Source: Litoreibacter arenae DSM 19593 (GTDB taxonomy: Bacteria > Pseudomonadota > Alphaproteobacteria > Rhodobacterales > Rhodobacteraceae). Taken from it: DNA of 64,000 nt. Positions 1-64,000 of this stretch are shown here, piece by piece. The translations under genes and the position numbers were made by a program. Below the pieces are notes generated by a model, which worked only from the letters and a program-made list of their open reading frames with translations, searched no databases and was not told the DNA's origin. The DNA is taken from assembly GCF_000442275.2 (NCBI RefSeq), contig NZ_KE557314.1, positions 403,085 to 467,084 of the forward strand, in the 5' to 3' direction. Within the stretch, counting starts at the first letter, position 1. Each line of letters opens with the position of its first letter.

Positions 1-801
1 CTGCTGGCCTCCGGCGCGACCTGCATCGCCTACGAGACCGTGACCGACGCGAAAGGCGGCTTGCCGCTGCTGGCCCCAATGTCGGAGGTCGCGGGCAGGC
101 TTGCGCCGCAAGCCGGTGCGTGGGCCTTGCAGAAAGCCAATGGCGGCAGCGGCGTGCTGATGGGCGGCGTCCCGGGCGTCCGGCCGGCCAATGTGGCAAT
201 CATCGGCGGCGGGGTCGTCGGGACGGCGGCGGCGCGCGTTGCGGTCGGGATGGGGGCGAACGTCACCGTGCTGGACCGCTCGGTCCCGCGCCTGTCCTAT
301 CTGGATGATGTGTTCATGGGCCGCCTGACCACGCAATACTCGGACAAGGGTGCAATGGAGGAACTGCTGCCGCGCATGGATATGGTGGTGGGGGCCGTTC
401 TGGTTCCCGGTGCCGCCGCGCCCAAACTGGTCACGCGCGAGCAGCTTTCACTGCTGAAACCCGGCTCGGTGCTTGTCGATGTGGCCATCGACCAGGGCGG
501 CTGCTTCGAGACATCGAAGGCCACCACCCACCAAGACCCGATCTACGAGGTCGACGGCATCGTGCATTACTGCGTTGCCAACATGCCCGGCGCGGTCGCG
601 CGGACGTCCACCATCGCGCTCGGCAACGCGACGATGCCGCATATGCTGGCGCTGGCGGACAAGGGGTGGAAGCAGGCCTGCAAGGACGATGTCAACCTGC
701 TGAACGGGCTGAACGTCCATGCGGGCCAGCTGACCTATGCCGCCGTGGGCGAGGCGCTTGGCATCGAGGCGATCACACCTCAGCAGGCGCTCGAAGTCTG
801 A
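1..801 (+). CDS. ald: alanine dehydrogenase, C-terminal part (5' end outside window)
   Basis: The frame is open from base 1 and encodes 266 residues, about the last 70% of a protein family that is usually about 370 residues. It catalyses NAD-dependent oxidative deamination of L-alanine to pyruvate and ammonia in the cytosol. The text ANVAIIGGGVVGTAAARVA, about 65 residues in, is the Rossmann dinucleotide-binding loop of this family, and the NMPGAVARTSTIALGNAT block near residue 190 is also typical. The start codon lies upstream of the window. The gene is followed six bases later by a strong hairpin terminator shared with convergent mscL. The family assignment is firm. Confidence 0.95.
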   Translation: MLASGATCIAYETVTDAKGGLPLLAPMSEVAGRLAPQAGAWALQKANGGSGVLMGGVPGVRPANVAIIGGGVVGTAAARVAVGMGANVTVLDRSVPRLSYLDDVFMGRLTTQYSDKGAMEELLPRMDMVVGAVLVPGAAAPKLVTREQLSLLKPGSVLVDVAIDQGGCFETSKATTHQDPIYEVDGIVHYCVANMPGAVARTSTIALGNATMPHMLALADKGWKQACKDDVNLLNGLNVHAGQLTYAAVGEALGIEAITPQQALEV

Positions 802-806
802 ACGCA

Positions 807-836
807 AAAAGGCCCGCCACATCCGGCGGGCCTTTT
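807..836. terminator. bidirectional rho-independent terminator
   Basis: An eight-base GC stem (GGCCCGCC at 811-818 with GGCGGGCC at 825-832) is flanked by an A run on the left and a T run on the right, so it can act in both directions. It sits between the stop codons of convergent ald and mscL. Confidence 0.9.
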
Positions 837-856
837 CGATCTTGTCGTGGCAAAGC

Positions 857-1291
857 CTATTTCGCCTTGGCGAGGCTGTCGCGGATCTCCAGCAATACGT
901 CCAGTTCCGACGGGCCGGAGTCGACTTCCGGTGCCACTTCCTCGGGCTTCTCGGCCATGGCTTTCACCTTGTTCACGTAGCGCACCAGCATGAACACCAC
1001 GAAGGCGATGATCAGGAAGTTGATGATCGCCATGATGAACGAGCCGATGGCGAACACCGCAGCGCCTGATTCACGTGCGGCTTCCAAAGATGCACCCTCG
1101 GGCACGTCGCCGGATAGCACGATATACATGTTGGAGAAGTCGATGCCGCCGATAATCAGTCCGATAACCGGGTTGATCAGGTCGGCCACGAGCGAGCTGA
1201 CGATGGCGGTAAAGGCCGCACCGATGATGATACCGACGGCCATGTCCATGACATTGCCCTTGGCGATAAAGTCCTTGAATTCGTTAAGCAT
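857..1291 (-). CDS. mscL: large-conductance mechanosensitive channel MscL
   Basis: This 144-residue inner-membrane protein is the tension-gated emergency valve that releases solutes on hypo-osmotic shock. The N-terminus [20 protein letters not shown] followed by a long hydrophobic helix (about 17-40) is the MscL signature. A periplasmic loop follows, then a second transmembrane helix (about 77-100) and a charged C-terminal helix. Length is typical for the family. The ATG at 1291 begins the conserved N-terminal motif. It is transcribed alone, away from the glutathione transferase at 1441. Confidence 0.95.
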
Positions 1292-1331
1292 GGTTCAATC
1301 TGTCCCCGTTTTTTTCCGACGCATTTTTTAC

Positions 1332-1378
1332 GTTTGGTGCGCCTATGATTGATTGCATAGCATTTTTTCGCACCAAAC
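1332..1378. repeat. 10-bp inverted repeat between divergent mscL and GST genes
   Basis: GTTTGGTGCG (1332-1341) is repeated in exact inverted orientation as CGCACCAAAC (1369-1378) with 27 bp between. It lies in the shared, AT-rich upstream region of two divergent genes, so an operator or a leader stem-loop are both possible. No known binding motif was recognised. Confidence 0.5.
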
Positions 1379-1440
1379 CATCCCTTTTTTAGCGCATTGT
1401 TTCCATTAGGTTGACGGGGAAAGCACCCAAAGGATGAACC

Positions 1441-2139
1441 ATGACCGACCTCTCCGATTTCCCGATCACCAAACGCTGGCCGCCGCAGAATGCGGGCGTG
1501 TTGCAGCTCTATTCGTTTCCGACGCCCAACGGCGTGAAAATCTCCATCGCGCTGGAGGAGCTTGGCCTGCCCTATGAGGCGCACAAGGTCACCCTGTCCG
1601 ACGAAGATGTGAAAAGCGACGCCTTCCTGTCGCTCAACCCCAACAACAAGATCCCCGCCATCATTGACCCCGACGGGCCGGACGGCCAGCCCTTGGGGCT
1701 TTTCGAAAGCGGTGCGATCCTGCTTTATCTGGCGGAGAAGACCGGCAAGCTGGCGGGACGCAATGCAGCCGAAAAGGCGCGTGTCACACAGTGGCTGATG
1801 TTCCAGATGGGCGGCTTGGGGCCGATGCTGGGGCAGCTTGGGTTCTTCTACAAATTCGCAGGCTCCGAATGGGACGACAAACGCCCGCAACAACGCTACA
1901 TCGACGAGGCCAAGCGTCTGCTGGCCGTCCTGGAGAAGGAACTGGACGGGCGCGAATGGATCGCGGGCGACTACTCCATCGCCGACATCGCCATCGCCCC
2001 TTGGCTGCGGTCGCTGGACTTCTACGGGGCGCGGGAGGTCGTCGGCTGGGCCGATCACAAGAACCTTGTGGCCTATCTGGACCGCTTTCTGGAACGCCCT
2101 GCCGTGCAGGTGGGGCTGGTGACGCCCGCCCGCGACTAG
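1441..2139 (+). CDS. glutathione S-transferase, YfcG/YghU-like
   Basis: A 232-residue cytosolic protein. The N-terminal thioredoxin-like domain (about 18-100) contains LYSFPTPNGVKISIALEELG, the glutathione-site NNKIPAI and FESGAILLYLAEKTG. The C-terminal all-helical domain (about 105-225) contains the GDYSIADIAIAPWL N-capping region. The TPNG motif in place of a catalytic Cys or Tyr matches the nu-class disulfide-bond oxidoreductases (YfcG, YghU), which reduce disulfides and peroxides with glutathione. The exact substrate is unknown. The start is supported by AAGGATG upstream. It is a single gene. Confidence 0.9.
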   Translation: MTDLSDFPITKRWPPQNAGVLQLYSFPTPNGVKISIALEELGLPYEAHKVTLSDEDVKSDAFLSLNPNNKIPAIIDPDGPDGQPLGLFESGAILLYLAEKTGKLAGRNAAEKARVTQWLMFQMGGLGPMLGQLGFFYKFAGSEWDDKRPQQRYIDEAKRLLAVLEKELDGREWIAGDYSIADIAIAPWLRSLDFYGAREVVGWADHKNLVAYLDRFLERPAVQVGLVTPARD

Positions 2140-2174
2140 TGCAACGCACGCAGGGTTAAGGCGGCGTAAACCGG

Positions 2175-2192
2175 GGCGGGCTAGAACCCGCC
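2175..2192. terminator. GC hairpin downstream of GST gene
   Basis: GGCGGG (2175-2180) pairs with CCCGCC (2187-2192) across a six-base loop, 36 bases past the GST stop. There is no T run, so its termination efficiency is uncertain. It could instead end a minus-strand RNA from the neighbouring structured region. Confidence 0.45.
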
Positions 2193-2212
2193 TCGTCTAG
2201 ACAGCATTAGGT

Positions 2213-2331
2213 CATCGGGCTCCCGCACCCAGGGGAGCTACCTTTGATTACCGGTAAACGGGGGCCATCAACCCCTCAAAGGTGCAGGATTAAGAACCCT
2301 GTCCAGCGCGACCACAAACGGCGGCGCCGCC
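2213..2331. ncRNA. candidate structured RNA between convergent genes (class not recognised)
   Basis: This non-coding stretch contains nested complementary segments. GCTCCC (2219-2224) pairs with GGGAGC (2233-2238). ACCTTTGA (2240-2247) pairs exactly with TCAAAGGT (2276-2283) and encloses GGGG (2261-2264)/CCCC (2272-2275). CAGG (2285-2288) pairs with CCTG (2298-2301). A 12-base GC palindrome lies at 2320-2331. It sits between two gene 3' ends, so it is not a leader of either neighbour. The elements do not match the tmRNA tag, SRP, RNase P or riboswitch cores I know. The strand cannot be decided. Confidence 0.4.
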
Positions 2332-2407
2332 ACTTTGCAAGATACAGTAACGAGACCAGCCAACCGCGCCGCCCGAAACAGGGCCGCGCGGCGCTGGCGC
2401 TTGTGCA

Positions 2408-2857
2408 TCACGCAGGCAGCTTGCCGGTCAGCACATAGCGCAGGATGTCGGCAACCTTCGCCGGATCATCCGTCACCGCCAACGCGGCGGCATCGACCTC
2501 CTTCAACGGGTGCTGGTGCTCGTCGCCATGCACCACGATCAGCGACTTCCCAAGTGCTGCGGCAAAGCCTGCATCAAACGCGGCGTTCCACTGCTTGTAT
2601 TTCTCGCCAAAGCGCACCACCACCACATCGGCATCCGAGATGCCCTTGCGGGTGCGGATCGCATTCATCATCGCGCCCTTGTGGTCGTGCCAGTATTTCT
2701 GGTCCTCGGCCCCCAGAATAGCCACCCCGCAATCGTCCGAGGCAGCATGATCCGTCACCGGCGCGTCAAAGCTGACGTCGAGGCCCTTGGAGCCTTCGAT
2801 GATCTGCTCGCGCCAATCCGTGTGGATTTCACCTGATAAGTAAACCTTCAGCGTCAT
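2408..2857 (-). CDS. YtoQ family protein
   Basis: A 149-residue cytosolic protein starting MTLKVYLSGEIHTDWREQI, which is characteristic of the YtoQ family. This family is related to nucleoside 2-deoxyribosyltransferase folds but has no proven reaction. The SDADVVVVRFGEKYKQWNAAFDAGFAAALGK segment resembles the ligand-binding part of that fold. The start at 2857 has AAGGA upstream. It lies 26 bp downstream of pheT on the same strand and may be the last gene of the pheS-pheT transcript. Family membership is good and function is unknown. Confidence 0.8.
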   Translation of the reverse strand: MTLKVYLSGEIHTDWREQIIEGSKGLDVSFDAPVTDHAASDDCGVAILGAEDQKYWHDHKGAMMNAIRTRKGISDADVVVVRFGEKYKQWNAAFDAGFAAALGKSLIVVHGDEHQHPLKEVDAAALAVTDDPAKVADILRYVLTGKLPA

Positions 2858-2883
2858 GTCGTTCGTCCTTCTCTAGTTGTCTG

Positions 2884-5274
2884 CTATCCGCGCAAAACAC
2901 CGCCTGTCGCTTTGGAGACCTTCTCGACGATCTTGGCGCTGACCGCCTCGATATCCTCGTCCTTCAAGGTTTTGTCGGTGGGCTGCATACGCACAGTAAT
3001 GGCGAGCGACTTTTTCCCCTCGCCCAAACTGCCGCCGATGAATTCGTCGAACACGCGAACTTCCTCGATCAGCGCCTTGTCCGCCCCCGCGGCAGCGTTG
3101 ACCAGCGTCAGCGCCTCCACCTGCGCATCTACGACGAAGGCGTAGTCCCGCTCCACCGCCTGCAAATCCTGCAAGCTCAGCGCGGGGCGGGTGGCGGTTT
3201 TCGACTTCGGGAACGGGATTTCAGCGGGCCACAAGGTAAACGCCATGGCCGGGCCTTTGATATCAAAGGCTGCCAGAATTTTCGGGTGAACCTCCCCGAA
3301 CACGCCCAGCAACTTTTTCGGGCCAAGGCAGATTTTACCATGACGTCCCGGGTGCCACGTGTCATCGGCCCCGCGCAGGATTTGCACCTTGGCGGGCGCG
3401 CCCATGGCGGACAGGACAGCCTCCGCATCGGCCTTCACGTCGTAGACATCCACCGCACGGCGGGTGCCATGCACGTCCTTGGGTCCGGTGTAGCCGATCA
3501 GCAGACCGGACGCCAAAAGGTGCTGCTCCGCCGGTTCGCCACCGTGGAAAGCGGGGCCGACCTCGAACAGCGCCATGTCGTTATATCCGCGCGCCTGATT
3601 GCGGGCCGCTGCTTGCAGCAGGCCGGGCAACAGCGCGGGACGCATATGCGACATTTCCGAGCTGATCGGATTTTCCAGCTTCGTCGCGTCGGTGCCACCA
3701 CTGAAAATTTCGGCCGATTTAGCGTCAATGAAGGAGTAATGCACGCACTCGTTATACCCCAGCGCCGCAATGGTGCGGCGTGCGATCTGTTCGCGCTTTT
3801 GCATGGGCGTCAGGATCGGCTTCGGCACGCCAGCATCGACCCGGGCCAGCGGGCGGCCCTCCAGCTTGGTCAGGGACGCGATGCGGGCGACCTCTTCGAC
3901 CAGATCAGCCTCCCCCATCACGTCGGGCCGCCATGACGGCACCTGCGCCATGTCGCCATCCATCACAAAGCCAAGCGCCTCCAACGAGGCACGCTGTGTC
4001 TCCGCCGGAATGTCCATACCCACGAGCGACTGTACGCGGTCGGTGTCCAGCTTGTAGGCGCGGGAATGGTCGGGCATTTTGCCCGCCACGACGACCTCGG
4101 ATGCCTCCCCACCGCACAGATCAAGGATCATGCGGGTCGCGTGTTCGATGCCAGCGGGTGTCCATTCGGGGTCGATCCCGCGCTCGAACCGGTACCGCGC
4201 GTCGGAGTTGATCTTCAACTTGCGCCCCGTATGCGCCGTGCGGATCGGGTCGAAAAACGCGGCCTCAAGAAACACGTCAGTGGTGGTCTCGTCGCAGCTG
4301 GACTCGCGTCCGCCCATAATGCCGCCGAGGCTTTCGATGCCATCCGCATCGGAAATCACGGTCATTCCCGCCTCAAGCGTGTAGTCCTTGTCATCCAGCG
4401 CCGCGAACTTTTCGCCGCCTTCGGACAAATGCACCCGCAGATCGCCCTTCACCTTGTTCGCGTCGAAGACGTGCAGCGGACGGTTGCGGTCATAGGTGAA
4501 GAAGTTGGTGATATCGACCAGCGCAGAAATCGGGCGCAATCCGATGGCCTTCAGCATGTCCTGCAACCAAGCGGGGCTAGGGCCGTTCTTCACGCCCTTG
4601 ATAACGCGGCCATAGAAGACGGGGCAGGCATCGGTGTCGTCGATGGTGACGTTGATCGGGCACAGGAAGGTGCCCTCGACCGGGTCCGCATCGCGGGCCT
4701 TCAACGTGCCAAGCCCCCGCGCTGCCAGATCGCGGGCGATGCCGCGCACGCCCAAAGCATCGGGGCGGTTCGGGGTGATCGCAATCTCGATCACCGTGTC
4801 GACCTTGGACGGGTCGTGTTCCGCCAGCCAGTCGGTGAACTTCTGCCCGACCTCGCCCGAAGGCAGTTCAATGATCCCGTCATGCTCTTCCGACAGTTCC
4901 ATCTCGCGTTCGGAACACATCATGCCGTAGCTTTCCACGCCGCGGATTTTGCCGACGCCGATGGTGGTGTCGATCCCCGGCACGTAAACGCCCGGCTTGG
5001 CAATCACGACCTTGATGCCCGCCCGCGCGTTGGGCGCGCCGCAGATGATCTGCAACTCGCCCTCGTCGGTCTGCACCTGACACACCCGCAGCTTGTCGGC
5101 GTCGGGATGCTTCTCGGCGGAGTTCACATAGCCGATGGTAAAGGCGGACAGACGCTCGGACGGGTTTTCGACGCCTTCAACCTCAAGGCCAAGATCCGTC
5201 AAAGCATAGAGAATATCGTCAAGGCTGGCCTCGGTATCGAGGTGGTCCTTGAGCCAGGAGAGGGTGAATTTCAT
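2884..5274 (-). CDS. pheT: phenylalanine--tRNA ligase beta subunit
   Basis: A 796-residue subunit of the (alpha-beta)2 enzyme that charges tRNA-Phe. The N-terminal MKFTLSWLKDHL and the OB-fold tRNA-binding domain (about 40-150, LRVCQVQTDEGELQIICGAP) are followed by the B3/B4 editing domain (about 205-385), the B5 DNA-binding-like domain, and a C-terminal FDX-ACB anticodon-binding domain (about 705-796). I chose the ATG at 5274 rather than an in-frame codon six residues upstream because it begins the conserved motif and has AAGGCG upstream. pheS lies upstream but is separated by a small unknown gene and two plus-strand genes. Confidence 0.95.
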   Translation of the reverse strand: MKFTLSWLKDHLDTEASLDDILYALTDLGLEVEGVENPSERLSAFTIGYVNSAEKHPDADKLRVCQVQTDEGELQIICGAPNARAGIKVVIAKPGVYVPGIDTTIGVGKIRGVESYGMMCSEREMELSEEHDGIIELPSGEVGQKFTDWLAEHDPSKVDTVIEIAITPNRPDALGVRGIARDLAARGLGTLKARDADPVEGTFLCPINVTIDDTDACPVFYGRVIKGVKNGPSPAWLQDMLKAIGLRPISALVDITNFFTYDRNRPLHVFDANKVKGDLRVHLSEGGEKFAALDDKDYTLEAGMTVISDADGIESLGGIMGGRESSCDETTTDVFLEAAFFDPIRTAHTGRKLKINSDARYRFERGIDPEWTPAGIEHATRMILDLCGGEASEVVVAGKMPDHSRAYKLDTDRVQSLVGMDIPAETQRASLEALGFVMDGDMAQVPSWRPDVMGEADLVEEVARIASLTKLEGRPLARVDAGVPKPILTPMQKREQIARRTIAALGYNECVHYSFIDAKSAEIFSGGTDATKLENPISSEMSHMRPALLPGLLQAAARNQARGYNDMALFEVGPAFHGGEPAEQHLLASGLLIGYTGPKDVHGTRRAVDVYDVKADAEAVLSAMGAPAKVQILRGADDTWHPGRHGKICLGPKKLLGVFGEVHPKILAAFDIKGPAMAFTLWPAEIPFPKSKTATRPALSLQDLQAVERDYAFVVDAQVEALTLVNAAAGADKALIEEVRVFDEFIGGSLGEGKKSLAITVRMQPTDKTLKDEDIEAVSAKIVEKVSKATGGVLRG

Positions 5275-5493
5275 CGCAGTCGCCTTCGTCAAAATATGCA
5301 GGTCGCAGCCATAAGCTCCGGTTGGCCCCCTGCTACCCCATCAATAAGGCAAGTGAAAGTGCCGCCGCGCAGTGAAGAAGGCTCCACAGGCGTTGGGGAT
5401 TGCAAGAGAAGGCCATATTCTCGCCACACTTTCGGGCCAGTTTTGACACAAGTGGGGCATACAAAACGATTCTCGGTGTTTGAGGTAAAGATT

Positions 5494-5688
5494 ATGCATT
5501 TTTTGTTCGACGTCATGTCTTCGGTGTTCAAGCCGTCGCTGATCGCGCTCTCCATCGCGTTTGGGGTAGCGATTATTTCGTTCAATAACTCTCCTTACAC
5601 CGTTGACAAAAACACCATTGATCTTACCAATCTGGGCTGTCCGGGCTTTCTTAGCGTCGTCTGCGGCCCCGGCGGGTTTCTGAATTAA
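5494..5688 (+). CDS. small membrane protein, unknown
   Basis: A 64-residue ORF with one strong hydrophobic helix (about 12-30, VFKPSLIALSIAFGVAIISF) and a polar C-terminal part ending CPGFLSVVCGPGGFLN with two cysteines. A GAGGT ribosome site lies five to eight bases before the ATG, and a TTGACA -35-like element is at 5443-5448, though only a weak -10 follows. It lies opposite the pheT upstream region and before the sulfotransferase gene. No family was recognised. The start signals make it more likely real than not. Confidence 0.55.
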   Translation: MHFLFDVMSSVFKPSLIALSIAFGVAIISFNNSPYTVDKNTIDLTNLGCPGFLSVVCGPGGFLN

Positions 5689-5747
5689 GTTTCCCGAAAC
5701 CTGAAAGGCGATAGGGTTCTGGCGTAGCGTTTGCAAAGGCGTCGCGG

Positions 5748-6440
5748 ATGAACCCAGCTGATCCCCAAATATGTATGCTGCATATCGGCAAGACCGGCGG
5801 CAGCTATCTGCGTTCTATCCTCAGACACAACGAGTCCCGTTGGACACACCCTCTGCATCTGCTTGGGCATGGTGCCACGCTAAAAGGCACGGCCAAGCGG
5901 TTCGGGGCTGACCGGCAACTGGCCTTCGTGGTGCGCGATCCGGTGGCGCGGTTCTCGTCGGCGTTCTATTCGCGGCAACGGCAGGGCCGCCCGACCTACC
6001 AATCACAATGGAGCGCCGAGGAAGCCACCGCGTTTTTGTGGTTCGAGACGGCGGAGGAACTGGCGCTGGCGCCTGCATCGGACAGCCCCCGCGAAAAATC
6101 CGCCGCGCTGTTCGCGTTCGATGCGATCCAGCACCTGAAAGGCGACTTGCGGCATTATCTGGGCGGCGTCGATACCCTGATGACGGAGCGGGACAATATC
6201 GCCGTTTGCGTGGACCTGTCCGACCTAGACACTCACCTGCCCGCGATCATGACGCGGCTTGGGCTGCCGGATTTCGAGATGCCGCCTAAGCCGAAAACCC
6301 ACGCCGCTCCTGTCCCAGTGCCAAAACTGAGCGCACAGGCCGAGGCCGCATTGCGCACTCATTGGGCGGAAGAGCTCGAGCTTTATGACGTAGCCTGCGA
6401 CATTGCCTGTCAGTTGGGTTTCGGCCAGCTTTCGGGGTGA
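5748..6440 (+). CDS. sulfotransferase-family protein
   Basis: A 230-residue protein with the two PAPS-binding marks of the sulfotransferase fold. CMLHIGKTGGSYLRSIL (about 9-25) is the 5'-phosphosulfate loop. VVRDPVARFSSAFYSRQR (about 61-78) is the 3'-phosphate site. Such enzymes transfer sulfate from PAPS to sugars, proteins or small molecules. The acceptor cannot be told from sequence. The region after the second motif is short, as in bacterial stand-alone members. Its last 31 bases overlap the end of the convergent gene at 6410. Confidence 0.75.
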   Translation: MNPADPQICMLHIGKTGGSYLRSILRHNESRWTHPLHLLGHGATLKGTAKRFGADRQLAFVVRDPVARFSSAFYSRQRQGRPTYQSQWSAEEATAFLWFETAEELALAPASDSPREKSAALFAFDAIQHLKGDLRHYLGGVDTLMTERDNIAVCVDLSDLDTHLPAIMTRLGLPDFEMPPKPKTHAAPVPVPKLSAQAEAALRTHWAEELELYDVACDIACQLGFGQLSG

Positions 6441-6802
6441 GATTTCGCATACCGCTTTGCCTCGCAAATAAGTTGCCTGCGCGAGCGCAGATAGCTGCGC
6501 GGTGGAGGCATTCCCGCAGTCTGATGAATACGCTCCCGCAGAACGGTTGCCAGCACCAAAGCGACTTCCGCCCTGCGGTGCGGGACGACAGGGCGAAACG
6601 GCTTGGCCGCGAAAAGTCCCGCGATCCACATGGCATGCCGGAACTGCGCATAGAGCGCGTCGACCTCCAGCCCAGCGGTCGCCTCATACAATCGCTTGCG
6701 CAAGCGGTAATCGCGCGTAACACGCAGGCTGTAATAGAGCGCTGCTAGGATGAAGGCCGTGACGTAATGCAGGTCCAGCAGTGCCGCCCAGACATGCATC
6801 AT
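6410..6802 (-). CDS. unknown membrane-anchored protein coupled to pheS
   Basis: A 130-residue protein beginning MMHVWAALLDLHYVTAFILAALY, so one N-terminal transmembrane helix, followed by a basic, Arg-rich cytoplasmic part. The ATG at 6802 directly follows the pheS stop (TGA then G then ATG), so translation is probably coupled to pheS. A longer frame reaches 6850 inside pheS, but the coupled start is more natural. No family was recognised. Its position downstream of pheS suggests co-transcription, not a role in tRNA charging. Confidence 0.55.
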   Translation of the reverse strand: MMHVWAALLDLHYVTAFILAALYYSLRVTRDYRLRKRLYEATAGLEVDALYAQFRHAMWIAGLFAAKPFRPVVPHRRAEVALVLATVLRERIHQTAGMPPPRSYLRSRRQLICEAKRYAKSHPESWPKPN

Positions 6803-6803
6803 C

Positions 6804-7877
6804 TCACCGGCTAAGACCGCCCGCCAGGTTCGGCTGGTCCAGCGACGCAAAGCCGTAATGGCGCAGCCAGCGAAGGTCGCTGTCGAAGAAAGCGCGCAGG
6901 TCGGGGATTCCGTATTTCAGCATTGCGATGCGGTCGATGCCCATGCCGAACGCGAAGCCCTGATACTTGGTCGGGTCAATGCCACCGGCCTCCAGCACCT
7001 TCGGATGCACCATGCCGGAGCCGAGGATTTCCAGCCAGTCGTCGCCCTCGCCCACTTTCAACACGCCGTTCTCCCACGAGCAGCGGATATCGACTTCGGC
7101 AGATGGCTCGGTAAACGGGAAGTGAGAGGCGCGGAAGCGCAACTCCACGTCGTCGACTTCGAAGAACGCTTTGACGAATTCTTCCAACACCCATTTCAGG
7201 TTCGCCATGGAAATGTCGGTGTCGATCGCCAAGCCTTCGACCTGATGGAACATCGGCGTATGGGTCTGGTCATAGTCGGCACGATAGACACGGCCCGGAC
7301 AAATGATGCGGATCGGCGCGCCCTGCGCCTGCATGGCACGGATTTGCACCGGCGATGTGTGCGTGCGCAGCACATGCGGCGGGCGATTGTCGCCTTCGTC
7401 GCGATGCATGTAGAACGTGTCCATCTCGCCCCGCGCGGGGTGGTGGCTGGGAATATTCAGCGCGTCGAAATTGTGCCAGTCGTCCTCGACCTGCGGACCT
7501 TCGGCCACGGCGAAACCCAGATCAGCGAAGATCGCGGAGACCTCTTCCGTCACCTGAGAAATCGGGTGGATCGTGCCTGCGGGACGGTTGCGGCCCGGCA
7601 ACGTCACGTCCAGCCATTCTGTGCGCAAACGCGCGTCCAGCGCAGCATCGGCCAAGGCGGCTTTCTTGGCGGCAAGGGCGGAGTTGACCTCGTCCTTCAG
7701 CGCGTTCAGCGCGGGACCGGCGACCTGCCGCTCTTCGGGGGACATCTTGCCCAACTCGCGCATTTTCAGGCTGATCTCGCCCTTCTTGCCCAAGGCTGCG
7801 ACCCGCAAGTCTTCCAGCGCCGCTTCATCCGATGCGTCGGCGATTTGGCTGAGATATTTGGCTTTCAGATCGTCCAT
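6804..7877 (-). CDS. pheS: phenylalanine--tRNA ligase alpha subunit
   Basis: A 357-residue catalytic subunit. It has an N-terminal coiled coil (about 1-85) that contacts tRNA-Phe. The class II aminoacyl-tRNA synthetase core follows, with motif-2 region [10 protein letters not shown] and motif 3 [20 protein letters not shown] near the C-terminus. [12 protein letters not shown] and [12 protein letters not shown] are conserved substrate-pocket blocks. Length is typical. pheT lies 1.5 kb downstream rather than adjacent, with a small coupled ORF between. There is no sign of a phenylalanine-rich attenuator leader upstream. Confidence 0.96.
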
Positions 7878-7904
7878 GACGGCCCCCGCTTTCGTGTTAC
7901 CGTT

Positions 7905-7933
7905 CTGCTATCCGCCACGTGCCGCGATTGCAA
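7905..7933 (-). promoter_or_regulatory. possible sigma70-type promoter of pheS
   Basis: On the minus strand TTGCAA (7928-7933) and TAGCAG (7905-7910) are spaced by 17 bp and lie 28 bp before the pheS start. Both hexamers are only partial matches to consensus, so this is tentative. Confidence 0.3.
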
Positions 7934-7975
7934 GTGGAGGGCGGCGGAATGCAAGCCCACATGATTACGACCCAA

Positions 7976-8009
7976 CAAAAAACGCCGCCCCGGTTTCCCG
8001 AGGCGGCGT
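7976..8009 (-). terminator. rho-independent terminator after rplT
   Basis: Read on the minus strand, an eight-base stem (ACGCCGCC/GGCGGCGT, at 7982-7989 and 8002-8009) is followed by six T residues. It lies 30 bp past the rplT stop and separates rpmI-rplT from pheS. Confidence 0.9.
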
Positions 8010-8038
8010 GCGCATCTGTCCCTCAGATGGCAGTCTTT

Positions 8039-8401
8039 TTAGGCCAGCGCGGCTTTTGCTTTTTCGACCACAGCGGCGAATGCCTCCGGCTCGTTGACGG
8101 CCAGATCGGCCAGCACCTTGCGGTCCACTTCGATACCTGCCAGCGACAGGCCGTTGATGAAGCGGGAGTAGGTCAGTGTCTCGTCAAGCGAGCGGCAGCC
8201 TGCATTGATCCGCTGGATCCACAGTGCGCGGAAGTTGCGCTTGCGGTTCTTGCGGTCGCGGGTCGCGTATTGGTTGGCCTTGTCCACCGCCTGCGTGGCA
8301 ACGCGGAAGGTGTTCTTGCGACGGCCTTGATAGCCTTTGGCGGCTTTGATGATTTTCTTGTGGCGGGCGTGCGTTACGACGCCGGATGTAACTCTGGACA
8401 T
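8039..8401 (-). CDS. rplT: 50S ribosomal protein L20
   Basis: A 120-residue protein with the L20 pattern: a basic N-terminal extension ([30 protein letters not shown]) that enters 23S rRNA, then a globular C-terminal part ([29 protein letters not shown]). It is needed for early 50S assembly and in many bacteria autoregulates its own operon. It lies 12 bp after rpmI. infC, the usual first gene of this operon, is not next to it here. Confidence 0.97.
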
Positions 8402-8413
8402 ATCAAATTCTCC

Positions 8414-8614
8414 TTAGCGCGCGTATGGCATGTATTTTTTCACGATTTTCTCATCTGCTGCGCAGAGAATTGTCGTGCCGCGCGCGTTGCGGATAAACTT
8501 ATTGGAGCGCTTGATCATGCCGTGGCGTTTGCCTGCCTGACCTGCTTTGACGCGGCCGGAGGCCGTCATCGAAAAGCGCTTTTTGGCGCCTGATTTTGTC
8601 TTCATCTTCGGCAT
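8414..8614 (-). CDS. rpmI: 50S ribosomal protein L35
   Basis: A 66-residue, very basic protein beginning [20 protein letters not shown] and ending KKYMPYAR, which is the L35 signature. I set the start at 8614 because GAGGAGA precedes it at good spacing. An open frame extends 17 codons further upstream but is not part of the family. It is the first gene of a two-gene ribosomal operon with rplT. Confidence 0.97.
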
Positions 8615-8747
8615 TTCCATCTCCTCAAAGATACGAGTGGTGTTACGCGCGACTCGGCATGCCATTCGCCGGACGTGCGGGATTGAGCGCGTGTCCTAGG
8701 ACCAATGCAGGCCTATTGCAAGCCCAGTAATGCGCTATGAGGCTGGA

Positions 8748-8972
8748 TTAGCGCACAAACCGCGCGACGACCTTGGTGAAAACCTCGGGCAGGTCGGCGA
8801 AGGCGTAGCCGCCGGGCGTGCTATAGAGCGCGTAGATGATCATCCCGCCCGATATCACCGCAGCAACCGTAGCCACGCGCGGCGCGCTCCCGTCGAGAAA
8901 CGCAGACAGGATCGCCGGAATGGTCAGCACGCCAATGATGATGCCGAGCACGAGAATCAGGTCGTTGTCCAA
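8748..8972 (-). CDS. small two-helix membrane protein, unknown
   Basis: A 74-residue protein with two hydrophobic segments (about 4-27, LILVLGIIIGVLTIPAILSAFL, and about 32-50). The start is probably TTG at 8972, preceded by GGGAGG at five to six bases. No ATG fits. It lies 30 bp downstream of pyk on the same strand and is probably co-transcribed. No function is known. Confidence 0.6.
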   Translation of the reverse strand: MDNDLILVLGIIIGVLTIPAILSAFLDGSAPRVATVAAVISGGMIIYALYSTPGGYAFADLPEVFTKVVARFVR

Positions 8973-9002
8973 ATGCGCCTCCCAGTGCAGGAATGCGGCG
9001 AT

Positions 9003-10454
9003 TTAGTCAGGGTCGGCGCTATAAATCAACCTTTCAGCGCAAGGAGCTACGCGAAGGATATTGGTCGTGCCCGGTTGGTTGAACGGCACCCCGGCGGTGA
9101 CGACGATCTGGTCGTCTTCAGTTGCAAACCCATCGTCACGGGCAGCGCGCGCCGCGCCGACCACGGCCATCTTGAACCGCTCCACCTCGCCGGGTGTTAC
9201 GACGCAATGCGTCCCCCAGCTTAACGCCAGCCGCCGCGCGGTTCCGACTAGCGGCGTCAGTGCGATGATCGGGACATGCGGACGTTCCCGCGACACCAAT
9301 AGCGCGGTGGTACCCGATTGCGTGAAGCAGCAGATCGCCTTGATGTTGGTGGTCTCCGCAATCTCGCGGGCCGCGACAACGATGCCATCGGCCACGGTTG
9401 TTTTCTGGCCACCGCGTTGCCCCGCGATGATGTCGAGATAGTTCGGGTCGCTTTCCACCTCGATCGCCACGTTGTTCATTGTGGTGACAGCCTCGATCGG
9501 GAAGCTGCCCGCAGCGGATTCGGCAGACAACATGATCGCGTCGGTGCCTTCATAAATTGCCGTCGCTACATCCGAGACCTCGGCGCGCGTGGGCATCGGG
9601 CTGTCGATCATGGATTCGAGCATCTGCGTGGCCACGATCACCGGCTTGGCGACCTTACGGCAATGACGGATCAGGCGCTTCTGGATCGGCGGCACATTCT
9701 GCACCGGCAGTTCCACCCCAAGATCGCCACGGGCGACCATGATGCCGTCGGACACGGCGAGAATTTCGTCAAACGCCTTCACGGCAGCGGGCTTTTCGAT
9801 CTTGGACAGGATCGCGGCGCGGCCGTCGGCCAGTTCGCGGGCTTCCTGCACGTCCTCGGCACGCTGCACAAATGACAGGGCCAGCCAGTCCACGCCCAGT
9901 TGGCAGACAAACTCCAGATCCTTGCGGTCCTTGTCCGACAGTGCCGCAAGCGGCAATACGACGTCCGGTACGTTCACGCCCTTGCGGTTGGAGATCGTGC
10001 CGCCCACGACAACTTCGCAATTAGCGTAATCCGCGCCGCAATCTTTTACTTTCAGGCGGATCTTGCCATCATTGACCAGCAGGCTGGAGCCCGGCTCCAG
10101 CGCCGCAAAAATCTCCTTATGGGGCAGTTGCACGCGGGTCGCGTCGCCCTTGGCGTCGTCAAGGTCGAGCCGGAAGGGTGCGCCGACCTCTAGCTCTTCT
10201 TCCTCGTTGGCGAAGACGCCGACGCGCAGTTTCGGCCCTTGAAGGTCGGCCAGAATGCAGATCGGGCGCCCCAGATCTTTCTCGATCTGTCGGATAATCT
10301 GGTGCCGCACGCGGATTTCGCTGTGGTCACCATGGGACATATTCAGACGAAACACATCCGCGCCCGCCTCGAACAAGGCCCGGATCATGTCGTAATCATT
10401 GGAAGCCGGACCAAGCGTGGCCACGATCTTCACTTTGCGCATTCTTCTGTTCAT
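9003..10454 (-). CDS. pyk: pyruvate kinase
   Basis: A 483-residue glycolytic enzyme that converts phosphoenolpyruvate and ADP to pyruvate and ATP. The N-terminal barrel shows KVKIVATLGPAS, FRLNMSHG and the active-site region ARGDLGVELPVQNVPPIQKRLI with MLESM (about 215-275). A beta-barrel B domain interrupts it at about 70-165. The C-terminal alpha/beta domain starts near 350. The ATG at 10454 has GAGGGAC upstream. Length matches the family. Confidence 0.96.
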   Translation of the reverse strand: MNRRMRKVKIVATLGPASNDYDMIRALFEAGADVFRLNMSHGDHSEIRVRHQIIRQIEKDLGRPICILADLQGPKLRVGVFANEEEELEVGAPFRLDLDDAKGDATRVQLPHKEIFAALEPGSSLLVNDGKIRLKVKDCGADYANCEVVVGGTISNRKGVNVPDVVLPLAALSDKDRKDLEFVCQLGVDWLALSFVQRAEDVQEARELADGRAAILSKIEKPAAVKAFDEILAVSDGIMVARGDLGVELPVQNVPPIQKRLIRHCRKVAKPVIVATQMLESMIDSPMPTRAEVSDVATAIYEGTDAIMLSAESAAGSFPIEAVTTMNNVAIEVESDPNYLDIIAGQRGGQKTTVADGIVVAAREIAETTNIKAICCFTQSGTTALLVSRERPHVPIIALTPLVGTARRLALSWGTHCVVTPGEVERFKMAVVGAARAARDDGFATEDDQIVVTAGVPFNQPGTTNILRVAPCAERLIYSADPD

Positions 10455-10669
10455 GACTGTCCCTCAGTCGGCAATGTTAGCGGTATCATATGACCTAATA
10501 CGCGCCGTTCCGCAACTGGCGCTTTGCCCTATTGAAGGGTATTTCGCACCGAATTGTAACCGCAAATCCAACCAGCACACCGGAAAACGCCTAGCATCCG
10601 ACTTGCCTTGTGCGACGTGCGGCCTCATCTATGGGCAAAGCACGCTCAAAGAAACACAAGGAAGGAGTC

Positions 10670-10975
10670 ATGACCATGGACGCCCAAACCAAGCTGGAAC
10701 TGGAAGCCGCCGCCTTCCGCACCTTGCAGGCCCACCTGCAAAAGCGCACGGACGTGCAGAACATCGACATGATGAACCTTGCGGGCTTTTGCCGGAACTG
10801 CCTGAGCCGCTGGTATCAGGAAGCCGCCGCCGAGCGCGGCATCGAGATGAGCAAGGACGAAGCGCGCGAGGAATTCTACGGCATGCCATATGGCGAATGG
10901 CGCGACAAGTATCAGACCGAAGCCAATGACGCGCAGAAAGCGGCGTTTGAAGTATCACACAAGCACGCCACCTGA
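10670..10975 (+). CDS. DUF1244 family protein
   Basis: A 101-residue protein containing MMNLAGFCRNCLSRWYQEAA and EEFYGMPYGEWRDKYQ, which match the DUF1244 family found throughout Proteobacteria. Two cysteines in CRNC could bind metal, but the biochemical role is unknown. AAGGAAGGAG precedes ATGs at both 10670 and 10676 and either may be used. It is divergent from pyk across a 215-bp gap in which I see no further gene. Confidence 0.75.
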   Translation: MTMDAQTKLELEAAAFRTLQAHLQKRTDVQNIDMMNLAGFCRNCLSRWYQEAAAERGIEMSKDEAREEFYGMPYGEWRDKYQTEANDAQKAAFEVSHKHAT

Positions 10976-11030
10976 TTGTGAATTGGGCCAAGGCACGCCT
11001 ATGTGCTAGACTGAACCGAAGGAGACCGAC

Positions 11031-11291
11031 ATGAAACGCCTTGCCCTGATTGCCATTCTGGCCGCCCTTGCCCTGCCAGCCGCCGCCAACCAGACCCCCA
11101 TGCGCGAGCACCTGAAGCAGGAGTTGCCCATCTGGGGCTTCGGTGATGTGGACGTAGACAGCCTGACGCGGGCGCAGGTCGTCCATATCAACCACCTGCT
11201 GCATAGCAACAAATCCCCCTCGCAAATCCGTGGCAATATCGGCGCCGTTCTGGGAAACAGCATGATCAACACGCTGTTCGGACGGCGATGA
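11031..11291 (+). CDS. small secreted protein, paralogue 1
   Basis: An 86-residue protein with a clear signal peptide (MKRLALIAILAALALPAAANQ, cleavage after AAA or AAN) and a mature domain of about 65 residues. GAAGGAGA precedes the ATG. The mature part (LKQELPIWGFGDVDVDSLTRAQVVHINHLL) resembles that of the next gene (IESRLVFWNVGPVDYKALTTSQAAALHMKL) residue by residue. The two are therefore probably tandem duplicates exported to the periplasm. Function is unknown. Confidence 0.65.
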   Translation: MKRLALIAILAALALPAAANQTPMREHLKQELPIWGFGDVDVDSLTRAQVVHINHLLHSNKSPSQIRGNIGAVLGNSMINTLFGRR

Positions 11292-11575
11292 TCCGGGCGG
11301 GGCTAGTTGCTGCTTTGCTGGCGCTGGCAACACCGGTGAGCGCCGCACCGAACGAGCAATTGCTGCGCTCCATCGAAAGCCGGCTTGTGTTCTGGAACGT
11401 CGGACCGGTGGATTACAAGGCGTTGACGACATCGCAGGCCGCCGCGCTGCATATGAAGCTGACCAACGCGCCGTCGCGGTTTTCGGGGCGCGCGGCAATG
11501 TTCCGGCAGGAGTTGCTGACCATACTGCGGTGGGACGGCAGCGAGAAGAAACACTCGCTCAAGAAATCCGACTAG
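11288..11575 (+). CDS. small secreted protein, paralogue 2
   Basis: A 95-residue protein with an N-terminal signal peptide (MIRAGLVAALLALATPVSAAP) and a mature domain similar to the preceding gene product, with a polar, lysine-rich tail. Its ATG overlaps the previous stop in ATGA, so the pair is translationally coupled. Its stop overlaps the stop of convergent dat within CTAG. Function is unknown. Confidence 0.65.
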   Translation: MIRAGLVAALLALATPVSAAPNEQLLRSIESRLVFWNVGPVDYKALTTSQAAALHMKLTNAPSRFSGRAAMFRQELLTILRWDGSEKKHSLKKSD

Positions 11576-12429
11576 ACCGCCTGCTTCAGGCTTTCTTCCA
11601 GATAGATTTCGCGCAACCGCAGCGACGACTTGCCGGGCTTGCCATCGCCCAAAGCGACCCCGTCAATTTCCACAACCGGCATGACAAACGTTGAGGCCGA
11701 GGTGATGAACGCCTCGTCCGCCTTCTTGGCCTCGTCGATGGTAAACGGGCGCTCCTCAATCTGCATCTGCGCCGCTTCTGCATAGGCGAGCACCGCCGCG
11801 CGGGTGATGCCGTGCAGGATTTCATGGCCCAGATTGCGGGTGATGATCTTGCCGTCTTTCACGATATAGGCGTTGTTGGAGCTGCCCTCGGTCACGTGGC
11901 CGTCCTCGACCATCCACGCATCATCCACGCCAGCCGCCTTGGCCATCATCTTGGCCATGGACGGGAACAGAAGCTGCGTCGTCTTGATGTCGCGGCGCGC
12001 CCAGCGTTGATCGTCGACGGAGATCACCTTCATGCCGGTCGCAACCTTCGGGTTGTTCAGCAAGTTGGCGGTTTGCGTGAACAGCACAATGGTCGGCGTC
12101 ACATCCTCGGACGGGAACGCAAAATCACGGTCGCCGGGATTGCCGCGCGAGATTTGCAGGTAGATCATGCCCTCGGTCAGCTCGTTGCGCTTGACCAGTT
12201 GGTGATGCACCTCCAGCAGATCCTCGGTCGAGATCGGGTTCTGCATTTGCAGCTCGTCCAGCGAGCGTTTCAGGCGTTTGGCGTGGCCGTCAAAGGCGAT
12301 GATCTTGCCGTCGAGGATCGACGTGACCTCATAGACTGCATCGGCAAACAGGAAGCCGCGATCAAAGACCGAGACCTTGGCCTCTTCTTCCGGCAGGTAG
12401 TCTCCGTTCACGTAAACGATGCGGCTCAT
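11572..12429 (-). CDS. dat: D-amino-acid transaminase (class IV)
   Basis: A 285-residue PLP enzyme. VYVNGDYLPEEEAKVSVFDRGFLFADAVYE is the fold-type IV N-terminus, and RRDIKTTQLLFPSMAK carries the Schiff-base lysine in the context seen in Bacillus D-amino-acid transaminase. EGSSNNAYIVKDG is the conserved phosphate-binding region. It would move amino groups from D-amino acids (such as D-Ala) to 2-oxoglutarate, forming D-glutamate. The start at 12429 begins the conserved motif. It is the last gene of a dgcN-dgcA-dat operon, which fits D-glutamate being the next substrate. Confidence 0.85.
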   Translation of the reverse strand: MSRIVYVNGDYLPEEEAKVSVFDRGFLFADAVYEVTSILDGKIIAFDGHAKRLKRSLDELQMQNPISTEDLLEVHHQLVKRNELTEGMIYLQISRGNPGDRDFAFPSEDVTPTIVLFTQTANLLNNPKVATGMKVISVDDQRWARRDIKTTQLLFPSMAKMMAKAAGVDDAWMVEDGHVTEGSSNNAYIVKDGKIITRNLGHEILHGITRAAVLAYAEAAQMQIEERPFTIDEAKKADEAFITSASTFVMPVVEIDGVALGDGKPGKSSLRLREIYLEESLKQAV

Positions 12430-12433
12430 TTTG

Positions 12434-13399
12434 TTATCCCCATAGCTCGGGCTTGGGCGCGTGGACGCCAGCCTCGTCAAAAATCAAAGGTGTATCACGG
12501 TCTTCGGCCAGAAGCAGCGGGCCGTCAAGGTCGGTGAAGGCCACGCCTTGCGCCAGAATGGTTGCCGGAGCCATCGCCAGCGACGAGCCGACCATGCAGC
12601 CGACCATCACGCCGTAACCTTGCGCCAACCCCGCGTCCTTCAACGCGAGCGCTTCCGTCAGGCCGCCGGTTTTGTCGAGCTTGATGTTGATGACATCGTA
12701 TTTGCCCTTGAGCGACGGCAGCGAGGCGCGGTCGTGGCAGGCCTCGTCGGCGCAGACCGGCAGCGGGCGGTCGATTTCGGCGAGCATGTCGTCTTTGCCT
12801 GCGGGCAAGGGTTGTTCGACCAGCTTCACCCCAAGGCGGACCAGATGCGGGGCGAGGTCGGAATAGACCTCCGCCGTCCAGCCCTCGTTGGCGTCGATGA
12901 TGATCGGCGTGTCAGGCGCACCACGACGCACAGCTTCTAGGCGGGGCATGTCGTCGGGGGTGCCGAGCTTGATTTTGAGCAGCGGACGATGGCTGTGCTT
13001 GCGTGCGCTTGCCTCCATCGCGTCCGGCTCGGCCAGTGACAAGGTGTATGCGGTGATTTCCGGCTTGGGTGCGGGCAGGCCCAGAATGTCCCAAACGCGG
13101 ACGCCTTTTTTCTTGGCTTCCCAATCCCACAAAGCGCAGTCGACCGCATTACGGGCCGCGCCTGCGGGCAATGCACTTTGCAAGGCAGCGCGGGTGATGC
13201 CGGAAGGCAATGACAGGATTTCCGCTATCACGGAATCCAGCGTTTCGCCGTAGCGGGCATAGGGGACGCATTCGCCCTGCCCGACCACGCCGTCGCGCTC
13301 CACACGGACGGTCAAGACTTGTGCCTCGGTGCGGGAGCCGCGCGAGATGGTGAACACCTCCGCCAGTTGGAACACGTCCTTGGTGACTGTGATGCTCAT
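12434..13399 (-). CDS. dgcA: N-acetyl-D-glutamate racemase / enolase-superfamily epimerase
   Basis: A 321-residue enolase-superfamily enzyme of the dipeptide-epimerase group. Catalytic features are visible in order: LKIKLG (KxK, about 142-146), IIIDANEG, VEQPLP and CADEACH as metal ligands, and INIKLDKTGG with the second catalytic lysine (about 240). By sequence alone it could be an L-Ala-D/L-Glu epimerase. Its place directly after the DUF1611 gene matches the dgcN-dgcA pair of marine Proteobacteria, where it racemises N-acetyl-D-glutamate to the L-form. The gap to dat is four bases. Confidence 0.8.
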   Translation of the reverse strand: MSITVTKDVFQLAEVFTISRGSRTEAQVLTVRVERDGVVGQGECVPYARYGETLDSVIAEILSLPSGITRAALQSALPAGAARNAVDCALWDWEAKKKGVRVWDILGLPAPKPEITAYTLSLAEPDAMEASARKHSHRPLLKIKLGTPDDMPRLEAVRRGAPDTPIIIDANEGWTAEVYSDLAPHLVRLGVKLVEQPLPAGKDDMLAEIDRPLPVCADEACHDRASLPSLKGKYDVINIKLDKTGGLTEALALKDAGLAQGYGVMVGCMVGSSLAMAPATILAQGVAFTDLDGPLLLAEDRDTPLIFDEAGVHAPKPELWG

Positions 13400-13411
13400 G
13401 GCGCGATCCCC

Positions 13412-14413
13412 CTAAAGTGCTTCGAGCGCATCCACGAGACGCTCCGCACCGAAGCGGAACGGGTCGGTGGTGGGCAGGCCCATGCGGTCCTCGACCTCTT
13501 TGATGTAGGCGCGGGCTTCGTCCTCGGCCATGTGCTGCGTGTTGATGGAAATTCCCGTGACCTGACAGGCCGGATTTGCCACCCGCGCCATCAGAAGCGC
13601 CGTGTCGCGCAACTCTTCGAGCGACGGTTGCTGGTAGTCCGGCAAGCCGCGCATGTGCTTGCGGGTCGGTTCGTGGCACAGCACCAGCGCATCCGGTTGA
13701 CCGCCATGGATCAGCGCCATGGTAACGCCGGAATAGGACACGTGGTAGAGCGAGCCTTGGCCCTCGATGTGATCCCAGTGGTCGTCGTCATTGTCGGGGG
13801 TCAAATACTCCACTGCCCCCGCCATGAAGTCCGCGATCACCGCGTCCAGCGGCACGCCTCCGCCGGTGATCAGAATGCCGGTCTGGCCCGTGGGGCGGAA
13901 AGTGGACTTCATCCCGCGCTTGAGCATCTCGGCATCCATGCACAGACCGGTATACATCTTGCCGACCGAGCAATCGGTGCCGACCGCAAGGCAGCGTTTA
14001 CCTGTACGTTTGACGCCGTTGGCAATCGGATAGGCGACAGACGGGATGCGCACGTCATGCAGGGTTCCGCCATGGACCTTCGCCGCGCGCTGGATTTCGT
14101 TCTCGTCACGCAGCAGATTGTGCAGGCCGGAGGCGATGTCGTAGCCCATTTCCAACGCCTCAACGAGAACCTTGGTCCAGGCCGCCGAGATCACGCCACC
14201 CCGGTTTGCCACGCCGATCACCAGCGTTTTGGCGCCTGCGTCCAGCCCCTCTTGCAAGGTCATGTCGGTCAGCCCCACGGTGGTGCCGCAGCCCTTCATG
14301 CGGAACTGGCCCACGGCGTTTTCGGGACGCCAGTCCTTGATACCTTGGGCGACTTTTGCGGACAGGGCGTCAGGTGCGTCGCCGAGGAACAGGAGGTAGG
14401 GGGTCTGGATCAT
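13412..14413 (-). CDS. dgcN: D-glutamate N-acetyltransferase (DUF1611 family)
   Basis: A 333-residue protein of the DUF1611 family. The C-terminal two thirds has a P-loop-like VGTDCSVGKMYT (about 145-156), TGQTGILITGGGVPLDAVIADF and a later SLYHVSYSGVTMALIHGGQPDALVLCHEPTR block. DgcN is known to acetylate D-glutamate in the pathway in which DgcA then racemises the product. It is the first gene of the operon, with GGAGACC before the ATG. It lies 12 bp upstream of dgcA. Confidence 0.8.
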   Translation of the reverse strand: MIQTPYLLFLGDAPDALSAKVAQGIKDWRPENAVGQFRMKGCGTTVGLTDMTLQEGLDAGAKTLVIGVANRGGVISAAWTKVLVEALEMGYDIASGLHNLLRDENEIQRAAKVHGGTLHDVRIPSVAYPIANGVKRTGKRCLAVGTDCSVGKMYTGLCMDAEMLKRGMKSTFRPTGQTGILITGGGVPLDAVIADFMAGAVEYLTPDNDDDHWDHIEGQGSLYHVSYSGVTMALIHGGQPDALVLCHEPTRKHMRGLPDYQQPSLEELRDTALLMARVANPACQVTGISINTQHMAEDEARAYIKEVEDRMGLPTTDPFRFGAERLVDALEAL

Positions 14414-14542
14414 GGAAGGTCTCCGTATGCGTGCTGATTTGCAGGCAGCATAGGAGGCTGTTTTGCGGATTTTGTCCGCGATATCCTGACTTGCAGCTAT
14501 GAGGTGGGAAAAACTCCCGCTCAGGCGCTGATTTATCGAAGA

Positions 14543-15385
14543 TTATTCGTTGCCACCCAATTCGGACCAGATATCTTCAACCCAGCCTTTGATTTTCAAC
14601 GATTCCTCCCAGCGGTTGGACAGCTCTTTGCCGTCCGGCCCCGTCATCGCGTATTCGGGTGGGCCAAGTTCGCACAGGAAAATGCAGTCGCCTTTTGCGT
14701 TGCGGTCGCGCCACGATGTCATGCCTTCGCGCCACCAGGTTTTGAACAGCTCGACCCATTTCTGGTGCTGCGGGAAGTCCAACGGCAACTGGATTTGCTG
14801 GCGGGACGCGACGCGGCCCTGAAAGCTGTCGGAGCGATCCAAGACGCGGCTGATCAGGCCAAGGTCATGATCCGACAGCGGATACCAGAACTCACGGTCC
14901 ACGACATAGTGGCTAAGGTCGGCGCAGACCCGCATATCGGGGATGCGGTCCAGAAGTTGCAGCATGGTGTAGAGGTCATTGGTGATGCAGTTGCGGTGGG
15001 TTTCGAACTGGATCGGCATGCCGATTTTGTCGGACATCTCCATCCACGTCTCGATCACCGGCACCATGTCATCAAGTGCAATCGGCATGACCTGCCCGAT
15101 GACGTCGACAAACGGCGCGCCGAAATCCTTGGCCATTTTCAGCGTGTCTTCAAGGCTTTCCACCGTCTTGGGGAAGGCGACGATCAGGGGCGTCAGGTTG
15201 TTGCGCTCCATATGCGGGCGGACGGCGTGGGCAACCTCCACATCCGACGCGCCAAGATCAATGGCCATGCCGTCGAAGCCCGCGCCTGCGACCATGTCGC
15301 AGACCTGATCGTAGGGCAGTTTCACCCCCGTCTGGTCATGCGGCTGCATCGCCCAGAGGGAGGTGTAGACCTGTAACCGCCTCAT
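14543..15385 (-). CDS. sugar phosphate isomerase/epimerase-like TIM-barrel protein
   Basis: A 280-residue protein with the AP_endonuc_2/xylose-isomerase-like barrel pattern. It shows AGAGFDGMAIDLG near 33-45, the metal-ligand regions QFETHRNCITND (about 125-136) and RVCADLSHYVV (about 152-162), and a C-terminal CELGPPEYAM. These proteins typically isomerise keto-sugars or inositol derivatives with a divalent metal. The substrate is unknown. Its ATG overlaps the stop of the upstream desaturase gene in ATGA, so the two are co-expressed. Confidence 0.75.
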   Translation of the reverse strand: MRRLQVYTSLWAMQPHDQTGVKLPYDQVCDMVAGAGFDGMAIDLGASDVEVAHAVRPHMERNNLTPLIVAFPKTVESLEDTLKMAKDFGAPFVDVIGQVMPIALDDMVPVIETWMEMSDKIGMPIQFETHRNCITNDLYTMLQLLDRIPDMRVCADLSHYVVDREFWYPLSDHDLGLISRVLDRSDSFQGRVASRQQIQLPLDFPQHQKWVELFKTWWREGMTSWRDRNAKGDCIFLCELGPPEYAMTGPDGKELSNRWEESLKIKGWVEDIWSELGGNE

Positions 15386-16365
15386 TCAGCGGGTATCCGC
15401 GCGGCGCGGCCGCCGGAGGTGGGGACGACCCAGACCTCGTCCATCGGGTATTGGCTTTCGTCTTTTGCCATGAGCTTGCGGATCACCTCGATCTGGAATT
15501 CGATCCAGCCCATGCGGTGCACCTCGCCCGCTTGCGCTTCGATCTTTTCGTTCAAGTCCCGCAGCTTCCAGAACGGCACGGCGGGGAAAACGTGGTGCGC
15601 GGTGTGATAGGGCATTTGCCAGCACAGCCAGCGGATAAATGCGTTGGTGCGGGTCGAACGGGTGTTCTCCAGAATGTCGTCCTCGTGGCTGAGGCCCAGA
15701 TGCTCGATGGTGTTTTGCAACTGGTGGATGGGCTTGGTCAGCACCATTGGCAGCAGCCAGAATGTAACGGCGACCCAAGAGCCCGCAGCGATGGAGAAGA
15801 CAGCGATCAAGGCGTAGAGGACAACGTGAATACGCGCCTCGCGGATGATCTTGGCCTCTTCCTCGGCGCGGATGAACGGCTCCAGAATGATCCCGCGGGC
15901 GCGGCGGATATTGCCGAAAATGCGGTTGCGCCAATAGGTGATGCCGCTGAGCCAGAGCAGGTAGGTGGTCAGCGTATAGGGCTCGCGGACCAACTCGCCG
16001 TCGCGCTCCCAATCCTGCGTATAGGTGTGGTGGGCGAAGTGCATCACCTGATCGAAGTCACGCGGGAACAGCTGGATGAAACCGATGATGCGCCCGAAGA
16101 CCTCGTTCGCCTTGCGGGTTTTGAACACGGTGGCGTGGCTAAGCTCGTGCTGCGCTGCATAGAGGAAGTTCAGCAAAATACCGAGCGCCGCGCCGGTGAG
16201 CCAAACCCAAGCAGTGCCCATGGCTTGCGCGTGGAGGATGACCACGAGCGCTATCGCACCGAGATGGCTGGCCATCTGCATGGCACCCTTCAGGTCGGAC
16301 CGTTCGTTGAGCGCGCGGAGTTCCTGCGGCGTGACGAGTTTGCGGCGAGAGAAGCTGGCTTCCAT
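15382..16365 (-). CDS. membrane fatty-acid desaturase family protein
   Basis: A 327-residue di-iron integral membrane protein. The three histidine boxes of the family are visible: HELSH (73-77), HFAHH (109-113) and HTAHH near residue 255. Hydrophobic helices lie at about 35-70 and 175-215. It would use O2 to desaturate or hydroxylate a lipid or hydrocarbon substrate. The sequence does not fix regiospecificity. It is coupled to the downstream isomerase gene and divergent from a LysR regulator, the classical arrangement for control by that regulator. Confidence 0.85.
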   Translation of the reverse strand: MEASFSRRKLVTPQELRALNERSDLKGAMQMASHLGAIALVVILHAQAMGTAWVWLTGAALGILLNFLYAAQHELSHATVFKTRKANEVFGRIIGFIQLFPRDFDQVMHFAHHTYTQDWERDGELVREPYTLTTYLLWLSGITYWRNRIFGNIRRARGIILEPFIRAEEEAKIIREARIHVVLYALIAVFSIAAGSWVAVTFWLLPMVLTKPIHQLQNTIEHLGLSHEDDILENTRSTRTNAFIRWLCWQMPYHTAHHVFPAVPFWKLRDLNEKIEAQAGEVHRMGWIEFQIEVIRKLMAKDESQYPMDEVWVVPTSGGRAARIPAE

Positions 16366-16460
16366 GAATTGTCCCCATCTAAAAGTAAGACGCCAGTTTG
16401 ACCTGTATTTTTTCTCATGTCATACGATTATTATTCAGCTATCACATGAAGTGAATTCAT

Positions 16461-17315
16461 ATGCCGATCCCATCGACCTCTGCCCTGCGCGCCTTGGTGG
16501 CGCTGGCCCGCACCGGCTCCATCACCGGTACGGCGGAGGCGCTGTCGGTGACGCAATCCGCGATCAGCCATAAACTGAAGGCATTGGAGGAGCAGTTGGG
16601 CTTTCCGCTGATCCGGCGCGAAGGGCGCGGGGTGCGACTGACGGAGCGCGCGCGGCATTACGTGGCGGAGGTCGGGCCTGCGCTAGATATCCTCGCCCGC
16701 GCGTCTGAGACACAAATTTTGTCGGGGTCGTTAACCCTGAACGTCGCTTCGGGTTTCGCCGCAAGCTGGCTGGCCCCGCGCATCGGCGGGTTTCTGGCCA
16801 AGCATCCGGGTGTTGCGCTGCGGATCAACACGCCGCGTGGCTATGGCGATCTGGGTGGGCGACGGAACAACCTTTACGTAAGTTTCTTGATGCCGGAGGA
16901 GGTTCCCGCAGGCTCGACCAAGCTGATGGATGTGGGTTTCTTTCCGGTTGCGGCCCCGTCGATGGCAGGCGGGCAAATGCTGCCGGATGCGGGGGCAGTG
17001 ACGCGGTTTCCGCTGCTGCATCTGGATAACCGGCAGGACTGGCAGCGCTGGCTGAGTGCGGCGGGCGGAGCAGATACGGCGGAGCCGGGCGTGGTGTTTC
17101 AGGATTTGCAGATCATGGAAGCCGCCGCAAAAGCCGGACAAGGCGTGTCATTGGGCGACCGCCTGACCAGCCGCGCGGCCATGGAGCGGGGGGAGTTGAT
17201 GCAGGTGCATCCGTTCGAGCTGCCGTCCCCCCGCGCGTACTGGCTGGTTCATGGCACAGCACTGCCCAGCGAAAGCGCACGGGCGTTCGAGGCGTGGTTG
17301 CTGGCGGAGCTTTAG
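16461..17315 (+). CDS. LysR-family transcriptional regulator
   Basis: A 284-residue protein with an N-terminal winged helix-turn-helix (ALVALARTGSITGTAEALSVTQSAISHKLKALEEQLG, about 10-46) and a C-terminal type-2 periplasmic-binding-like effector domain (about 88-284). The helix-turn-helix is GcvA/AmpR-like. Divergent orientation to the desaturase gene across 95 bp suggests it controls that operon and itself. The effector is not predictable. Its stop overlaps the stop of the convergent gene at 17312. Confidence 0.9.
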   Translation: MPIPSTSALRALVALARTGSITGTAEALSVTQSAISHKLKALEEQLGFPLIRREGRGVRLTERARHYVAEVGPALDILARASETQILSGSLTLNVASGFAASWLAPRIGGFLAKHPGVALRINTPRGYGDLGGRRNNLYVSFLMPEEVPAGSTKLMDVGFFPVAAPSMAGGQMLPDAGAVTRFPLLHLDNRQDWQRWLSAAGGADTAEPGVVFQDLQIMEAAAKAGQGVSLGDRLTSRAAMERGELMQVHPFELPSPRAYWLVHGTALPSESARAFEAWLLAEL

Positions 17316-17662
17316 TGGCTCGGCAGCAGCGCCACAGGGGTGTTGTCCTCTGGTGCGAAGTCCAGCGCAGGGCCATCCGCGGTTGCCGTGTTGCGCTTGA
17401 ATTCGAACACCACAGCGTCCCCGTCGAACGACGTCGCCACCACCAGCGCCTGATACAAGTGCCGCGCACCATCATAGATATCGACAAGGCCGCGCAGACG
17501 TGGGGCCACGTCTTTTGCGATGGCGAAATGGGTTGATGTGAGGCGCAGCAACGGGATCAGCTCATCGCCGGATTGCACCCTGAGGCGGGTTTTTTTCGTA
17601 GCTGCTTTCAGCCGCGCCTTCGCAAGCCCGTCGGCAACCTCTTTGGGCAAAAATTCAATCAT
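17312..17662 (-). CDS. conserved hypothetical protein
   Basis: A 116-residue cytosolic protein (MIEFLPKEVADGLAKARLKAATKKTRLRV and onward) with a basic N-terminal segment and a beta-rich remainder. No signal or membrane segment is seen. AAAGGA precedes the ATG. A perfect palindrome lies just upstream at 17682-17696 and may be its operator. I do not recognise a family. Confidence 0.55.
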   Translation of the reverse strand: MIEFLPKEVADGLAKARLKAATKKTRLRVQSGDELIPLLRLTSTHFAIAKDVAPRLRGLVDIYDGARHLYQALVVATSFDGDAVVFEFKRNTATADGPALDFAPEDNTPVALLPSH

Positions 17663-17681
17663 TACACCGATTCCTTTTTAC

Positions 17682-17696
17682 ATTCCCTAAGGGAAT
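17682..17696. promoter_or_regulatory. 15-bp palindrome upstream of 17312-17662
   Basis: ATTCCCT-A-AGGGAAT is a perfect 7-1-7 palindrome 20 bp before the start of the minus-strand gene and 43 bp past the cobM stop. It could be a dimeric regulator site. No T run follows on either strand, so it is a poor terminator. Confidence 0.35.
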
Positions 17697-17738
17697 AGTG
17701 AGCACGGAACCCGTTAACATCAAGTTTTTAAGACAGTT

Positions 17739-18509
17739 CTATGAAACCTTCACCTTCGGGCGCAAGACATGCGGCGTCTCCGGATCGTACAATGCGCTGT
17801 CGCGGAAGTCCTTCACCTCGGCCAAAGCGGGGCCGACGAGGATCAACGCGGTGCGGGTGATCTTCTCGGCGCGGACCTTTTCGCGGATGTCTTTGAGCGT
17901 GCCGCGCAGATAAAGCTCGTCGGGCCACGAGGCACGATATGCGACAATCACGGGGCAGTCCTCGCCATAATACGGGATCAACTGGCGCTCTATCTCGCGC
18001 AGCGCGCGGATGCCCAGATGGATCGCCAAGGTGGCCCCCGTGCGGGCGAAGTTTTCCAGGGTTTCGCCTGCGGGCATGGAGGTCGATTTCATCGACATGC
18101 GGGTCAGCACGATGGATTGCGCGATTTCCGGCACGGTGAGTTCCTGCCCCAGCGCGGCGGCGGCGGCAGCGTAGGCAGGGACGCCGGGGATGATTTCGTA
18201 GGGGATGCCTTCGGCTTTCAGGCGGCGGATTTGCTCGGCGATGGCGCCATAAAGCGACGGGTCACCGGAATGGACGCGGGCCACGTCTTGGCCTTTGGCG
18301 TGGGCCGTCACGATCTCGGCATGGGTGTCGTCGAGGGTCATCGGGGCGGTGTCCATGACGCGCGCGCCGTCGGGTGCGCCCGCGACGACCTGTTCGGGAA
18401 CCAGAGAACCTGCATAGAGGCAGACGGGGCAGCGGGCGATGGTTTTCTGCGCCTTGATGGTCAGCAGTTCGGGGTCACCCGGCCCTGCGCCGATAAAGTA
18501 AACGGTCAT
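17739..18509 (-). CDS. cobM: precorrin-4 C11-methyltransferase
   Basis: A 256-residue SAM-dependent tetrapyrrole methylase: MTVYFIGAGPGDPELLTIKAQKTI (SAM-site motif 1), then VARVHSGDPSLYGAIAEQIRRL and IIPGVPAYAAAAAALGQELT, the order typical of CobM/CbiF. It methylates C-11 of precorrin-4 to give precorrin-5 in the aerobic B12 route. It is the last gene of the minus-strand cob operon. Its ATG shares one base with the stop of the upstream CbiG-CobJ gene. Confidence 0.93.
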   Translation of the reverse strand: MTVYFIGAGPGDPELLTIKAQKTIARCPVCLYAGSLVPEQVVAGAPDGARVMDTAPMTLDDTHAEIVTAHAKGQDVARVHSGDPSLYGAIAEQIRRLKAEGIPYEIIPGVPAYAAAAAALGQELTVPEIAQSIVLTRMSMKSTSMPAGETLENFARTGATLAIHLGIRALREIERQLIPYYGEDCPVIVAYRASWPDELYLRGTLKDIREKVRAEKITRTALILVGPALAEVKDFRDSALYDPETPHVLRPKVKVS

Positions 18510-20317
18510 TAAGATGTCCCTGTTTTGGCGAGGTCGCCGTCAATTTTTCGCGCATAGCCGCGCGGGGTATACATGCGCGGGCCTTCACCCAATTGCGCCA
18601 GTTTGGAGTGGCTGGAGCCGACCAGTACGACGGTCAACATGTCGACCTCATCGACCTCCAATTCGTCCAAGCGGCGGTAGCGGACGTGTTCTTCGGGACG
18701 GCCCAGCGAGGACGCCAGCATCACGGGTGTGTCGGCGGGGCGGTGTTGCAGCAGGATGTCGCGCGCCTCGGCCAAAAGCGTGCGGCGGCGCATGGAGACG
18801 GGGTTGTAAAAGGCGATGACGAAGTCGCCTTCGGCGGCGGCGTGCAGGCGTTTGACGATATCTTCGCGCGGGGTCAGCAAATCCGACAGCGAGATGGCGC
18901 AGAAGTCGTGACCCAAGGGCGCGCCCGCGCGGGCAGCGGCGCCTTGCAGGGCCGAGACGCCGGGGGTGGAGACGACTTCAACACGGCGGGCGGCGTCGGT
19001 GACGCCGAGGTCTTCTGGGCTACGGTCAAGCAGTTCGAACACCAGCGCGCCCATGGCGTAGATGCCCGCGTCGCCGGAGCAGATCAGCGCCACGTTACGC
19101 CCCTCGCCCGCGCGTTCCAGCGCGTAGCGGCATCGGTCTTCCTCGCCGCCAAGCGGGAAATCGGAGCGCTGTTTTCCGTAAGCCAGCGGGCCGAGCAGGT
19201 CGATATAGAGGCCGTAGCCGACGAGTTCTTCGGCCTCGTTTACCAATTGCGACGCTTCCGGCGTGCGCCATGAATGCTGGCCCGGACCTATGCCGATGAT
19301 CGACAGCTTACCGCGCGCGCGACCGCGCAGTTCGGTGATGGGTTGGGGGGCCAATGCAATGGCGCAGGTTGCGTTCTTGGTTTTGTGCTTGGGCGCAATC
19401 AGGGTGGCTTTGTCGCCCGCCCCAGCCAGCGCTGCGGCCTCAGACACGCCATGCGTGCCGACCTCGGCGAAGACCACATCGGACGGGTTTTGCAGGCGCG
19501 GGGTTTCGGCCTCCAGTGCGGCGGCGTCAAAGACACGCACGGGGATGTCGAGGGCACGGGACAGGGCGTGGACGGCGGGCTCGTCGGCTTTCAGGTCCAG
19601 CGTGTAGATCGCCTTGAGCGCAGCGGGCGCGATGTTGGCCTCGGTTAGGGTTTTCATAACGAGGTCGTGCAGCTCTTCCGGCGCACAGTTGCGCGCGCAG
19701 CCGACGCCAAGGGTAGCTTGTTGGGGGTGGAACACCAGATCCGCCGTGGCGGGTGCGGTGGTGCAGGCGATGGTGACAGCGTCGCCTTTGGGCAGGTCCG
19801 CCAGCCACGGAGCGGTGCCTTCAACGGTTGCACCTGCGCCGGAGAGCAGGTTAGCCATGACCTCTTTGGCGTTTTCAGGGTTGGCGAGGCGGTAACCTGC
19901 GGGCGGCTCGTCGAGTGCCACGCCAAGCGCCACGTCGCCTGCGGTGGTGACGGCGGCGGTTGCGCCTAGTGCTTCGGCGATTTGCCCGGCCAGACGGTTC
20001 GCGCCACGGTGGCCACCCAAGAGGGGGACCACCACCGCGCCGTCATCTGAGACGGACAGCACGGGTGGCTCTGTGGTTTTATCGGCCAAAACAGGGGCCA
20101 CGGCGCGGATCAGAATGCCGGAGGCGCAGACGCCGATGACGGGCGTGCCCGCTTGGAACAGCATCCGCGTGTGATCCAGCGCGTTGGCGAAGAACACATC
20201 CGCCTGGTCGACGCGGGTATCGCGGCCATGCACGGGGGCGTCCAGCAGCTTTGCGATGCGGTGCGCGGTGGCCTCGCCCGCGCGGTTGAGGCACAGGATG
20301 ACGGGTTTTACAGCCAT
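18509..20317 (-). CDS. cobJ: CbiG-like/CobE domain fused to precorrin-3B C17-methyltransferase
   Basis: A 602-residue fusion. Residues about 40-125 are CbiG N-terminal-like (GVCASGILIRAV, PLLGGHRGANRLA). About 205-325 is the CbiG C-terminal/CobE domain (LGVGCARNC, IYTLDLKADEPAVHAL, GVSEAAAL, APKHKTKNATCAIALAP). About 338-600 is the CobJ methylase (KLSIIGIGPGQHSWRTPEA, ALICSGDAGIYAMG, FYNPVSMRRRTLL). CobJ methylates C-17 with ring contraction. In the anaerobic pathway CbiG opens the lactone formed at ring A. CobE has an accessory role. The first domain overlaps the cobI stop by 10 bp. Confidence 0.9.
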   Translation of the reverse strand: MAVKPVILCLNRAGEATAHRIAKLLDAPVHGRDTRVDQADVFFANALDHTRMLFQAGTPVIGVCASGILIRAVAPVLADKTTEPPVLSVSDDGAVVVPLLGGHRGANRLAGQIAEALGATAAVTTAGDVALGVALDEPPAGYRLANPENAKEVMANLLSGAGATVEGTAPWLADLPKGDAVTIACTTAPATADLVFHPQQATLGVGCARNCAPEELHDLVMKTLTEANIAPAALKAIYTLDLKADEPAVHALSRALDIPVRVFDAAALEAETPRLQNPSDVVFAEVGTHGVSEAAALAGAGDKATLIAPKHKTKNATCAIALAPQPITELRGRARGKLSIIGIGPGQHSWRTPEASQLVNEAEELVGYGLYIDLLGPLAYGKQRSDFPLGGEEDRCRYALERAGEGRNVALICSGDAGIYAMGALVFELLDRSPEDLGVTDAARRVEVVSTPGVSALQGAAARAGAPLGHDFCAISLSDLLTPREDIVKRLHAAAEGDFVIAFYNPVSMRRRTLLAEARDILLQHRPADTPVMLASSLGRPEEHVRYRRLDELEVDEVDMLTVVLVGSSHSKLAQLGEGPRMYTPRGYARKIDGDLAKTGTS

Positions 20318-21009
20318 GGATCGGCCCCTTTGGTCAGCAGGATTATTGAGAAATATGGCGCCTTTTCGGGCGCTTGAGAGAGCGGCAAGACCACCTCTTC
20401 CGGTAGCGTGGCGCGTTCGACATACATGGCCTGATCTGTCAGCCCAAGATCGTCGATCACGGCACGGATTTTGGGCAAGTGGCGGCCGACTTTCATGATG
20501 ACGACGCTTTCGGCCCCGTCGATGCGTAGGCGCAATTCGGCTTCGGGCAAGGGGCCCGGCAGGATCGTCAGGCGTTCGTTTCGGGCGGCCAAGGGCATCG
20601 CCGCACGGGCGGCGCAGGCGGTGACAGAGGTGACGCCGGGGATGATTTGCGTGTCAAAACGACTGGAGAGACGCGCGAAGAGGTACATGAAGGAGCCGTA
20701 GAAGAACGGGTCGCCCTCACAGAGGCAAACCACGTCTTCGCCAGCGTCCAGCACTGCGGCAATCTCTGCGGCGCCGGTGTCGTAGGCATCCTGGGCGGGC
20801 TGGCGTTCGGTGCTCATCGGGACATCCATACGGATTTCGCGGGTGCCATTGGCAATGAGGCCAGCCGCGATGGCGCGGGCGAAACTGTCGCCACCCGCCA
20901 GCGTTGGGTAGGCGATGGTGGTCGCATTTTCGATCAGGCGCGCGGCTTTGAGGGTGATCAACTCGGGATCACCGGGGCCGAGGCCGACACCATAAAGCGT
21001 GCCGCTCAT
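20308..21009 (-). CDS. cobI: precorrin-2 C20-methyltransferase
   Basis: A 233-residue SAM-dependent methylase starting MSGTLYGVGLGPGDPELITLKAARLI, with CLCEGDPFFYGSFMYLFARLS and IIPGVTSVTACAARA. It makes precorrin-3A from precorrin-2. A longer open frame exists, but its first 65 codons overlap cobL and lack family similarity. The ATG at 21009 overlaps the cobL stop in ATGA. It lies in the middle of the cobH-cobL-cobI-cobJ-cobM run. Confidence 0.95.
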   Translation of the reverse strand: MSGTLYGVGLGPGDPELITLKAARLIENATTIAYPTLAGGDSFARAIAAGLIANGTREIRMDVPMSTERQPAQDAYDTGAAEIAAVLDAGEDVVCLCEGDPFFYGSFMYLFARLSSRFDTQIIPGVTSVTACAARAAMPLAARNERLTILPGPLPEAELRLRIDGAESVVIMKVGRHLPKIRAVIDDLGLTDQAMYVERATLPEEVVLPLSQAPEKAPYFSIILLTKGADPWL

Positions 21010-22208
21010 CGCTTCACCAAGCTCCACTGTGTGACGGTCATCGACGGGCGCCAGCCGGTCAGGCGGCCCACGGGTTTGGCGCGTTGCACGCTGATTTTCA
21101 CCAGATCGCCGCCGTGCTTCTTGTGCAGGTCGATGAGTATTGTCTCGCTTTCCAGCGTCACGGCGTTGGCGACCAAACGGCCCAAGGGACGCAGGTTGTC
21201 CCACGCGATGGCGAATGTCTCGTGGCTGAGGCCACCGCCGATGAAGATCGCGTCGGGGGCGTCCAAGCCGTGCAAGGCTGCGGGCACCTCGCCGTCGATC
21301 AACTCCAACTTGGGTGCGCCCAAGGCCAGCGCGTTTTCGGCGGCCATGGCACGGCGGTCAGCGCGCGGTTCGATCCCCAGCGCGCGGGCATAGCGCGCCG
21401 CGCGCATCCATTCGATGGCGACGGAGCCGGAGCCTGTGCCGATGTCCCACAAGAGCGCCCCGCGCATGGGCATCAGTTTGGCGACGGTGGCGGCGCGAAC
21501 TTCTTGCTTTGTCATGGTGCCGTCGGATTGGAACAAGCTGTCATCGAGGCCGGGAACACGCGGCAGAAGTGCCGCATCAGGGGCGGCGATGCAGTGGACG
21601 GCGAGGGTGTTGAAGGCGGGCACCTCATGGGACCAATCGGCGGCGGTGCCATCGAAGCGTTGTTCTTTGTCGCCGCCCATAGAGGCAAGCACGGTCATCT
21701 GCGACTGGCCGAAACCGCGTTCGGTCAGGAATTTCGCAATCTGCGCAGGCGTGTCCGCGCCGGTGGTCAGAATAATCAACCGCTGGTCGGGCTGGATGAA
21801 GGCCACCATCTGCTGCACGGGGCGCCCATGCACGGTGAGAGTCTCGACATCGGCAAGGCTCCAGCCCATGCGGGCGGCGGTGAGTTGGAATGCGGAGAGC
21901 TGCGGGTGATAGACGATCTGCGACGGGTCGATGGACCGCCCGATACGCGCGCCAACGGAGAACCAGAGAGGATCGCCGGTGGCGAGGACCACGACGCGCT
22001 TGCCTTTGTAGCTTTGCAGCGTCTCTATCAGCGCGTCGAAGGGCGATGGCCACGCCACTCGGGTGGCGGTGACGTTGTCGGACAACTGATGATGACGGTC
22101 GCCGCCGATGATGACCTCCGCCGCCTCGACCACCGCGCGGGTGACGGGGGTGAGACCGTCCATGCCGTCCTCGCCAATGCCGACGATGTGAAGCCATTTA
22201 TCGGTCAT
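21006..22208 (-). CDS. cobL: precorrin-6B C5,15-methyltransferase (decarboxylating)
   Basis: A 400-residue two-domain enzyme. The N-terminal CbiE-type methylase covers about 1-205 (HIVGIGEDGMDGLTPVTRAVVE, VVLATGDPLWFSVGARIGR). The C-terminal CbiT-type methylase covers about 215-400 (MTKQEVRAATVAKLMPMRGALLWDIGTGSGSVAIEW). It methylates C-5 and C-15 and removes the ring-C acetate carboxyl to yield precorrin-8X. It overlaps cobH and cobI by four bases on each side. cobK and cobF, which usually act just before it, are not in this operon. Confidence 0.95.
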   Translation of the reverse strand: MTDKWLHIVGIGEDGMDGLTPVTRAVVEAAEVIIGGDRHHQLSDNVTATRVAWPSPFDALIETLQSYKGKRVVVLATGDPLWFSVGARIGRSIDPSQIVYHPQLSAFQLTAARMGWSLADVETLTVHGRPVQQMVAFIQPDQRLIILTTGADTPAQIAKFLTERGFGQSQMTVLASMGGDKEQRFDGTAADWSHEVPAFNTLAVHCIAAPDAALLPRVPGLDDSLFQSDGTMTKQEVRAATVAKLMPMRGALLWDIGTGSGSVAIEWMRAARYARALGIEPRADRRAMAAENALALGAPKLELIDGEVPAALHGLDAPDAIFIGGGLSHETFAIAWDNLRPLGRLVANAVTLESETILIDLHKKHGGDLVKISVQRAKPVGRLTGWRPSMTVTQWSLVKR

Positions 22209-22843
22209 GTTTGATCCTCCGGCAGGCCAGCGGCAAGGGCATTAACGGCGGCGGAGGCGAGCGCGGAGCCGCCTTTGCGGCCCCTGAGAGCGACGAAATC
22301 GCAGCCGCGCGGGTTGGCGGCAAGTTCTGCCTTGGACTCAGCCGCCCCGACGAAGCCCACGGGGAATCCGAGGATCACGGCGGGCTTGGGGAAGCCCTGG
22401 TCAATGAGGTCCAGAAGGTGGAACAAGGCGGTCGGCGCGTTCCCGATGGCGACCACGGCACCTGCAATATGCGGCTCCCACAACTCTACCGCCGCGGCCG
22501 ACCTTGTGTTGCGCATCGCGGCAGCGCGGTCGGGGGTGGAGGGGTCGTTGAGGGTCACGATCACGTCGTTATTCGCGGGCAGGTAGCGGCGAATGATGCC
22601 TGCGCCGACCATTTCGCAATCGCACAGGATCGGCTTGCCTGCGGCAAGCGCTTGGTTGCCCGCGGTATAGGCGTCTTCCGAGAAAGCCAGACGGTCCGCC
22701 ACCTCGACCATGCCACAGGCGTGGATCACCCGCGTGGCGAGACGGTCGAGGCCGTTCGGGAACCGGTCCAGATTGGCCTCGGCGCGGACCGTGGCGAAGC
22801 TTTGGGCGTAGATCGCCGAGGGGTCTTTTTCGTAGGGTCTCAC
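22205..22843 (-). CDS. cobH: precorrin-8X methylmutase
   Basis: A 212-residue enzyme that moves the C-11 methyl to C-12, forming hydrogenobyrinic acid. RVIHACGMVEVADRLAFSEDA (about 37-57) contains the catalytic histidine region, and GNAPTALFHLLDLI and ILGFPVGFVGAAESKAEL are conserved. The start is probably GTG at 22843 (MRPYEKDPSAIYAQSFATVRAEA). cobL follows with a four-base overlap. Sixty-two bases separate it from cbiX upstream, and that gap contains one copy of the window's repeat element. Confidence 0.95.
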   Translation of the reverse strand: MRPYEKDPSAIYAQSFATVRAEANLDRFPNGLDRLATRVIHACGMVEVADRLAFSEDAYTAGNQALAAGKPILCDCEMVGAGIIRRYLPANNDVIVTLNDPSTPDRAAAMRNTRSAAAVELWEPHIAGAVVAIGNAPTALFHLLDLIDQGFPKPAVILGFPVGFVGAAESKAELAANPRGCDFVALRGRKGGSALASAAVNALAAGLPEDQT

Positions 22844-22869
22844 GGGCGTTCTCGGGTTGTAAGGGCGGA

Positions 22870-22902
22870 GCCTCCGGCGGGAATATTTAGACCAAGATGA
22901 AG
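22870..22902 (-). repeat. intergenic repeat, copy A
   Basis: It reads CCTCCGGCGGGAATATTT then TAGACCAAGATGAAG on the plus strand. The same sequence recurs at 37345, 42852 and 42922. Here it lies between cbiX and cobH, both on the minus strand. Confidence 0.75.
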
Positions 22903-22905
22903 CAG

Positions 22906-24120
22906 TCAGGCCTTGGCCTTGCGGGCGCTTTCCGGCCCGTGCGGATGTTTGGCGTGTGGATAGGGCGCGTGGTGGTGGTGGTGGTCGTGATCATGATCGT
23001 GGTGGTGGTGATGCCCGTGATCGTGGTGATGATGGTGGTGGTGATCCTGCATCTGAAGCCGGCACATACCGGTGCAGAACGTGTCGCAAAGCGCGCAATC
23101 TGCGACGTTGGAGCCGGGCGCGTTGGCACCCTGCCCCTCGACATGGTGGTGGTGCGATTCCTGCACAGCGCCAACCTCGCCTTCGAAGCCCAAAACCTGA
23201 ACGCGATATTTGCACAGCACGCAGGTCGGCGGTGGCGTGTCGGAGAAGGCCGGATGGCCTTGACGGGCCTCGGCGGGGATCGTCACGGATGCGCCGTCCT
23301 CGCCTGCAAGAACCTGAGTGCGGTAGGCGCAGATGCCGCAATTGGGGGGCGGGTTCGCGCCCATCTGCTCGGTCACGCGTTCGGCGAAAGTTTCCAAAAC
23401 CTTGTCGTGATCGTTGAGGTAGCCTGCCTTGACGAACTCGATGTCGGGATGCTGCGCCGCGACCTGATCGGTGAAGCCGTAGATGCGGTCGATCAGGATG
23501 CCGGTGAACAGGAAGTAAGGGAACACCACGATGCGTTTGTAACCCAGCTTGGCGGCGTGGGTCAGGCAGGGTTCAACCAGCGGGAAGGTCACACCGGAAT
23601 AGCCGATTTCCAGCCAGCCGAGGCCAAGGCCTTCATGCAGCATACGCGCGATCTTGGCGACATTGCCGTTGGCGTCCGGGTCGGACGCGCCGCGACCGAT
23701 GACGACGAGGCAGGTGTCCTCGTTCGCCACATGGGATACGGCGTTCGCCGCGTCGATGGCGTCCTGAATGCGGGCACCGGCGGCGGCGATCATCTTCGGA
23801 TCTACGCCCAACTCGCGGCCATAGCTGACCTCAATCCCGTGCTTGGCGGCGTAGGTGTTCAAAACCGTGGGGATGTCATTCTTGGAGTGCATCGCGGCGA
23901 ACAGCATGCCCGGCACGGCGAGGATCTTATCGCAGCCCTGTTCGCGCAGCTTGTCCAGGCCGTCGCGGATCACGGGGTTGGCGAATTCCAGATAACCGTA
24001 TTCCACCGCCCAATCCGGCGGCAGGTAGGCGGGCAGCTTGTCGGCGAGCACGGAGAACTGGTCCACTGCCGCCTGAGACCGCGAGCCGTGGCCGCAGATC
24101 ATGACACCGATTTTGCTCAT
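22906..24120 (-). CDS. cbiX: CbiX-type cobaltochelatase with His-rich C-terminus
   Basis: A 404-residue CbiX(L)-type chelatase. The family inserts Co2+ into sirohydrochlorin early in B12 synthesis. Two chelatase halves (about 1-125, MSKIGVMICGHGSRSQAAVDQF, and about 130-260, TCLVVIGRGASDPDANGN) carry the active-site histidine and glutamate regions. The C-terminal third holds cysteine pairs in CGICAYR, CVLCKYR and CALCDTFCTGMC, and then a run of more than 25 histidines mixed with Asp, likely metal storage or Fe-S ligands as in Bacillus megaterium CbiX. Its presence beside late-insertion CobN is unusual. Confidence 0.88.
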   Translation of the reverse strand: MSKIGVMICGHGSRSQAAVDQFSVLADKLPAYLPPDWAVEYGYLEFANPVIRDGLDKLREQGCDKILAVPGMLFAAMHSKNDIPTVLNTYAAKHGIEVSYGRELGVDPKMIAAAGARIQDAIDAANAVSHVANEDTCLVVIGRGASDPDANGNVAKIARMLHEGLGLGWLEIGYSGVTFPLVEPCLTHAAKLGYKRIVVFPYFLFTGILIDRIYGFTDQVAAQHPDIEFVKAGYLNDHDKVLETFAERVTEQMGANPPPNCGICAYRTQVLAGEDGASVTIPAEARQGHPAFSDTPPPTCVLCKYRVQVLGFEGEVGAVQESHHHHVEGQGANAPGSNVADCALCDTFCTGMCRLQMQDHHHHHHHDHGHHHHHDHDHDHHHHHAPYPHAKHPHGPESARKAKA

Positions 24121-24335
24121 GCCGTTTCCTCTTCGGCCTCAGAGTCTTCCTGTGCCTCAGCCTCTTCGGCATTCTTCTTGCCCTTCAGCGCGCCCCAGAT
24201 CGACACTGCCAGCGCAGCGCCCAAGGCCGCGCCAGCGACCCAGTGGTCGTGGCCCGCGAACTCGCCCACATGGCCCACATGCGCCGAAGCGGGGGCCCCA
24301 AAGAATAGTGTAAAGGTGATTAGTATCCGGAACAT
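24117..24335 (-). CDS. small membrane protein with His motif, in cob operon
   Basis: A 72-residue protein with a signal-like N-terminus (MFRILITFTLFFGAPASA), then HVGHVGEFAGHDH, a transmembrane helix (about 35-52) and an acidic tail rich in Glu. The start at 24335 is favoured by AAAGGCG upstream, although the frame continues to 24383. The stop overlaps the cbiX start in ATGA. His motif and position suggest metal (cobalt) binding, but this is inference. It is the first gene of the minus-strand cob operon. Confidence 0.65.
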   Translation of the reverse strand: MFRILITFTLFFGAPASAHVGHVGEFAGHDHWVAGAALGAALAVSIWGALKGKKNAEEAEAQEDSEAEEETA

Positions 24336-24632
24336 GATCGCGCCTTTCATCCAAACTTCCATAGGGGAGAGATCGGGGCGCACACCCGCATCGTGACGAT
24401 GCAGCCGGTGGATCCCCTACTTGGGTCAATCCGAAGGCCGCCAACCTCTCTGGGCCATGAGCCCTCGTCTTTCGAGTCGCAGGTATATGGGGCGAGAGGC
24501 GATGCCGCAATGGGGCAGACCGGCGGGACGCAGCCCAAATGCGGCGCAGTGCGCAATTTCTGTGCATCTACGCGGGGTGACGCGCGGGCGTAGCGTTGTT
24601 AGCCATAGAGAAGCAATGAAAAGGATATTGAG
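24336..24632. other. intergenic region, leader of cob operon and GST
   Basis: About 300 bp between divergent genes. On the minus strand a hairpin with stem GCATCG/CGATGC and flanking CACC/GGGTG is present near 24380-24410. I looked for the B12-riboswitch core (GCCACTG, GGGAAG, AAGCCAGGAGACC) on both strands and did not find it. No ORF here looks real. Confidence 0.4.
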
Positions 24633-25583
24633 ATGGGACAGCTGGTAGACGGTGTCTGGCACGACACTTGGTACGATACAAAATCAACAGGCGGGGCGTT
24701 CAAACGCTCTACAGCGAAGTTCCGCAGCTGGATTGAAGAGGGCGGCGAATTTGAACCCGCGGCGGGGCGGTATCATCTCTACGTCTCCTACGCTTGTCCA
24801 TGGGCGCATCGCACGCTGATCTTTCGCAAACTGAAAGGGCTGGAGGATCTCATCGGGGTCTCCGTCGTGCATCCGGATATGCTGGGCGACGGGTGGACAT
24901 TCGAGACCGACGCGCATGGCGCGACAGGCGATAAGCTATACGGCTTGCCCTTCGCCCGCGACATTTACCTGAAGGCCGACCCGAAGGTGTCAGGTCGCGT
25001 GACGGTGCCGATTTTGTGGGACAAAGAGCGCGAGACCATTGTGAGCAACGAGTCTTCCGAGATTATCCGGATGTTCAACTCCGCCTTTGACGGATTGACG
25101 GGCAATACGCTGGATTTCTGGCCGGAGCCGCAGCGTGATGCAATCGAGCAGGTCAACGAGCGCGTTTATGACACGGTGAACAACGGGGTCTACAAGGCCG
25201 GATTCGCCACCAGCCAAGACGCCTATGACGCCGCTGTGGAGCCGCTGTTCGACAGTCTCGACTGGCTGGAGGAGCGCCTGAGCACCAACCGCTACCTGAT
25301 GGGTGACGACATAACGGAAGCTGACTGGCGACTGTTCACCACGCTGGCGCGGTTCGATCTGGTCTACCACCTGCATTTCAAATGCAACCGCAAGCGGCTG
25401 ATCGACTACCCCAATTTGTGGGCCTATACTCGCGAGTTGTACCAATGGCCGGGTGTTGGCGAGACGGTGAACTTCCACCACATCGTGCGCCACTATCACT
25501 ACAGCCACGACACGATAAACCCCAACCGCATCATCCCTATCAATCCCGATCTGGACTGGCAGGAACCGCACGGCCGGGGCTAG
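24633..25583 (+). CDS. glutathionyl-hydroquinone reductase-like (xi-class GST)
   Basis: A 316-residue protein with the YqjG/ECM4 pattern. RYHLYVSYACPWAHRTLIFRKLKGL (about 46-70) carries the catalytic cysteine in CPWAHR. VPILWDKERETIVSNESSEIIRMF is the glutathione site, and RFDLVYHLHFKCNRKRLIDYPNLW lies in the helical domain. Enzymes of this class reduce glutathionyl-hydroquinones, and their natural role is often unclear. AAGGATATTGAG precedes the ATG. It is a single gene, divergent from the cob operon. Confidence 0.88.
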   Translation: MGQLVDGVWHDTWYDTKSTGGAFKRSTAKFRSWIEEGGEFEPAAGRYHLYVSYACPWAHRTLIFRKLKGLEDLIGVSVVHPDMLGDGWTFETDAHGATGDKLYGLPFARDIYLKADPKVSGRVTVPILWDKERETIVSNESSEIIRMFNSAFDGLTGNTLDFWPEPQRDAIEQVNERVYDTVNNGVYKAGFATSQDAYDAAVEPLFDSLDWLEERLSTNRYLMGDDITEADWRLFTTLARFDLVYHLHFKCNRKRLIDYPNLWAYTRELYQWPGVGETVNFHHIVRHYHYSHDTINPNRIIPINPDLDWQEPHGRG

Positions 25584-25586
25584 ACC

Positions 25587-25949
25587 TTAACGCGCATGAT
25601 ACTCGACCACGGCGGCCAAATCGGCCGGCAAGGTGCTGGATGGCACCATCGCACAGGCGTTCGGCATGTAGCGGAAGATGGAACCATCTGAGAAAAAGCT
25701 ACTGCTGGTCACAAACACCACCTTGGCCTCCGGCCTGCGGAAACTTGCGTAATCGGCAATAGCTGACGCATCGCCCGCATGCGGGCGGAGGTTGAGATTA
25801 ATGACCAAGACGTCGAAGGACTGCTCCCGCAAGAGCGCTTCGGCGTCGGTTTGGGTATGAACGAGTTGGACCTGACACCCGAGCCGTCCAACATGATCAG
25901 CCCAGAGCTGCCCTAGGCCGCCCCCGTTTTCGACAATGAGCACTTCCAT
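25587..25949 (-). CDS. degenerate response-regulator receiver domain protein
   Basis: A 120-residue single-domain protein with CheY-like alternation (MEVLIVENGGGLGQLWADHV, FDVLVINLNLRPHAG, KVVFVTSSSFFSDG). The usual phospho-accepting Asp at the end of strand 3 is Asn51, the N-terminal acidic pair is E-N, and the strand-5 Lys is missing (MVPSSTLP). It probably cannot be phosphorylated in the normal way and may be an atypical, constitutive partner. GGAG precedes the ATG. It ends three bases from the convergent GST stop. Confidence 0.65.
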   Translation of the reverse strand: MEVLIVENGGGLGQLWADHVGRLGCQVQLVHTQTDAEALLREQSFDVLVINLNLRPHAGDASAIADYASFRRPEAKVVFVTSSSFFSDGSIFRYMPNACAMVPSSTLPADLAAVVEYHAR

Positions 25950-26165
25950 ATATTACTCCGACCGTTGGCAAGGATTGGCCGGTACGCTTCCCGCAGTTTC
26001 TTATATTATTGGTCGCTTATCCAAGAGACACCCCCATACTTCACCGCAATTCCCTAACGAATGATTAAGAAGTTGCACCGCATTGCATTCAATGTTGAGC
26101 TTCTTGCGTATTGCGCGGAATTCCGCTTCATGGGCGGCTGAACCGCACCGCTGAACGAGGCACCG

Positions 26166-26540
26166 ATGACCACCCTGATTACCATCTGCGACACCTGCAA
26201 ACGTGACGACTGGGAAGCACGCGCTTCGGGTGAAACCGATGGCGAAACATTCGCGGCACTCATAGAGGCCGCCGCGGACGGGGTCGACGGGGTGCGCACG
26301 CGCCGCCACTCGTGCCTGATGGGATGCACGCGCGGCTGCAACGTCGCCATCCAAGGGGCGGGCAAGCTGAATTACACCGTGGGCGAGTTCGAGCCCTCCG
26401 AGGAAGCCGCCGAGGCGGTCGTAGGCTACGCTGCGCTCCATGCGCAAAGCGACACCGGCCAAGTGCCTTACAAGCAGTGGCCGCAAGCCATCAAAGGCCA
26501 CTTCGTGACCCGCCACCCGCCCCTGCCAAGCGATGACTGA
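26166..26540 (+). CDS. DUF1636 metal-binding-like protein, B12-linked
   Basis: A 124-residue protein of the DUF1636 family. The cysteine pattern is ITICDTCKR (about 6-14) and RRHSCLMGCTRGCNVAIQGAGKLNY (about 46-70). This is reminiscent of thioredoxin-fold 2Fe-2S ferredoxins. The family often sits near cobalamin genes, and here it overlaps cobC by eight bases. The role is unknown. GAGG precedes the ATG. The 216-bp gap upstream shows no riboswitch core. Confidence 0.75.
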   Translation: MTTLITICDTCKRDDWEARASGETDGETFAALIEAAADGVDGVRTRRHSCLMGCTRGCNVAIQGAGKLNYTVGEFEPSEEAAEAVVGYAALHAQSDTGQVPYKQWPQAIKGHFVTRHPPLPSDD

Positions 26541-27471
26541 GACCCCGCGCGATCATGGCGGCGGACTGGACGCCGCCGTTGCCCGCTACGGTGGCACGCG
26601 GGCGGCTTGGCTTGACCTGTCGACGGGGATCAATCCCGTGCCTTACCCGATCGGCGAAGTTGCCCCCGACGCCTGGACCGCCCTCCCCGACCGCGCCGCG
26701 CAGGATCGGCTAATTCAGGCAGCCCGAAAATTCTGGGACGTGCCGGATGAGGCAGGGATCATCGCGGCCCCCGGCGCGTCAGCCTTGATCGCGCGAATGC
26801 CCGGCGTCTTCGGGGGCAACACGGCGACCATTCCCGCACCCACCTATAACGAACATGCCGCCGCCTTTCGTGCCACCGGATGGGCGGTGCAGGAACGTGG
26901 CGTCGCGGATACGACCGTTGTGGTTCATCCGAACAATCCGGACGGGCGGCTTTGGGACGCGAACGACTTTGTCGGAAACACCATTATCGACGAGAGTTTC
27001 TGCGACATAGCCCCGAACACGAGCCACGTTGGTCAAAGCAGACGCCGTGACCGCGTGGTCCTGAAAAGCTTTGGCAAGTTCTGGGGGCTGGCGGGGCTAA
27101 GGCTGGGCTTTGCGATTGCCCACCCCGCAACAATCAGGCGGCTGGGTGACATGCTCGGCCCTTGGGCCGTCTCCGGTCCCGCTCTGGAAATCGGCGCGAG
27201 GGCATTGGAGGATGCCGACTGGGCCAAGCGCACGCGCGAGCGCCTAGAGGATGACACCAGTCGGCTAGACGCGCTGATGACCAAATCCGGCGCCAGCGTG
27301 GTGGGCGGGACCAGCCTTTTCCGGCTCTATGACGTTGGCGACGCTGCCCATTGGCAGGACAAGTTGGCGCAGGGTCAGGTCTGGTCGCGCGTATTTCCGT
27401 ATTCCGACCGATGGCTGCGTCTGGGCCTTCCCGCCCCCGACCGCTGGGACATGCTGGAGGCCGCGCTTTGA
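26533..27471 (+). CDS. cobC: threonine-phosphate decarboxylase-like aminotransferase
   Basis: A 312-residue PLP fold-type I protein of the CobC/CobD(Salmonella) family that supplies (R)-1-aminopropanol phosphate for the B12 nucleotide loop. [41 protein letters not shown] and [18 protein letters not shown], with the Schiff-base lysine, are diagnostic. At 312 residues it is somewhat short but complete at both ends. It overlaps DUF1636 upstream and cobD downstream. Confidence 0.9.
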
Positions 27472-28367
27472 CCGTCGCCTTGGCAATGCTGCTGGATGCG
27501 GTGCTGGGCGAGCCGAAATGGCTGTGGGACCGGCTGACGCATCCCGCCATACTGATGGGCCGACTGATCGAAGCGCTGGAGAAGCGCCTCAATTCCGGCA
27601 AGGACCGCCGCGCAAAAGGTGTGGCCTTGGTAGCACTTCTGATGGTTGGCGCTTTGATCCTTGGCGCGATCCTCTCCGCCTTCGGTCCGTTGGTGGAGAT
27701 CATCCTCGCCGCCATTCTGATCGCGCAACGCTCGCTTGTCGATCACGTAGCCGATGTTGCCCGCGCCTTGCGCCTGAGCGTTGGCGACGGGCGCATGATG
27801 GTCGCCCGGATCGTCGGGCGGGACGTGGCCACATTGGACCGCTCCGGCGTGGCGCGCGGGGCGATCGAGAGCGCCGCCGAGAACCTGTCGGATGGCGTCA
27901 TTGCGCCGGTATTCTGGTTTGTGTTGCTAGGGCTGCCTGGATTGCTGGCCTATAAAGCCATCAACACCGCCGACAGCATGATCGGCTACCGCACGCCGCG
28001 CTACGAGAAATTCGGCTGGGCTGCCGCACGGCTGGACGACCTCGTGAACTGGCCCGCCGCACGGTTAACCGCCGTGTTGATCGCGCTGTCACATCTTCGG
28101 ATGGACGCATGGAAAATCATCTGGCGCGACGCGGGGCTTCACCGCTCCCCCAATGCCGGATGGCCGGAAGCGGCGATGGCCTGCGTGCTTGGCGTCGCGC
28201 TGTCCGGCCCGCGAAGCTACGACGGCATTGTCGGGGACGAGCTTTTCGTAAATGCCGAAGGACGGCATGACATCGGGCCTGATGACATTGACGCGGCGGT
28301 CTCGGCGTTGTGGAGGACGTGGGGCCTCACGCTTGTGTTCGTTGTTCTGCTGGCGGTGATTGCATAG
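27468..28367 (+). CDS. cobD: adenosylcobinamide-phosphate synthase
   Basis: A 299-residue polytopic membrane protein (CbiB in the Salmonella naming) that attaches aminopropanol phosphate to adenosylcobyric acid. [49 protein letters not shown] and [31 protein letters not shown] are family motifs. The start is probably TTG at 27468, overlapping the cobC stop, with GGAGG eight bases upstream. It gives the family N-terminus, while the next ATG would remove it. Confidence 0.92.
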
Positions 28368-28396
28368 GGTGCTCTGAACCAGTTCCGGAGACTTCT

Positions 28397-29563
28397 ATGC
28401 ACCATTATTTTTTAACGCTCGCCCTCGCGTTCACGCCGCTAACTGTTCATGCGACATGCGGCGGAGACTGGGGTGCCTTCATAAATGAATTGAAGCAGGA
28501 GGCCATTGCCAAAGGTCACACCCAAGATAGTGTGGACCGGTTTTTCTCTTCCGCGCGACAAGATCCGAAAGTGCTAAGGGCCGACCGCGCCCAAGGCGTT
28601 TTCAAACGCGATTTTGTCGATTTTTCGCGCCTCGTCATTTCCGGCTCCCGATTGGAGAAAGGGCGCGCGAATGCGAAAAAATACGCGTCGATCTTCGAAC
28701 GGGCAGAGCGCGAATACGGCGTGCCGCCGGGCGTTCTTCTGGCATTCTGGGCGTTAGAGACCGATTATGGCGCCGTTCAAGGCGAATTTAATACGCTCAA
28801 TGCGCTAATCACACTGAGCCACGATTGCAGACGTCCTGAACTTTTCCGCCCTCAGATTTTTGCAGCTTTGGAGCTTTTTGAACGCGGCAGCTTTGATCCG
28901 AAAACGACGAAGGGCGCTTGGGCTGGCGAGGTCGGGATGGTTCAGATGCTGCCCGCTGATATTATCGAAAACGGTGTAGATGGAGATGGTGACGGAAAAG
29001 TCAGCCTGAAAACCTCAGTGCCCGACGCGCTGCTCTCGGGCGCAAAAATGCTGCGATCTTTGGGATGGCAAGCGGGCCAACCATGGTTGCAGGAGGTGCA
29101 GGTTCCAAGTGAGATGGATTGGACAAAGACAGGGCTGGAAACCAAACTGACAACGCAAGAATGGTCGGCTATGGGGGTCACTCCCCGTTCCGGCAGTTTT
29201 CAAGGCGACACGGGATCGGTGCTTTTGCCGATGGGCAAAAATGGTCCTGCGTTCATCGCCTACCCGAATTTCGACGTTTATTTCGAATGGAACCAAAGCT
29301 TCGTTTACGTCACGACCGCAGCCTATTTCGCGACGCGGCTTTCAGGCAGCCCGGTTTATGACGTCGGCAACCCGACGCCCAGCCTATCAGACGCAGAAAT
29401 GAAGAGCCTGCAAAAGAAGCTGGCGGCCAAAGGCTATGACGTTGGAAAAATAGACGGAATTTTGGGATCAGGGACGCGCGCGGCGGTTCAGGCGGAACAG
29501 CAACGGCTGGGCATGGCGGCAGATGCGTGGCCCACCACCGAGCTTCTGCGCAGCCTGGACTAA
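28397..29563 (+). CDS. lytic murein transglycosylase, MltB type, with peptidoglycan-binding domain
   Basis: A 388-residue exported enzyme that cleaves the glycan strand with formation of 1,6-anhydroMurNAc. There is a signal peptide at 1-19, then the SLT_2 domain (about 25-315) with catalytic Glu121 in FWALETDYGAVQG. MVQMLPADIIENGVDGDGDG and FIAYPNFDVYFEWN follow. A PG_binding_1 domain covers about 330-385 (KSLQKKLAAKGYDVGKIDGILGSGTRAAVQAEQ). GGAG precedes the ATG at 28397. Codon use here is visibly less GC-biased than in the cob genes. Confidence 0.9.
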   Translation: MHHYFLTLALAFTPLTVHATCGGDWGAFINELKQEAIAKGHTQDSVDRFFSSARQDPKVLRADRAQGVFKRDFVDFSRLVISGSRLEKGRANAKKYASIFERAEREYGVPPGVLLAFWALETDYGAVQGEFNTLNALITLSHDCRRPELFRPQIFAALELFERGSFDPKTTKGAWAGEVGMVQMLPADIIENGVDGDGDGKVSLKTSVPDALLSGAKMLRSLGWQAGQPWLQEVQVPSEMDWTKTGLETKLTTQEWSAMGVTPRSGSFQGDTGSVLLPMGKNGPAFIAYPNFDVYFEWNQSFVYVTTAAYFATRLSGSPVYDVGNPTPSLSDAEMKSLQKKLAAKGYDVGKIDGILGSGTRAAVQAEQQRLGMAADAWPTTELLRSLD

Positions 29564-29590
29564 ACGTAGTGCTTTATTTTGATATGAAAT

Positions 29591-29599
29591 TGCTATAAT
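29591..29599 (+). promoter_or_regulatory. extended -10 promoter of the H-NS-like gene
   Basis: TGCTATAAT is a perfect extended -10 element 41 bp before the start codon, within an AT-rich stretch. No good -35 is needed or seen at 17 bp. Transcription would start near 29606. Confidence 0.55.
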
Positions 29600-29640
29600 T
29601 ACGCCCTTACTCAAAAAAGCTGGGGAGCTAAACAGCAAAA

Positions 29641-29967
29641 ATGGCAAAAATTGATTTAAAACCTCTTTCGCTTGCGGAACTCAAGTCGCTGCAAGCCCGC
29701 GTCGAGAAAGCCATCGCGCGGCACGACAAGAAACAAAAGACAAAAGCGCTGGCAGTGGTGAAAGCCAAGGCAAAGGAGCTCGGGTTTTCTCTTGACGAAC
29801 TGACCAATGCGAAAGCACCCGCCAAAGCCGTGTCGAAAAAGACGTCGAAGGTAGCTTATAAACACCCCGACGATCCCAGCAAAACCTGGGCGGGCCGTGG
29901 TGCGCGACCGCTTTGGCTGAAAGAAGCCTTGGCGTCGGGCAAATCCTTGGACGATTTCAAAGTCTAG
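29641..29967 (+). CDS. H-NS/HvrA-family nucleoid protein
   Basis: A 108-residue DNA-binding protein. The N-terminal alpha-helical oligomerisation region (about 5-55, LSLAELKSLQARVEKAIARHDKKQKTKAL) and the C-terminal AT-hook-like domain YKHPDDPSKTWAGRGARPLWLKEALASGKSLDDF match alphaproteobacterial H-NS relatives such as Rhodobacter HvrA. It silences or modulates AT-rich genes. GGGGAG lies about 13 bases upstream, a little far. It is a single gene. Confidence 0.9.
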   Translation: MAKIDLKPLSLAELKSLQARVEKAIARHDKKQKTKALAVVKAKAKELGFSLDELTNAKAPAKAVSKKTSKVAYKHPDDPSKTWAGRGARPLWLKEALASGKSLDDFKV

Positions 29968-29982
29968 CTGTAATCAATTCTC

Positions 29983-30011
29983 GGGGCGCAAAACCTAGAG
30001 TTTAGCGCCCC
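29983..30011. terminator. imperfect GC hairpin after H-NS-like gene
   Basis: GGGGCGC (29983-29989) pairs with GCGCCCC (30005-30011), and the inner AAAC/GTTT extends the stem with one mismatch. No T run follows, so it may be a weak or factor-assisted terminator. Confidence 0.5.
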
Positions 30012-30152
30012 AAATCCAAGCGCAGATAACGCTTGAGCCGCACCAAAGTTCCGAAAATAAGTATGTGCTTTTTTCGGAACTCCGAGACCCGGTGTGGGGT
30101 TCTTTTATCAGTCACGCATTAAGCGTTGAAACTGAACAAGGAGACCACACCC

Positions 30153-30998
30153 ATGAAAAAGTTCTTTATTACAACCGCTCTCGTAACCGGCCTTGCAATG
30201 CCGGTGTTTGCAGACGCACACAAAGGCGACATGACCTTCTTCGACAGCACACAGGAAAACACTGTGGCCGCTGCTGAGTTGCGCGTGTCCGACCTTATCG
30301 GCAAACGCGTCTACACCTCGGAAAATGACGTCGATACCGTCGCAAACGACGCCGACGAAGGTTGGGAAGATATCGGCGAAATCAATGATGTCATCATGTC
30401 CCGCGATGGCAAAATGCGCGCCGTTCTTCTCGACATTGGCGGCTTCCTTGGCATGGGCGAAAAAACCGTTGCTGTGAACATGGACGAGCTGAAACTCGTG
30501 GCCGATGGTGATGACGCGGGCGACTACTTCGTTGTCTTCACGTCGAACCGTGCCAGCCTTGAAGGTGCCCCAGCATTCGACCCGGAAACGGTCGGCGGCT
30601 GGACTGATGCAAGTGCAGACATGGATAACGCCGAAGCAGTGGAAGAAACTGCCGAAGCGGATACCACCGCGACGGTTCCGCCGACCGGTATGATGCGCGA
30701 TGGATATGAGACCTATGATCGCACTCAACTGACCACAGAAATGGTTACCGGTGCGGCAGTGTATGACACCAATGACGAGCATATCGGCGAAGTGTCGGAG
30801 CTTATCCTGAACGATGCCGGCGAGATCACCGAAGCTGTGATCGACGTTGGTGGCTTCCTGGGTCTTGGCGAAAAGCCGGTCGCACTGAGCATCGACGAGT
30901 TGGACATCCTGCGCCAGACTGATGGCGACGACCTTCGCATCTATGTCGACCACACTCAGGAAAGCCTCGAAGCAATGCCCGAGTGGGAACAAGGCTAA
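30153..30998 (+). CDS. secreted protein with two PRC-barrel domains
   Basis: A 281-residue exported protein: signal peptide (MKKFFITTALVTGLAMPVFA) and two PRC-barrel domains (about 35-125 and 195-278). They share the repeated pattern IGEINDVIMSRDGKMRAVLLDIGGFLGMGEK and IGEVSELILNDAGEITEAVIDVGGFLGLGEK, showing internal duplication. An acidic, Thr/Ala-rich linker separates them. The mature protein is strongly acidic. AAGGAG precedes the ATG at 30153. A strong terminator follows. A stress or envelope role is plausible but unproven. Confidence 0.8.
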   Translation: MKKFFITTALVTGLAMPVFADAHKGDMTFFDSTQENTVAAAELRVSDLIGKRVYTSENDVDTVANDADEGWEDIGEINDVIMSRDGKMRAVLLDIGGFLGMGEKTVAVNMDELKLVADGDDAGDYFVVFTSNRASLEGAPAFDPETVGGWTDASADMDNAEAVEETAEADTTATVPPTGMMRDGYETYDRTQLTTEMVTGAAVYDTNDEHIGEVSELILNDAGEITEAVIDVGGFLGLGEKPVALSIDELDILRQTDGDDLRIYVDHTQESLEAMPEWEQG

Positions 30999-31023
30999 CT
31001 GTAGTTGTGATTTAAAGAGTGCA

Positions 31024-31049
31024 GGCGCGCGGGGTTCCGCGCGCCTTTT
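31024..31049. terminator. rho-independent terminator between PRC-barrel gene and smc
   Basis: A nine-base stem GGCGCGCGG/CCGCGCGCC (31024-31032 and 31037-31045) with a four-base loop is followed by TTTT on the plus strand. It lies just before the smc stop at 31054. Confidence 0.88.
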
Positions 31050-31053
31050 CCGT

Positions 31054-34000
31054 TCAGGCGACCAGTTGCTCGGCTTTTTTCAGATCAACCGATACCAGTT
31101 GCGATACGCCCAACTCCGCCATCGTCACCCCGAACAAGCGGTCCATCCGCGCCATCGTGACTGCGTGGTGTGTGATGATGAGAAAGCGGGTGTCGGTGCG
31201 GCGAGTCATTTCATCCAGCAAATCGCAGAAGCGCGTCACGTTCGCGTCGTCCAAAGGCGCGTCCACCTCGTCAAGCACACAGATCGGTGCGGGATTGGCA
31301 AGGAACACCGCGAAGATCAGCGCTAGTGCGGTCAGCGTCTGCTCCCCGCCTGACAGCAGCGACAGGGTCGACAGCTTCTTGCCGGGAGGCTGGCACATGA
31401 TCTCCAGACCGGCCTCCAGCGGGTCGTCGCTTTCGACCATGACCAGCTTGGCCTCGCCGCCGCCGAAGAGGTGCTTGAACAGAGTGCCGAAACTGGAGTT
31501 CACTTCCTCGAACGCGGTCAGCAGGCGCTCGCGGCCCTCTTTGTTGAGCGACGCAATCCCGGTGCGCAGGGCAGAAATTGCGGCTTCCAGATCGGTCTTT
31601 TCCCCAAGCAGATTGTCGTGCTCCTCGGACACCTCCTTGGCGTCCTCCTCGGCCCGCAAGTTCACCGCGCCCAGCGCGTCGCGCTGGCGTTTCAGGCGGT
31701 TCACGTCCGCCTCGATCCGCTCGGCGGGCGGCATGTCATCGGGATTGGTGTCGAGCGTTTCCAGCAGCGCGTCGGGCGTGGTTTCCATTTCTTCGCGGAT
31801 GCGTTCCACGGCGTAGGTCACTGTTTCTTTCGCGGCCTCGGCGCGGGCTTCGGCGCGGGCGCGGGCTTCGCGGGCCTCTGACGCTTCCCGCTCGGCTTCG
31901 CGTTCGGTTTGGACGCCATTGCGCAGTGCTGTTTCCGCCTCTGCCAGATTATCCGCCGACGCCCTGCGGCGAGTTTCGGCCTCCTCAATGGCAGCGCTCA
32001 ACTCGTCGCGCTTCGCCGCCAGTTCTGCGGGCGCGGCGGACGCTTCTTTCAACTCCACCTCGGAGGTCGTCTTACGTTCTTCCAACTCGCCGATACGTTT
32101 GCCAGCGGTTTCCAGACGGTGTTTCCAGCCGCTGATCTCTGTCGTGATCTCTTGGCTGCGTTTCGTCCGGGCCTCCCCTTCACGGCGCAGCTCGTCATGG
32201 GACGAGCGCTTCGCCATCATCGTCATTCGCGCCGCCTCCACGGTCATTTTGACGTCTTCGACCTCGGCACGGGCAGCCTCCAGATCGCCCAGATCGGCCA
32301 CGCCCTTTTCGGCTTCGCGCAGCCGTTCGCGGGCGGCCATCGCCTCTTCCTCGTAGCGCGTCACGGCCAACTCAAGACTTTCGACGCGGCCTGCGGCAAT
32401 CGACTTTTCGCCCTCGGCACGAGACACGGCGCGGGACGCATCCGCCATCGCACGGTCGGCATCCTTGCGGGCCTCGCGGGCGTCACGATCAGCCTGCGCG
32501 GCTTCGGCCAGCTCCTTGGTGAGCATCTCATGCGCCTGACGCGCCCCGTCAGCACGAGCCGTCGCGCCTTCCAACGCCTGCTTCAACTCTTCCAACCGGT
32601 TGAGCTGTTGCAGACGCATCGCTGCCGCCGATGGCGCGTCATCGGCCCCCGTGCGGAAGCCGTCCCAACGCCAAACGTCGCCCTCGACCGAAACCAGTCG
32701 CTGCCCCGGTTGCAGCGACGATTGCAGGCGGTTGCCGTCATCTGCGTCGACCAGACCAACCTGCGACATGCGACGGGCCAACACGTCGGGGATCGTCACA
32801 TAAGATGTCAACGCGGCGACGCCTTTAGGCAGCGGTTGCGGCTTCGGGTAGCTCGGCAATAGCGCCCAGCCGGTCACATCGTCATCGTCGATCTGGGGCG
32901 CACGCAGGTCATCGGCCAAGGCTGCGCCAAGCGCTTTTTCGTAGCCGGACTTTACCTGCACCACGTCCAGCAACTGCCCCTGCTCCGACGTGTCGCGATC
33001 CACCAAGCGCGACAGCGCGGTGGCCTCCGCGCGCAAGGCATTCGCCTCGCCTTCGGCCTCCGAGCGTTGCGAGCGGGCGTCGCTTTCGCGGTTCTGCGCC
33101 TCGGACCGCGCAGCCTCCGCTGCGGTCAGATCGGCGTCTGATTTCTCTGCCTGAACCGACGCTTGCGACAGTGCCGTTTGCGCCGCAATCAGCGCGGTGT
33201 CGGCATTGGTCGCGGCAGCCTGCGCATGGTCCACCGAGGCGCGGGCTTTCGTCGCCTCATCCTCGTAGCGTTGCAGCGTCTTGGTGGCATCCTCGCGCAA
33301 ACGGTGCGCGGATTGGTGACGCGCGGCAAGGCGGGCCACGTCTTCCGTGTGCTCCGCCAGTTGCGTCTCGCGATCTTGCAGAACCGTCGCCGCCTCACGC
33401 GCCTCGGTCGCGGCGGCGTCCAGCTTGGCGACATGGCCTTCGGAGGCTTTGGCGATCTCGCGGGCTTCCCATTCCAGCCGCTCGATCGTCTCGCCGGCGT
33501 CATGGTTCAACGCGGTCTCACGCTCGATATCGCGGGCCAGTTGGTCGATCCGCGCGGTCAGCGTCTCAATGGTCTGTTGCGCCTGACGTTCCTGATCCGT
33601 CAGCGTGTCCCGCTGAACCTGCAAGCGTTGCAGCACGGCGGACGCAATCGCTTCTTCCTCGCGCAAGGGCGGCAACGCGTCTTCCATCGCTTGCCGCAGC
33701 TTGGCCACTTCGCGCACCTGTGCTTCGGCCTGCGCGGCGGATTTGGTGCGGTCCGTCAGGGTTTGGCTCGCGACGAGGTTGGCTTCTTCCGCCTCTTTCC
33801 ACCGACGATAAAGCAGCGTGCCTTCCGACCTGCGCAACTCTTCCCCGATCTCACGATACCGCGCCGCCTGACGTGCCTGACGGGCAAGCTGCGCCAGTTG
33901 CGCGGCCAGCTGCTCAATCACGTCATCGACGCGGGCAAGGTTCGTCTCCGCGCCGTTCAGCTTCAACTCAGCCTCATGGCGGCGTTGATAAAGGCCGGAG

Positions 34001-34545
34001 ATGCCCGCAGCTTCCTCGAGAATACGACGACGCGCCTTGGGCCGCGCGTTGATCAACTCCGAGATTTGCCCCTGACGCACCAGCGCGGGCGAATGGGCAC
34101 CGGTCGACGCATCGGCGAACAGCATCTGCACATCGCGCGCCCGCACATCCTTGCCGTTGGTCTTGTAGGCAGAGCCCGCGTCGCGGGTAATCCGGCGGAT
34201 AATCTCCAGCGTGTCGAGGTCGTTGAACCCCGCAGGGGCGAGACGTTCCGAGTTGTCAATCTGCAAGGACACTTCCGCGAAGTTGCGGGCCGGGCGCGAC
34301 GACGCTCCGGCAAAGATCACATCTTCCATGCCAGAGCCGCGCATGGACTTGGCGCGGTTCTCGCCCATCACCCAGCGCAGTGCTTCCAACAGGTTGGACT
34401 TGCCGCAGCCGTTTGGCCCGACAACGCCCGTCAGCCCGTCGGCAATAATCAGCTCCGTGGGGTCCACGAAACTTTTAAAACCGTTAAGTCTGAGTTTAGA
34501 AAAGCGCAATGCGGGCCTCGCGGGAATCGGGGTCTGGTGGGCCAT
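31054..34545 (-). CDS. smc: chromosome segregation protein SMC
   Basis: A 1163-residue ATPase that compacts and segregates chromosomes. The N-terminal head contains GVVGPNGCGKSNLLEALRWV (Walker A). Two long coiled coils surround a hinge at about 515-650 (KALGAALADDLRAPQID, PQPLPKGVAALTSYV). The C-terminal head has LSLLSGGEQTLTALALIFAV (signature) and ICVLDEVDAPLDDANV (Walker B). The ATG at 34545 gives MAHQTPIPARPALRFSKLRLNG. A TTG at 34509 preceded by GAGG would begin at the conserved RFSKLRLNGFKSF and is a real alternative. ScpA and ScpB are not nearby. Confidence 0.96.
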   Translation of the reverse strand: MAHQTPIPARPALRFSKLRLNGFKSFVDPTELIIADGLTGVVGPNGCGKSNLLEALRWVMGENRAKSMRGSGMEDVIFAGASSRPARNFAEVSLQIDNSERLAPAGFNDLDTLEIIRRITRDAGSAYKTNGKDVRARDVQMLFADASTGAHSPALVRQGQISELINARPKARRRILEEAAGISGLYQRRHEAELKLNGAETNLARVDDVIEQLAAQLAQLARQARQAARYREIGEELRRSEGTLLYRRWKEAEEANLVASQTLTDRTKSAAQAEAQVREVAKLRQAMEDALPPLREEEAIASAVLQRLQVQRDTLTDQERQAQQTIETLTARIDQLARDIERETALNHDAGETIERLEWEAREIAKASEGHVAKLDAAATEAREAATVLQDRETQLAEHTEDVARLAARHQSAHRLREDATKTLQRYEDEATKARASVDHAQAAATNADTALIAAQTALSQASVQAEKSDADLTAAEAARSEAQNRESDARSQRSEAEGEANALRAEATALSRLVDRDTSEQGQLLDVVQVKSGYEKALGAALADDLRAPQIDDDDVTGWALLPSYPKPQPLPKGVAALTSYVTIPDVLARRMSQVGLVDADDGNRLQSSLQPGQRLVSVEGDVWRWDGFRTGADDAPSAAAMRLQQLNRLEELKQALEGATARADGARQAHEMLTKELAEAAQADRDAREARKDADRAMADASRAVSRAEGEKSIAAGRVESLELAVTRYEEEAMAARERLREAEKGVADLGDLEAARAEVEDVKMTVEAARMTMMAKRSSHDELRREGEARTKRSQEITTEISGWKHRLETAGKRIGELEERKTTSEVELKEASAAPAELAAKRDELSAAIEEAETRRRASADNLAEAETALRNGVQTEREAEREASEAREARARAEARAEAAKETVTYAVERIREEMETTPDALLETLDTNPDDMPPAERIEADVNRLKRQRDALGAVNLRAEEDAKEVSEEHDNLLGEKTDLEAAISALRTGIASLNKEGRERLLTAFEEVNSSFGTLFKHLFGGGEAKLVMVESDDPLEAGLEIMCQPPGKKLSTLSLLSGGEQTLTALALIFAVFLANPAPICVLDEVDAPLDDANVTRFCDLLDEMTRRTDTRFLIITHHAVTMARMDRLFGVTMAELGVSQLVSVDLKKAEQLVA

Positions 34546-34715
34546 TGTTTGAATCCAGCACCGATGAGTCAACGCAAAACCACTGCATATGGCCAATTCT
34601 ACAGGGTTATCCCCAAGATGTTGCGATATCCCGCCGATCTGGACCTGACGTTATTCGCGCGCCGCCTGTCGGAATCCGCCTTGACCCCCCGCGCGCGCAT
34701 GGCGCATTGTGGCCT

Positions 34716-34906
34716 CGCATGGTTCCCCGTGATGCGCAAAGCGCTTCGGGGAAAAATGGGAATTCGGTAGGCGTGACCCAAATAGGGGCGCAAATCCGGA
34801 GCCGCCCCCGCGACTGTATGCGGAGAGCGTCTTGCCAAATGCCACTGGAGCGATCCGGGAAGGCGGCAAAACGCATCGACCCGCAAGCCAGGAGACCAGC
34901 CATGCG
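34716..34906 (+). promoter_or_regulatory. cobalamin (B12) riboswitch
   Basis: The conserved segments appear in order: GCCGCCCCCGCGACTGTA (34801-34818), GCCACTGG (34841-34848), GGGAAGGCGG (34857-34866) and the B12 box GCAAGCCAGGAGACC (34883-34897). The closing stem P1 is visible as CGCATGG (34716-34722) with CCATGCG (34900-34906). A hairpin CCCGTC/GACGGG at 34920-34937 lies just before the cbtB ribosome site (AAGGAG) and is a plausible expression platform. It would repress cobalt uptake and the genes downstream when adenosylcobalamin is plentiful. Confidence 0.93.
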
Positions 34907-34954
34907 CAATGAAACCCCTCCCGTCGGGTGTGACGGGGCAAGGAGATTGAGACG

Positions 34955-35137
34955 ATGAACAAGACCAAAACAGCCACGCTGAACGCCACACACGCAACCG
35001 ACATGAGCCTTGTCAGCATCCTTGGTGCTGCCGCTCTGGGTCTGGTCCTGCTGTTCGCCGCAGGCTTCGCACAGGCTTCCGTGATGCATGACACGGCGCA
35101 TGACCAACGTCACGCCATGGCATTCCCCTGCCACTAA
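34955..35137 (+). CDS. cbtB: cobalt transporter subunit CbtB
   Basis: A 60-residue membrane protein with one transmembrane helix (about 18-40, SLVSILGAAALGLVLLFAAG) and a histidine-containing C-terminus (MHDTAHDQRHAMAFPCH), the metal-binding signature of CbtB. With CbtA it forms a putative B12-regulated cobalt importer. It is directly controlled by the riboswitch. cbtA starts 15 bp downstream. Confidence 0.9.
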   Translation: MNKTKTATLNATHATDMSLVSILGAAALGLVLLFAAGFAQASVMHDTAHDQRHAMAFPCH

Positions 35138-35152
35138 GCCACAACCAGACAC

Positions 35153-35836
35153 ATGTTTAAAAATTTGGTAGCCAGCGCTGTGTTCGCTGGCGTAGCCGTC
35201 GGCGTAATCGCCGCCGCGCTGCAATTCTGGTTGGTGACACCCTTGCTGCTAGAGGGTGAGCTATATGAAACAGGCGCCCGGGTGCATTTCTCCACGGACG
35301 GCTCTACCCAAAGCGAGGCAGGCCACCCTGCCCTGTTTACCGAGCCAATGCGTGACCTGATGACGGTCGGCTTCAACATGGTGGCCTTCACGGGCTTCGC
35401 CCTGTTCCTCGCGGTGGGCTTCGCCCTGTCGGAGCGCGGCGGCCACATGGTCACCGCCCGCAAAGGGCTGATCTGGGGCATGGCGGGCTTTATCGCCGTG
35501 CAACTCGCCCCTGCAATCGGCCTGCCGCCCGAACTTCCCGGCACCGTCGCCGCCGACGTGGAGCTTCGCCAGATCTGGTGGATCTGCACTGTGTTGGTCA
35601 CGGCCGTGGGTCTTGGCCTGATCGCCTTCGGCCCGACATTGGCCGGTGTCGGCGGGGCCGTTCTGATCGCGCTGCCTCACCTGATTGGCGCGCCGCATCT
35701 GGATACCTACTTCGGCGTTGCGGCCCCCGAACTTGCCGCCCATTTCGCCACCGCCTCCCTCGGCACGTCAGCCGCCACTTGGGTTCTTCTGGGCCTGTTC
35801 ACCGCGACCCTGTGGGTCAAATTCAAGGACGCCTGA
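35153..35836 (+). CDS. cbtA: cobalt transporter subunit CbtA
   Basis: A 227-residue membrane protein with five to six hydrophobic segments (about 3-25, 62-85, 97-120, 135-158, 163-185, 200-222) and the conserved YETGARVHFSTDGSTQSEAGH loop. It is predicted to be the membrane channel of the CbtAB cobalt uptake system. It follows cbtB in the riboswitch-controlled operon, and cobW begins one base after its stop codon. Confidence 0.9.
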   Translation: MFKNLVASAVFAGVAVGVIAAALQFWLVTPLLLEGELYETGARVHFSTDGSTQSEAGHPALFTEPMRDLMTVGFNMVAFTGFALFLAVGFALSERGGHMVTARKGLIWGMAGFIAVQLAPAIGLPPELPGTVAADVELRQIWWICTVLVTAVGLGLIAFGPTLAGVGGAVLIALPHLIGAPHLDTYFGVAAPELAAHFATASLGTSAATWVLLGLFTATLWVKFKDA

Positions 35837-35837
35837 T

Positions 35838-36899
35838 ATGCAAGCAAAGATACCCGCCACCGTCGTCACCGGCTTCCTCGGGGCCGGCAAAACCACCCTG
35901 ATCCGCCACATGCTGGAAAACGCCAAAGGCAAGCGCATCGCGCTTATCATCAACGAATTCGGCGATCTGGGCGTCGACGGCGATATCCTGAAAGGCTGCG
36001 GCGACGAGACCTGCACCGAAGATGACATCATGGAGCTGTCCAACGGCTGCATCTGCTGCACCGTGGCCGACGATTTCATCCCGACCATGGAAAAGCTGCT
36101 GGCCCGCGAGAACCGCCCCGATCACATCGTGATCGAGACCTCCGGCCTCGCCCTGCCGCAACCTTTGGTCCGCGCCTTCAACTGGCCTGAGATTTCCACC
36201 AAAGTCACAGTCGACGGCGTGGTCACCGTCGTCGACGGCAAAGCCGTCTCCGAAGGCCGCTTCGCCCACAACGTCGCCGCCGTGGATGCCCAGCGCAAAC
36301 TGGACGAGAACCTTGACCACGAGACACCGCTGTCAGAGCTGTTCGAGGATCAAATTGCCTGCGCCGACATGATCGTGGTCAACAAGTCCGACCTGCTCGG
36401 CGAAGATGAGGCGGACGCGCTGGTCGCGAGCCTGAAAGCCGACAGCCGCGATGGCGTTCAGGTCGTGCGGGCCTCCATGGGCAAAATCCCGGTGGATGTG
36501 TTGCTGGGGCAAGGCATCGCCGCCGAAGGCGATCTGGAGGCCCGCCATGAGGTGCATCACCACCACCATCACGACGACGATGGCGACCATCATGATCATG
36601 AACACGAGCATGGCCATGACGAGTTCGAGAGCTTCGTCGTCACCCGCAGCGAAATTACAGACCCCAAGGGTTTCTCCGAGCAGATCGCAACCGTGATCCG
36701 CGGCCACGACATCTTGCGCCTCAAGGGCTTTGCGGCAGTCGAAGGCAAACCGATGCGCCTGACCCTGCAAGCCGTGGGGCCACGGGTCGATACGTATTTT
36801 GACCGCCCCTTCGGCAGCGCCCCACGCGAAACCCGCCTCGTCGTCATTGGTCAGTCCGGCCTTGACCAAGCCGCGATCACGGCGGCGCTGCAAGCATGA
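35838..36899 (+). CDS. cobW: CobW-type metal chaperone GTPase
   Basis: A 353-residue G3E-family GTPase. ATVVTGFLGAGKTTLIRHML (Walker A, about 7-26), the metal motif NGCICCTV (CxCC, about 70) and VVNKSDLL (NKxD) are present. A histidine/aspartate-rich insertion (VHHHHHHDDDGDHHDHEHEHG) lies at about 237-257, before the C-terminal CobW_C domain. It is thought to deliver cobalt to the CobN chelatase. I chose the ATG at 35838 because the longer frame overlaps cbtA. The GNAT gene overlaps its end by four bases. Confidence 0.93.
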   Translation: MQAKIPATVVTGFLGAGKTTLIRHMLENAKGKRIALIINEFGDLGVDGDILKGCGDETCTEDDIMELSNGCICCTVADDFIPTMEKLLARENRPDHIVIETSGLALPQPLVRAFNWPEISTKVTVDGVVTVVDGKAVSEGRFAHNVAAVDAQRKLDENLDHETPLSELFEDQIACADMIVVNKSDLLGEDEADALVASLKADSRDGVQVVRASMGKIPVDVLLGQGIAAEGDLEARHEVHHHHHHDDDGDHHDHEHEHGHDEFESFVVTRSEITDPKGFSEQIATVIRGHDILRLKGFAAVEGKPMRLTLQAVGPRVDTYFDRPFGSAPRETRLVVIGQSGLDQAAITAALQA

Positions 36900-37342
36900 T
36901 AGTAGAGCGCGGTGATCCCCGTGACCCGAAGGTCACCGCGCTCTTGCAGGCCAGCCACGCGCTGATGGAATCGCTGTTTCCGCCCGAGGAAAACCACTAC
37001 CTGTCCATCGACGCGCTCTGCGTGCCGGAGGTGCATTTCTTCGTGGCCCGCGATGATGACACGCTGCTCGGCTGCGGCGCGGTCAAGCAAATCGGCACAT
37101 ATGGCGAACTGAAATCCATGTTCACCACTGAGGCCGCCCGTGGCAAAGGCGCGGCGTCCGCGATCCTGACCCACATCGAGCAAAAAGCCCGTGACCTTGG
37201 CCTCTCCACGCTAAAACTCGAAACCGGCAACATCCTTGACGCCGCCCACAGACTCTATGCCAAGCACGGTTTCACGCCCTGCGGCCCGTTCGGCAACTAC
37301 ACAGCCAATGAGACCAGCGTCTTCATGCAGAAACCGCTCTAG
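36896..37342 (+). CDS. GNAT-family N-acetyltransferase
   Basis: A 148-residue single-domain protein. LKSMFTTEAARGKGAASAILTHIEQKARDLGLSTLKLETGN contains the acetyl-CoA-binding R/Q-x-x-G-x-G/A pattern (RGKGAA), and YAKHGFTPCGPFGNY is the typical C-terminal part. The substrate is unknown. It is coupled to cobW (ATGA overlap) and followed by cobN. A housekeeping role in B12 synthesis is not established for such a gene. Confidence 0.8.
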   Translation: MIVERGDPRDPKVTALLQASHALMESLFPPEENHYLSIDALCVPEVHFFVARDDDTLLGCGAVKQIGTYGELKSMFTTEAARGKGAASAILTHIEQKARDLGLSTLKLETGNILDAAHRLYAKHGFTPCGPFGNYTANETSVFMQKPL

Positions 37343-37344
37343 GT

Positions 37345-37376
37345 TTCATCTTGGCGTAAATATTCCCGCCGGAGGC
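37345..37376 (+). repeat. intergenic repeat, copy B
   Basis: TTCATCTTGGCGTAAA then TATTCCCGCCGGAGGC, matching the copies at 22870 (inverted), 42852 and 42922 (inverted). It occupies the gap between the GNAT gene and cobN. Confidence 0.75.
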
Positions 37377-37403
37377 ATCCTCCGCCAGCCAAAAGGCGCT
37401 GAC

Positions 37404-40400
37404 ATGCACCTACTCGCAGCAACCCCAGGATCGATAGACAACGGCCAAGAGCCGGTTGATTTGGGCCAAACGCCCGCCGAAATCGTGTTCATCTCCGCCG
37501 CCGATACCGAACTGGCCGCCCTTTCTGCCGCGCGCGGCGAAATGGCGAACCCGCCTTCCCTGCGCCTCGCGTCTATGATGCACCTGATCCATCCCATGTC
37601 CGTGGACCTCCATATCGAAGCCTGCGCAACCAAATCGAAGCTGGTGATCGCCCGCGTGCTGGGCGGTGTCGGCTACTGGAAATACGGCGCGGAGCAATAT
37701 GCGGCCCACCTGCATGACGCAGGCATCCCTTTGGCGCTGCTCCCCGGCGACGACAAGCCCGACGCGGAATTGCGCGGCCTGTCCACCGTGTCTGACGAGG
37801 ACTACGATGCCCTCTGGGCTTATCTGGTGGAGGGCGGCCCCGCCAATTCGGAGAACTTCCTCGCCTACGCAAGCGCCATGATCGCAGGCACCGAGCGCCC
37901 GTCCCCCGCCTCCCCCCTGCTCCGCGCAGGCGTCTATTGGCCGGGTTCGGGCATCTCCGACCTCGCCGCCGCGCAACAAGCATGGACCGATGACGCCCCC
38001 GTCGTCCCTTTGATCTTCTACCGTGCCCTCGTCCAAGGCGCAGGCCTGAACCCCGTGAACCGGCTGGTGAAATCGCTGCTGCGCAATGGCCTGAACCCGC
38101 TGCCGATCTTCGTGGCCTCCCTGAAAGACCCTGTTAGCCTCGCCACGCTGGAACACCTGCTGACGCAGGCCCCGCCCGACGTAATCCTAAACGCGACCTC
38201 CTTCGCCACCGGCTCCCCCCATCAGGGCGACGCGGAGGCGTTCAACCCGCTGGCAGCGCCCTTCACCAACAAGGCCCCGGTCTTTCAGGTCATCTTCTCC
38301 AGCTCGACGGAGGTCGCTTGGGCCGAGGGTCTTACCGGCCTGTCCGGTCGCGACATCGCAATGAACGTCGCCCTGCCCGAGGTCGATGGTCGCGTCCTGT
38401 CCCGCGCGGTCAGCTTCAAGGACGAGGCCTATTTCGACGAGGCCACGGAATGTCCCATCGCCACCTACCGCGCACGCGGCGACCGCATCCAGTTCGTGGC
38501 GGACCTTGCCGCCAACTGGGCCAAGCTGCGCCGCGCCAAAACGTCGGAGCGCAAGGTCGCGCTGATCCTCGCCAACTACCCCAACAAGGATGGACGGCTC
38601 GCCAATGGCGTCGGCCTAGACACGCCCGCCGCGACCTCTCATGTGCTGAAGCTGCTGGCGGATGAAGGCTACCACGTCGCCAACCCGCCCCCCGACAGCG
38701 ACGCCCTGATGAAGGCAATGATGGCCGGCCCCACCAACTGGCTGACCGACCGCCATGTGCGTACCGGCGGCGTTGATCTGTCGCTTGCCGACTACCACCG
38801 CGACTACGCCCAGCTCCCCTACGCCCTGCGCCAACAAATCGAGGACCGCTGGGGCGCCCCCGAAACAGACCCGTTCTTCAAAGCGGGTGAGGTCGATTGC
38901 GGACGCTTCGCCCTGTCGGTCTTGCATTACGGAAATGTGGTCGTCGGGTTGCAACCGGCCCGTGGCTACAACATCGACCCGACGGACACCTACCACTCGC
39001 CCGACCTCGTGCCGCCACACAACTACCTCGCCTTCTACTTCTGGCTGCGCCACGAATTTCGCGCGCACGCCATCGTCCACATTGGCAAGCACGGCAACCT
39101 CGAATGGCTGCCCGGCAAGGCGCTCGCCCTGTCCGAGGAATGCTGGCCCGAGGCGGTCCTCGGCCCGACGCCCCATATCTACCCCTTCATCGTCAACGAC
39201 CCCGGTGAAGGCACCCAAGCCAAGCGCCGTGCGCAGGCAGTGATCATCGACCACCTGACCCCGCCCATGACGCGGGCGGAGACCTACGGGCCGCTGAAAG
39301 ATCTGGAAGCGCTGGTCGACGAATACTACGAGGCCGCAGGCGTCGATCCGCGTCGTATCGAGCATCTGCGCCGCGAAATCCTGTCCATGACCTCGGCCAC
39401 AGGCTTGGCCGAAGACGTAGGTTTGTCCGGCGATGAGGAAACGGATCTCGCCAAACTGGACGCCTATCTGTGCGAATTGAAAGAGGCCCAGATCCGCGAC
39501 GGGTTGCACATTTTCGGGGTCTCGCCCGAAGGTGCGCAGGCCCGCGACCTGACCATCGCCCTGACCCGCGTGGCGCGCGGCGATGGCACAGGCGCGGACG
39601 CCTCGCTAATCCGTGCACTGGCTGACGATCTGGCACTGGACTTCGACCCGCTGTCGGCTGATCTGGCAGAGCCTTGGCCAGGCCCCCGCCCCGACATCCT
39701 GACGGGCGACAAATGGCGCAGCACCGGCGACACGGTGGAACGCTTGGAGGAGCTGGCGATCCGCCTGATGGACGGTGAAACGCCCCCCGGCCGCGCCAGT
39801 GCCACGGTGATGGAGCATATCCGAACACATGTGCAACCAACCGTCGCCGCCTGTGGACCTATGGAGGGGGCGGGTCTTCTCAGCGCCCTCAAGGGGCACT
39901 TCGTCGCCCCGGCGCCATCCGGCGCCCCGACCCGCGGGCGGATGGATGTGTTGCCAACGGGGCGCAACTTTTTCTCCGTCGACAACCGTGCCGTCCCAAC
40001 GCCAACCGCTTGGGCCTTGGGGTGGAAATCCGCCAACCTGCTGATCGAGAAACACCTGCAAACCCACGGCGACTGGCCCCGCGCCTTGCTGCTGAACGCA
40101 TGGGGCACCGCCAACATGCGTACCGGCGGGGACGACATCGCGCAGGCGCTGGCGCTAATGGGCTGCAAGCCGAAATGGGACGCCGCCAACCGCCGCGTCA
40201 CCGGCTTCGAAATTCTGCCCATGGGTGTTCTTGGCCGCCCGCGCGTCGACGTCACCCTGCGCGTGTCGGGCTTCTTCCGCGACGCCTTCCCGCAACTGAT
40301 CGCCTTGGTCGACAGTGCCGCCCGCGCGGTGATGGAACTGGACGAGCCCGAGGCCGACAACCCCGCCGCCGCCCGTTTCCGCGACGAAGGCACAACCCAC

Positions 40401-41090
40401 CGCGTTTTCGGCTCCAAACCCGGTGCCTACGGGGCGGGCTTGCAAGCCATGATCGACGAACGGCTCTGGGCCGATAAGTCGGATCTTGCCGAGGCCTATC
40501 TGCAATGGGGCAGCTACGCGTATGGCAAGGACGCCGAGGGCCAGCGCGACCGCGCCGGTTTCGAGGCCCGCTTGGGTCAGGCCGAGGCTGTGGTGCAAAA
40601 TCAGGACAACCGCGAGCATGATTTGCTCGACAGCGACGACTATTATCAGTTCGAAGGCGGCGCGGCGGCGGCGATCGAAACCTTGCAAGGTCGCGCCCGC
40701 CCCGTGTACCACAATGACCACTCCCGCCCGGAACGTCCCGTCATCCGAACCTTGGAGGACGAAATAGGCCGTGTGGTCCGCTCCCGCGTGGTGAACCCGA
40801 AATGGATCGAGGGCGTGAAGCGTCACGGCTACAAAGGTGCGTTCGAGATGGCCGCGACGCTCGACTATTTGTTCGCTTTTGCGGCAACCACGGGCGCTGC
40901 CAAATCCCATCACTTTGACTTGGTGCATCAGGCCTATCTGGAAGACGACGCCACGCGCGCATTCATCGAGGACCACAACCCCGCTGCCCTGCGCGAGATG
41001 GCCGACCGGTTGAACGAGGCTATCGAGAGGGGGCTATGGAGCCCCAAATCAAATTCGGCGAAAGCCCTTATCGAGAGACTTCTTAACTGA
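37404..41090 (+). CDS. cobN: cobaltochelatase subunit CobN
   Basis: A 1228-residue large subunit of the ATP-dependent aerobic cobalt chelatase (CobNST), which inserts Co2+ into hydrogenobyrinic acid a,c-diamide. Conserved blocks include ANYPNKDGRLANGVGLDTPAA (about 440), GNVVVGLQPARGY, AIVHIGKHGNLEWLPGKALALS (about 555-576), WGTANMRTGGDDIAQALALMG (about 896) and MGVLGRPRVDVTLRVSGFFRD. Length fits the family. The ATG at 37404 has AAAGGCG upstream. An extended frame runs back into the GNAT gene. CobS and CobT are not in the window. Confidence 0.96.
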   Translation: MHLLAATPGSIDNGQEPVDLGQTPAEIVFISAADTELAALSAARGEMANPPSLRLASMMHLIHPMSVDLHIEACATKSKLVIARVLGGVGYWKYGAEQYAAHLHDAGIPLALLPGDDKPDAELRGLSTVSDEDYDALWAYLVEGGPANSENFLAYASAMIAGTERPSPASPLLRAGVYWPGSGISDLAAAQQAWTDDAPVVPLIFYRALVQGAGLNPVNRLVKSLLRNGLNPLPIFVASLKDPVSLATLEHLLTQAPPDVILNATSFATGSPHQGDAEAFNPLAAPFTNKAPVFQVIFSSSTEVAWAEGLTGLSGRDIAMNVALPEVDGRVLSRAVSFKDEAYFDEATECPIATYRARGDRIQFVADLAANWAKLRRAKTSERKVALILANYPNKDGRLANGVGLDTPAATSHVLKLLADEGYHVANPPPDSDALMKAMMAGPTNWLTDRHVRTGGVDLSLADYHRDYAQLPYALRQQIEDRWGAPETDPFFKAGEVDCGRFALSVLHYGNVVVGLQPARGYNIDPTDTYHSPDLVPPHNYLAFYFWLRHEFRAHAIVHIGKHGNLEWLPGKALALSEECWPEAVLGPTPHIYPFIVNDPGEGTQAKRRAQAVIIDHLTPPMTRAETYGPLKDLEALVDEYYEAAGVDPRRIEHLRREILSMTSATGLAEDVGLSGDEETDLAKLDAYLCELKEAQIRDGLHIFGVSPEGAQARDLTIALTRVARGDGTGADASLIRALADDLALDFDPLSADLAEPWPGPRPDILTGDKWRSTGDTVERLEELAIRLMDGETPPGRASATVMEHIRTHVQPTVAACGPMEGAGLLSALKGHFVAPAPSGAPTRGRMDVLPTGRNFFSVDNRAVPTPTAWALGWKSANLLIEKHLQTHGDWPRALLLNAWGTANMRTGGDDIAQALALMGCKPKWDAANRRVTGFEILPMGVLGRPRVDVTLRVSGFFRDAFPQLIALVDSAARAVMELDEPEADNPAAARFRDEGTTHRVFGSKPGAYGAGLQAMIDERLWADKSDLAEAYLQWGSYAYGKDAEGQRDRAGFEARLGQAEAVVQNQDNREHDLLDSDDYYQFEGGAAAAIETLQGRARPVYHNDHSRPERPVIRTLEDEIGRVVRSRVVNPKWIEGVKRHGYKGAFEMAATLDYLFAFAATTGAAKSHHFDLVHQAYLEDDATRAFIEDHNPAALREMADRLNEAIERGLWSPKSNSAKALIERLLN

Positions 41091-41154
41091 TTTTTATGGA
41101 AAAATCTGGATAGATCGCGGGACCAGAAATGTAATGCCCACGGATCCAGCCAAT

Positions 41155-41691
41155 ATGAAAAAATCTCTATCCCTTCTTCTCGTCGGAGCGGTCTTGTCCG
41201 CCTGCACGGTCGCTGACATCGAAACCCCGCCGATCCCGATCACGCCTAATGACCCAAGCGCGTCGGTCGGTATCGACGTTTACGGACGCGCGCGGTCGCG
41301 TGGCAATCCGGTGCCTCGCTTTCGCGGACAAAACACCGTGGCGGTCCGGACCAATGGGAAACAGGGGGATGGCGGCTTCGGGGAGCTTGTCGGCACACCC
41401 TGCTCGCTGGACTCAGGCATCTACAAAGCCCGCTTCCAAACGCCTGCAAATATCGTCGTCCCGGACTATGGCCCCAATTCGCCAGCCTTGTTCGTCCGTT
41501 GTGTTCACCCTGACCAACGCGCCGCATCTGCAACCGTCAACGCGTTCAACCTGACGGCACAACAGCGCGGCGCAGGTGCAGCCGGTGGTGGCATCCTCGG
41601 CGCAATCATCGTGGGCGCGGTAAATGCCGCCGTGACCGATCCGAACAAGGACGAGTTCGCATATCCTCCGATCACGCTACAACTGAAATAG
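41155..41691 (+). CDS. predicted lipoprotein, unknown
   Basis: A 178-residue protein starting MKKSLSLLLVGAVLSACTVAD, with a clear type II signal and lipobox LSAC (Cys at about 17). The mature part is Pro- and Gly-rich, with a Gly/Ala segment GAGAAGGGILGAIIVGAVNAAV (about 139-160) like a small glycine-zipper helix. It is 64 bp after cobN. No family was recognised and there is no evident tie to B12. Confidence 0.65.
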   Translation: MKKSLSLLLVGAVLSACTVADIETPPIPITPNDPSASVGIDVYGRARSRGNPVPRFRGQNTVAVRTNGKQGDGGFGELVGTPCSLDSGIYKARFQTPANIVVPDYGPNSPALFVRCVHPDQRAASATVNAFNLTAQQRGAGAAGGGILGAIIVGAVNAAVTDPNKDEFAYPPITLQLK

Positions 41692-41701
41692 AAGCACCCC
41701 G

Positions 41702-41734
41702 AAAGGAAAAGCGGGCGGCTAATGCCGCCGCCCG
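41702..41734. terminator. hairpin terminator between two convergent lipoprotein genes
   Basis: CGGGCGGC (41712-41719) pairs with GCCGCCCG (41727-41734). Read on the minus strand it is followed by CTTTTCCTTTC, so it ends the minus-strand gene. It may also serve the plus-strand gene. Confidence 0.75.
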
Positions 41735-41765
41735 TTCAGAATACTACCCACACCTAAGCCGCAGA

Positions 41766-42056
41766 TCAGCAGAGAATTTCTGCCTGCACCATGGCTACGT
41801 CACCCCGGACGGAGTTTGGCGCGACACGGCACCCGGATATCTGCTCGATAGCCGTTACCCCCGCTGCGAAAACCTCACTTGCCTTGGGTCTGAGCACGAT
41901 GTTGGAGCGATAAGCCTCCGCCTGACTGCCCTTGAAATTAACGTCAAACGCGTAGGCTCCGACAACGGTCGATCCTGATCGCCCACCCATCACCCCGACG
42001 CTGGGAGCCGCGCAAGCTGCAAGCGTCAACATACACAAACAGGTTAGAATCCGCAT
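41766..42056 (-). CDS. small predicted lipoprotein, unknown
   Basis: A 96-residue protein, MRILTCLCMLTLAACAAPSVG, with lipobox LAAC (Cys at about 15). The mature part is about 80 residues and holds a cysteine pair (SGCRVAPNS and the terminal EILC) that could form a disulfide. It is convergent with the other lipoprotein gene and divergent from cobO. No family was recognised. Confidence 0.6.
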   Translation of the reverse strand: MRILTCLCMLTLAACAAPSVGVMGGRSGSTVVGAYAFDVNFKGSQAEAYRSNIVLRPKASEVFAAGVTAIEQISGCRVAPNSVRGDVAMVQAEILC

Positions 42057-42186
42057 ATCAGTCCTCCAGACTTCCCTTGACGGAGGCAGGCTACCTCGTG
42101 CCCATTTAAAAAATCGTTACTCCTTTGAGCTTGCATCGGGCGGCCTCGTCCAACAGGTTGGAGGCAACCCAGTTCCGGAGCGCTCC

Positions 42187-42807
42187 ATGACCCAAGAATC
42201 CCCAGACGACCTGTCCCGCCACGCTACCAAAATGGCCAAGAAAAAGGCCGCCCGCGACAAGATCATGGCGACGAAAACCGATAAGCGCGGGCTGATTATC
42301 GTCCATACCGGCAAAGGTAAAGGCAAAAGCTCCGCCGCCTTCGGGATGATATTCCGCTGCATCGCGCATGACATGAAATGCGCGGTGGTGCAGTTCATCA
42401 AGGGCGGCATGAGCACCGGCGAGCGCGACCTGATACTCGACAAATTCTCCGACACCTGCGAATTCCACACCATGGGCGAAGGCTTCACCTGGGAAACACA
42501 GGACAAGTCCCGCGACATCGAAATGGCGCAGGCAGCGTGGGCCAAGGCGAAAGAGCTGATCCGCGATCCGTCAAACCATATGGTGCTGCTCGACGAGATC
42601 AATATCGCCCTGCGTTACGACTACATCGACATCAACGAAGTCGTGGCGTTCCTCGCCGAGGAGAAACCCGAAATGACCCATGTTGTCCTGACCGGTCGCA
42701 ACGCGAAGGATGAACTAATCGAGCTGGCCGATCTGGTCACCGAGATGGAACTGGTAAAACACCCGTTCCGCTCCGGCATCAAAGCCCAGATTGGCGTCGA
42801 ATACTAA
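42187..42807 (+). CDS. cobO: cob(I)yrinic acid a,c-diamide adenosyltransferase
   Basis: A 206-residue CobA/CobO-type ATP:corrinoid adenosyltransferase. RGLIIVHTGKGKGKSSAAFGMIFRCIAH (about 35-62) is the P-loop, MVLLDEINIALRYDYI (about 136-151) is the Walker-B-like strand, and VVLTGRNAKDELIELADLVTEM (about 165-186) is conserved. It transfers adenosyl from ATP to reduced cobalt. GGAG lies seven bases before the ATG. It is a single gene near cobN rather than fused into the operon. Confidence 0.95.
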   Translation: MTQESPDDLSRHATKMAKKKAARDKIMATKTDKRGLIIVHTGKGKGKSSAAFGMIFRCIAHDMKCAVVQFIKGGMSTGERDLILDKFSDTCEFHTMGEGFTWETQDKSRDIEMAQAAWAKAKELIRDPSNHMVLLDEINIALRYDYIDINEVVAFLAEEKPEMTHVVLTGRNAKDELIELADLVTEMELVKHPFRSGIKAQIGVEY

Positions 42808-42851
42808 CCCCGCATTAAGGTTAACGTGCGCGGTCCAGGTGGTCTGCATGC

Positions 42852-42953
42852 TTCATCTTGGCAAAATATTCCCGCCGGAGGCATCCGGACTGTCAACATT
42901 CGCGCCGGCTGACGCGGAGGAGCCTCCGGCGGGAATATTTTAACCAAGATGAA
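42852..42953. repeat. intergenic repeat copies C and D as a large inverted repeat
   Basis: Copy C (42852-42882) reads TTCATCTTGGC then AAAATATTCCCGCCGGAGGC. Copy D (42922-42953) is the reverse complement, GCCTCCGGCGGGAATATTTT then AACCAAGATGAA. The arms are about 31 bp and nearly perfect, with 39 bp between them. A transcript could form a long stem. The element fills much of the gap between cobO and the TPP-enzyme gene. No ORF in the remaining 42954-43076 looks real. Confidence 0.8.
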
Positions 42954-43076
42954 ACCAGAATCATCTTTGCTGGAGCGGCGGTACAGGGTGGAAACCCGAT
43001 GGCCGTCCAAGGTGAAGCCTCGTTCAGAGTGTCTTCGACTGCTTCAGGGGGACTGCGTGCGCCCCCTGAAGGACTA

Positions 43077-44738
43077 TCATTTTGATCTCTCACCCAATGC
43101 GCGCGTTTCGGAGAGGGTCATACCCGTCGACAATACGTCGTCATCCAGTTGCAACTCGATAACGGATAGAACGTCCGCTCGCCGCGCCTCCGCGAACGCG
43201 GCAGGGAAATCCTCTGTTCGTGTAACTGTATATCCCGCGCCACCATATGCTCGCGCCAGCGCCGCGAAGTCGGGATTGGCGATCATCGTGCCCGAGACCC
43301 GCCCTGGATAAGTCTTTTCCTGATGCATACGGATGGTGCCGTATTTGCCGTTATTCACCACGATTACGATAACCGCAGCCCCGTGCTGGATCGCCGTCGA
43401 CATCTCGTTGCAGGTCATCTGGAAACAGCCATCGCCTGCAAAGCAGATCACGGTTCGGTCCGGATGCTCCAGCTTCGCGGCGATGGATGCTGGAAAGCCG
43501 TAGCCCATAGAGCCGGACGTCGGCGCGACCTGCGTTTTATAGCCTCGGTAACGGTAATAGCGATGCACGAAGGCCGCGTAATTTCCGGCCCCGTTCGTCA
43601 GGATCGCGTCAGGCGGAAGATGCTCCGCCAGCCACGAGACCACCTGCTCCATTTTCACCGGACCCGGCGTTTCCTTCGGCTTTTGCCACGCCTCGTAGTC
43701 GGCACGAGCCTGCGCCGTCCAGTCCGCCCAGCCGCCTGCCTGCCCGCCTGCGTCGGCCAGCGCAGCGATCAGCGCCGCGCTGTCGCTGGCGATCGCCAGA
43801 TCAGGCGCATAGACGTGGCCCGGCTCATCCGGGCTGGGATGCGCGTGGATCAGCACCTTGCCCAAGTCAGCCGGGTCAAGCAGCTCATACCCGTTCGTCA
43901 GGATGTCGCCGACACGCGCCCCGATGACCAGCAGCAGGTCGGCCTGTTGCAGGCGTTTTGCCAGAGCCGGATTCATACCGACGCCCAGATCACCGGCATA
44001 GTGCGGGCAGTCGTTATCGAGGTAATCCTGCCGCCGGAACGGCACTGCCACCGGAAGGTCCATGCGCTGCGCAAACTGCTTCAGGTCCAGCGCCGCTTGC
44101 GTAGACCATCCCGGCCCACCTGCCACCACCAAAGGACGCTCCGCGCGGCCCAGCATTTCCAAAATGCGGGAAATATCGCCTGCGTCGGGCATGGCACGCG
44201 CCACCTGCACAACCGGTCGGTCCGCCACATCAACCACCGCCGACAGCATGTCCTCGGGCAGCGCCAGCACCACGGGGCCGGGGCGTCCCGACATCGCCAT
44301 CTGGAACGCCCGCGCGATGTATTCGGGCAGACGCTCGGTCTGGTCGACCTCGGCCACCCACTTGACCAGCCCGCCGAAAAACTGCCGGTAGTCGACCTCT
44401 TGGAAGGCTTCCCTGTCACGATGACCACGGGCAATCTGGCCGACGAAAAGCACCATCGGCGTGCTGTCCTGCATCGCCACATGCAAGCCGGACGACGCGT
44501 TGGTCGCCCCCGGTCCGCGCGTGACGAACGCCACGCCCGGACGTCCGGCCAGCTTGCCATGGGCCTCGGCCATCATCGACGCGCCGCCTTCCTGACGGCA
44601 GACGACGTTCTGAATGCCACTCTCGTAAAGACCGTCCAGCGCCGCCAGAAAGCTCTCCCCCGGCACCGAAAAAACCCGCGTCACACCCTGAATTTTCAGC
44701 TGCTCGGCCAGAATTGCGCCGCCATGCCTCATCGCCAT
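43077..44738 (-). CDS. thiamine-pyrophosphate-dependent enzyme, acetolactate-synthase-like
   Basis: A 553-residue protein with the three domains of IlvB-type TPP enzymes. The N-terminal PYR domain has catalytic Glu in VCRQEGGAS (about 50). The central domain covers about 190-330. The C-terminal PP domain has GDGCFQMTCNEMSTAIQHG and VVNNGKYGTIR as Mg/TPP ligands (about 430-475). The substrate (acetolactate, glyoxylate, sulfopyruvate, oxalyl-CoA and others) is not fixed by sequence. The ATG at 44738 has GGAGG upstream. An adjacent VOC gene may be co-transcribed. Confidence 0.85.
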   Translation of the reverse strand: MAMRHGGAILAEQLKIQGVTRVFSVPGESFLAALDGLYESGIQNVVCRQEGGASMMAEAHGKLAGRPGVAFVTRGPGATNASSGLHVAMQDSTPMVLFVGQIARGHRDREAFQEVDYRQFFGGLVKWVAEVDQTERLPEYIARAFQMAMSGRPGPVVLALPEDMLSAVVDVADRPVVQVARAMPDAGDISRILEMLGRAERPLVVAGGPGWSTQAALDLKQFAQRMDLPVAVPFRRQDYLDNDCPHYAGDLGVGMNPALAKRLQQADLLLVIGARVGDILTNGYELLDPADLGKVLIHAHPSPDEPGHVYAPDLAIASDSAALIAALADAGGQAGGWADWTAQARADYEAWQKPKETPGPVKMEQVVSWLAEHLPPDAILTNGAGNYAAFVHRYYRYRGYKTQVAPTSGSMGYGFPASIAAKLEHPDRTVICFAGDGCFQMTCNEMSTAIQHGAAVIVIVVNNGKYGTIRMHQEKTYPGRVSGTMIANPDFAALARAYGGAGYTVTRTEDFPAAFAEARRADVLSVIELQLDDDVLSTGMTLSETRALGERSK

Positions 44739-44805
44739 CGGAACCTCCATCCTTGTCGGGGGTAGTCTTTGGACACGGCGGCGCGGTTTGCAACGGCAAT
44801 TCCGC

Positions 44806-45213
44806 TCAAACTTGGGCGACAGGCACCGATATCTCGATCAGATTGCCATCCGGGTCGCGAATATAGAGCGACATGATCGGCCCGACCGCACCGCTGCGTT
44901 GCACGGGACCTTCCTCGACCAGCACGCCCTTGGCGTCTAGCTGCGCTTCCCAGTCTTCAAGCGAAGCCTCCGTCAGAAAGCACAGATCCCCGCTGCCAGG
45001 TGTGGGGGCCTTGCCATGCGGTTTGAACTCGGAGCCCGCCTGATGCAGGTTGATCTTCTGCGCCCCGAACAACAAGGAAGTGCGGGTTGAGCCGTCCGCG
45101 ACCTCGAATTCCTGAGCCACCATTCCCAACACATCCGTGTAGAACGATACCGTCGCCGTCAGATCGGCAACCGTCAGCACCAGATGGTCAAGGCTGGTCA
45201 GGGTCGGCGTCAC
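44806..45213 (-). CDS. VOC (glyoxalase/bleomycin-resistance) family protein
   Basis: A 135-residue protein with two beta-alpha-beta-beta-beta units: LDHLVLTVADLTATVSFYTDVLGM at the N-terminus and MSLYIRDPDGNLIEISVP at the C-terminus. Metal ligands His10 and a C-terminal Glu are in expected places. Family members include lyases, dioxygenases and binding proteins. The actual activity is unknown. The start is probably GTG at 45213 with GGAAG upstream. It lies 67 bp before the TPP-enzyme gene on the same strand. Confidence 0.8.
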   Translation of the reverse strand: MTPTLTSLDHLVLTVADLTATVSFYTDVLGMVAQEFEVADGSTRTSLLFGAQKINLHQAGSEFKPHGKAPTPGSGDLCFLTEASLEDWEAQLDAKGVLVEEGPVQRSGAVGPIMSLYIRDPDGNLIEISVPVAQV

Positions 45214-45282
45214 TTGAAACTTCCATTGTCAAAGAATGCTGCCGCATGATGATTGCCATCTCGTGCAACCGCAAGCCTACAG

Positions 45283-46317
45283 CTACAAACAACGCGCTGC
45301 CTGAAACTCCGGTGGTATCCGGTCGACGCCATCAAGCACCAGATCAGCCATGACCTGTGCCACCTTTGGCGCGACGCCGAAGCCGATCTTGAAACCGCCA
45401 TTTGCCACGAACGCCCCGTTCTCGAACGGGTGCGCGCCCAGCATCGGCGCGCGGGACCGCGCGCGGGGGCGCACGCCGGCCCAGCGCGCGATGATCTGCG
45501 CCCCGCCAAGCAGCGGAACGCCAGCCACCGCCCGCGAGAGGATGTCATCCAATTGCGCATCGGTTGACGCGGGCGCCTCGAAATAGCGCTCCGACGTGGA
45601 GCCTATGGCTACTGTCCCGTCCGCGTGGGGCACCACATGCAGCCCGTCGAAATAGAGTTGCGGGAGGTCGCGGGCGTCATATTCCAGCAGCGCCGCCTGC
45701 CCCTTCACCCCGTTGCCGACCTGCCGCGTATGCTGCGCAGTCATCGCCTCTAGCCCCTCATAGCCGGTGGCGTGGACCACCGCGCCCTCTTGCGGCCCAT
45801 CCCGCACAATGTCACTGCCTGCCGCCTGTATCGCCCCCGCCAAAGCCAGGCACGCCTGACGCGGATGCAACCTCGCGGACAGCGTATCCACGATAACCTG
45901 TCCGGTTGACGTGGCCAGACACCAGTCGCCCGAAGCCTGTTCCACACGCCATTCCGCCGCTGCGCCCCACAACTCACGTGCCGACGCCGCACGGCGTTCG
46001 GCCAAAACAAGCCCCGCCTCGTCCAGCACCGGCTGAATACGGCCAAACTGCCCGTAGCCCGAACTCAACCCCGACGCGTCTTCGACCTCCTGCCAGAATG
46101 TCTCTGCCATCAGCAGGCTTTCCAGTTGAAACTGCTTCTTGTCGTTCCATTGCTCCGGCGTGTGCGGGGCCAAGGCTCCGACAATGCCGCCCGATGCACC
46201 CGAAGCCACCCCGTTGGGGTCGATCACCCGCACCCGTGCCCCACGTTGCACACAGGCCCATGCCACCGATAGACCGAACGCGCCTGCGCCCAGCACCGTT
46301 ACTTCTGCTCTGGACAA
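45283..46317 (-). CDS. FAD-dependent oxidoreductase, MnmC C-terminal-domain-like
   Basis: A 344-residue DAO-fold flavoprotein. VTVLGAGAFGLSVAWACVQRGARVRVID is the FAD-binding Rossmann motif (about 6-33). GVASGASGGIVGALAPHTPEQW and the C-terminal FVANGGFKIGFGVAPKVAQVMADLV are DadA/MnmC-like. It is divergent from mnmD across 51 bp. In E. coli these two activities form one protein, MnmC, so this may be the cmnm5U-tRNA oxidase half. Glycine or D-amino-acid oxidase is the alternative. The start is TTG at 46317 with AAGGGGG upstream. Confidence 0.7.
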   Translation of the reverse strand: MSRAEVTVLGAGAFGLSVAWACVQRGARVRVIDPNGVASGASGGIVGALAPHTPEQWNDKKQFQLESLLMAETFWQEVEDASGLSSGYGQFGRIQPVLDEAGLVLAERRAASARELWGAAAEWRVEQASGDWCLATSTGQVIVDTLSARLHPRQACLALAGAIQAAGSDIVRDGPQEGAVVHATGYEGLEAMTAQHTRQVGNGVKGQAALLEYDARDLPQLYFDGLHVVPHADGTVAIGSTSERYFEAPASTDAQLDDILSRAVAGVPLLGGAQIIARWAGVRPRARSRAPMLGAHPFENGAFVANGGFKIGFGVAPKVAQVMADLVLDGVDRIPPEFQAARCL

Positions 46318-46368
46318 GGTTGCCCCCTTTGCACAGTGTCGCCTCGCGGGAACCTAGGGCAAAGCGGC

Positions 46369-47016
46369 ATGAGCGACCAGACAGCACAACTCGAATGGCG
46401 CGACGGTGCGATCCCGGTCTCCACTAAATTCGACGACCCCTATTTCTCCCTTGCAGGCGGCCTAGATGAAACCCGCCATGTCTTCCTGCAAGGCAACGAC
46501 CTGCCCGCCCGTTACCGCGACGGCTTCCACATCGCGGAGCTGGGCTTCGGCACTGGCCTTTCCATGCTGACCGCATTGCAGGCCTTCGACCACGGGACGC
46601 TGCATTTCACCAGTTTCGAGGCCTACCCCATGGCCCGCGCCGATATGGAGGCGGCCCTGCGCGCCTTTCCCGAACTCGACCCCTCCCCGCTGCTCGACCA
46701 TTGGCCCGCAACCTTGATCCGCACCGACCGCCTGCATGCCGACATCATCATGGGCGATGCGCGGGAGACGCTGCCAACGTGGCGCGGCAAGGCTGACGCT
46801 TGGTTTCTCGACGGCTTCTCGCCCGCCAAGAACCCCGAACTTTGGTCGTCCGAATTGATGCATGAGGTCGGCACGCACACGGCCCCGGAGGGCACATTCG
46901 CAACCTACACCGCCGCAGGCCATGTCCGCCGCAGCCTCACTGACGCGGGTTTCGAGGTGGAGCGCGTCAAAGGCTTCGGCCGCAAGCGCCACATGACCAT
47001 CGGATGCCTCAGGTGA
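46369..47016 (+). CDS. mnmD: tRNA (mnm5s2U34) methyltransferase MnmD
   Basis: A 215-residue SAM-dependent methyltransferase corresponding to the N-terminal half of E. coli MnmC, which finishes the wobble-uridine modification. FDDPYFSLAGGLDETRHVFLQGNDLP, the SAM site IAELGFGTGLSMLTALQAF (about 54-72) and WFLDGFSPAKNPELWSSELM (about 144-163) are diagnostic. I chose the ATG at 46369 over an in-frame start 11 codons upstream because it begins the family N-terminus. It overlaps the DMT gene by 13 bp. Confidence 0.9.
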   Translation: MSDQTAQLEWRDGAIPVSTKFDDPYFSLAGGLDETRHVFLQGNDLPARYRDGFHIAELGFGTGLSMLTALQAFDHGTLHFTSFEAYPMARADMEAALRAFPELDPSPLLDHWPATLIRTDRLHADIIMGDARETLPTWRGKADAWFLDGFSPAKNPELWSSELMHEVGTHTAPEGTFATYTAAGHVRRSLTDAGFEVERVKGFGRKRHMTIGCLR

Positions 47017-47882
47017 CCGGCAACGATACAAAACGCGGCATCATGCTGATGTCGCTGACCATGCTGATCTTTGCCTCGCAGGACGGCATATCGCGCTATC
47101 TGGCGGCGGAATATAACGTGCTGATGGTGGTGATGATCCGCTACTGGTTCTTCGCCGCCTTCGTGCTGACCGTGTCCGCCAAACGCGCCGGTTCCATCGC
47201 CAACGCTGCCCGCACACGGCAGCCTGTCCTGCAAACCTTTCGCGGGGTTCTGCTGGCACTTGAGGTCTGCGTCATGGTGGCCGCCTTCACCCTGCTGGGC
47301 CTGATCGAGAGCATGGCGATCTTCATCTCCTACCCGCTGATCGTCGCCGCCCTGTCCGGCCCCATTCTGGGCGAGCAGGTCGGCGCGTACCGCTGGACCG
47401 CGATCGGGATCGGCTTCGTCGGGGTGCTGGTCATCCTGCAACCGGGCGGCGGCGTGTTCAGCCCCTATGCCCTTGTCGCGGTGACGGCCGCGCTGATGTT
47501 CGCGCTCTACACCCTGCTCACCCGCTACGCCGCGCGGCAGGACACCGCCGCCGCCAGCTTTTTCTGGACCGGCACGGCGGGCGCGGTCGCCATGTCCGTA
47601 ATCGGCATCTGGTTTTGGGAGCCGATGGCCCCGCGCGACTGGCTCTGGATGCTGGCGCTCTGCGTCTCGGGGGCGACGGGCCACTACCTGCTGATCAAAA
47701 CCTACGAGGTGGCAGAGGCGTCCGCCGTGCAGCCCTTCGCCTATCTGCAACTGGTTTTCGTGTCCGTCATCGGGTTGCTCGTCTTCAACGAGGACCTGCG
47801 CACCAACGTCATCATCGGCGCTGGTCTGGTCATCGCCGCCGGGATCTTCACCATCTGGCGCGCCCGTCGCGCTACTGCTTGA
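47004..47882 (+). CDS. DMT/EamA-family transporter
   Basis: A 292-residue inner-membrane protein with ten predicted helices arranged as two EamA repeats (about 12-145 and 155-288). The segments MLIFASQDGISRYLAAEYNVLMVVMIRYWFF and SAVQPFAYLQLVFVSVIGLLVFNEDL are typical. Such carriers export metabolites or amino acids, and the substrate is unknown. It is coupled to mnmD by overlap, and its stop overlaps the end of convergent slt by 11 bp. Confidence 0.88.
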   Translation: MPQVTGNDTKRGIMLMSLTMLIFASQDGISRYLAAEYNVLMVVMIRYWFFAAFVLTVSAKRAGSIANAARTRQPVLQTFRGVLLALEVCVMVAAFTLLGLIESMAIFISYPLIVAALSGPILGEQVGAYRWTAIGIGFVGVLVILQPGGGVFSPYALVAVTAALMFALYTLLTRYAARQDTAAASFFWTGTAGAVAMSVIGIWFWEPMAPRDWLWMLALCVSGATGHYLLIKTYEVAEASAVQPFAYLQLVFVSVIGLLVFNEDLRTNVIIGAGLVIAAGIFTIWRARRATA

Positions 47883-49857
47883 GCTGGTCGCTCAACCGGA
47901 TGTCATCCACCCGCCCGTTCAGCCGCGCGCGGTAAGGCGCGAAACTTTCGGTCACCCGCATCACGTAGTTTCGCGTCTCGCGGAACGGGATACTTTCGAT
48001 CCAGTCCACCACATCAACATCGGCCCCACGCGGGTCACCAAACAGGCTGGGCCAACGCTCCGCACGGCTGGGTCCGGCGTTGTAGCCAATCGACATCAGC
48101 ACAGGATTGGCCCCGAACCGCTCCGACAGTTTGCGCAGATAGGCCGTGCCAAGACGCGCGTTGTAATCCGGGTCCGCAGTCAGGCGGGAGCGTTGGTAGT
48201 CCTCGCCGATCTCGCCCGCGACCTGCTCGGCGGTGCCGGGCATCAACTGCATCAAGCCGCGTGCGCCCGCCCCGCTGACCACCACCGGGTCGAACTCGCT
48301 TTCGCGTCGCGCGATGGACAGGGCGAACTCCTCCGGCACCTCCATCTTGATCCCGTTCGGCACCGCCAGCGGGAAGTAGCCGTGGTAAATCTCGTGCCCC
48401 TGCCGCGCCGCCTCCTTGGCAAGCATCAGGGCGATATGCGGCTCGTCCCATTCCAGCGCCATGTCGATCATCTGCCCGATGCCCTCGCGCGACTGGCTTT
48501 CGGCCAGATGCACCAGAAACCGCTCCGACAGGCTCAGCAATCCGGCCAGATGCAGCGTCACCGCCGCGTCGTAGACCGAGGATTTGGTGAACTCCGCCCC
48601 GCGCCAGTCGGGGAACTCCTCAGTGCCGGTCATCAACGGGTCACGGGGAACGCCCGCCCGCTCTGCGGCAAGCTGACCATAGAAGGAGGACTGATATTTC
48701 GCGCCGAACTCGTAGGCGGCTTTCGCGGCCTCATTTTCGCCCTTCGCCTCATGCGCCCGCCCAAGCCAGTAGCCCGCACGGCCCAGCGAGATGGGTGTCT
48801 CCACGGCTTCCTGAAACCTGTTAAAATGCACCAGCGCCTGCTCGGGCGAGCGCAATTTGCGTAGCGCAAGAAAACCCGACAGCCACTCCAGATCGGCGTA
48901 ATCCGAGCCTGCGGTCAGGAAATGCTGGGATGCGACGGCATAGGCTTCGACATGCTTGCCGTCCCGCATCAACTCCCGCGCAAGGGAGCGGCGGCGGTTG
49001 GCCCACTCAATCGGCTGCCCAAGGTCGCGTACGGACAGGGACCGTTCCAGCAAAACATCCACCGCGTCGTCCGTCCGCCCCTTGCGGGCACGCCAGATGA
49101 ACCGCTCGAACGCCAGCCCGGCATCCTCGGCCAAAGCCTCAGGCACCGCTTCGATCATCCCGTCGACGCCGTTTTCGTTTTCCCGCAACCCAAGCCGTGC
49201 GACCGCAAGTTTCGCCCAGGCTTCAGGCACCAGATTGAACATCCGCCGCGCAGCAGTCTCTTCGCCGCGCCACAAAAGCATGTCCAGCCGCACCGTGTGC
49301 AAATCTTTAAGAACATCCCCGTGCCGGTCGACAAACGCGTCATGCTCGGCTTGCGCAAGGTTGAAAACCTGCCACGCCCGCCGCGCCTCCTGCTTGGCCT
49401 CGTCCTGTCGGCCCTTGGCCTTCAAGGCTTCGATCAGGCGCAAGGAGCCGGTGCCAGTCTGGGGAATCGTCGTGGAAAAGAAGTCCAGCACCGTGTCAGC
49501 CGACGCGCCAACCTTCGGGATGGAGTATTCGCACCGCAGCCGCAGCAGCGGCAAGCCCGGCCAGTCACCATTGCGTTCCAGAAAATCGGTGCATTCTTGG
49601 AAGCTGCCCTGACGCCCCCGCAGGCGCATCCAGTCGATGACGTCGCGGGCCACCGCATCCGACAACTCTGCACGGACCTCGCGCACGCGGTCCCAGTCCC
49701 GCGCACCGGCGGCGTTCACGGCTTGCGCCAACGGCGGCGTATCCTGTGCCGCCACGCCGCCCGCACAGCCTATCCAGACCGCCAGAACAGCACCACAAAA
49801 CCTCGCTACCACAGCCCACCTTCTCCACGACTCGCCCCCATTAGGTAGGCACATCAT
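47872..49857 (-). CDS. slt: soluble lytic murein transglycosylase
   Basis: A 661-residue periplasmic enzyme that degrades peptidoglycan to anhydro-muropeptides. A signal sequence (about 10-38) is followed by a long alpha-superhelical U domain with TPR-like repeats and a C-terminal SLT catalytic domain. The catalytic Glu is in LSIARRESEFDPVVVSGAGARGLMQLMPGTA (around residue 500), with RLTADPDYNARLGTAYLRKL and SIGYNAGPSRAERW after it. The start is probably the ATG at 49857 with AAGG upstream, rather than TTG at 49869. It is divergent from dapA, an arrangement common in alphaproteobacteria. Confidence 0.92.
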   Translation of the reverse strand: MMCLPNGGESWRRWAVVARFCGAVLAVWIGCAGGVAAQDTPPLAQAVNAAGARDWDRVREVRAELSDAVARDVIDWMRLRGRQGSFQECTDFLERNGDWPGLPLLRLRCEYSIPKVGASADTVLDFFSTTIPQTGTGSLRLIEALKAKGRQDEAKQEARRAWQVFNLAQAEHDAFVDRHGDVLKDLHTVRLDMLLWRGEETAARRMFNLVPEAWAKLAVARLGLRENENGVDGMIEAVPEALAEDAGLAFERFIWRARKGRTDDAVDVLLERSLSVRDLGQPIEWANRRRSLARELMRDGKHVEAYAVASQHFLTAGSDYADLEWLSGFLALRKLRSPEQALVHFNRFQEAVETPISLGRAGYWLGRAHEAKGENEAAKAAYEFGAKYQSSFYGQLAAERAGVPRDPLMTGTEEFPDWRGAEFTKSSVYDAAVTLHLAGLLSLSERFLVHLAESQSREGIGQMIDMALEWDEPHIALMLAKEAARQGHEIYHGYFPLAVPNGIKMEVPEEFALSIARRESEFDPVVVSGAGARGLMQLMPGTAEQVAGEIGEDYQRSRLTADPDYNARLGTAYLRKLSERFGANPVLMSIGYNAGPSRAERWPSLFGDPRGADVDVVDWIESIPFRETRNYVMRVTESFAPYRARLNGRVDDIRLSDQLKQ

Positions 49858-49957
49858 AGCGCCTTGCAACTCACATAGATGGCATCACCCCCCTTGCAGC
49901 GCCCCTCCGCCAACGGTATCGGAGCGGTGAGACAACTTTACCAAAGGAGAACGTGTC

Positions 49958-50830
49958 ATGTTCAAAGGCTCCATGCCCGCACTGGTCACGCCGTTCAAAA
50001 ACGGCTCGGTGGATTTTGACGCGCTCAAACATCTGGTGGAGTGGCATATCGAGCAGGGCTCCAACGGGCTGGTGCCTGTCGGCACCACCGGCGAAAGCCC
50101 GACGCTGTCCCACAGCGAGCATGACGCCGTGGTCGATGCCGTGGTGCAGGCCGCCGCAGGCCGCATTCCGGTTATCGCAGGCGCAGGCTCCAACAACACG
50201 GTCGAGACCGTGCGGCTGGTCGAACACGCCAAGAAGGCCGGCGCAGATGCCGCGCTGGTGGTCACGCCTTATTACAACAAGCCGACCCAACGCGGCATGA
50301 TCGCCCATTTCGAAGCCGCCGCGGCGGTGGGTCTGCCGATCATCATCTACAACATCCCGCCTCGCTCGGTCGTCGATATGACGCCGGAAACCATGGGCAA
50401 GCTGGCCAAGAACCCCAACATCATCGGCGTCAAGGACGCGACCGGCGATCTGTCCCGCGTCCCGCAACAGCGCATGACCTGCGGCACCGATTTCATCCAG
50501 CTGTCCGGCGAGGACGCGACCGCCCTTGGCTACAACGCCCATGGCGGCGTCGGCTGCATCTCGGTCACCGCCAACGTGGCCCCCAAGCTCTGCGCCGAGT
50601 TTCAGGCCAGCACGCTGAACGGCGACTACGCCACCGCACTGACCCAGCTCGACCGCCTGATGCCGCTGCACAAGGCGATCTTCGCAGAGCCCGGCGTCGC
50701 AGGGGCCAAATACGGCCTGTCGCTGCTGGGCAAATGCTCGGACGAGGTCCGCTCCCCGCTGACCACGCTGGAAGAAGGCACCCGCCTGATGATCAAGGAC
50801 GCCATGATCCACGCGGGGCTGATCAACTAG
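49958..50830 (+). CDS. dapA: 4-hydroxy-tetrahydrodipicolinate synthase
   Basis: A 290-residue TIM-barrel lyase that condenses pyruvate with aspartate semialdehyde, the first step of the lysine/DAP branch. [50 protein letters not shown] (with the Tyr of the catalytic triad) and [11 protein letters not shown] (Schiff-base Lys near 161) are diagnostic. AAAGGAGA precedes the ATG. glsA starts seven bases downstream. Confidence 0.97.
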
Positions 50831-50837
50831 GATCAAC

Positions 50838-51752
50838 ATGCTCGAACAGACGCTTACGCGCATCGAACAAGACATGCGCGAGGCCCCCGACAAGGGCCTC
50901 GTCGCGAACTACATCCCCGAATTGGCGCAAGTCGATCCGGACCAGTTTGCCATGTCCGTGTGCCTTGCCGACGGGCAGCAGATCAGTTGCGGCGATTCCA
51001 CCACGGATTTCTCCCTGCAAAGCGTGTCCAAGGCGTTCACCTTGGCCATGGCGCTCGGCCGCTTCGGCAACGGCCTCTGGGGTCGCGTCGGGCGGGAGCC
51101 GACCAGCAACGCGTTCAACTCCGTGGTCGATCTGGAACTGGCCGGCGGCAGGCCGCCCAACCCCTTCGTCAACGCAGGCGCCATCGTCGTCACCGACGCG
51201 CTGCTCGCCGGTCGCAGCCCGAAAGAGACGCTGGCCGAGATCGTGCAATTCGTGAAGGCCGCCATCGGGGACGAGGAAATCTACATCAACCACGAAATGG
51301 CGCGCTCCGAGAACATCACCGGCCACCGCAACTGGTCGCTCGCGCATTTCCTGAAATCCGCCGACAATCTGGAACATGACTGCGACCTGACCCTCGGCAC
51401 CTATTTCCACCAATGCGCCATCGAGGTGAACTGCCAGCAGCTTGCCCGCGCGGGCCGCTTTCTGGCGGGCCTCAGCAGTGATGACGACATGATCGCCAAG
51501 CGCCATGTGCGCAGCATCAACGCCCTGATGATGACCTGCGGCCACTACAACGGCTCCGGCGAATTCGCCTACCGCGTCGGCTTCCCCGGCAAAAGCGGCG
51601 TCAGCGGCGGCATTCTGGCCATCGTTCCCGGCATCGCCTCCATCGCGGTCTGGGCGCCGGGGCTCAACAGCTTCGGCAACTCCATGCTCGGCACCATCGC
51701 GCTGGAGCAGTTGTCCCACGCCATGGGCTGGTCGGTGTTCGAGACCACCTGA
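50838..51752 (+). CDS. glsA: glutaminase
   Basis: A 304-residue serine-dependent beta-lactamase-like glutaminase that hydrolyses glutamine to glutamate and ammonia. The catalytic Ser-Lys dyad is in FSLQSVSKAFTLAMAL (about 58-73). PTSNAFNSVVDLELAGGRPPNPFVNAGAI follows, with YFHQCAIEV and PGKSGVSGGILAIVPG later. It lies between dapA and smpB, a pair that is usually adjacent, so glsA looks like an insertion in that neighbourhood. Confidence 0.95.
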   Translation: MLEQTLTRIEQDMREAPDKGLVANYIPELAQVDPDQFAMSVCLADGQQISCGDSTTDFSLQSVSKAFTLAMALGRFGNGLWGRVGREPTSNAFNSVVDLELAGGRPPNPFVNAGAIVVTDALLAGRSPKETLAEIVQFVKAAIGDEEIYINHEMARSENITGHRNWSLAHFLKSADNLEHDCDLTLGTYFHQCAIEVNCQQLARAGRFLAGLSSDDDMIAKRHVRSINALMMTCGHYNGSGEFAYRVGFPGKSGVSGGILAIVPGIASIAVWAPGLNSFGNSMLGTIALEQLSHAMGWSVFETT

Positions 51753-51809
51753 CCCAAGCGCCGACATGGGATTGACCCCAAGACGCGCCCTCCCTACCTA
51801 GGGAAGACT

Positions 51810-52295
51810 ATGGCCAAGAAACCCAAATCAGCCGAAGAGCGCAATTACAAGGTCGTGGCCGAAAACCGCCGCGCCCGCTTTGACTATGCCATCGAGGACG
51901 ATCTCGAATGCGGCATCATGCTAGAGGGGTCCGAGGTCAAATCCCTGCGCAACGGTCAGGCCCAGATCGCCGAAAGCTACGCCGCCGTGGAAGACGGCGA
52001 GCTGTGGCTGGTCAACAGCTACATCCCCCCCTACGCGCAGGCCAAAACCTTCCAACACGACGAACGCCGCCGCCGCAAGCTGCTGGTGAAGCAAAAGGAG
52101 CTGGCCAAACTCTGGTCCGCCACCCAGCGCGAGGGCATGACGCTGGTCCCCATGGTCCTCTATTTCAACCACAAGGGCCGCGCGAAGATCAAAATCGGCA
52201 TCGCCAAGGGCAAGAAGCTCCACGACAAACGCGAGACATCAGCCAAGCGCGACTGGCAACGCAGCAAAGCGCGGTTGATGAAGGAGAACCGGTAG
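51810..52295 (+). CDS. smpB: tmRNA-binding protein SmpB
   Basis: A 161-residue OB-fold protein that delivers tmRNA to stalled ribosomes in trans-translation. [54 protein letters not shown] and the basic C-terminal tail [26 protein letters not shown] are diagnostic. Its tmRNA partner is not recognisable in this window. Confidence 0.97.
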
Positions 52296-52594
52296 GGGGT
52301 TGGGTAAAGACTGAAGGTTGGTTTGATTACTATTGGTCTACACCCAAATGACTGCATCCACACGTACTGAAAATCCAAATATTAGGTTTGTATGCGGCGA
52401 GGACATCTTCCGAGACAGATCACCCCACCTCGCATTTCGGCAACTGTGGTCGGTGACAGCGACATAACATCTAAGGCCAATCCGGTGATTGCCAGCGAGC
52501 GTTTTTGGTCTTTTTCGCAGCTGTCGGGTATTCGGCCCTATTCCTGTCAGATTCCTGCTTATGAGTGAGAGTTGTTCATTATAAGGAATTAATA
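52296..52594. other. gene-free stretch between smpB and the EF-hand gene
   Basis: About 300 bp, noticeably less GC-rich than the flanking smpB side. I see no convincing ORF, tRNA, riboswitch core or terminator with a T run. It probably holds the promoter of the EF-hand gene. Confidence 0.4.
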
Positions 52595-54076
52595 ATGCTA
52601 CGTGGCGCCGCCCTTCTGCTTACACTTTTGGCCGCAGCATCCCCTGCATTGCCACAAGTGCCTTTGAGCGATGAAGACAAACTTAATCGGCTTTTGAGGC
52701 AAGGCATCGATCGGGCGCAAGAAACTGCAATAAATCACCTCTACTCAATGGCGCCCACGGGTGAATTGACACGCGACATGGCCGAGACGATTGACCAGCA
52801 TCGCAAAGCAGAGTTCCGAGCAAATATCCTGGCCACGATGTTGAGGAACGATTTGGACGGGGACGGAGTGGTGTCGCGAGATGAGATCGACCGGCTTCGC
52901 GCCGTATTCTCGGGAAATCATAGGTCAAGGCTCGAAACGTTGATACTCAAGGCGGATGCCGACGAGAATGGTGAGCTGTCCGCGAACGAAATCGCCGTAG
53001 ACGCCGAACGTGGTGCGTCTGAATTGCAATTGCAGCGGGGTCGTCGCGATCTTCGAGGCACTGCTTTCATGATCTTTGATGCAGATAAAAATGATGTGGT
53101 CATCGTCGATGAAGTTTTGAAGACGATCAACCGTGTCGCCCGAGAGACCCACGCGACCATCAACCCGGCGCGGCAAAACCGTAGTACGAAAGATTGCGAC
53201 CTCCCAAAGCCGTCATCGGACGCCGTCGCAGTTTATGTCGGTGGCTATGAAGGGAGGGCAATATCGACGGTAGCAGTTGCAGGTCTCGATCGTGAAACCA
53301 GCTTCGCCACGCTTGAAATTGAAGACGGTGATGACCCTGTTTATATCGTCTTAAGTGTCTTTGACGCAATGATTGTACGCGTCACGGGCGCGACCGAACG
53401 CGTCGAGCGTTTCGTTGGGCATAATCGCCATGGTTTGGGGGTTGTTGGATTACCGAAAGAGGTGGTCGATCTGACATCATCGTCCAACTGTCGTCTCCCA
53501 TCAGCACATAAGATCGAGTCGTCAGACGGGTTCAAAGCCAAGGCATTGTTAACTGCGAAACTCGGTAAAGAAATCCATATGATCGGTCAATATGGATTGG
53601 GCCGAATGGCACTTCCGTCAGGTCGCAGTAGGCAACCCGAACGGCCGAAAAGTTCCAAAGGTGGCCTTATCATACAAAACGGCAACCGGCGCTTTCAACT
53701 GACACCAGACGGTGTGGAGGAAATTGAGAAAGGGGATTCTCTGTCCGGGGCCTACTCTTTGCTGCATCGCTATTACCCCGGCGGCGTTGAAAGTGTAATG
53801 CCGGAAGACGTCATAACCAATGGAAAGGCCGAGGCATATGACGTGTTACCGCAGCAGGCAGGACTGATCCAGTTGCTGGAGAGTGGCGCGCTGAGCTTGC
53901 TGAGAGATGGGACCTACTCGATTGACAAGCCAATCAAACGTTTTCCAGCTGGTCTAAACGGTGGGCATTCAGTGAAATTCATGCTGCGGCGTGGTGTGCC
54001 GATGCCCGCAGGTAGCCCCGGCCATTCGGCAGTCTTAATCGAAGAGACTGGGAAGTGTCTGGGAGTACGATGTTGA
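52595..54076 (+). CDS. secreted protein with three EF-hand loops, unknown
   Basis: A 493-residue exported protein: signal peptide (MLRGAALLLTLLAAASPALPQ) and three calcium-binding EF-hand-like loops, DLDGDGVVSRDE (86-97), DADENGELSANE (121-132) and DADKNDVVIVDE (162-173, with the glycine replaced). A C-terminal region of about 300 residues (GYEGRAISTVAVAGLD, LLHRYYPGGVESVMPEDVI) matches no family I recognise. AAGGAATT precedes the ATG. Base composition is lower in GC than the neighbours, which hints at acquisition by transfer. Confidence 0.7.
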   Translation: MLRGAALLLTLLAAASPALPQVPLSDEDKLNRLLRQGIDRAQETAINHLYSMAPTGELTRDMAETIDQHRKAEFRANILATMLRNDLDGDGVVSRDEIDRLRAVFSGNHRSRLETLILKADADENGELSANEIAVDAERGASELQLQRGRRDLRGTAFMIFDADKNDVVIVDEVLKTINRVARETHATINPARQNRSTKDCDLPKPSSDAVAVYVGGYEGRAISTVAVAGLDRETSFATLEIEDGDDPVYIVLSVFDAMIVRVTGATERVERFVGHNRHGLGVVGLPKEVVDLTSSSNCRLPSAHKIESSDGFKAKALLTAKLGKEIHMIGQYGLGRMALPSGRSRQPERPKSSKGGLIIQNGNRRFQLTPDGVEEIEKGDSLSGAYSLLHRYYPGGVESVMPEDVITNGKAEAYDVLPQQAGLIQLLESGALSLLRDGTYSIDKPIKRFPAGLNGGHSVKFMLRRGVPMPAGSPGHSAVLIEETGKCLGVRC

Positions 54077-54249
54077 GTGAAGCAGAGGGTCTTGCCGCAA
54101 TCGGACACCCACCACCGCTCCGGGATTCCAGACGCGATGCCCTCAACCTCCCCACACAACACCCGCCCTTTGTATCGTCATAGCACCGCCCACTTGCCTC
54201 AGACGGGCCACAGGTCTACCAAAAGGCAGTTCCGCGCGGAGGCTTGCCA

Positions 54250-55098
54250 ATGACTGACGATCCCAAAACACTCGTTTCCACCAAATGGCTGGAGGATCAC
54301 CTGAACGATCCCGACCTGCGCATATTGGATGCGTCGTGGTATCTGCCCGATATGGAGCGTGACGGCCGCGAGGAATACGAACGCGGCCACATCCCCGGCG
54401 CGCGGTTCTTCGATATTGACGAGATTTCCGACACGCGCTCGTCGCTGCCCCACATGGCCCCGCCGGTGGAAAAATTCATGTCCCGCTCCCGCGCGCTTGG
54501 CGTCGGCGACGGGCACCAGATCGTGGTCTATGACGGCGCGGGCCTGTTCTCCGCCGCCCGCGTCTGGTGGCTCTACCGCCTCATGGGCAAGACGGACGTC
54601 GCCGTGCTGGACGGCGGCTACCCGAAATGGCTGGCCGAGGGCCGCCCGACCGAGGACTTGCCCCCCGTCCACAAGGAACGCCACATCACCATCCACCGGC
54701 AGGCGCATCTGGTGCGCGACGTCACGCAGGTCGCCGCCGCCTCCAAGCTGGGCGATCACACCATCCTCGACGCCCGCGGTGCCCCCCGCTTCAAGGGCGA
54801 GGAGCCGGAGCCCCGCGAGGGCCTGCGCATGGGCCACATCCCCGGCTCGAAAAACATCCCCTACACCTCGGTCCTCACCGCCGACGGCACGATGAAATCC
54901 CCCGCCGAGCTGCGCGAGCTGTTCCACGATAACGGCGTCGACCTGACCAAACCCGTCATCACCACCTGCGGCTCCGGCGTCACCGCCGCGATCCTCAGCC
55001 TCGCGCTTGAGCGGATTGGGGTTCACAAGCACTCCCTCTATGACGGCTCATGGGCCGAATGGGGCCAGTTCGACCAACTCGCAGTGGAGACCGGCTGA
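54250..55098 (+). CDS. sseA: 3-mercaptopyruvate sulfurtransferase
   Basis: A 282-residue tandem-rhodanese enzyme. The N-terminal inactive rhodanese domain covers about 1-140 (LRILDASWYLPDMERDGREEYERGHIPGARFFDIDEI). The catalytic domain covers about 160-282, with the active-site cysteine loop TCGSGVTAAI near 240. The CGSGVTA loop marks mercaptopyruvate rather than thiosulfate specificity. It transfers sulfane sulfur to thiols or cyanide. GGAGG precedes the ATG at 54250. The aminotransferase gene begins within its stop codon (TGATG). Confidence 0.92.
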   Translation: MTDDPKTLVSTKWLEDHLNDPDLRILDASWYLPDMERDGREEYERGHIPGARFFDIDEISDTRSSLPHMAPPVEKFMSRSRALGVGDGHQIVVYDGAGLFSAARVWWLYRLMGKTDVAVLDGGYPKWLAEGRPTEDLPPVHKERHITIHRQAHLVRDVTQVAAASKLGDHTILDARGAPRFKGEEPEPREGLRMGHIPGSKNIPYTSVLTADGTMKSPAELRELFHDNGVDLTKPVITTCGSGVTAAILSLALERIGVHKHSLYDGSWAEWGQFDQLAVETG

Positions 55099-56282
55099 TG
55101 TTCGACGCCCTCAAGCCCCAGCCCGCCGACAAGATCCTGTCCCTCATGGCCGCCTTCCGCGAAGACCCGCGCGAGGACAAGGTCGACCTTGGCGTCGGCG
55201 TCTACAAGAACGCCGAGGGCCGCACCCCCGTCATGCGTGCGGTCAAAGCCGCCGAGCAAAAGCTGTGGCAGACCGAGGACACCAAAAGCTACACCGGCCT
55301 CGCGGGCGACCCGGGCTTCCACGACGCAATGCGCGCGCTGGTCCTGAACGACTGCGTCAGCCGCGATCAGGTCGCCGCCGCCGCCGCCCCCGGCGGCACG
55401 GGCGCAATCCGGCAGGGGCTGGAGCTGATCCGCATGGCCGCTCCCGACGCCCGCATCTGGCTGTCCGCGCCCACATGGCCCAACCACCCGTCCATCATCA
55501 AATATCTCGGCATGCCCATGGCCGAATACCGCTACTTCGACGCGGACACACGCGGGGTGGATTTCGGCGGCATGCTCACCGATCTGGATGCCGCGAAGCC
55601 CGGCGACGTGGTGCTGCTGCATGGCTGCTGCCACAACCCGACAGGCGCGAACCTGACCGCCAGCCAGTGGCAGGAGGTCGCGTATTTCCTCAAGGCCAAG
55701 CAGCTGATCCCCTTCGTCGACATCGCCTATCAGGGCTTCGGCGACGGCCTCGACGCCGACGCGTTCGGCCCGCGCCACTTGGCGAAAACCCAGCCCGAGA
55801 TGCTGATCGCCGCCAGTTGCTCCAAGAACTTCGGCGTCTACCGCGAACGCGCGGGCCTGCTGATGGCGGTCTCCCAAGACCCTGCCAAGACCCCGCTGAA
55901 CCAAGGCACCGTGGCCTTCCTGAACCGCCAAAACTACTCCTTCCCGCCCGATCACGGGGCGCGGCTGGTGACGATGGTGCTGACCGATGACGCCCTACGC
56001 GCCGACTGGCTGGCCGAGCTGGAGGGCATCCGCACCGGCATGCTCACCCTGCGCCAGACCCTTGCGGACGCCTTGCGAAAACGCACCAATTCCGACCGTT
56101 TCGACTTCATCGCCCAACACCGCGGCATGTTCTCCCGCCTTGGTGCCACCGAGGCGCAGGTCGAGCAAATGCGCCAGAGCCACGGCATCTACATGGTCTC
56201 CGACAGCCGCCTGAACATCGCAGGCCTCAATGCGCAGTCGGTGCCGGTTCTGGCAGATGCGATTGTGGCGGCGGGGGTCTAA
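55098..56282 (+). CDS. aromatic/aspartate aminotransferase
   Basis: A 394-residue PLP fold-type I aminotransferase of the AspC/TyrB group. DKILSLMAAFREDPREDKVDLGVGVYKN, KSYTGLAGDPGFHDAMRAL, LHGCCHNPTGANLT, VDIAYQGFGDGLDADA and ASCSKNFGVYRERAG (Schiff-base Lys about 246) are diagnostic. It interconverts Asp/aromatic amino acids and 2-oxoglutarate. Coupling to sseA suggests it could also make 3-mercaptopyruvate from cysteine for that enzyme, which is inference. Its last 66 bp recur at 57021-57086. Confidence 0.92.
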   Translation: MFDALKPQPADKILSLMAAFREDPREDKVDLGVGVYKNAEGRTPVMRAVKAAEQKLWQTEDTKSYTGLAGDPGFHDAMRALVLNDCVSRDQVAAAAAPGGTGAIRQGLELIRMAAPDARIWLSAPTWPNHPSIIKYLGMPMAEYRYFDADTRGVDFGGMLTDLDAAKPGDVVLLHGCCHNPTGANLTASQWQEVAYFLKAKQLIPFVDIAYQGFGDGLDADAFGPRHLAKTQPEMLIAASCSKNFGVYRERAGLLMAVSQDPAKTPLNQGTVAFLNRQNYSFPPDHGARLVTMVLTDDALRADWLAELEGIRTGMLTLRQTLADALRKRTNSDRFDFIAQHRGMFSRLGATEAQVEQMRQSHGIYMVSDSRLNIAGLNAQSVPVLADAIVAAGV

Positions 56283-56320
56283 AACCCGACGTCGTTTCAA
56301 CGACTGACTGAAAGGTCCCG

Positions 56321-56950
56321 TCAGTAAAGCCGGGTCTCTTCGTCGTTGGAATGATCGTCCTGCACTTCATCCAAGGTCTGATCCCGCTCGACCGTCGCAA
56401 GAACCCAATCGGCCAAAGTGGGGGCGGTCTTGCGTTCGGGCCAGAAGTCAGGGTGCCACATACGCGACCGGATGAACGACTTAGAGCAGTGCATGAACGC
56501 TTCCTGCACCTCTACCACCATTGCCAGCAGGGGCTCTTTTCCGTTGACCGCAAGGCGTTTGCTAATCGCGCGGTCCTTCACGATCCGCGCTTTCCCGGCA
56601 ATGCGTAACGTGTCGCCATGACCGGGCACGATGAACAGAATCGCCACGTTGGGGTCTTCAAGAATGTTCTGAAAACCATCGACACGATGATTGCCCAACC
56701 TGTCGGGAATGATCAGGGTCTTGTCATCATAGACCTCGACAAACCCAGCCGGGTCTCCCTTGGGCGACACATCAATCAAACCGTCGGAGGCTTTGGTGGC
56801 CACGACTATGAACGGTGCAGACGCAATGAACTTTCGGGCCACGTCATTCAGTTGATCCGTCACTTTCAGAAAGGTGTTGGTGAACCCCTCGGTCGGCAGC
56901 AACTCCCGAAGACGCGCCACGCTTTCAATTTCTTCGTCAACCGTCAGCAT
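56321..56950 (-). CDS. pyridoxamine-5'-phosphate-oxidase-family FMN protein (MSMEG_1061-like)
   Basis: A 209-residue split-barrel flavoprotein. FIVVATKASDGLIDVSPKGDPAGFVEVYDDKTLIIPDRLGNHRVDGFQNILEDPNVAILFIVPG is the FMN-binding barrel, and MHCSKSFIRSRMWHPDFW is typical of the subgroup. The reaction is unknown. The ATG at 56950 has AGGAG about eight bases upstream. Longer starts at 56971 and 57004 are possible. It lies between two copies of the aminotransferase 3' end, as if inserted there. Confidence 0.8.
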   Translation of the reverse strand: MLTVDEEIESVARLRELLPTEGFTNTFLKVTDQLNDVARKFIASAPFIVVATKASDGLIDVSPKGDPAGFVEVYDDKTLIIPDRLGNHRVDGFQNILEDPNVAILFIVPGHGDTLRIAGKARIVKDRAISKRLAVNGKEPLLAMVVEVQEAFMHCSKSFIRSRMWHPDFWPERKTAPTLADWVLATVERDQTLDEVQDDHSNDEETRLY

Positions 56951-57020
56951 GTCAAAACTTCTCCTGCTCATGTCACCATCCGCGATGCATGTCCACGGCA
57001 CCATAGCAGACCCCGTGAAA

Positions 57021-57086
57021 ATCGCAGGCCTGAACGCGCAGTCTGTGCCGTTTCTGGCAGATGCGATTGTGGCGGCAGGGGTTTAG
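57021..57086 (+). pseudogene. second copy of aminotransferase 3' end
   Basis: This 66-bp segment encodes IAGLNAQSVPFLADAIVAAGV and a stop. It matches the last 22 codons of the aminotransferase at 56217-56282 with seven base differences, mostly silent. There is no upstream coding part. It is a remnant left when DNA between the two copies was inserted or exchanged. Confidence 0.85.
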
Positions 57087-57163
57087 GGCAGGCCGGATAG
57101 CTTTGCCCGCTATGCGGACTTTGCTGCCGTTTGCCTTGGGGAATTCAACGACTGCTTCCGGAC

Positions 57164-57337
57164 TCAAAAGACTGTGACAGAAATCGACGGCTCATGGACA
57201 GCCTTTTCTGATCCACCACTTTGATGCTCTGGGTCACATACAAAGTCGACGCTGCCCGGCTTGAAGTCTTTTAACCTCTGGTGCTGGTGAGGATGGTTGT
57301 AGTGATCAACGAAGATATCGATCTTCAGTGGGGCCAT
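57164..57337 (-). mobile_element. possible transposase C-terminal remnant (IS3-like)
   Basis: A 57-codon minus-strand frame reads MAPLKIDIFVDHYNHPHQHQ then RLKDFKPGSVDFVCDPEH. The FVDHYN-H--H-RL-- pattern resembles the last part of rve/IS3-type transposases. No upstream DDE domain or terminal inverted repeats are visible, so at most a scrap remains. The rest of the 57087-57384 gap shows nothing else. Confidence 0.4.
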
Positions 57338-57384
57338 TTACGCTTTTGTGGACAAATTATTCCATCGAAATCGAACTTTCTCCT

Positions 57385-58356
57385 TCAAGCCGCACCAGGT
57401 ATTTGGACTTGCCGCCGTCCTTCATTGAAATCATCCATCGCGAAGCTCCACGTAGTGCCGGGCCAACGGACTTCCATCTGTTGAAGGCGAGGCCGGTATA
57501 CGGCAGTGTATAACGTGCCAAAGCCAGCATCGAATGCTGTGGAATAGAGCGGAGGCTTCAGAAAAGCGCCGATGAACTTCTCCTCCGGGTCGCGGTGGAG
57601 CGTCAAGCGTTGCAGCAAGAACCGCTCACGCTCGACCGTGGCGGTGAACCGGGCGTGGCTGACCCATTCTACATTCTCTTGGTGGTTTGTGGCCACAGCG
57701 GCATGGGTGATGACGGCAGGCCGGTCGGGTGCCATCATCGCGGTTAAGTAGTGGCGCTTGGCGTCCAAGACAGTAACGTTGTAGCTCATGTGGGTTGGAA
57801 CGCGAGCCAGCACAGCGCCGGCCTCTTCCGCTGTCGCACAGGTTTGTAACACGTATCGCAAAATTAGTGGCACCCCGAAGCCATCGCCAACAACGCGCCG
57901 CCCACCAAAAGTCAAGGAAATCGCAAGGCCCGCATCGTTCATGCCGTCGACCAATCCCCACAGCCCGTCCGAGGTGCCTAGTACCCGTCGACCCTGCCAA
58001 CCTGTATGCAGGATCAAGCTGTCAAACGCGTTAGGATTGTAGTCGTAGTTGCGCACCATGACCGGTTCTTTGCCCGGCCAAATCGCTTGGCTACAACCCG
58101 CAAGATACGGGGGCGGGCAATAGAAGCTTAGAAACCGCGCGGCCTGATCACCACCACCTGCCAAATCGCAAAGCTCGTCATACAGCGGCACGATCTCGGG
58201 CATGTGCTCTTTGAGGGCTCGCCTGCTTTCCAGATAACTGGCGCGCGCAGTATCCCCCTCTTTGAGCCACCAGCGTTTGTAGTCAGGCCAATATTCGGCG
58301 AAAAGCCCGGCCCATTTAGGACCGGGCGCTTCTTCGCTGAGGGCGCGCCAATGCAT
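57385..58356 (-). CDS. C45-family autoproteolytic acyltransferase/hydrolase
   Basis: A 323-residue Ntn-hydrolase of the isopenicillin-N acyltransferase-like family. The autocleavage site and nucleophile are seen in YLAGCSQAIW (Gly87-Cys88), followed by VMVRNYDYNP and GLVDGMNDAGLAISLTFGGR, as expected for the mature beta chain. TNHQENVEW fits the substrate pocket. Family members transfer or hydrolyse amide-linked acyl groups, for example penicillin acyl exchange or beta-alanyl-amine hydrolysis by insect Tan. AAGGAG precedes the ATG. It lies nine bases after the ATP-grasp stop and is the last gene of a four-gene run. Confidence 0.82.
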   Translation of the reverse strand: MHWRALSEEAPGPKWAGLFAEYWPDYKRWWLKEGDTARASYLESRRALKEHMPEIVPLYDELCDLAGGGDQAARFLSFYCPPPYLAGCSQAIWPGKEPVMVRNYDYNPNAFDSLILHTGWQGRRVLGTSDGLWGLVDGMNDAGLAISLTFGGRRVVGDGFGVPLILRYVLQTCATAEEAGAVLARVPTHMSYNVTVLDAKRHYLTAMMAPDRPAVITHAAVATNHQENVEWVSHARFTATVERERFLLQRLTLHRDPEEKFIGAFLKPPLYSTAFDAGFGTLYTAVYRPRLQQMEVRWPGTTWSFAMDDFNEGRRQVQIPGAA

Positions 58357-58365
58357 GCCGTCTCC

Positions 58366-59823
58366 TTAAAGAATCTTGAACGCCGGATCAGCCAGCGCAG
58401 GGCCGGCATTTGCCACGGGCAGCGGCTTGCCGTCCACGGTTTTCTTGATTCCGTGGATCCATTTTTTGGCTCGTTCGTTCAGCTGGAAACTCTTGGTCAT
58501 GGAACGCCCCCGCGTCACCAGAATGCCAATGTCTGCCCCCTCGTATCGGTAGTCGCCCGGTTGCAAAATTCTCAGGAAGAACGCTTCGTTCTCGGACTCG
58601 ACGGCGCGGCGGTGATAGTCGAAGCGGTCGTACACGACACTACCGTCTTCGAGCATCTTATAGATGCCAGTCTCCGGCGCCTCTGTGCAGATGTCTACGC
58701 CGTCATCGGTGTGTTTGATCACCATCTGAGACCAGCTATCAATCATGTTGGGGTCGGCCCAACGATCGTTTAACTCGTCCACGTCCAGATCAAATTTCTT
58801 CTTCGAGAACTCAAGCAAATGGAACAGGAATAACGGCGCGTCCGCATGGGCGAAGGCTGCGTGGTTCGTCATGGACGACGCACCAGTGATACGCGGGTTC
58901 AACTCCCCCAGCCACAAATCGCCTGTCTTCTTGTCAATCAGGAAATCCAACTCAAAGTAGCCACGGTAGCCTTCTTTGCGCAGCTGTTCACCAAACTTGA
59001 AAGTCAGGTCGCGGGCCTTTTCGCGCACCTTCGGCGGGAAGGCGGTGGACAGGATTTCGTTGCCGCACCAGCCGCCGCGATAGGGCGTCAGTTCTTTGAA
59101 ACCGACAAGTTCGGTCATCAGCGGGCCAACGATCGTGCCTTCTTTGGTGGCACACGCCTCGATGGCGGAACCGCGGCAGTCGATGCGCTTCATGATCTTG
59201 ATTTCACCCTCGCCTACGATCTCATGCTCGTGACGGCGGAAGTCCGCCTCGGATTTAATGAAGAACGTCGTGTGACCACTATCGCCAAACGCTGATTGCA
59301 GCACCAGATCATGCCCGATGCCCGCCTTCTCGCAGGTGGCGCGTAAGTCGTCGTAGTCCTTCACCTCCGCCAGCACGTTCGGCACAGACGGCACGCCCGC
59401 CTTGTTGCCAATGCGCACGGTCTCAATCTTGTTGTCCATGCTCGTGCGCAGCTTGGCTTTTGGAAACCAAACGTCCGCGCCCAGCTCTTTGGACAGCCGT
59501 TCGGTCTCTTCGTCGAACATCAGAAACACGAATTTGGGCTTGCCGCCGCGCCGCTTTATAAAGTCGATGACCTCTTTGTGTTGCAGCAGATAGTTGTTGA
59601 TGTCCTCGATGGACTGGAATTCTGCATGGGGCTGCTCGGACGGGCAGAACACATTGGGGTGCTTGCCGCCATAACAGTCAATGTAGCAGATATACTTGAA
59701 GTTTTTAACCCATTCGTCGAGACCCAGAAGGTTGAAATTCGTGGCAGAAATAAAGTAGATGGGATCCTCGTTACGGTGGAAGAACCGGCGGATCTCTGAG
59801 ATGTTTTTGAGCACTGTTGGCAT
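58366..59823 (-). CDS. ATP-grasp ligase-like protein
   Basis: A 485-residue protein. The N-terminal pre-ATP-grasp region covers about 1-125 (PIYFISATNFNLLGLDEWVKNF). The ATP-grasp core covers about 130-345, with KIETVRIGNKAGVPSVPN, GHDLVLQSAFGDSGHTTFFI and the Mg-binding LWLGELNPRITGASSMTNHA (E-x-N-x-R). A C-terminal domain of about 130 residues follows. Such enzymes join a carboxylate, as acyl phosphate, to an amine or thiol. The substrate is unknown. AAGGGA precedes the ATG. It is 44 bp downstream of the decarboxylase gene. Confidence 0.82.
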   Translation of the reverse strand: MPTVLKNISEIRRFFHRNEDPIYFISATNFNLLGLDEWVKNFKYICYIDCYGGKHPNVFCPSEQPHAEFQSIEDINNYLLQHKEVIDFIKRRGGKPKFVFLMFDEETERLSKELGADVWFPKAKLRTSMDNKIETVRIGNKAGVPSVPNVLAEVKDYDDLRATCEKAGIGHDLVLQSAFGDSGHTTFFIKSEADFRRHEHEIVGEGEIKIMKRIDCRGSAIEACATKEGTIVGPLMTELVGFKELTPYRGGWCGNEILSTAFPPKVREKARDLTFKFGEQLRKEGYRGYFELDFLIDKKTGDLWLGELNPRITGASSMTNHAAFAHADAPLFLFHLLEFSKKKFDLDVDELNDRWADPNMIDSWSQMVIKHTDDGVDICTEAPETGIYKMLEDGSVVYDRFDYHRRAVESENEAFFLRILQPGDYRYEGADIGILVTRGRSMTKSFQLNERAKKWIHGIKKTVDGKPLPVANAGPALADPAFKIL

Positions 59824-59867
59824 AGTCGTCCCTTTCTTGTTCGTGTTTATTCGGCGGTGGCTTGAAA

Positions 59868-62588
59868 TTATTTGGCCTGCGGCAAGGCGGCCAATGCCTC
59901 CGGCGTGAATACCCGCAGCCCCAGATCGGGGCGGTAACCGTGGATTTCGCTGACGTCGAGGGCCAGCATGAACGCTAGAATTTCTTGGCTGACAACCTGA
60001 CCCGGCACCAAGATCGGGAAGCCCGGCGGATAGGGTATGATGAACCCCGCCGACACGACCTCCTGGCCCGCGTTCAGGGCCTCCTGTAGGGAGCCGTCAA
60101 GCTCCAGATAATCGCAGTTGGTTTCCTCGTAGCTGAGATAATAGGCGGTGCGAATGTCCCCCTCCGGCGTGACGTGATCAGGCCGGAACGCGTCGTGGAA
60201 TCTGCTGAAGTCAGGCAGCGGTGGATAGGTTTCCGTCAGGTTTTTAACCCGGCGATCAAACGATATTCGCTCCATCTTGGACGCATCATCGAGCAAATCG
60301 TCCAGCTCGTTTGCGATCTCGACCAAGACCTCGATCAGATATGCCACCGAGGAGCGTGTCGTGCCGATGTTGGTCATAAACAAGACCGTGTTGCGCGAGG
60401 TTTTATTGATCTGGATGCCGTATTTATCCATCAATATCTTTGTTTTAAATGTATCGCCATCCCACCCCGTGCCCCCCACGGCCAAGGTGACGCGGGTTGC
60501 GTCCAGCACAAAATCGTCCTGCTCCCAGCAATCCCACATATCCGTCCAGCCCTGCTCGTTATCAAAATAGCTGGTCACTCCACTTTGGCGGTGTTGTTCG
60601 GGGATCATGTCACCTGCGGTCAGAACCTTGAAATATTTTTGCAACTGTGGATGACTGCTGATCGCCTTGCGCATCGACATGGCGGCCTCGATCTGGCGTT
60701 GCACAAACTCGAAGCCTTCCAACTCCACCTGTCGGCGACCCACGTCCAATGATGCGATGATCTGGTAGTTGGGCGAGGTCGACGTATGGGTCATATACGC
60801 CTCGTGAAATGACTGCTCCACTTCGCCTTTGAAGTCCTGATCGTTGATATGGATCATTGAGCCTTGTCGCAAAGAGGTCAGAGTTTTGTGGGTCGACTGT
60901 GTGGCATAAACCCTGATCCTCGCATCGGGAGGGGCGATCAGCCGAGTATCGAGTAAAGTTTCGTCGGTGGCGTCCCCAAGCTCCAGCTGTTGCTCCTCGT
61001 AGGCTCGCTTGTGTGCGTCAGTCCGCAGCCGAACCCGCAGGTTGTTGGCAGTTCGCATCCCGGTACGCTGGCGGTAGGTGGGGCTAAACCGTGCGAAGGC
61101 AAACCACGCCTCATCCCACAAGAACACGAGGTCGGGCTTGATCGCCAGACATTCCTCCATCACCCGCTCAACATTATAAACTAGGCCGTCGAACGTGCAG
61201 TTGGTGAGTAAGAGCATGCGAACCCGATGCAATTTACCCGCCGCCTTTAAAGCCAGCAACTGGTGCTTGATTTCCTTAAGAGGCACGGCACCGTACATGG
61301 AATATTCATTCAGGGGGTAGCTGTCGAGATAGACGACTTCGGCGCCCGCCAGCACCATGCCGTAGTGATGCGACTTGTGGCAGTCGCGATCCACCAGAAC
61401 GATGTCGCCGGGGCGGACCACGGCCTGCACCACAATCTTGTTGCAGGTCGATGTGCCATTGGTGGCGAAGAAAGTTTGCTTGGACCCGAAGGCTCGACTG
61501 GCCAGTTCTTGAGCTTCCTTGATAGGGCCTTGCGGTTCCAGCAGACTATCGAGACCACCGGACGTGGCTGAGGTTTCGGCGAGGAAGATGTTGGGGCCGT
61601 AGAACGCACCCATATCCTGAATCCAGTGGGATCGGGTGATGGACTTACCGCGGCTGATTGGCATCGCATGGAAGACGCCGGTTGGCTGTTTGGAATACTC
61701 AACCAAGGCTGTAAAGAAAGGAGTCTTGTTGCGAGCAGCAACGCCGCGCAAAATGTTGAGATGCAACTCCATAAAGTCTTCTTGGTTGTAGAAAACCCGC
61801 CTGCAAATTCCCAGATCAAGTCCGGCGATGTCTTCGACAGAACGCTCGGTCACCAGATAGGCATCCAATTCTGGGCGGACGCGGGCGATGAGGCGGCACA
61901 ATTCCGGGCCGTAGTCCTCGGGCAGCATGGCCTCGATTTCGCCGGTCTCGCTGGCATTGGTGATATACTTTCCAAGGATTTCGTTCTCGTTCTTGGATTT
62001 CAGCGCCAGTCCGGGGCGTACAACAATCGCCTGAATGTTGTGGTTGAAAAGCACTGCGATCAAGGCATCCTCAAGACTGGGGACGACGACGGCTTCGTAG
62101 TGAAACGGGTCCTCGGGGCGGCGCATGCGCGCTACATTGCTTTTTAGCCAGCGTTCTTGTTGGTCGTTGACGTTGTCGACGATCAGAACCTCGAAGTAGG
62201 GGCGGGCCATCGCGCGGGCTTCGGGCGACAGCAGTGCCTCGTCGTTGTGTTCTTCGTCATCGGTGCTGTCACGGTCAAGCGGGATGCTGCGGCGACGATA
62301 CGCCCCCGAGGTCAGAGCGCGCTTGACCCGGTTTACGGTGAATGACAGATCGTCAAAATTGCCATGTTCAAACTGGCGGCGCATGTGGTCAAATGCAGAC
62401 ATTCCGGGAAATGCCCAATACGGTTCAATCAGCGCAAGCGAACTGAACAGGTCGGCGACGCGAACCTTAATGGACGCGGCTTTCTTGGCATTTTGCTCAC
62501 GGCACAGAGACGTCACGGCCTCACGCAAAGCGCTCCACCTGTCGGCGCGAAGTTGGGTCGCGGAATAATAGTCGCTGACGGAATCCAT
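59868..62588 (-). CDS. Orn/Lys/Arg-decarboxylase-family PLP enzyme, large
   Basis: A 906-residue protein. The PLP fold-type I decarboxylase core (about 300-700) shows FFATNGTSTCNKIVVQA, VLVDRDCHKSHHYG, FLWDEAWFAFARFSP (cofactor Asp near 492) and YATQSTHKTLTSLRQGSMIH (Schiff-base Lys near 568). The family C-terminal domain ends with FIIPYPPGFPILVPGQ. The first 300 residues are longer than in E. coli lysine or arginine decarboxylase, which total about 715-755 residues. They contain a receiver-like wing region at about 130-265. It should decarboxylate a basic or related amino acid to an amine. The ATG at 62588 has GGAGAAGA upstream, and TTG at 62603 is less likely. Confidence 0.85.
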   Translation of the reverse strand: MDSVSDYYSATQLRADRWSALREAVTSLCREQNAKKAASIKVRVADLFSSLALIEPYWAFPGMSAFDHMRRQFEHGNFDDLSFTVNRVKRALTSGAYRRRSIPLDRDSTDDEEHNDEALLSPEARAMARPYFEVLIVDNVNDQQERWLKSNVARMRRPEDPFHYEAVVVPSLEDALIAVLFNHNIQAIVVRPGLALKSKNENEILGKYITNASETGEIEAMLPEDYGPELCRLIARVRPELDAYLVTERSVEDIAGLDLGICRRVFYNQEDFMELHLNILRGVAARNKTPFFTALVEYSKQPTGVFHAMPISRGKSITRSHWIQDMGAFYGPNIFLAETSATSGGLDSLLEPQGPIKEAQELASRAFGSKQTFFATNGTSTCNKIVVQAVVRPGDIVLVDRDCHKSHHYGMVLAGAEVVYLDSYPLNEYSMYGAVPLKEIKHQLLALKAAGKLHRVRMLLLTNCTFDGLVYNVERVMEECLAIKPDLVFLWDEAWFAFARFSPTYRQRTGMRTANNLRVRLRTDAHKRAYEEQQLELGDATDETLLDTRLIAPPDARIRVYATQSTHKTLTSLRQGSMIHINDQDFKGEVEQSFHEAYMTHTSTSPNYQIIASLDVGRRQVELEGFEFVQRQIEAAMSMRKAISSHPQLQKYFKVLTAGDMIPEQHRQSGVTSYFDNEQGWTDMWDCWEQDDFVLDATRVTLAVGGTGWDGDTFKTKILMDKYGIQINKTSRNTVLFMTNIGTTRSSVAYLIEVLVEIANELDDLLDDASKMERISFDRRVKNLTETYPPLPDFSRFHDAFRPDHVTPEGDIRTAYYLSYEETNCDYLELDGSLQEALNAGQEVVSAGFIIPYPPGFPILVPGQVVSQEILAFMLALDVSEIHGYRPDLGLRVFTPEALAALPQAK

Positions 62589-62654
62589 CGGTTCTTCTCC
62601 CAATTAGGGCTAAAACACGATGACCCCGCAACTTTATGCCGCAGACCCTCTGTT

Positions 62655-63629
62655 TTAGTTACCTGGTGTCTTGCCCATCGCGGGCGAAACCCCGAACCCC
62701 AGTTTCGGTTCGCGGTCAAATACTTCGGCCTCAGCGCTGGCTGGTACATCTACATGCAGCCCTGCGCGGGACCCCTGCTGAGGCACCTGAAGGGGCCCAA
62801 GCGTGTTCAAGAATGCGTCCGTGCCGCTGGTGCGGTCATAGACAGAGAAATCTGTGGGCCGATCGCGGAAGCTTTTGAGGACCTGACCCAGACCTTTCAT
62901 GCCCGTCTCGCGTTGGCGGCGCACCATCGACAGATCGACCTCGATCGGGAACATGTCTTCTTGACCCGCCGACTGATGCAAGACCAGAGATGTTGGATCA
63001 ACGACGAGTGACTTGCCGACACCGCCGGCGCCCAATCCGTTGACGTCAATGACATAACACTGGAACTGAGCTGCGGTCGCCCGCGCGATGGCAAGCTCCG
63101 CGTCGCGGTCAGTTGTGCCGGTCAAGACCGGGTGCAACAGCACCTCCACGCCTTGTGAGGTAAGCTGACGGGTCGTCTCGGGGAACCACATGTCGTAGCA
63201 GATCGACAAGCCAAAGCGACCCACATCTGGCACATCAAAGACGCAAAAATCCGTGCCCGCAGCGACACCCGCCTCGTAGGGAAGGAATGGGAACATCTTG
63301 GCGTAGCGGCGAATGACGTCGCCATCTGGATTGATAACCAGAGACGTATTGTAAACCTTACCGTCCTCTGGATTCGTCAAGAACATTGAGCCGGGGATCA
63401 GCCATATCTTGTGGCGGCGTGCGGCCTCGCAGAACCGATCAATAACGTCGTTTTCGGGCGGGAGCTTGAATTTTTCCAAAGGTCCAAACGGCGCGAGCTC
63501 ACTGAACAACACCATTTGAGTCCACGGGAAGCGCATCATCAGAACGTCGAGGCGCTGCATCATGCCTTCAACATTGGGCTGAAGGGCGTTGACGTACATC
63601 TGCACGCCTGCAATTGCGAAAGGGGTCAT
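62655..63629 (-). CDS. carbon-nitrogen hydrolase (nitrilase superfamily)
   Basis: A 324-residue amidase-type enzyme with the Glu-Lys-Cys triad: Glu44 in FSELAPFG, Lys111 in RYAKMFPFLPYEAG (with supporting Glu119) and Cys144 in LSICYDMWFPE. RATAAQFQCYVIDVNGLG and GKSLVVDPTSLVL follow in family order. It would hydrolyse or form an amide, nitrile or carbamoyl bond. The substrate is unknown. I chose the ATG at 63629 because it begins the family N-terminus. The frame extends 16 codons upstream. It is the first gene of the accessory operon. Confidence 0.87.
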   Translation of the reverse strand: MTPFAIAGVQMYVNALQPNVEGMMQRLDVLMMRFPWTQMVLFSELAPFGPLEKFKLPPENDVIDRFCEAARRHKIWLIPGSMFLTNPEDGKVYNTSLVINPDGDVIRRYAKMFPFLPYEAGVAAGTDFCVFDVPDVGRFGLSICYDMWFPETTRQLTSQGVEVLLHPVLTGTTDRDAELAIARATAAQFQCYVIDVNGLGAGGVGKSLVVDPTSLVLHQSAGQEDMFPIEVDLSMVRRQRETGMKGLGQVLKSFRDRPTDFSVYDRTSGTDAFLNTLGPLQVPQQGSRAGLHVDVPASAEAEVFDREPKLGFGVSPAMGKTPGN

Positions 63630-64000
63630 GTCTTGAATACTCCGTGAAAACAGAGGCGTCCCATCGGGGTCGTCCATCTCATCGTTTCACGCATCTTCTA
63701 GGCCCTTACATCCGGAACGGAAATAGGTGATCGGCGTACGCCCCAATTGGTTTGACCAAGCATCCGCCACGAAAAGCACAGCCAATAAGAACTCAAAAGT
63801 CTGCCGAACTCGGCCTTCTCTTGCAACAAGATTCATAGAATGCAGGGAAAAACGTTTAATATTTTTATCAAAGCGCTCGTATTCTGGTCAAGATGAGCAA
63901 GCTAACCCGTGATAATGCGCGACGCTTGGGCCCTTAGACTCATCGAAGTTAGATATGCTGAGTCCAGTTAGCGTGTTTGGCGACGACGCAATCCGGCCTC
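63630..64000. other. gene-free leader of the accessory operon
   Basis: About 370 bp with lower GC than the cob regions. It should contain the promoter of the nitrilase-decarboxylase-ATP-grasp-C45 genes. A 61-codon frame at 63727-63912 has no ribosome site or protein-like composition. No RNA class was recognised. Confidence 0.4.

What the first reader, a model, noticed from the sequence alone, without database searches (positions are those of the whole stretch)
57385..63629. Four-enzyme accessory operon: amidase, PLP decarboxylase, ATP-grasp ligase, C45 acyltransferase
Four consecutive minus-strand genes with 9-66 bp gaps encode enzymes whose chemistry fits one pathway: decarboxylate an amino acid to an amine, ligate a carboxylate to it with ATP, and then transfer or hydrolyse the amide by two different mechanisms (Cys nitrilase and Cys Ntn-hydrolase). 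I know of no characterised pathway with this gene set. It sits beside recombination scars and has lower GC than the core genome, as expected for an acquired metabolic island. The product is unknown; a conjugated polyamine or dipeptide-amine signal or osmolyte is my inference.
Basis: partly seen in the sequence, partly recalled or inferred. Interest (0 to 1): 0.75.

Follow-up and report, generated by a model that had tools for sequence, protein, structure and literature searches.

The report
Mobile GABA-linked amide enzyme operon
A block of four enzyme genes, kept together in many marine and soil bacteria and here sitting next to a GABA-degrading gene and its likely regulator, probably breaks down a still unknown nitrogen compound; the genes are real and conserved, but the compound has not been identified.

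Summary
The four genes are real, intact and a conserved unit. In 77 of the 80 best-scoring related loci all four occur in the same order and strand; the other three are cut by contig ends. In 398 Pseudomonadota genomes, all 11 with the ligase also have the decarboxylase. The block sits at three different chromosomal places in three Litoreibacter-like genomes, so it is a small mobile island. Related loci add TAXI-TRAP or peptide importers, other aminotransferases, ectoine-degradation genes or an arginine-to-GABA pathway. The 'biotin carboxylase' lacks the carboxylase motif and is more likely a ligase. The decarboxylase has Asn in 108 of 108 sequences where aligned lysine and arginine decarboxylases have Glu, so Lys and Arg are unlikely substrates; its closest solved relative is the orphan Rv2531c. 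Best reading: a catabolic module that conjugates, decarboxylates and de-conjugates an amino acid through amides and delivers GABA or a similar C4 omega-amino acid. The substrate is unknown. No paper found describes it (ten searches, four aimed at the gene set).

The parts
57385..58356 (-). C45 / AAT-family Ntn amidohydrolase or acyltransferase, 323 aa; predicted self-processing at Gly87-Cys88
   Evidence: PF03417 107 bits vs 23; NF040521 187 vs 85; Cys88 in 104/104 homologues; AF2 model pLDDT 71.8 matches acyl-CoA:isopenicillin N acyltransferase 2x1d first, Foldseek E 9.8e-11, TM 0.63, rmsd 6.2
58366..59823 (-). ATP-grasp carboxylate-amine ligase candidate, 485 aa, labelled 'biotin carboxylase' (PRK06524)
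   Evidence: NF005096 757 vs 684 bits; no Pfam hit at E 0.001; ELNPRITGAS where aligned pyruvate carboxylases read EVNPRIQVEH
59868..62603 (-). PLP fold-type I OKR-family decarboxylase with N-terminal extension, 911 aa
   Evidence: PF01276 267 bits vs 27; Rv2531c structures 9n0n/9n0o E 2e-242; Lys573, Asp497 and His409 in 108/108; Asn733 108/108, Arg737 107/108
62655..63677 (-). nitrilase-superfamily amidase, 340 aa; likely start 63629
   Evidence: PF00795 101 bits vs 23; Glu60, Lys127 and Cys160 in 83/83 homologues; Met17 is where conservation starts
57011..57085 (.). partial duplicate of the aminotransferase 3' end (88% to 56207-56281), beside the island edge at about 57110
   Evidence: island edge
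63678..64000 (.). GC-poor gap (0.486) upstream; mgtE lies in the matching gap of two sister genomes and is missing here. The unit continues beyond the window: gabT (L103:8480-9865 minus) and PuuR-like regulator (L103:10100-10654 plus)

Best explanation
The four genes are the core of a mobile catabolic island (PuuR-like regulator, gabT, amidase, decarboxylase, ATP-grasp, C45). Shown: gene content, conserved linkage, intact catalytic residues, the same block at different chromosomal places. Inferred: the ATP-grasp enzyme joins a carboxylate (perhaps the gamma-carboxyl of glutamate or another C4-C5 amino acid) to an amine. The OKR-fold enzyme removes CO2 from an alpha-amino acid or amino-acyl conjugate whose far end is neutral or acidic, not cationic. 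The C45 enzyme and the nitrilase-type amidase then cut amide bonds, releasing GABA or a close C4 omega-amino acid for GabT. It would work by analogy like butirosin BtrJ/BtrK (ligate, then decarboxylate the glutamyl group to a GABA group), with C45 in the role of insect Tan (omega-aminoacyl amide hydrolase) and GabT in the role of PuuE. The order of steps and the amine partner are guesses.
For: Linkage in 77/80 loci and 11/11 ligase genomes with the decarboxylase, 17/398 overall (hypergeometric 1.4e-17, phylogeny ignored). Order changes but company is kept: NIT-ATPG-C45-DEC in L119, L120 and L122. GabT upstream on the same strand in 24/64 long loci, TAXI+TRAP in 39/64, GabT or TAXI in 54/64. 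A second class III aminotransferase in 24/80. PuuR-like regulator (153 bits, below its 211 cut-off). Arginine-to-GABA-type operon around ATPG-C45 in three plasmids. Doe ectoine (DABA) genes around the module. Asn733 in place of Glu. C45 fold. BtrK and Tan precedents in PMC7857480 and PMC5085778 (passages).
Against: No substrate or product was shown. Of 64 long loci, 40 show no GabT hit of 250 bits in the fetched flank and 10 show neither GabT nor TAXI. The need for two amide hydrolases is unexplained. Shinella-type operons lack the decarboxylase locally, and rhizobial ones lack the nitrilase. If GABA-X is simply hydrolysed back to X, the ATP spent needs a reason. BtrK has another fold (alanine racemase), so the Btr parallel is analogy only. 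The ATP-grasp model was too poor to use (pLDDT 39).
Confidence: 0.4

Rival explanations
1. Puu-like amine route: the decarboxylase makes an amine (putrescine, agmatine, 1,3-diaminopropane or, from citrulline, N-carbamoylputrescine cut by the nitrilase), the ATP-grasp enzyme glutamylates it, outside enzymes oxidise it, C45 removes the glutamyl group as PuuD does, and GabT finishes.
For: PuuR-like regulator and GabT next to the module; ligase plus hydrolase pairing; Arginase-family (ureohydrolase) genes in L160 and L162; agmatinase, 2-ketoarginine decarboxylase and aldehyde dehydrogenase in the Shinella-type operon; weak TIGR03381 (AguB) match of the amidase.
Against: No oxidase or aldehyde dehydrogenase belongs to the conserved core; the Glu of the aligned Lys and Arg decarboxylases is lost; the amidase scores 55 bits against a 410 cut-off for AguB.
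Confidence: 0.22
2. Biosynthesis: the operon makes an amide-conjugated small molecule (signal, osmolyte or protective compound), with C45 acting as an acyltransferase.
For: Ligase, decarboxylase and AAT-type acyltransferase resemble small-molecule amide assembly; the place of the module among ectoine genes in L120 would fit an osmolyte; another ligase-decarboxylase pair, FigA/FigC, is biosynthetic (PMC7857480, passages).
Against: The recurrent neighbours that I identified are importers and GabT; exporters were not searched for. Two amide-cleaving enzymes fit degradation better.
Confidence: 0.2
3. Direct decarboxylation of free glutamate, aspartate or their amides by the OKR-fold enzyme, with the ligase and C45 acting separately on the resulting omega-amino acid.
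For: The decarboxylase-only clade sits beside AspT-type antiporters and shares Asn733 and Arg737; a DctA/GltP-like symporter, below the family cut-offs, beside the Cupriavidus module.
Against: That clade is separate and on a long branch, so substrates may differ; this leaves the ATP step unexplained.
Confidence: 0.13
4. A true biotin carboxylase system, as the database name says.
For: Name of NF005096; weak similarity to carboxylase ATP-grasp domains, E 3.9e-6. In L052 a gene with carboxyl-transferase and biotin-attachment domains lies just after C45 on the other strand, and L084 has a biotin-type EAMKM motif in a 1224-residue frame.
Against: After the ELNPR motif the sequence is ITGAS, where the aligned pyruvate carboxylases (3tw6, 2qf7) read RIQVEHTVT. 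Only those two of 80 loci showed a credible biotin-carrier motif; four further motif matches lie in short or unlikely frames.
Confidence: 0.03

Closest known systems
Puu putrescine pathway (PuuA, PuuD, PuuE, PuuR; recalled)
   Same: Ligase plus hydrolase around a masked amine, GABA transaminase, XRE-cupin regulator of the PuuR kind
   Different: ATP-grasp instead of glutamine-synthetase fold, C45 instead of class I amidotransferase-type hydrolase, an added decarboxylase and nitrilase, no oxidase or dehydrogenase in the core
Butirosin side-chain assembly (BtrJ ATP-grasp, BtrK decarboxylase)
   Same: An ATP-grasp ligase (PMC4431377 passage) and a PLP decarboxylase; BtrK turns carrier-bound glutamate into carrier-bound GABA (PMC7857480 passage)
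   Different: BtrK is alanine-racemase fold; no carrier protein in this operon; relationship of the ligase to BtrJ not tested
Ebony/Tan beta-alanyl-amine cycle of insects
   Same: Tan resembles isopenicillin-N acyltransferase and self-cuts at Gly-Cys (PMC5085778 passage), the same kind of fold as this C45; a ligase-hydrolase pair
   Different: Ebony is not an ATP-grasp enzyme (recalled); insect physiology; no sequence comparison with Tan made here
Rv2531c, orphan amino acid decarboxylase
   Same: Full-length match, 810 bits, residues 16-910, shared INKTS motif
   Different: Ile where these have Arg737; its activity is unknown (PMC12910592 passage)
doe ectoine-degradation clusters
   Same: In L120 the module lies between doeA, doeB and an Lrp gene on one side and doeC/doeD-like genes on the other; L073 has doeA/doeB nearby
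   Different: The H. elongata doe cluster as described holds none of the four genes (PMC3187862 passages); whether they lie elsewhere in that genome was not checked

Membership tests
OKR (Orn/Lys/Arg) decarboxylase fold family | OKR_DC major domain with PLP lysine in S-x-H-K | tested here: met
   267 bits vs 27; Lys573 108/108
OKR (Orn/Lys/Arg) decarboxylase fold family | Glu at the LdcI 526 position (VEKT), recalled as the anchor of the substrate's cationic end | tested here: not met
   Asn733 in 108/108; Glu in the one ADC and two LDC chains shown. Ornithine decarboxylase chains were not shown. So it is of the fold, but not shown to be a Lys or Arg decarboxylase
Biotin carboxylase | R(L/I)QVEH-type motif after the metal-binding Glu-Asn (role recalled) | tested here: not met
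   ELNPRITGAS; Glu307, Asn309, Pro310, Arg311, Gly314, Ser316 invariant in 109 rows
Biotin carboxylase | Above the NF005096 cut-off (name only) | tested here: met
   757 vs 684 bits; the name is not a tested function
ATP-grasp carboxylate-amine ligase | ATP-dependent amide formation | not testable with these tools
   Motifs only; AF2 model pLDDT 39
C45 / AAT Ntn hydrolases | Profile, Gly-Cys processing site, AAT fold | tested here: met
   187 vs 85 bits; Cys88 104/104, Gly87 99/104; 2x1d E 9.8e-11
Nitrilase superfamily | Glu-Lys-Cys triad | tested here: met
   E60, K127, C160 in 83/83
N-carbamoylputrescine amidase (AguB) | TIGR03381 cut-off | tested here: not met
   55 vs 410 bits
PuuR | NF007408 cut-off | tested here: not met
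   153 vs 211 bits: PuuR-like only
GABA transaminase | TIGR00700 cut-off | tested here: met
   551 vs 507 bits; but the PRK07495 cut-off of the same name is not met, 595 vs 724

The most novel reading that the evidence does not exclude
A new metabolic logic: an ATP-grasp enzyme masks an acidic amino acid as an amide, an OKR-fold enzyme (the Rv2531c family, activity unknown) decarboxylates the conjugate instead of a free basic amino acid, and a C45 hydrolase releases GABA or a like acid. This would give the Rv2531c-type family its first reaction and a second, unrelated invention of the butirosin trick, used for catabolism.
Probability: 0.2. Interest if true: 0.75.

Novelty: new variant of a known kind. 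Interest (0 to 1): 0.5.

Why it matters
At least 468 genome stretches encode a relative of the ligase (a capped scan), yet the literature searches made here found no description of the gene set. If solved, it would name a nutrient used by Rhodobacterales and rhizobia, correct the misleading 'biotin carboxylase' label, and give a first testable activity for the decarboxylase family that includes Rv2531c.

Tried and rejected
Considered and rejected: (1) Four unrelated genes by chance: refuted by linkage. (2) Biotin carboxylase: see membership test; its odds were raised from 0.02 to 0.03 on checking, because L052 has a biotin-carrier and carboxyl-transferase gene beside the module and L084 a biotin-type motif. 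(3) Ordinary Lys or Arg decarboxylase: lowered by Asn733. (4) A link to S. meliloti SMa0680/SMa0682: recalled, then dropped; passages seen did not bear on this family, and the 39 plasmid records matched by the decarboxylase at E 1e-60 list no strain 1021.

Led nowhere: AF2 of the ATP-grasp enzyme (pLDDT 39), so no fold search was made with it; viral contigs, 52 pattern matches and no relative; promoter and terminator scan no better than shuffles. Ten literature searches ran; four of them aimed at the gene set or its neighbourhood and listed 0, 1, 1 and 12 papers, judged by title and abstract start, with passages read in one. The cryoEM paper on Rv2531c and an amidoligase survey by DOI are not held, so a prediction of this cluster in the latter cannot be excluded.

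Weak points of the counts: the 80 loci are the best-scoring of 468 and closely related, so binomial and hypergeometric values overstate independence. Of the 77 four-gene loci, C45 is cut by the contig end in L053 and L057 and the decarboxylase matches in two pieces in L020 (best piece 74%); 74 have each gene at 85% or more in one piece. GabT lies at the very edge of several fetched stretches, so its count is a lower bound. ORF picks sometimes chose antisense frames; neighbour counts quoted come from tblastn, but the second-aminotransferase count is from the ORF clusters. In the decarboxylase tree five of the 41 names requested had no usable row and dropped out, and the program warned of long branches (L123, L158, L171). 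In one search, sequences under 85% coverage or with internal stops were dropped before counting (83 NIT, 108 DEC, 109 ATPG, 104 C45 kept). Of 32 plasmid records matched by the ligase nine were fetched.
Full report
WHAT IS THERE. Their families are AAT/C45 (57385-58356), an ATP-grasp protein with no Pfam match but over the cut-off of NF005096 'biotin carboxylase' (58366-59823), an OKR-type PLP decarboxylase of 911 aa (59868-62603), and a nitrilase-superfamily amidase (62655-63677; conserved start at 63629). Catalytic residues are conserved: amidase Glu60/Lys127/Cys160 in 83 of 83, decarboxylase Lys573/Asp497/His409 in 108 of 108, C45 Cys88 in 104 of 104, ATP-grasp Glu307/Asn309/Arg311 in 109 of 109 (rows dropped before counting are told in Tried and rejected).

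CONSERVED UNIT. In 77 of 80 all four genes are hit in the order amidase-decarboxylase-ligase-C45 on one strand; the other three loci are cut by contig ends. In 74 each gene is matched over 85% or more in one piece. In one even draw of 398 Pseudomonadota genomes, at E 1e-60, the ligase family occurs in 11 and the decarboxylase in 17, and all 11 are among the 17. The formal probability is 1.4e-17, which ignores shared descent.

BEYOND THE FAMILY. I examined 24 ligase loci outside the window's own family. Ten have all four genes close together (L098, L116, L119, L120, L122, L123, L160, L161, L162, L164). Three have three genes and are cut by contig ends (L159, L163, L166). Five have decarboxylase, ligase and C45 without the amidase (L101, L102 with a decarboxylase lacking its first part, L124, L125, and L158 by annotation only). 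Three have amidase, ligase and C45 without a nearby decarboxylase (L096, L099, L100). One has decarboxylase and ligase with a C45 fragment (L095), one has the ligase alone of the four (L165), one a ligase piece with C45 (L167). The order differs in L119, L120, L122 and L123 while the company is kept, which argues for a shared pathway. For L100, the same plasmid carries a decarboxylase of this family elsewhere. In rhizobia an amidase of another family follows the transporter genes, perhaps in place of the nitrilase.

THE UNIT IS LARGER THAN THE WINDOW. Just beyond the right edge lie gabT (L103:8480-9865, minus strand; 551 bits vs 507 for TIGR00700) and a divergent XRE-cupin regulator of the PuuR kind (L103:10100-10654; 153 bits, below the 211 cut-off). 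Among the 64 of 80 loci of at least 21 kb, a GabT of at least 50% identity lies upstream on the same strand in 24, TAXI plus TRAP genes in 39, GabT or TAXI in 54, neither in 10, and a PuuR-like gene in 18. In the window's genome this GabT is one of eight matches, the other seven being 30-38% identical. A second class III aminotransferase lies near C45 in 24 of 80, 23 of them on the operon's strand. A peptide-type importer gene of the kind seen after C45 in the Roseobacter ponti plasmid was hit in 7 of 80.

MOBILE ISLAND. The block from C45 to the regulator aligns at 94-96% with one same-genus genome and 88-91% with another, apart from one 139-bp piece. The flanks differ: an aromatic aminotransferase and PPOX gene here, surE and tatC in one, rlmB in the other, and none of seven flank proteins of this genome matches in the two fetched 20-kb stretches. 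Both carry mgtE (TIGR00400, over its cut-off) between the amidase and gabT; it is missing here, where only a 139-bp stretch of that gap still aligns. Of 21 same-genus genomes searched, own included, four have the ligase at high score. Operon GC is 0.565 against 0.620 in window 1-56300; in the 64 long loci the operon is lower than its flanks in 53, by only 1.4 points on average. A 75-nt repeat of the aminotransferase 3' end stands beside the island's edge.

THE DECARBOXYLASE IS NOT A USUAL ONE. Its best solved relatives are 9n0n and 9n0o (E 2e-242). A review names 9N0O as the structure of Rv2531c and says the activity was not clarified (PMC12910592, passages). In the one arginine and two lysine decarboxylase chains shown, the motif reads VEKT; here it reads INKT, Asn733 in 108 of 108, and four residues on Arg737 in 107 of 108 where those chains have Leu or Pro. 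That this Glu (526 in LdcI) holds the substrate's distal cation is recalled, not tested; ornithine decarboxylases were not aligned. A 36-row tree puts eight AspT-antiporter-linked relatives in one clade (100/100, with a long-branch warning for L171) apart from the ligase-linked ones; two further decarboxylases without a nearby ligase, L152 and L156, nest among the ligase-linked. All share Asn733, and Arg737 is missing only in L101.

THE LIGASE AND THE C45 ENZYME. After ELNPR the ATP-grasp protein has ITGAS, whereas two pyruvate carboxylase chains aligned past that point read RIQVEHTVT. Against this reading, L052 has a carboxyl-transferase and biotin-attachment gene beside the module and L084 a biotin-type motif, 2 of 80 loci. 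A ligase is likelier than a carboxylase, but not shown; the AlphaFold model was too poor to help. The C45 model (pLDDT 71.8) matches acyl-CoA:isopenicillin N acyltransferase first.

PATHWAY CLUES. Three plasmids hold ligase and C45 inside an operon annotated with agmatinase, 5-guanidino-2-oxopentanoate decarboxylase, aldehyde dehydrogenase, D-amino acid dehydrogenase and alanine racemase (by similarity for L099), a plausible arginine-to-GABA route (my reading). Arginase-family genes lie upstream in L160 and L162. Two genomes of one unnamed family (f66, a halomonad by my guess) tie the module to ectoine genes: in L120 it stands between doeA, doeB and an Lrp regulator on one side and, on the other, SSADH-like and PRK07482 aminotransferase genes that I take for doeC and doeD by place and size. 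L119 has the same two genes, an Lrp gene and an EhuR-like regulator; doeA and doeB were not looked for there. L073 has doeA and doeB nearby, 1 of 80, which alone could be chance. The H. elongata doe cluster as described contains none of the four genes (PMC3187862, passages). The common denominator is C4 omega-amino acids: GABA, guanidinobutyrate, 2,4-diaminobutyrate.

MECHANISM. I favour conjugation by the ligase, decarboxylation, and amide cleavage to a GABA-like acid taken by GabT (0.4). The narrower order, gamma-glutamyl conjugate first, then decarboxylation, I put at 0.2. Precedents seen as passages: BtrK decarboxylates carrier-bound glutamate to carrier-bound GABA, and FigC decarboxylates N-citrylornithine after ligation (PMC7857480); Tan resembles isopenicillin-N acyltransferase, cuts itself at Gly-Cys and hydrolyses beta-alanyl-dopamine (PMC5085778). 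Against it: no substrate was shown, no GabT was hit in the fetched flank in 40 of 64 loci, and two amide hydrolases are one more than the model needs.

VERDICT. A real, conserved, mobile gene set built from known enzyme families, with no description found in the searches made.

Noticed in passing
L174 (NZ_CP071402.1 11468-26421) and L095: In Rhizobium leguminosarum OyaliB one decarboxylase-ligase-C45 set, by annotation, lies next to nifH/nifD, followed by a peptide-type ABC importer and an amidase; a second set on the same plasmid has a C45 fragment next to transposase genes, some 6 kb from fixA/fixB-type genes. This suggests a role in symbiosis.
   Followed up: partly
L153, L154, L155, L157, L168-L171: A sister clade of the decarboxylase sits beside AspT-type aspartate-alanine antiporters, in L153, L155 and L170 also beside aspartate 4-decarboxylase: it looks like a decarboxylase-antiporter system of unknown substrate.
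   Followed up: partly
L167 (G594): Only about the last 187 residues of the ligase were matched beside an intact-looking C45, with no decarboxylase or amidase found in the fetched stretch: probably a decayed copy.
   Followed up: no
L096, L100 around 15-20 kb: Beside the arginine operon, an opposite-strand cluster of NAD synthase, adenylate-forming enzyme, acyl carrier protein and asparagine synthase looks like a separate small-molecule pathway.
   Followed up: no
window 56207-57085: A PPOX flavoprotein gene sits between two copies of the aminotransferase 3' end (75 nt, 88%), as if inserted by recombination.
   Followed up: partly
L017 and L073, downstream of C45: A beta-keto acid cleavage enzyme (NF053568, 493 vs 350 bits for the L073 gene) follows the second aminotransferase; ORFs of the same cluster lie in L017, L022, L031 and L032.
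   Followed up: no
L052:12448-14268: A gene with carboxyl-transferase and biotin-attachment domains lies just after C45 on the opposite strand; no such gene was seen beside the module elsewhere except a biotin-type motif in L084.
   Followed up: partly
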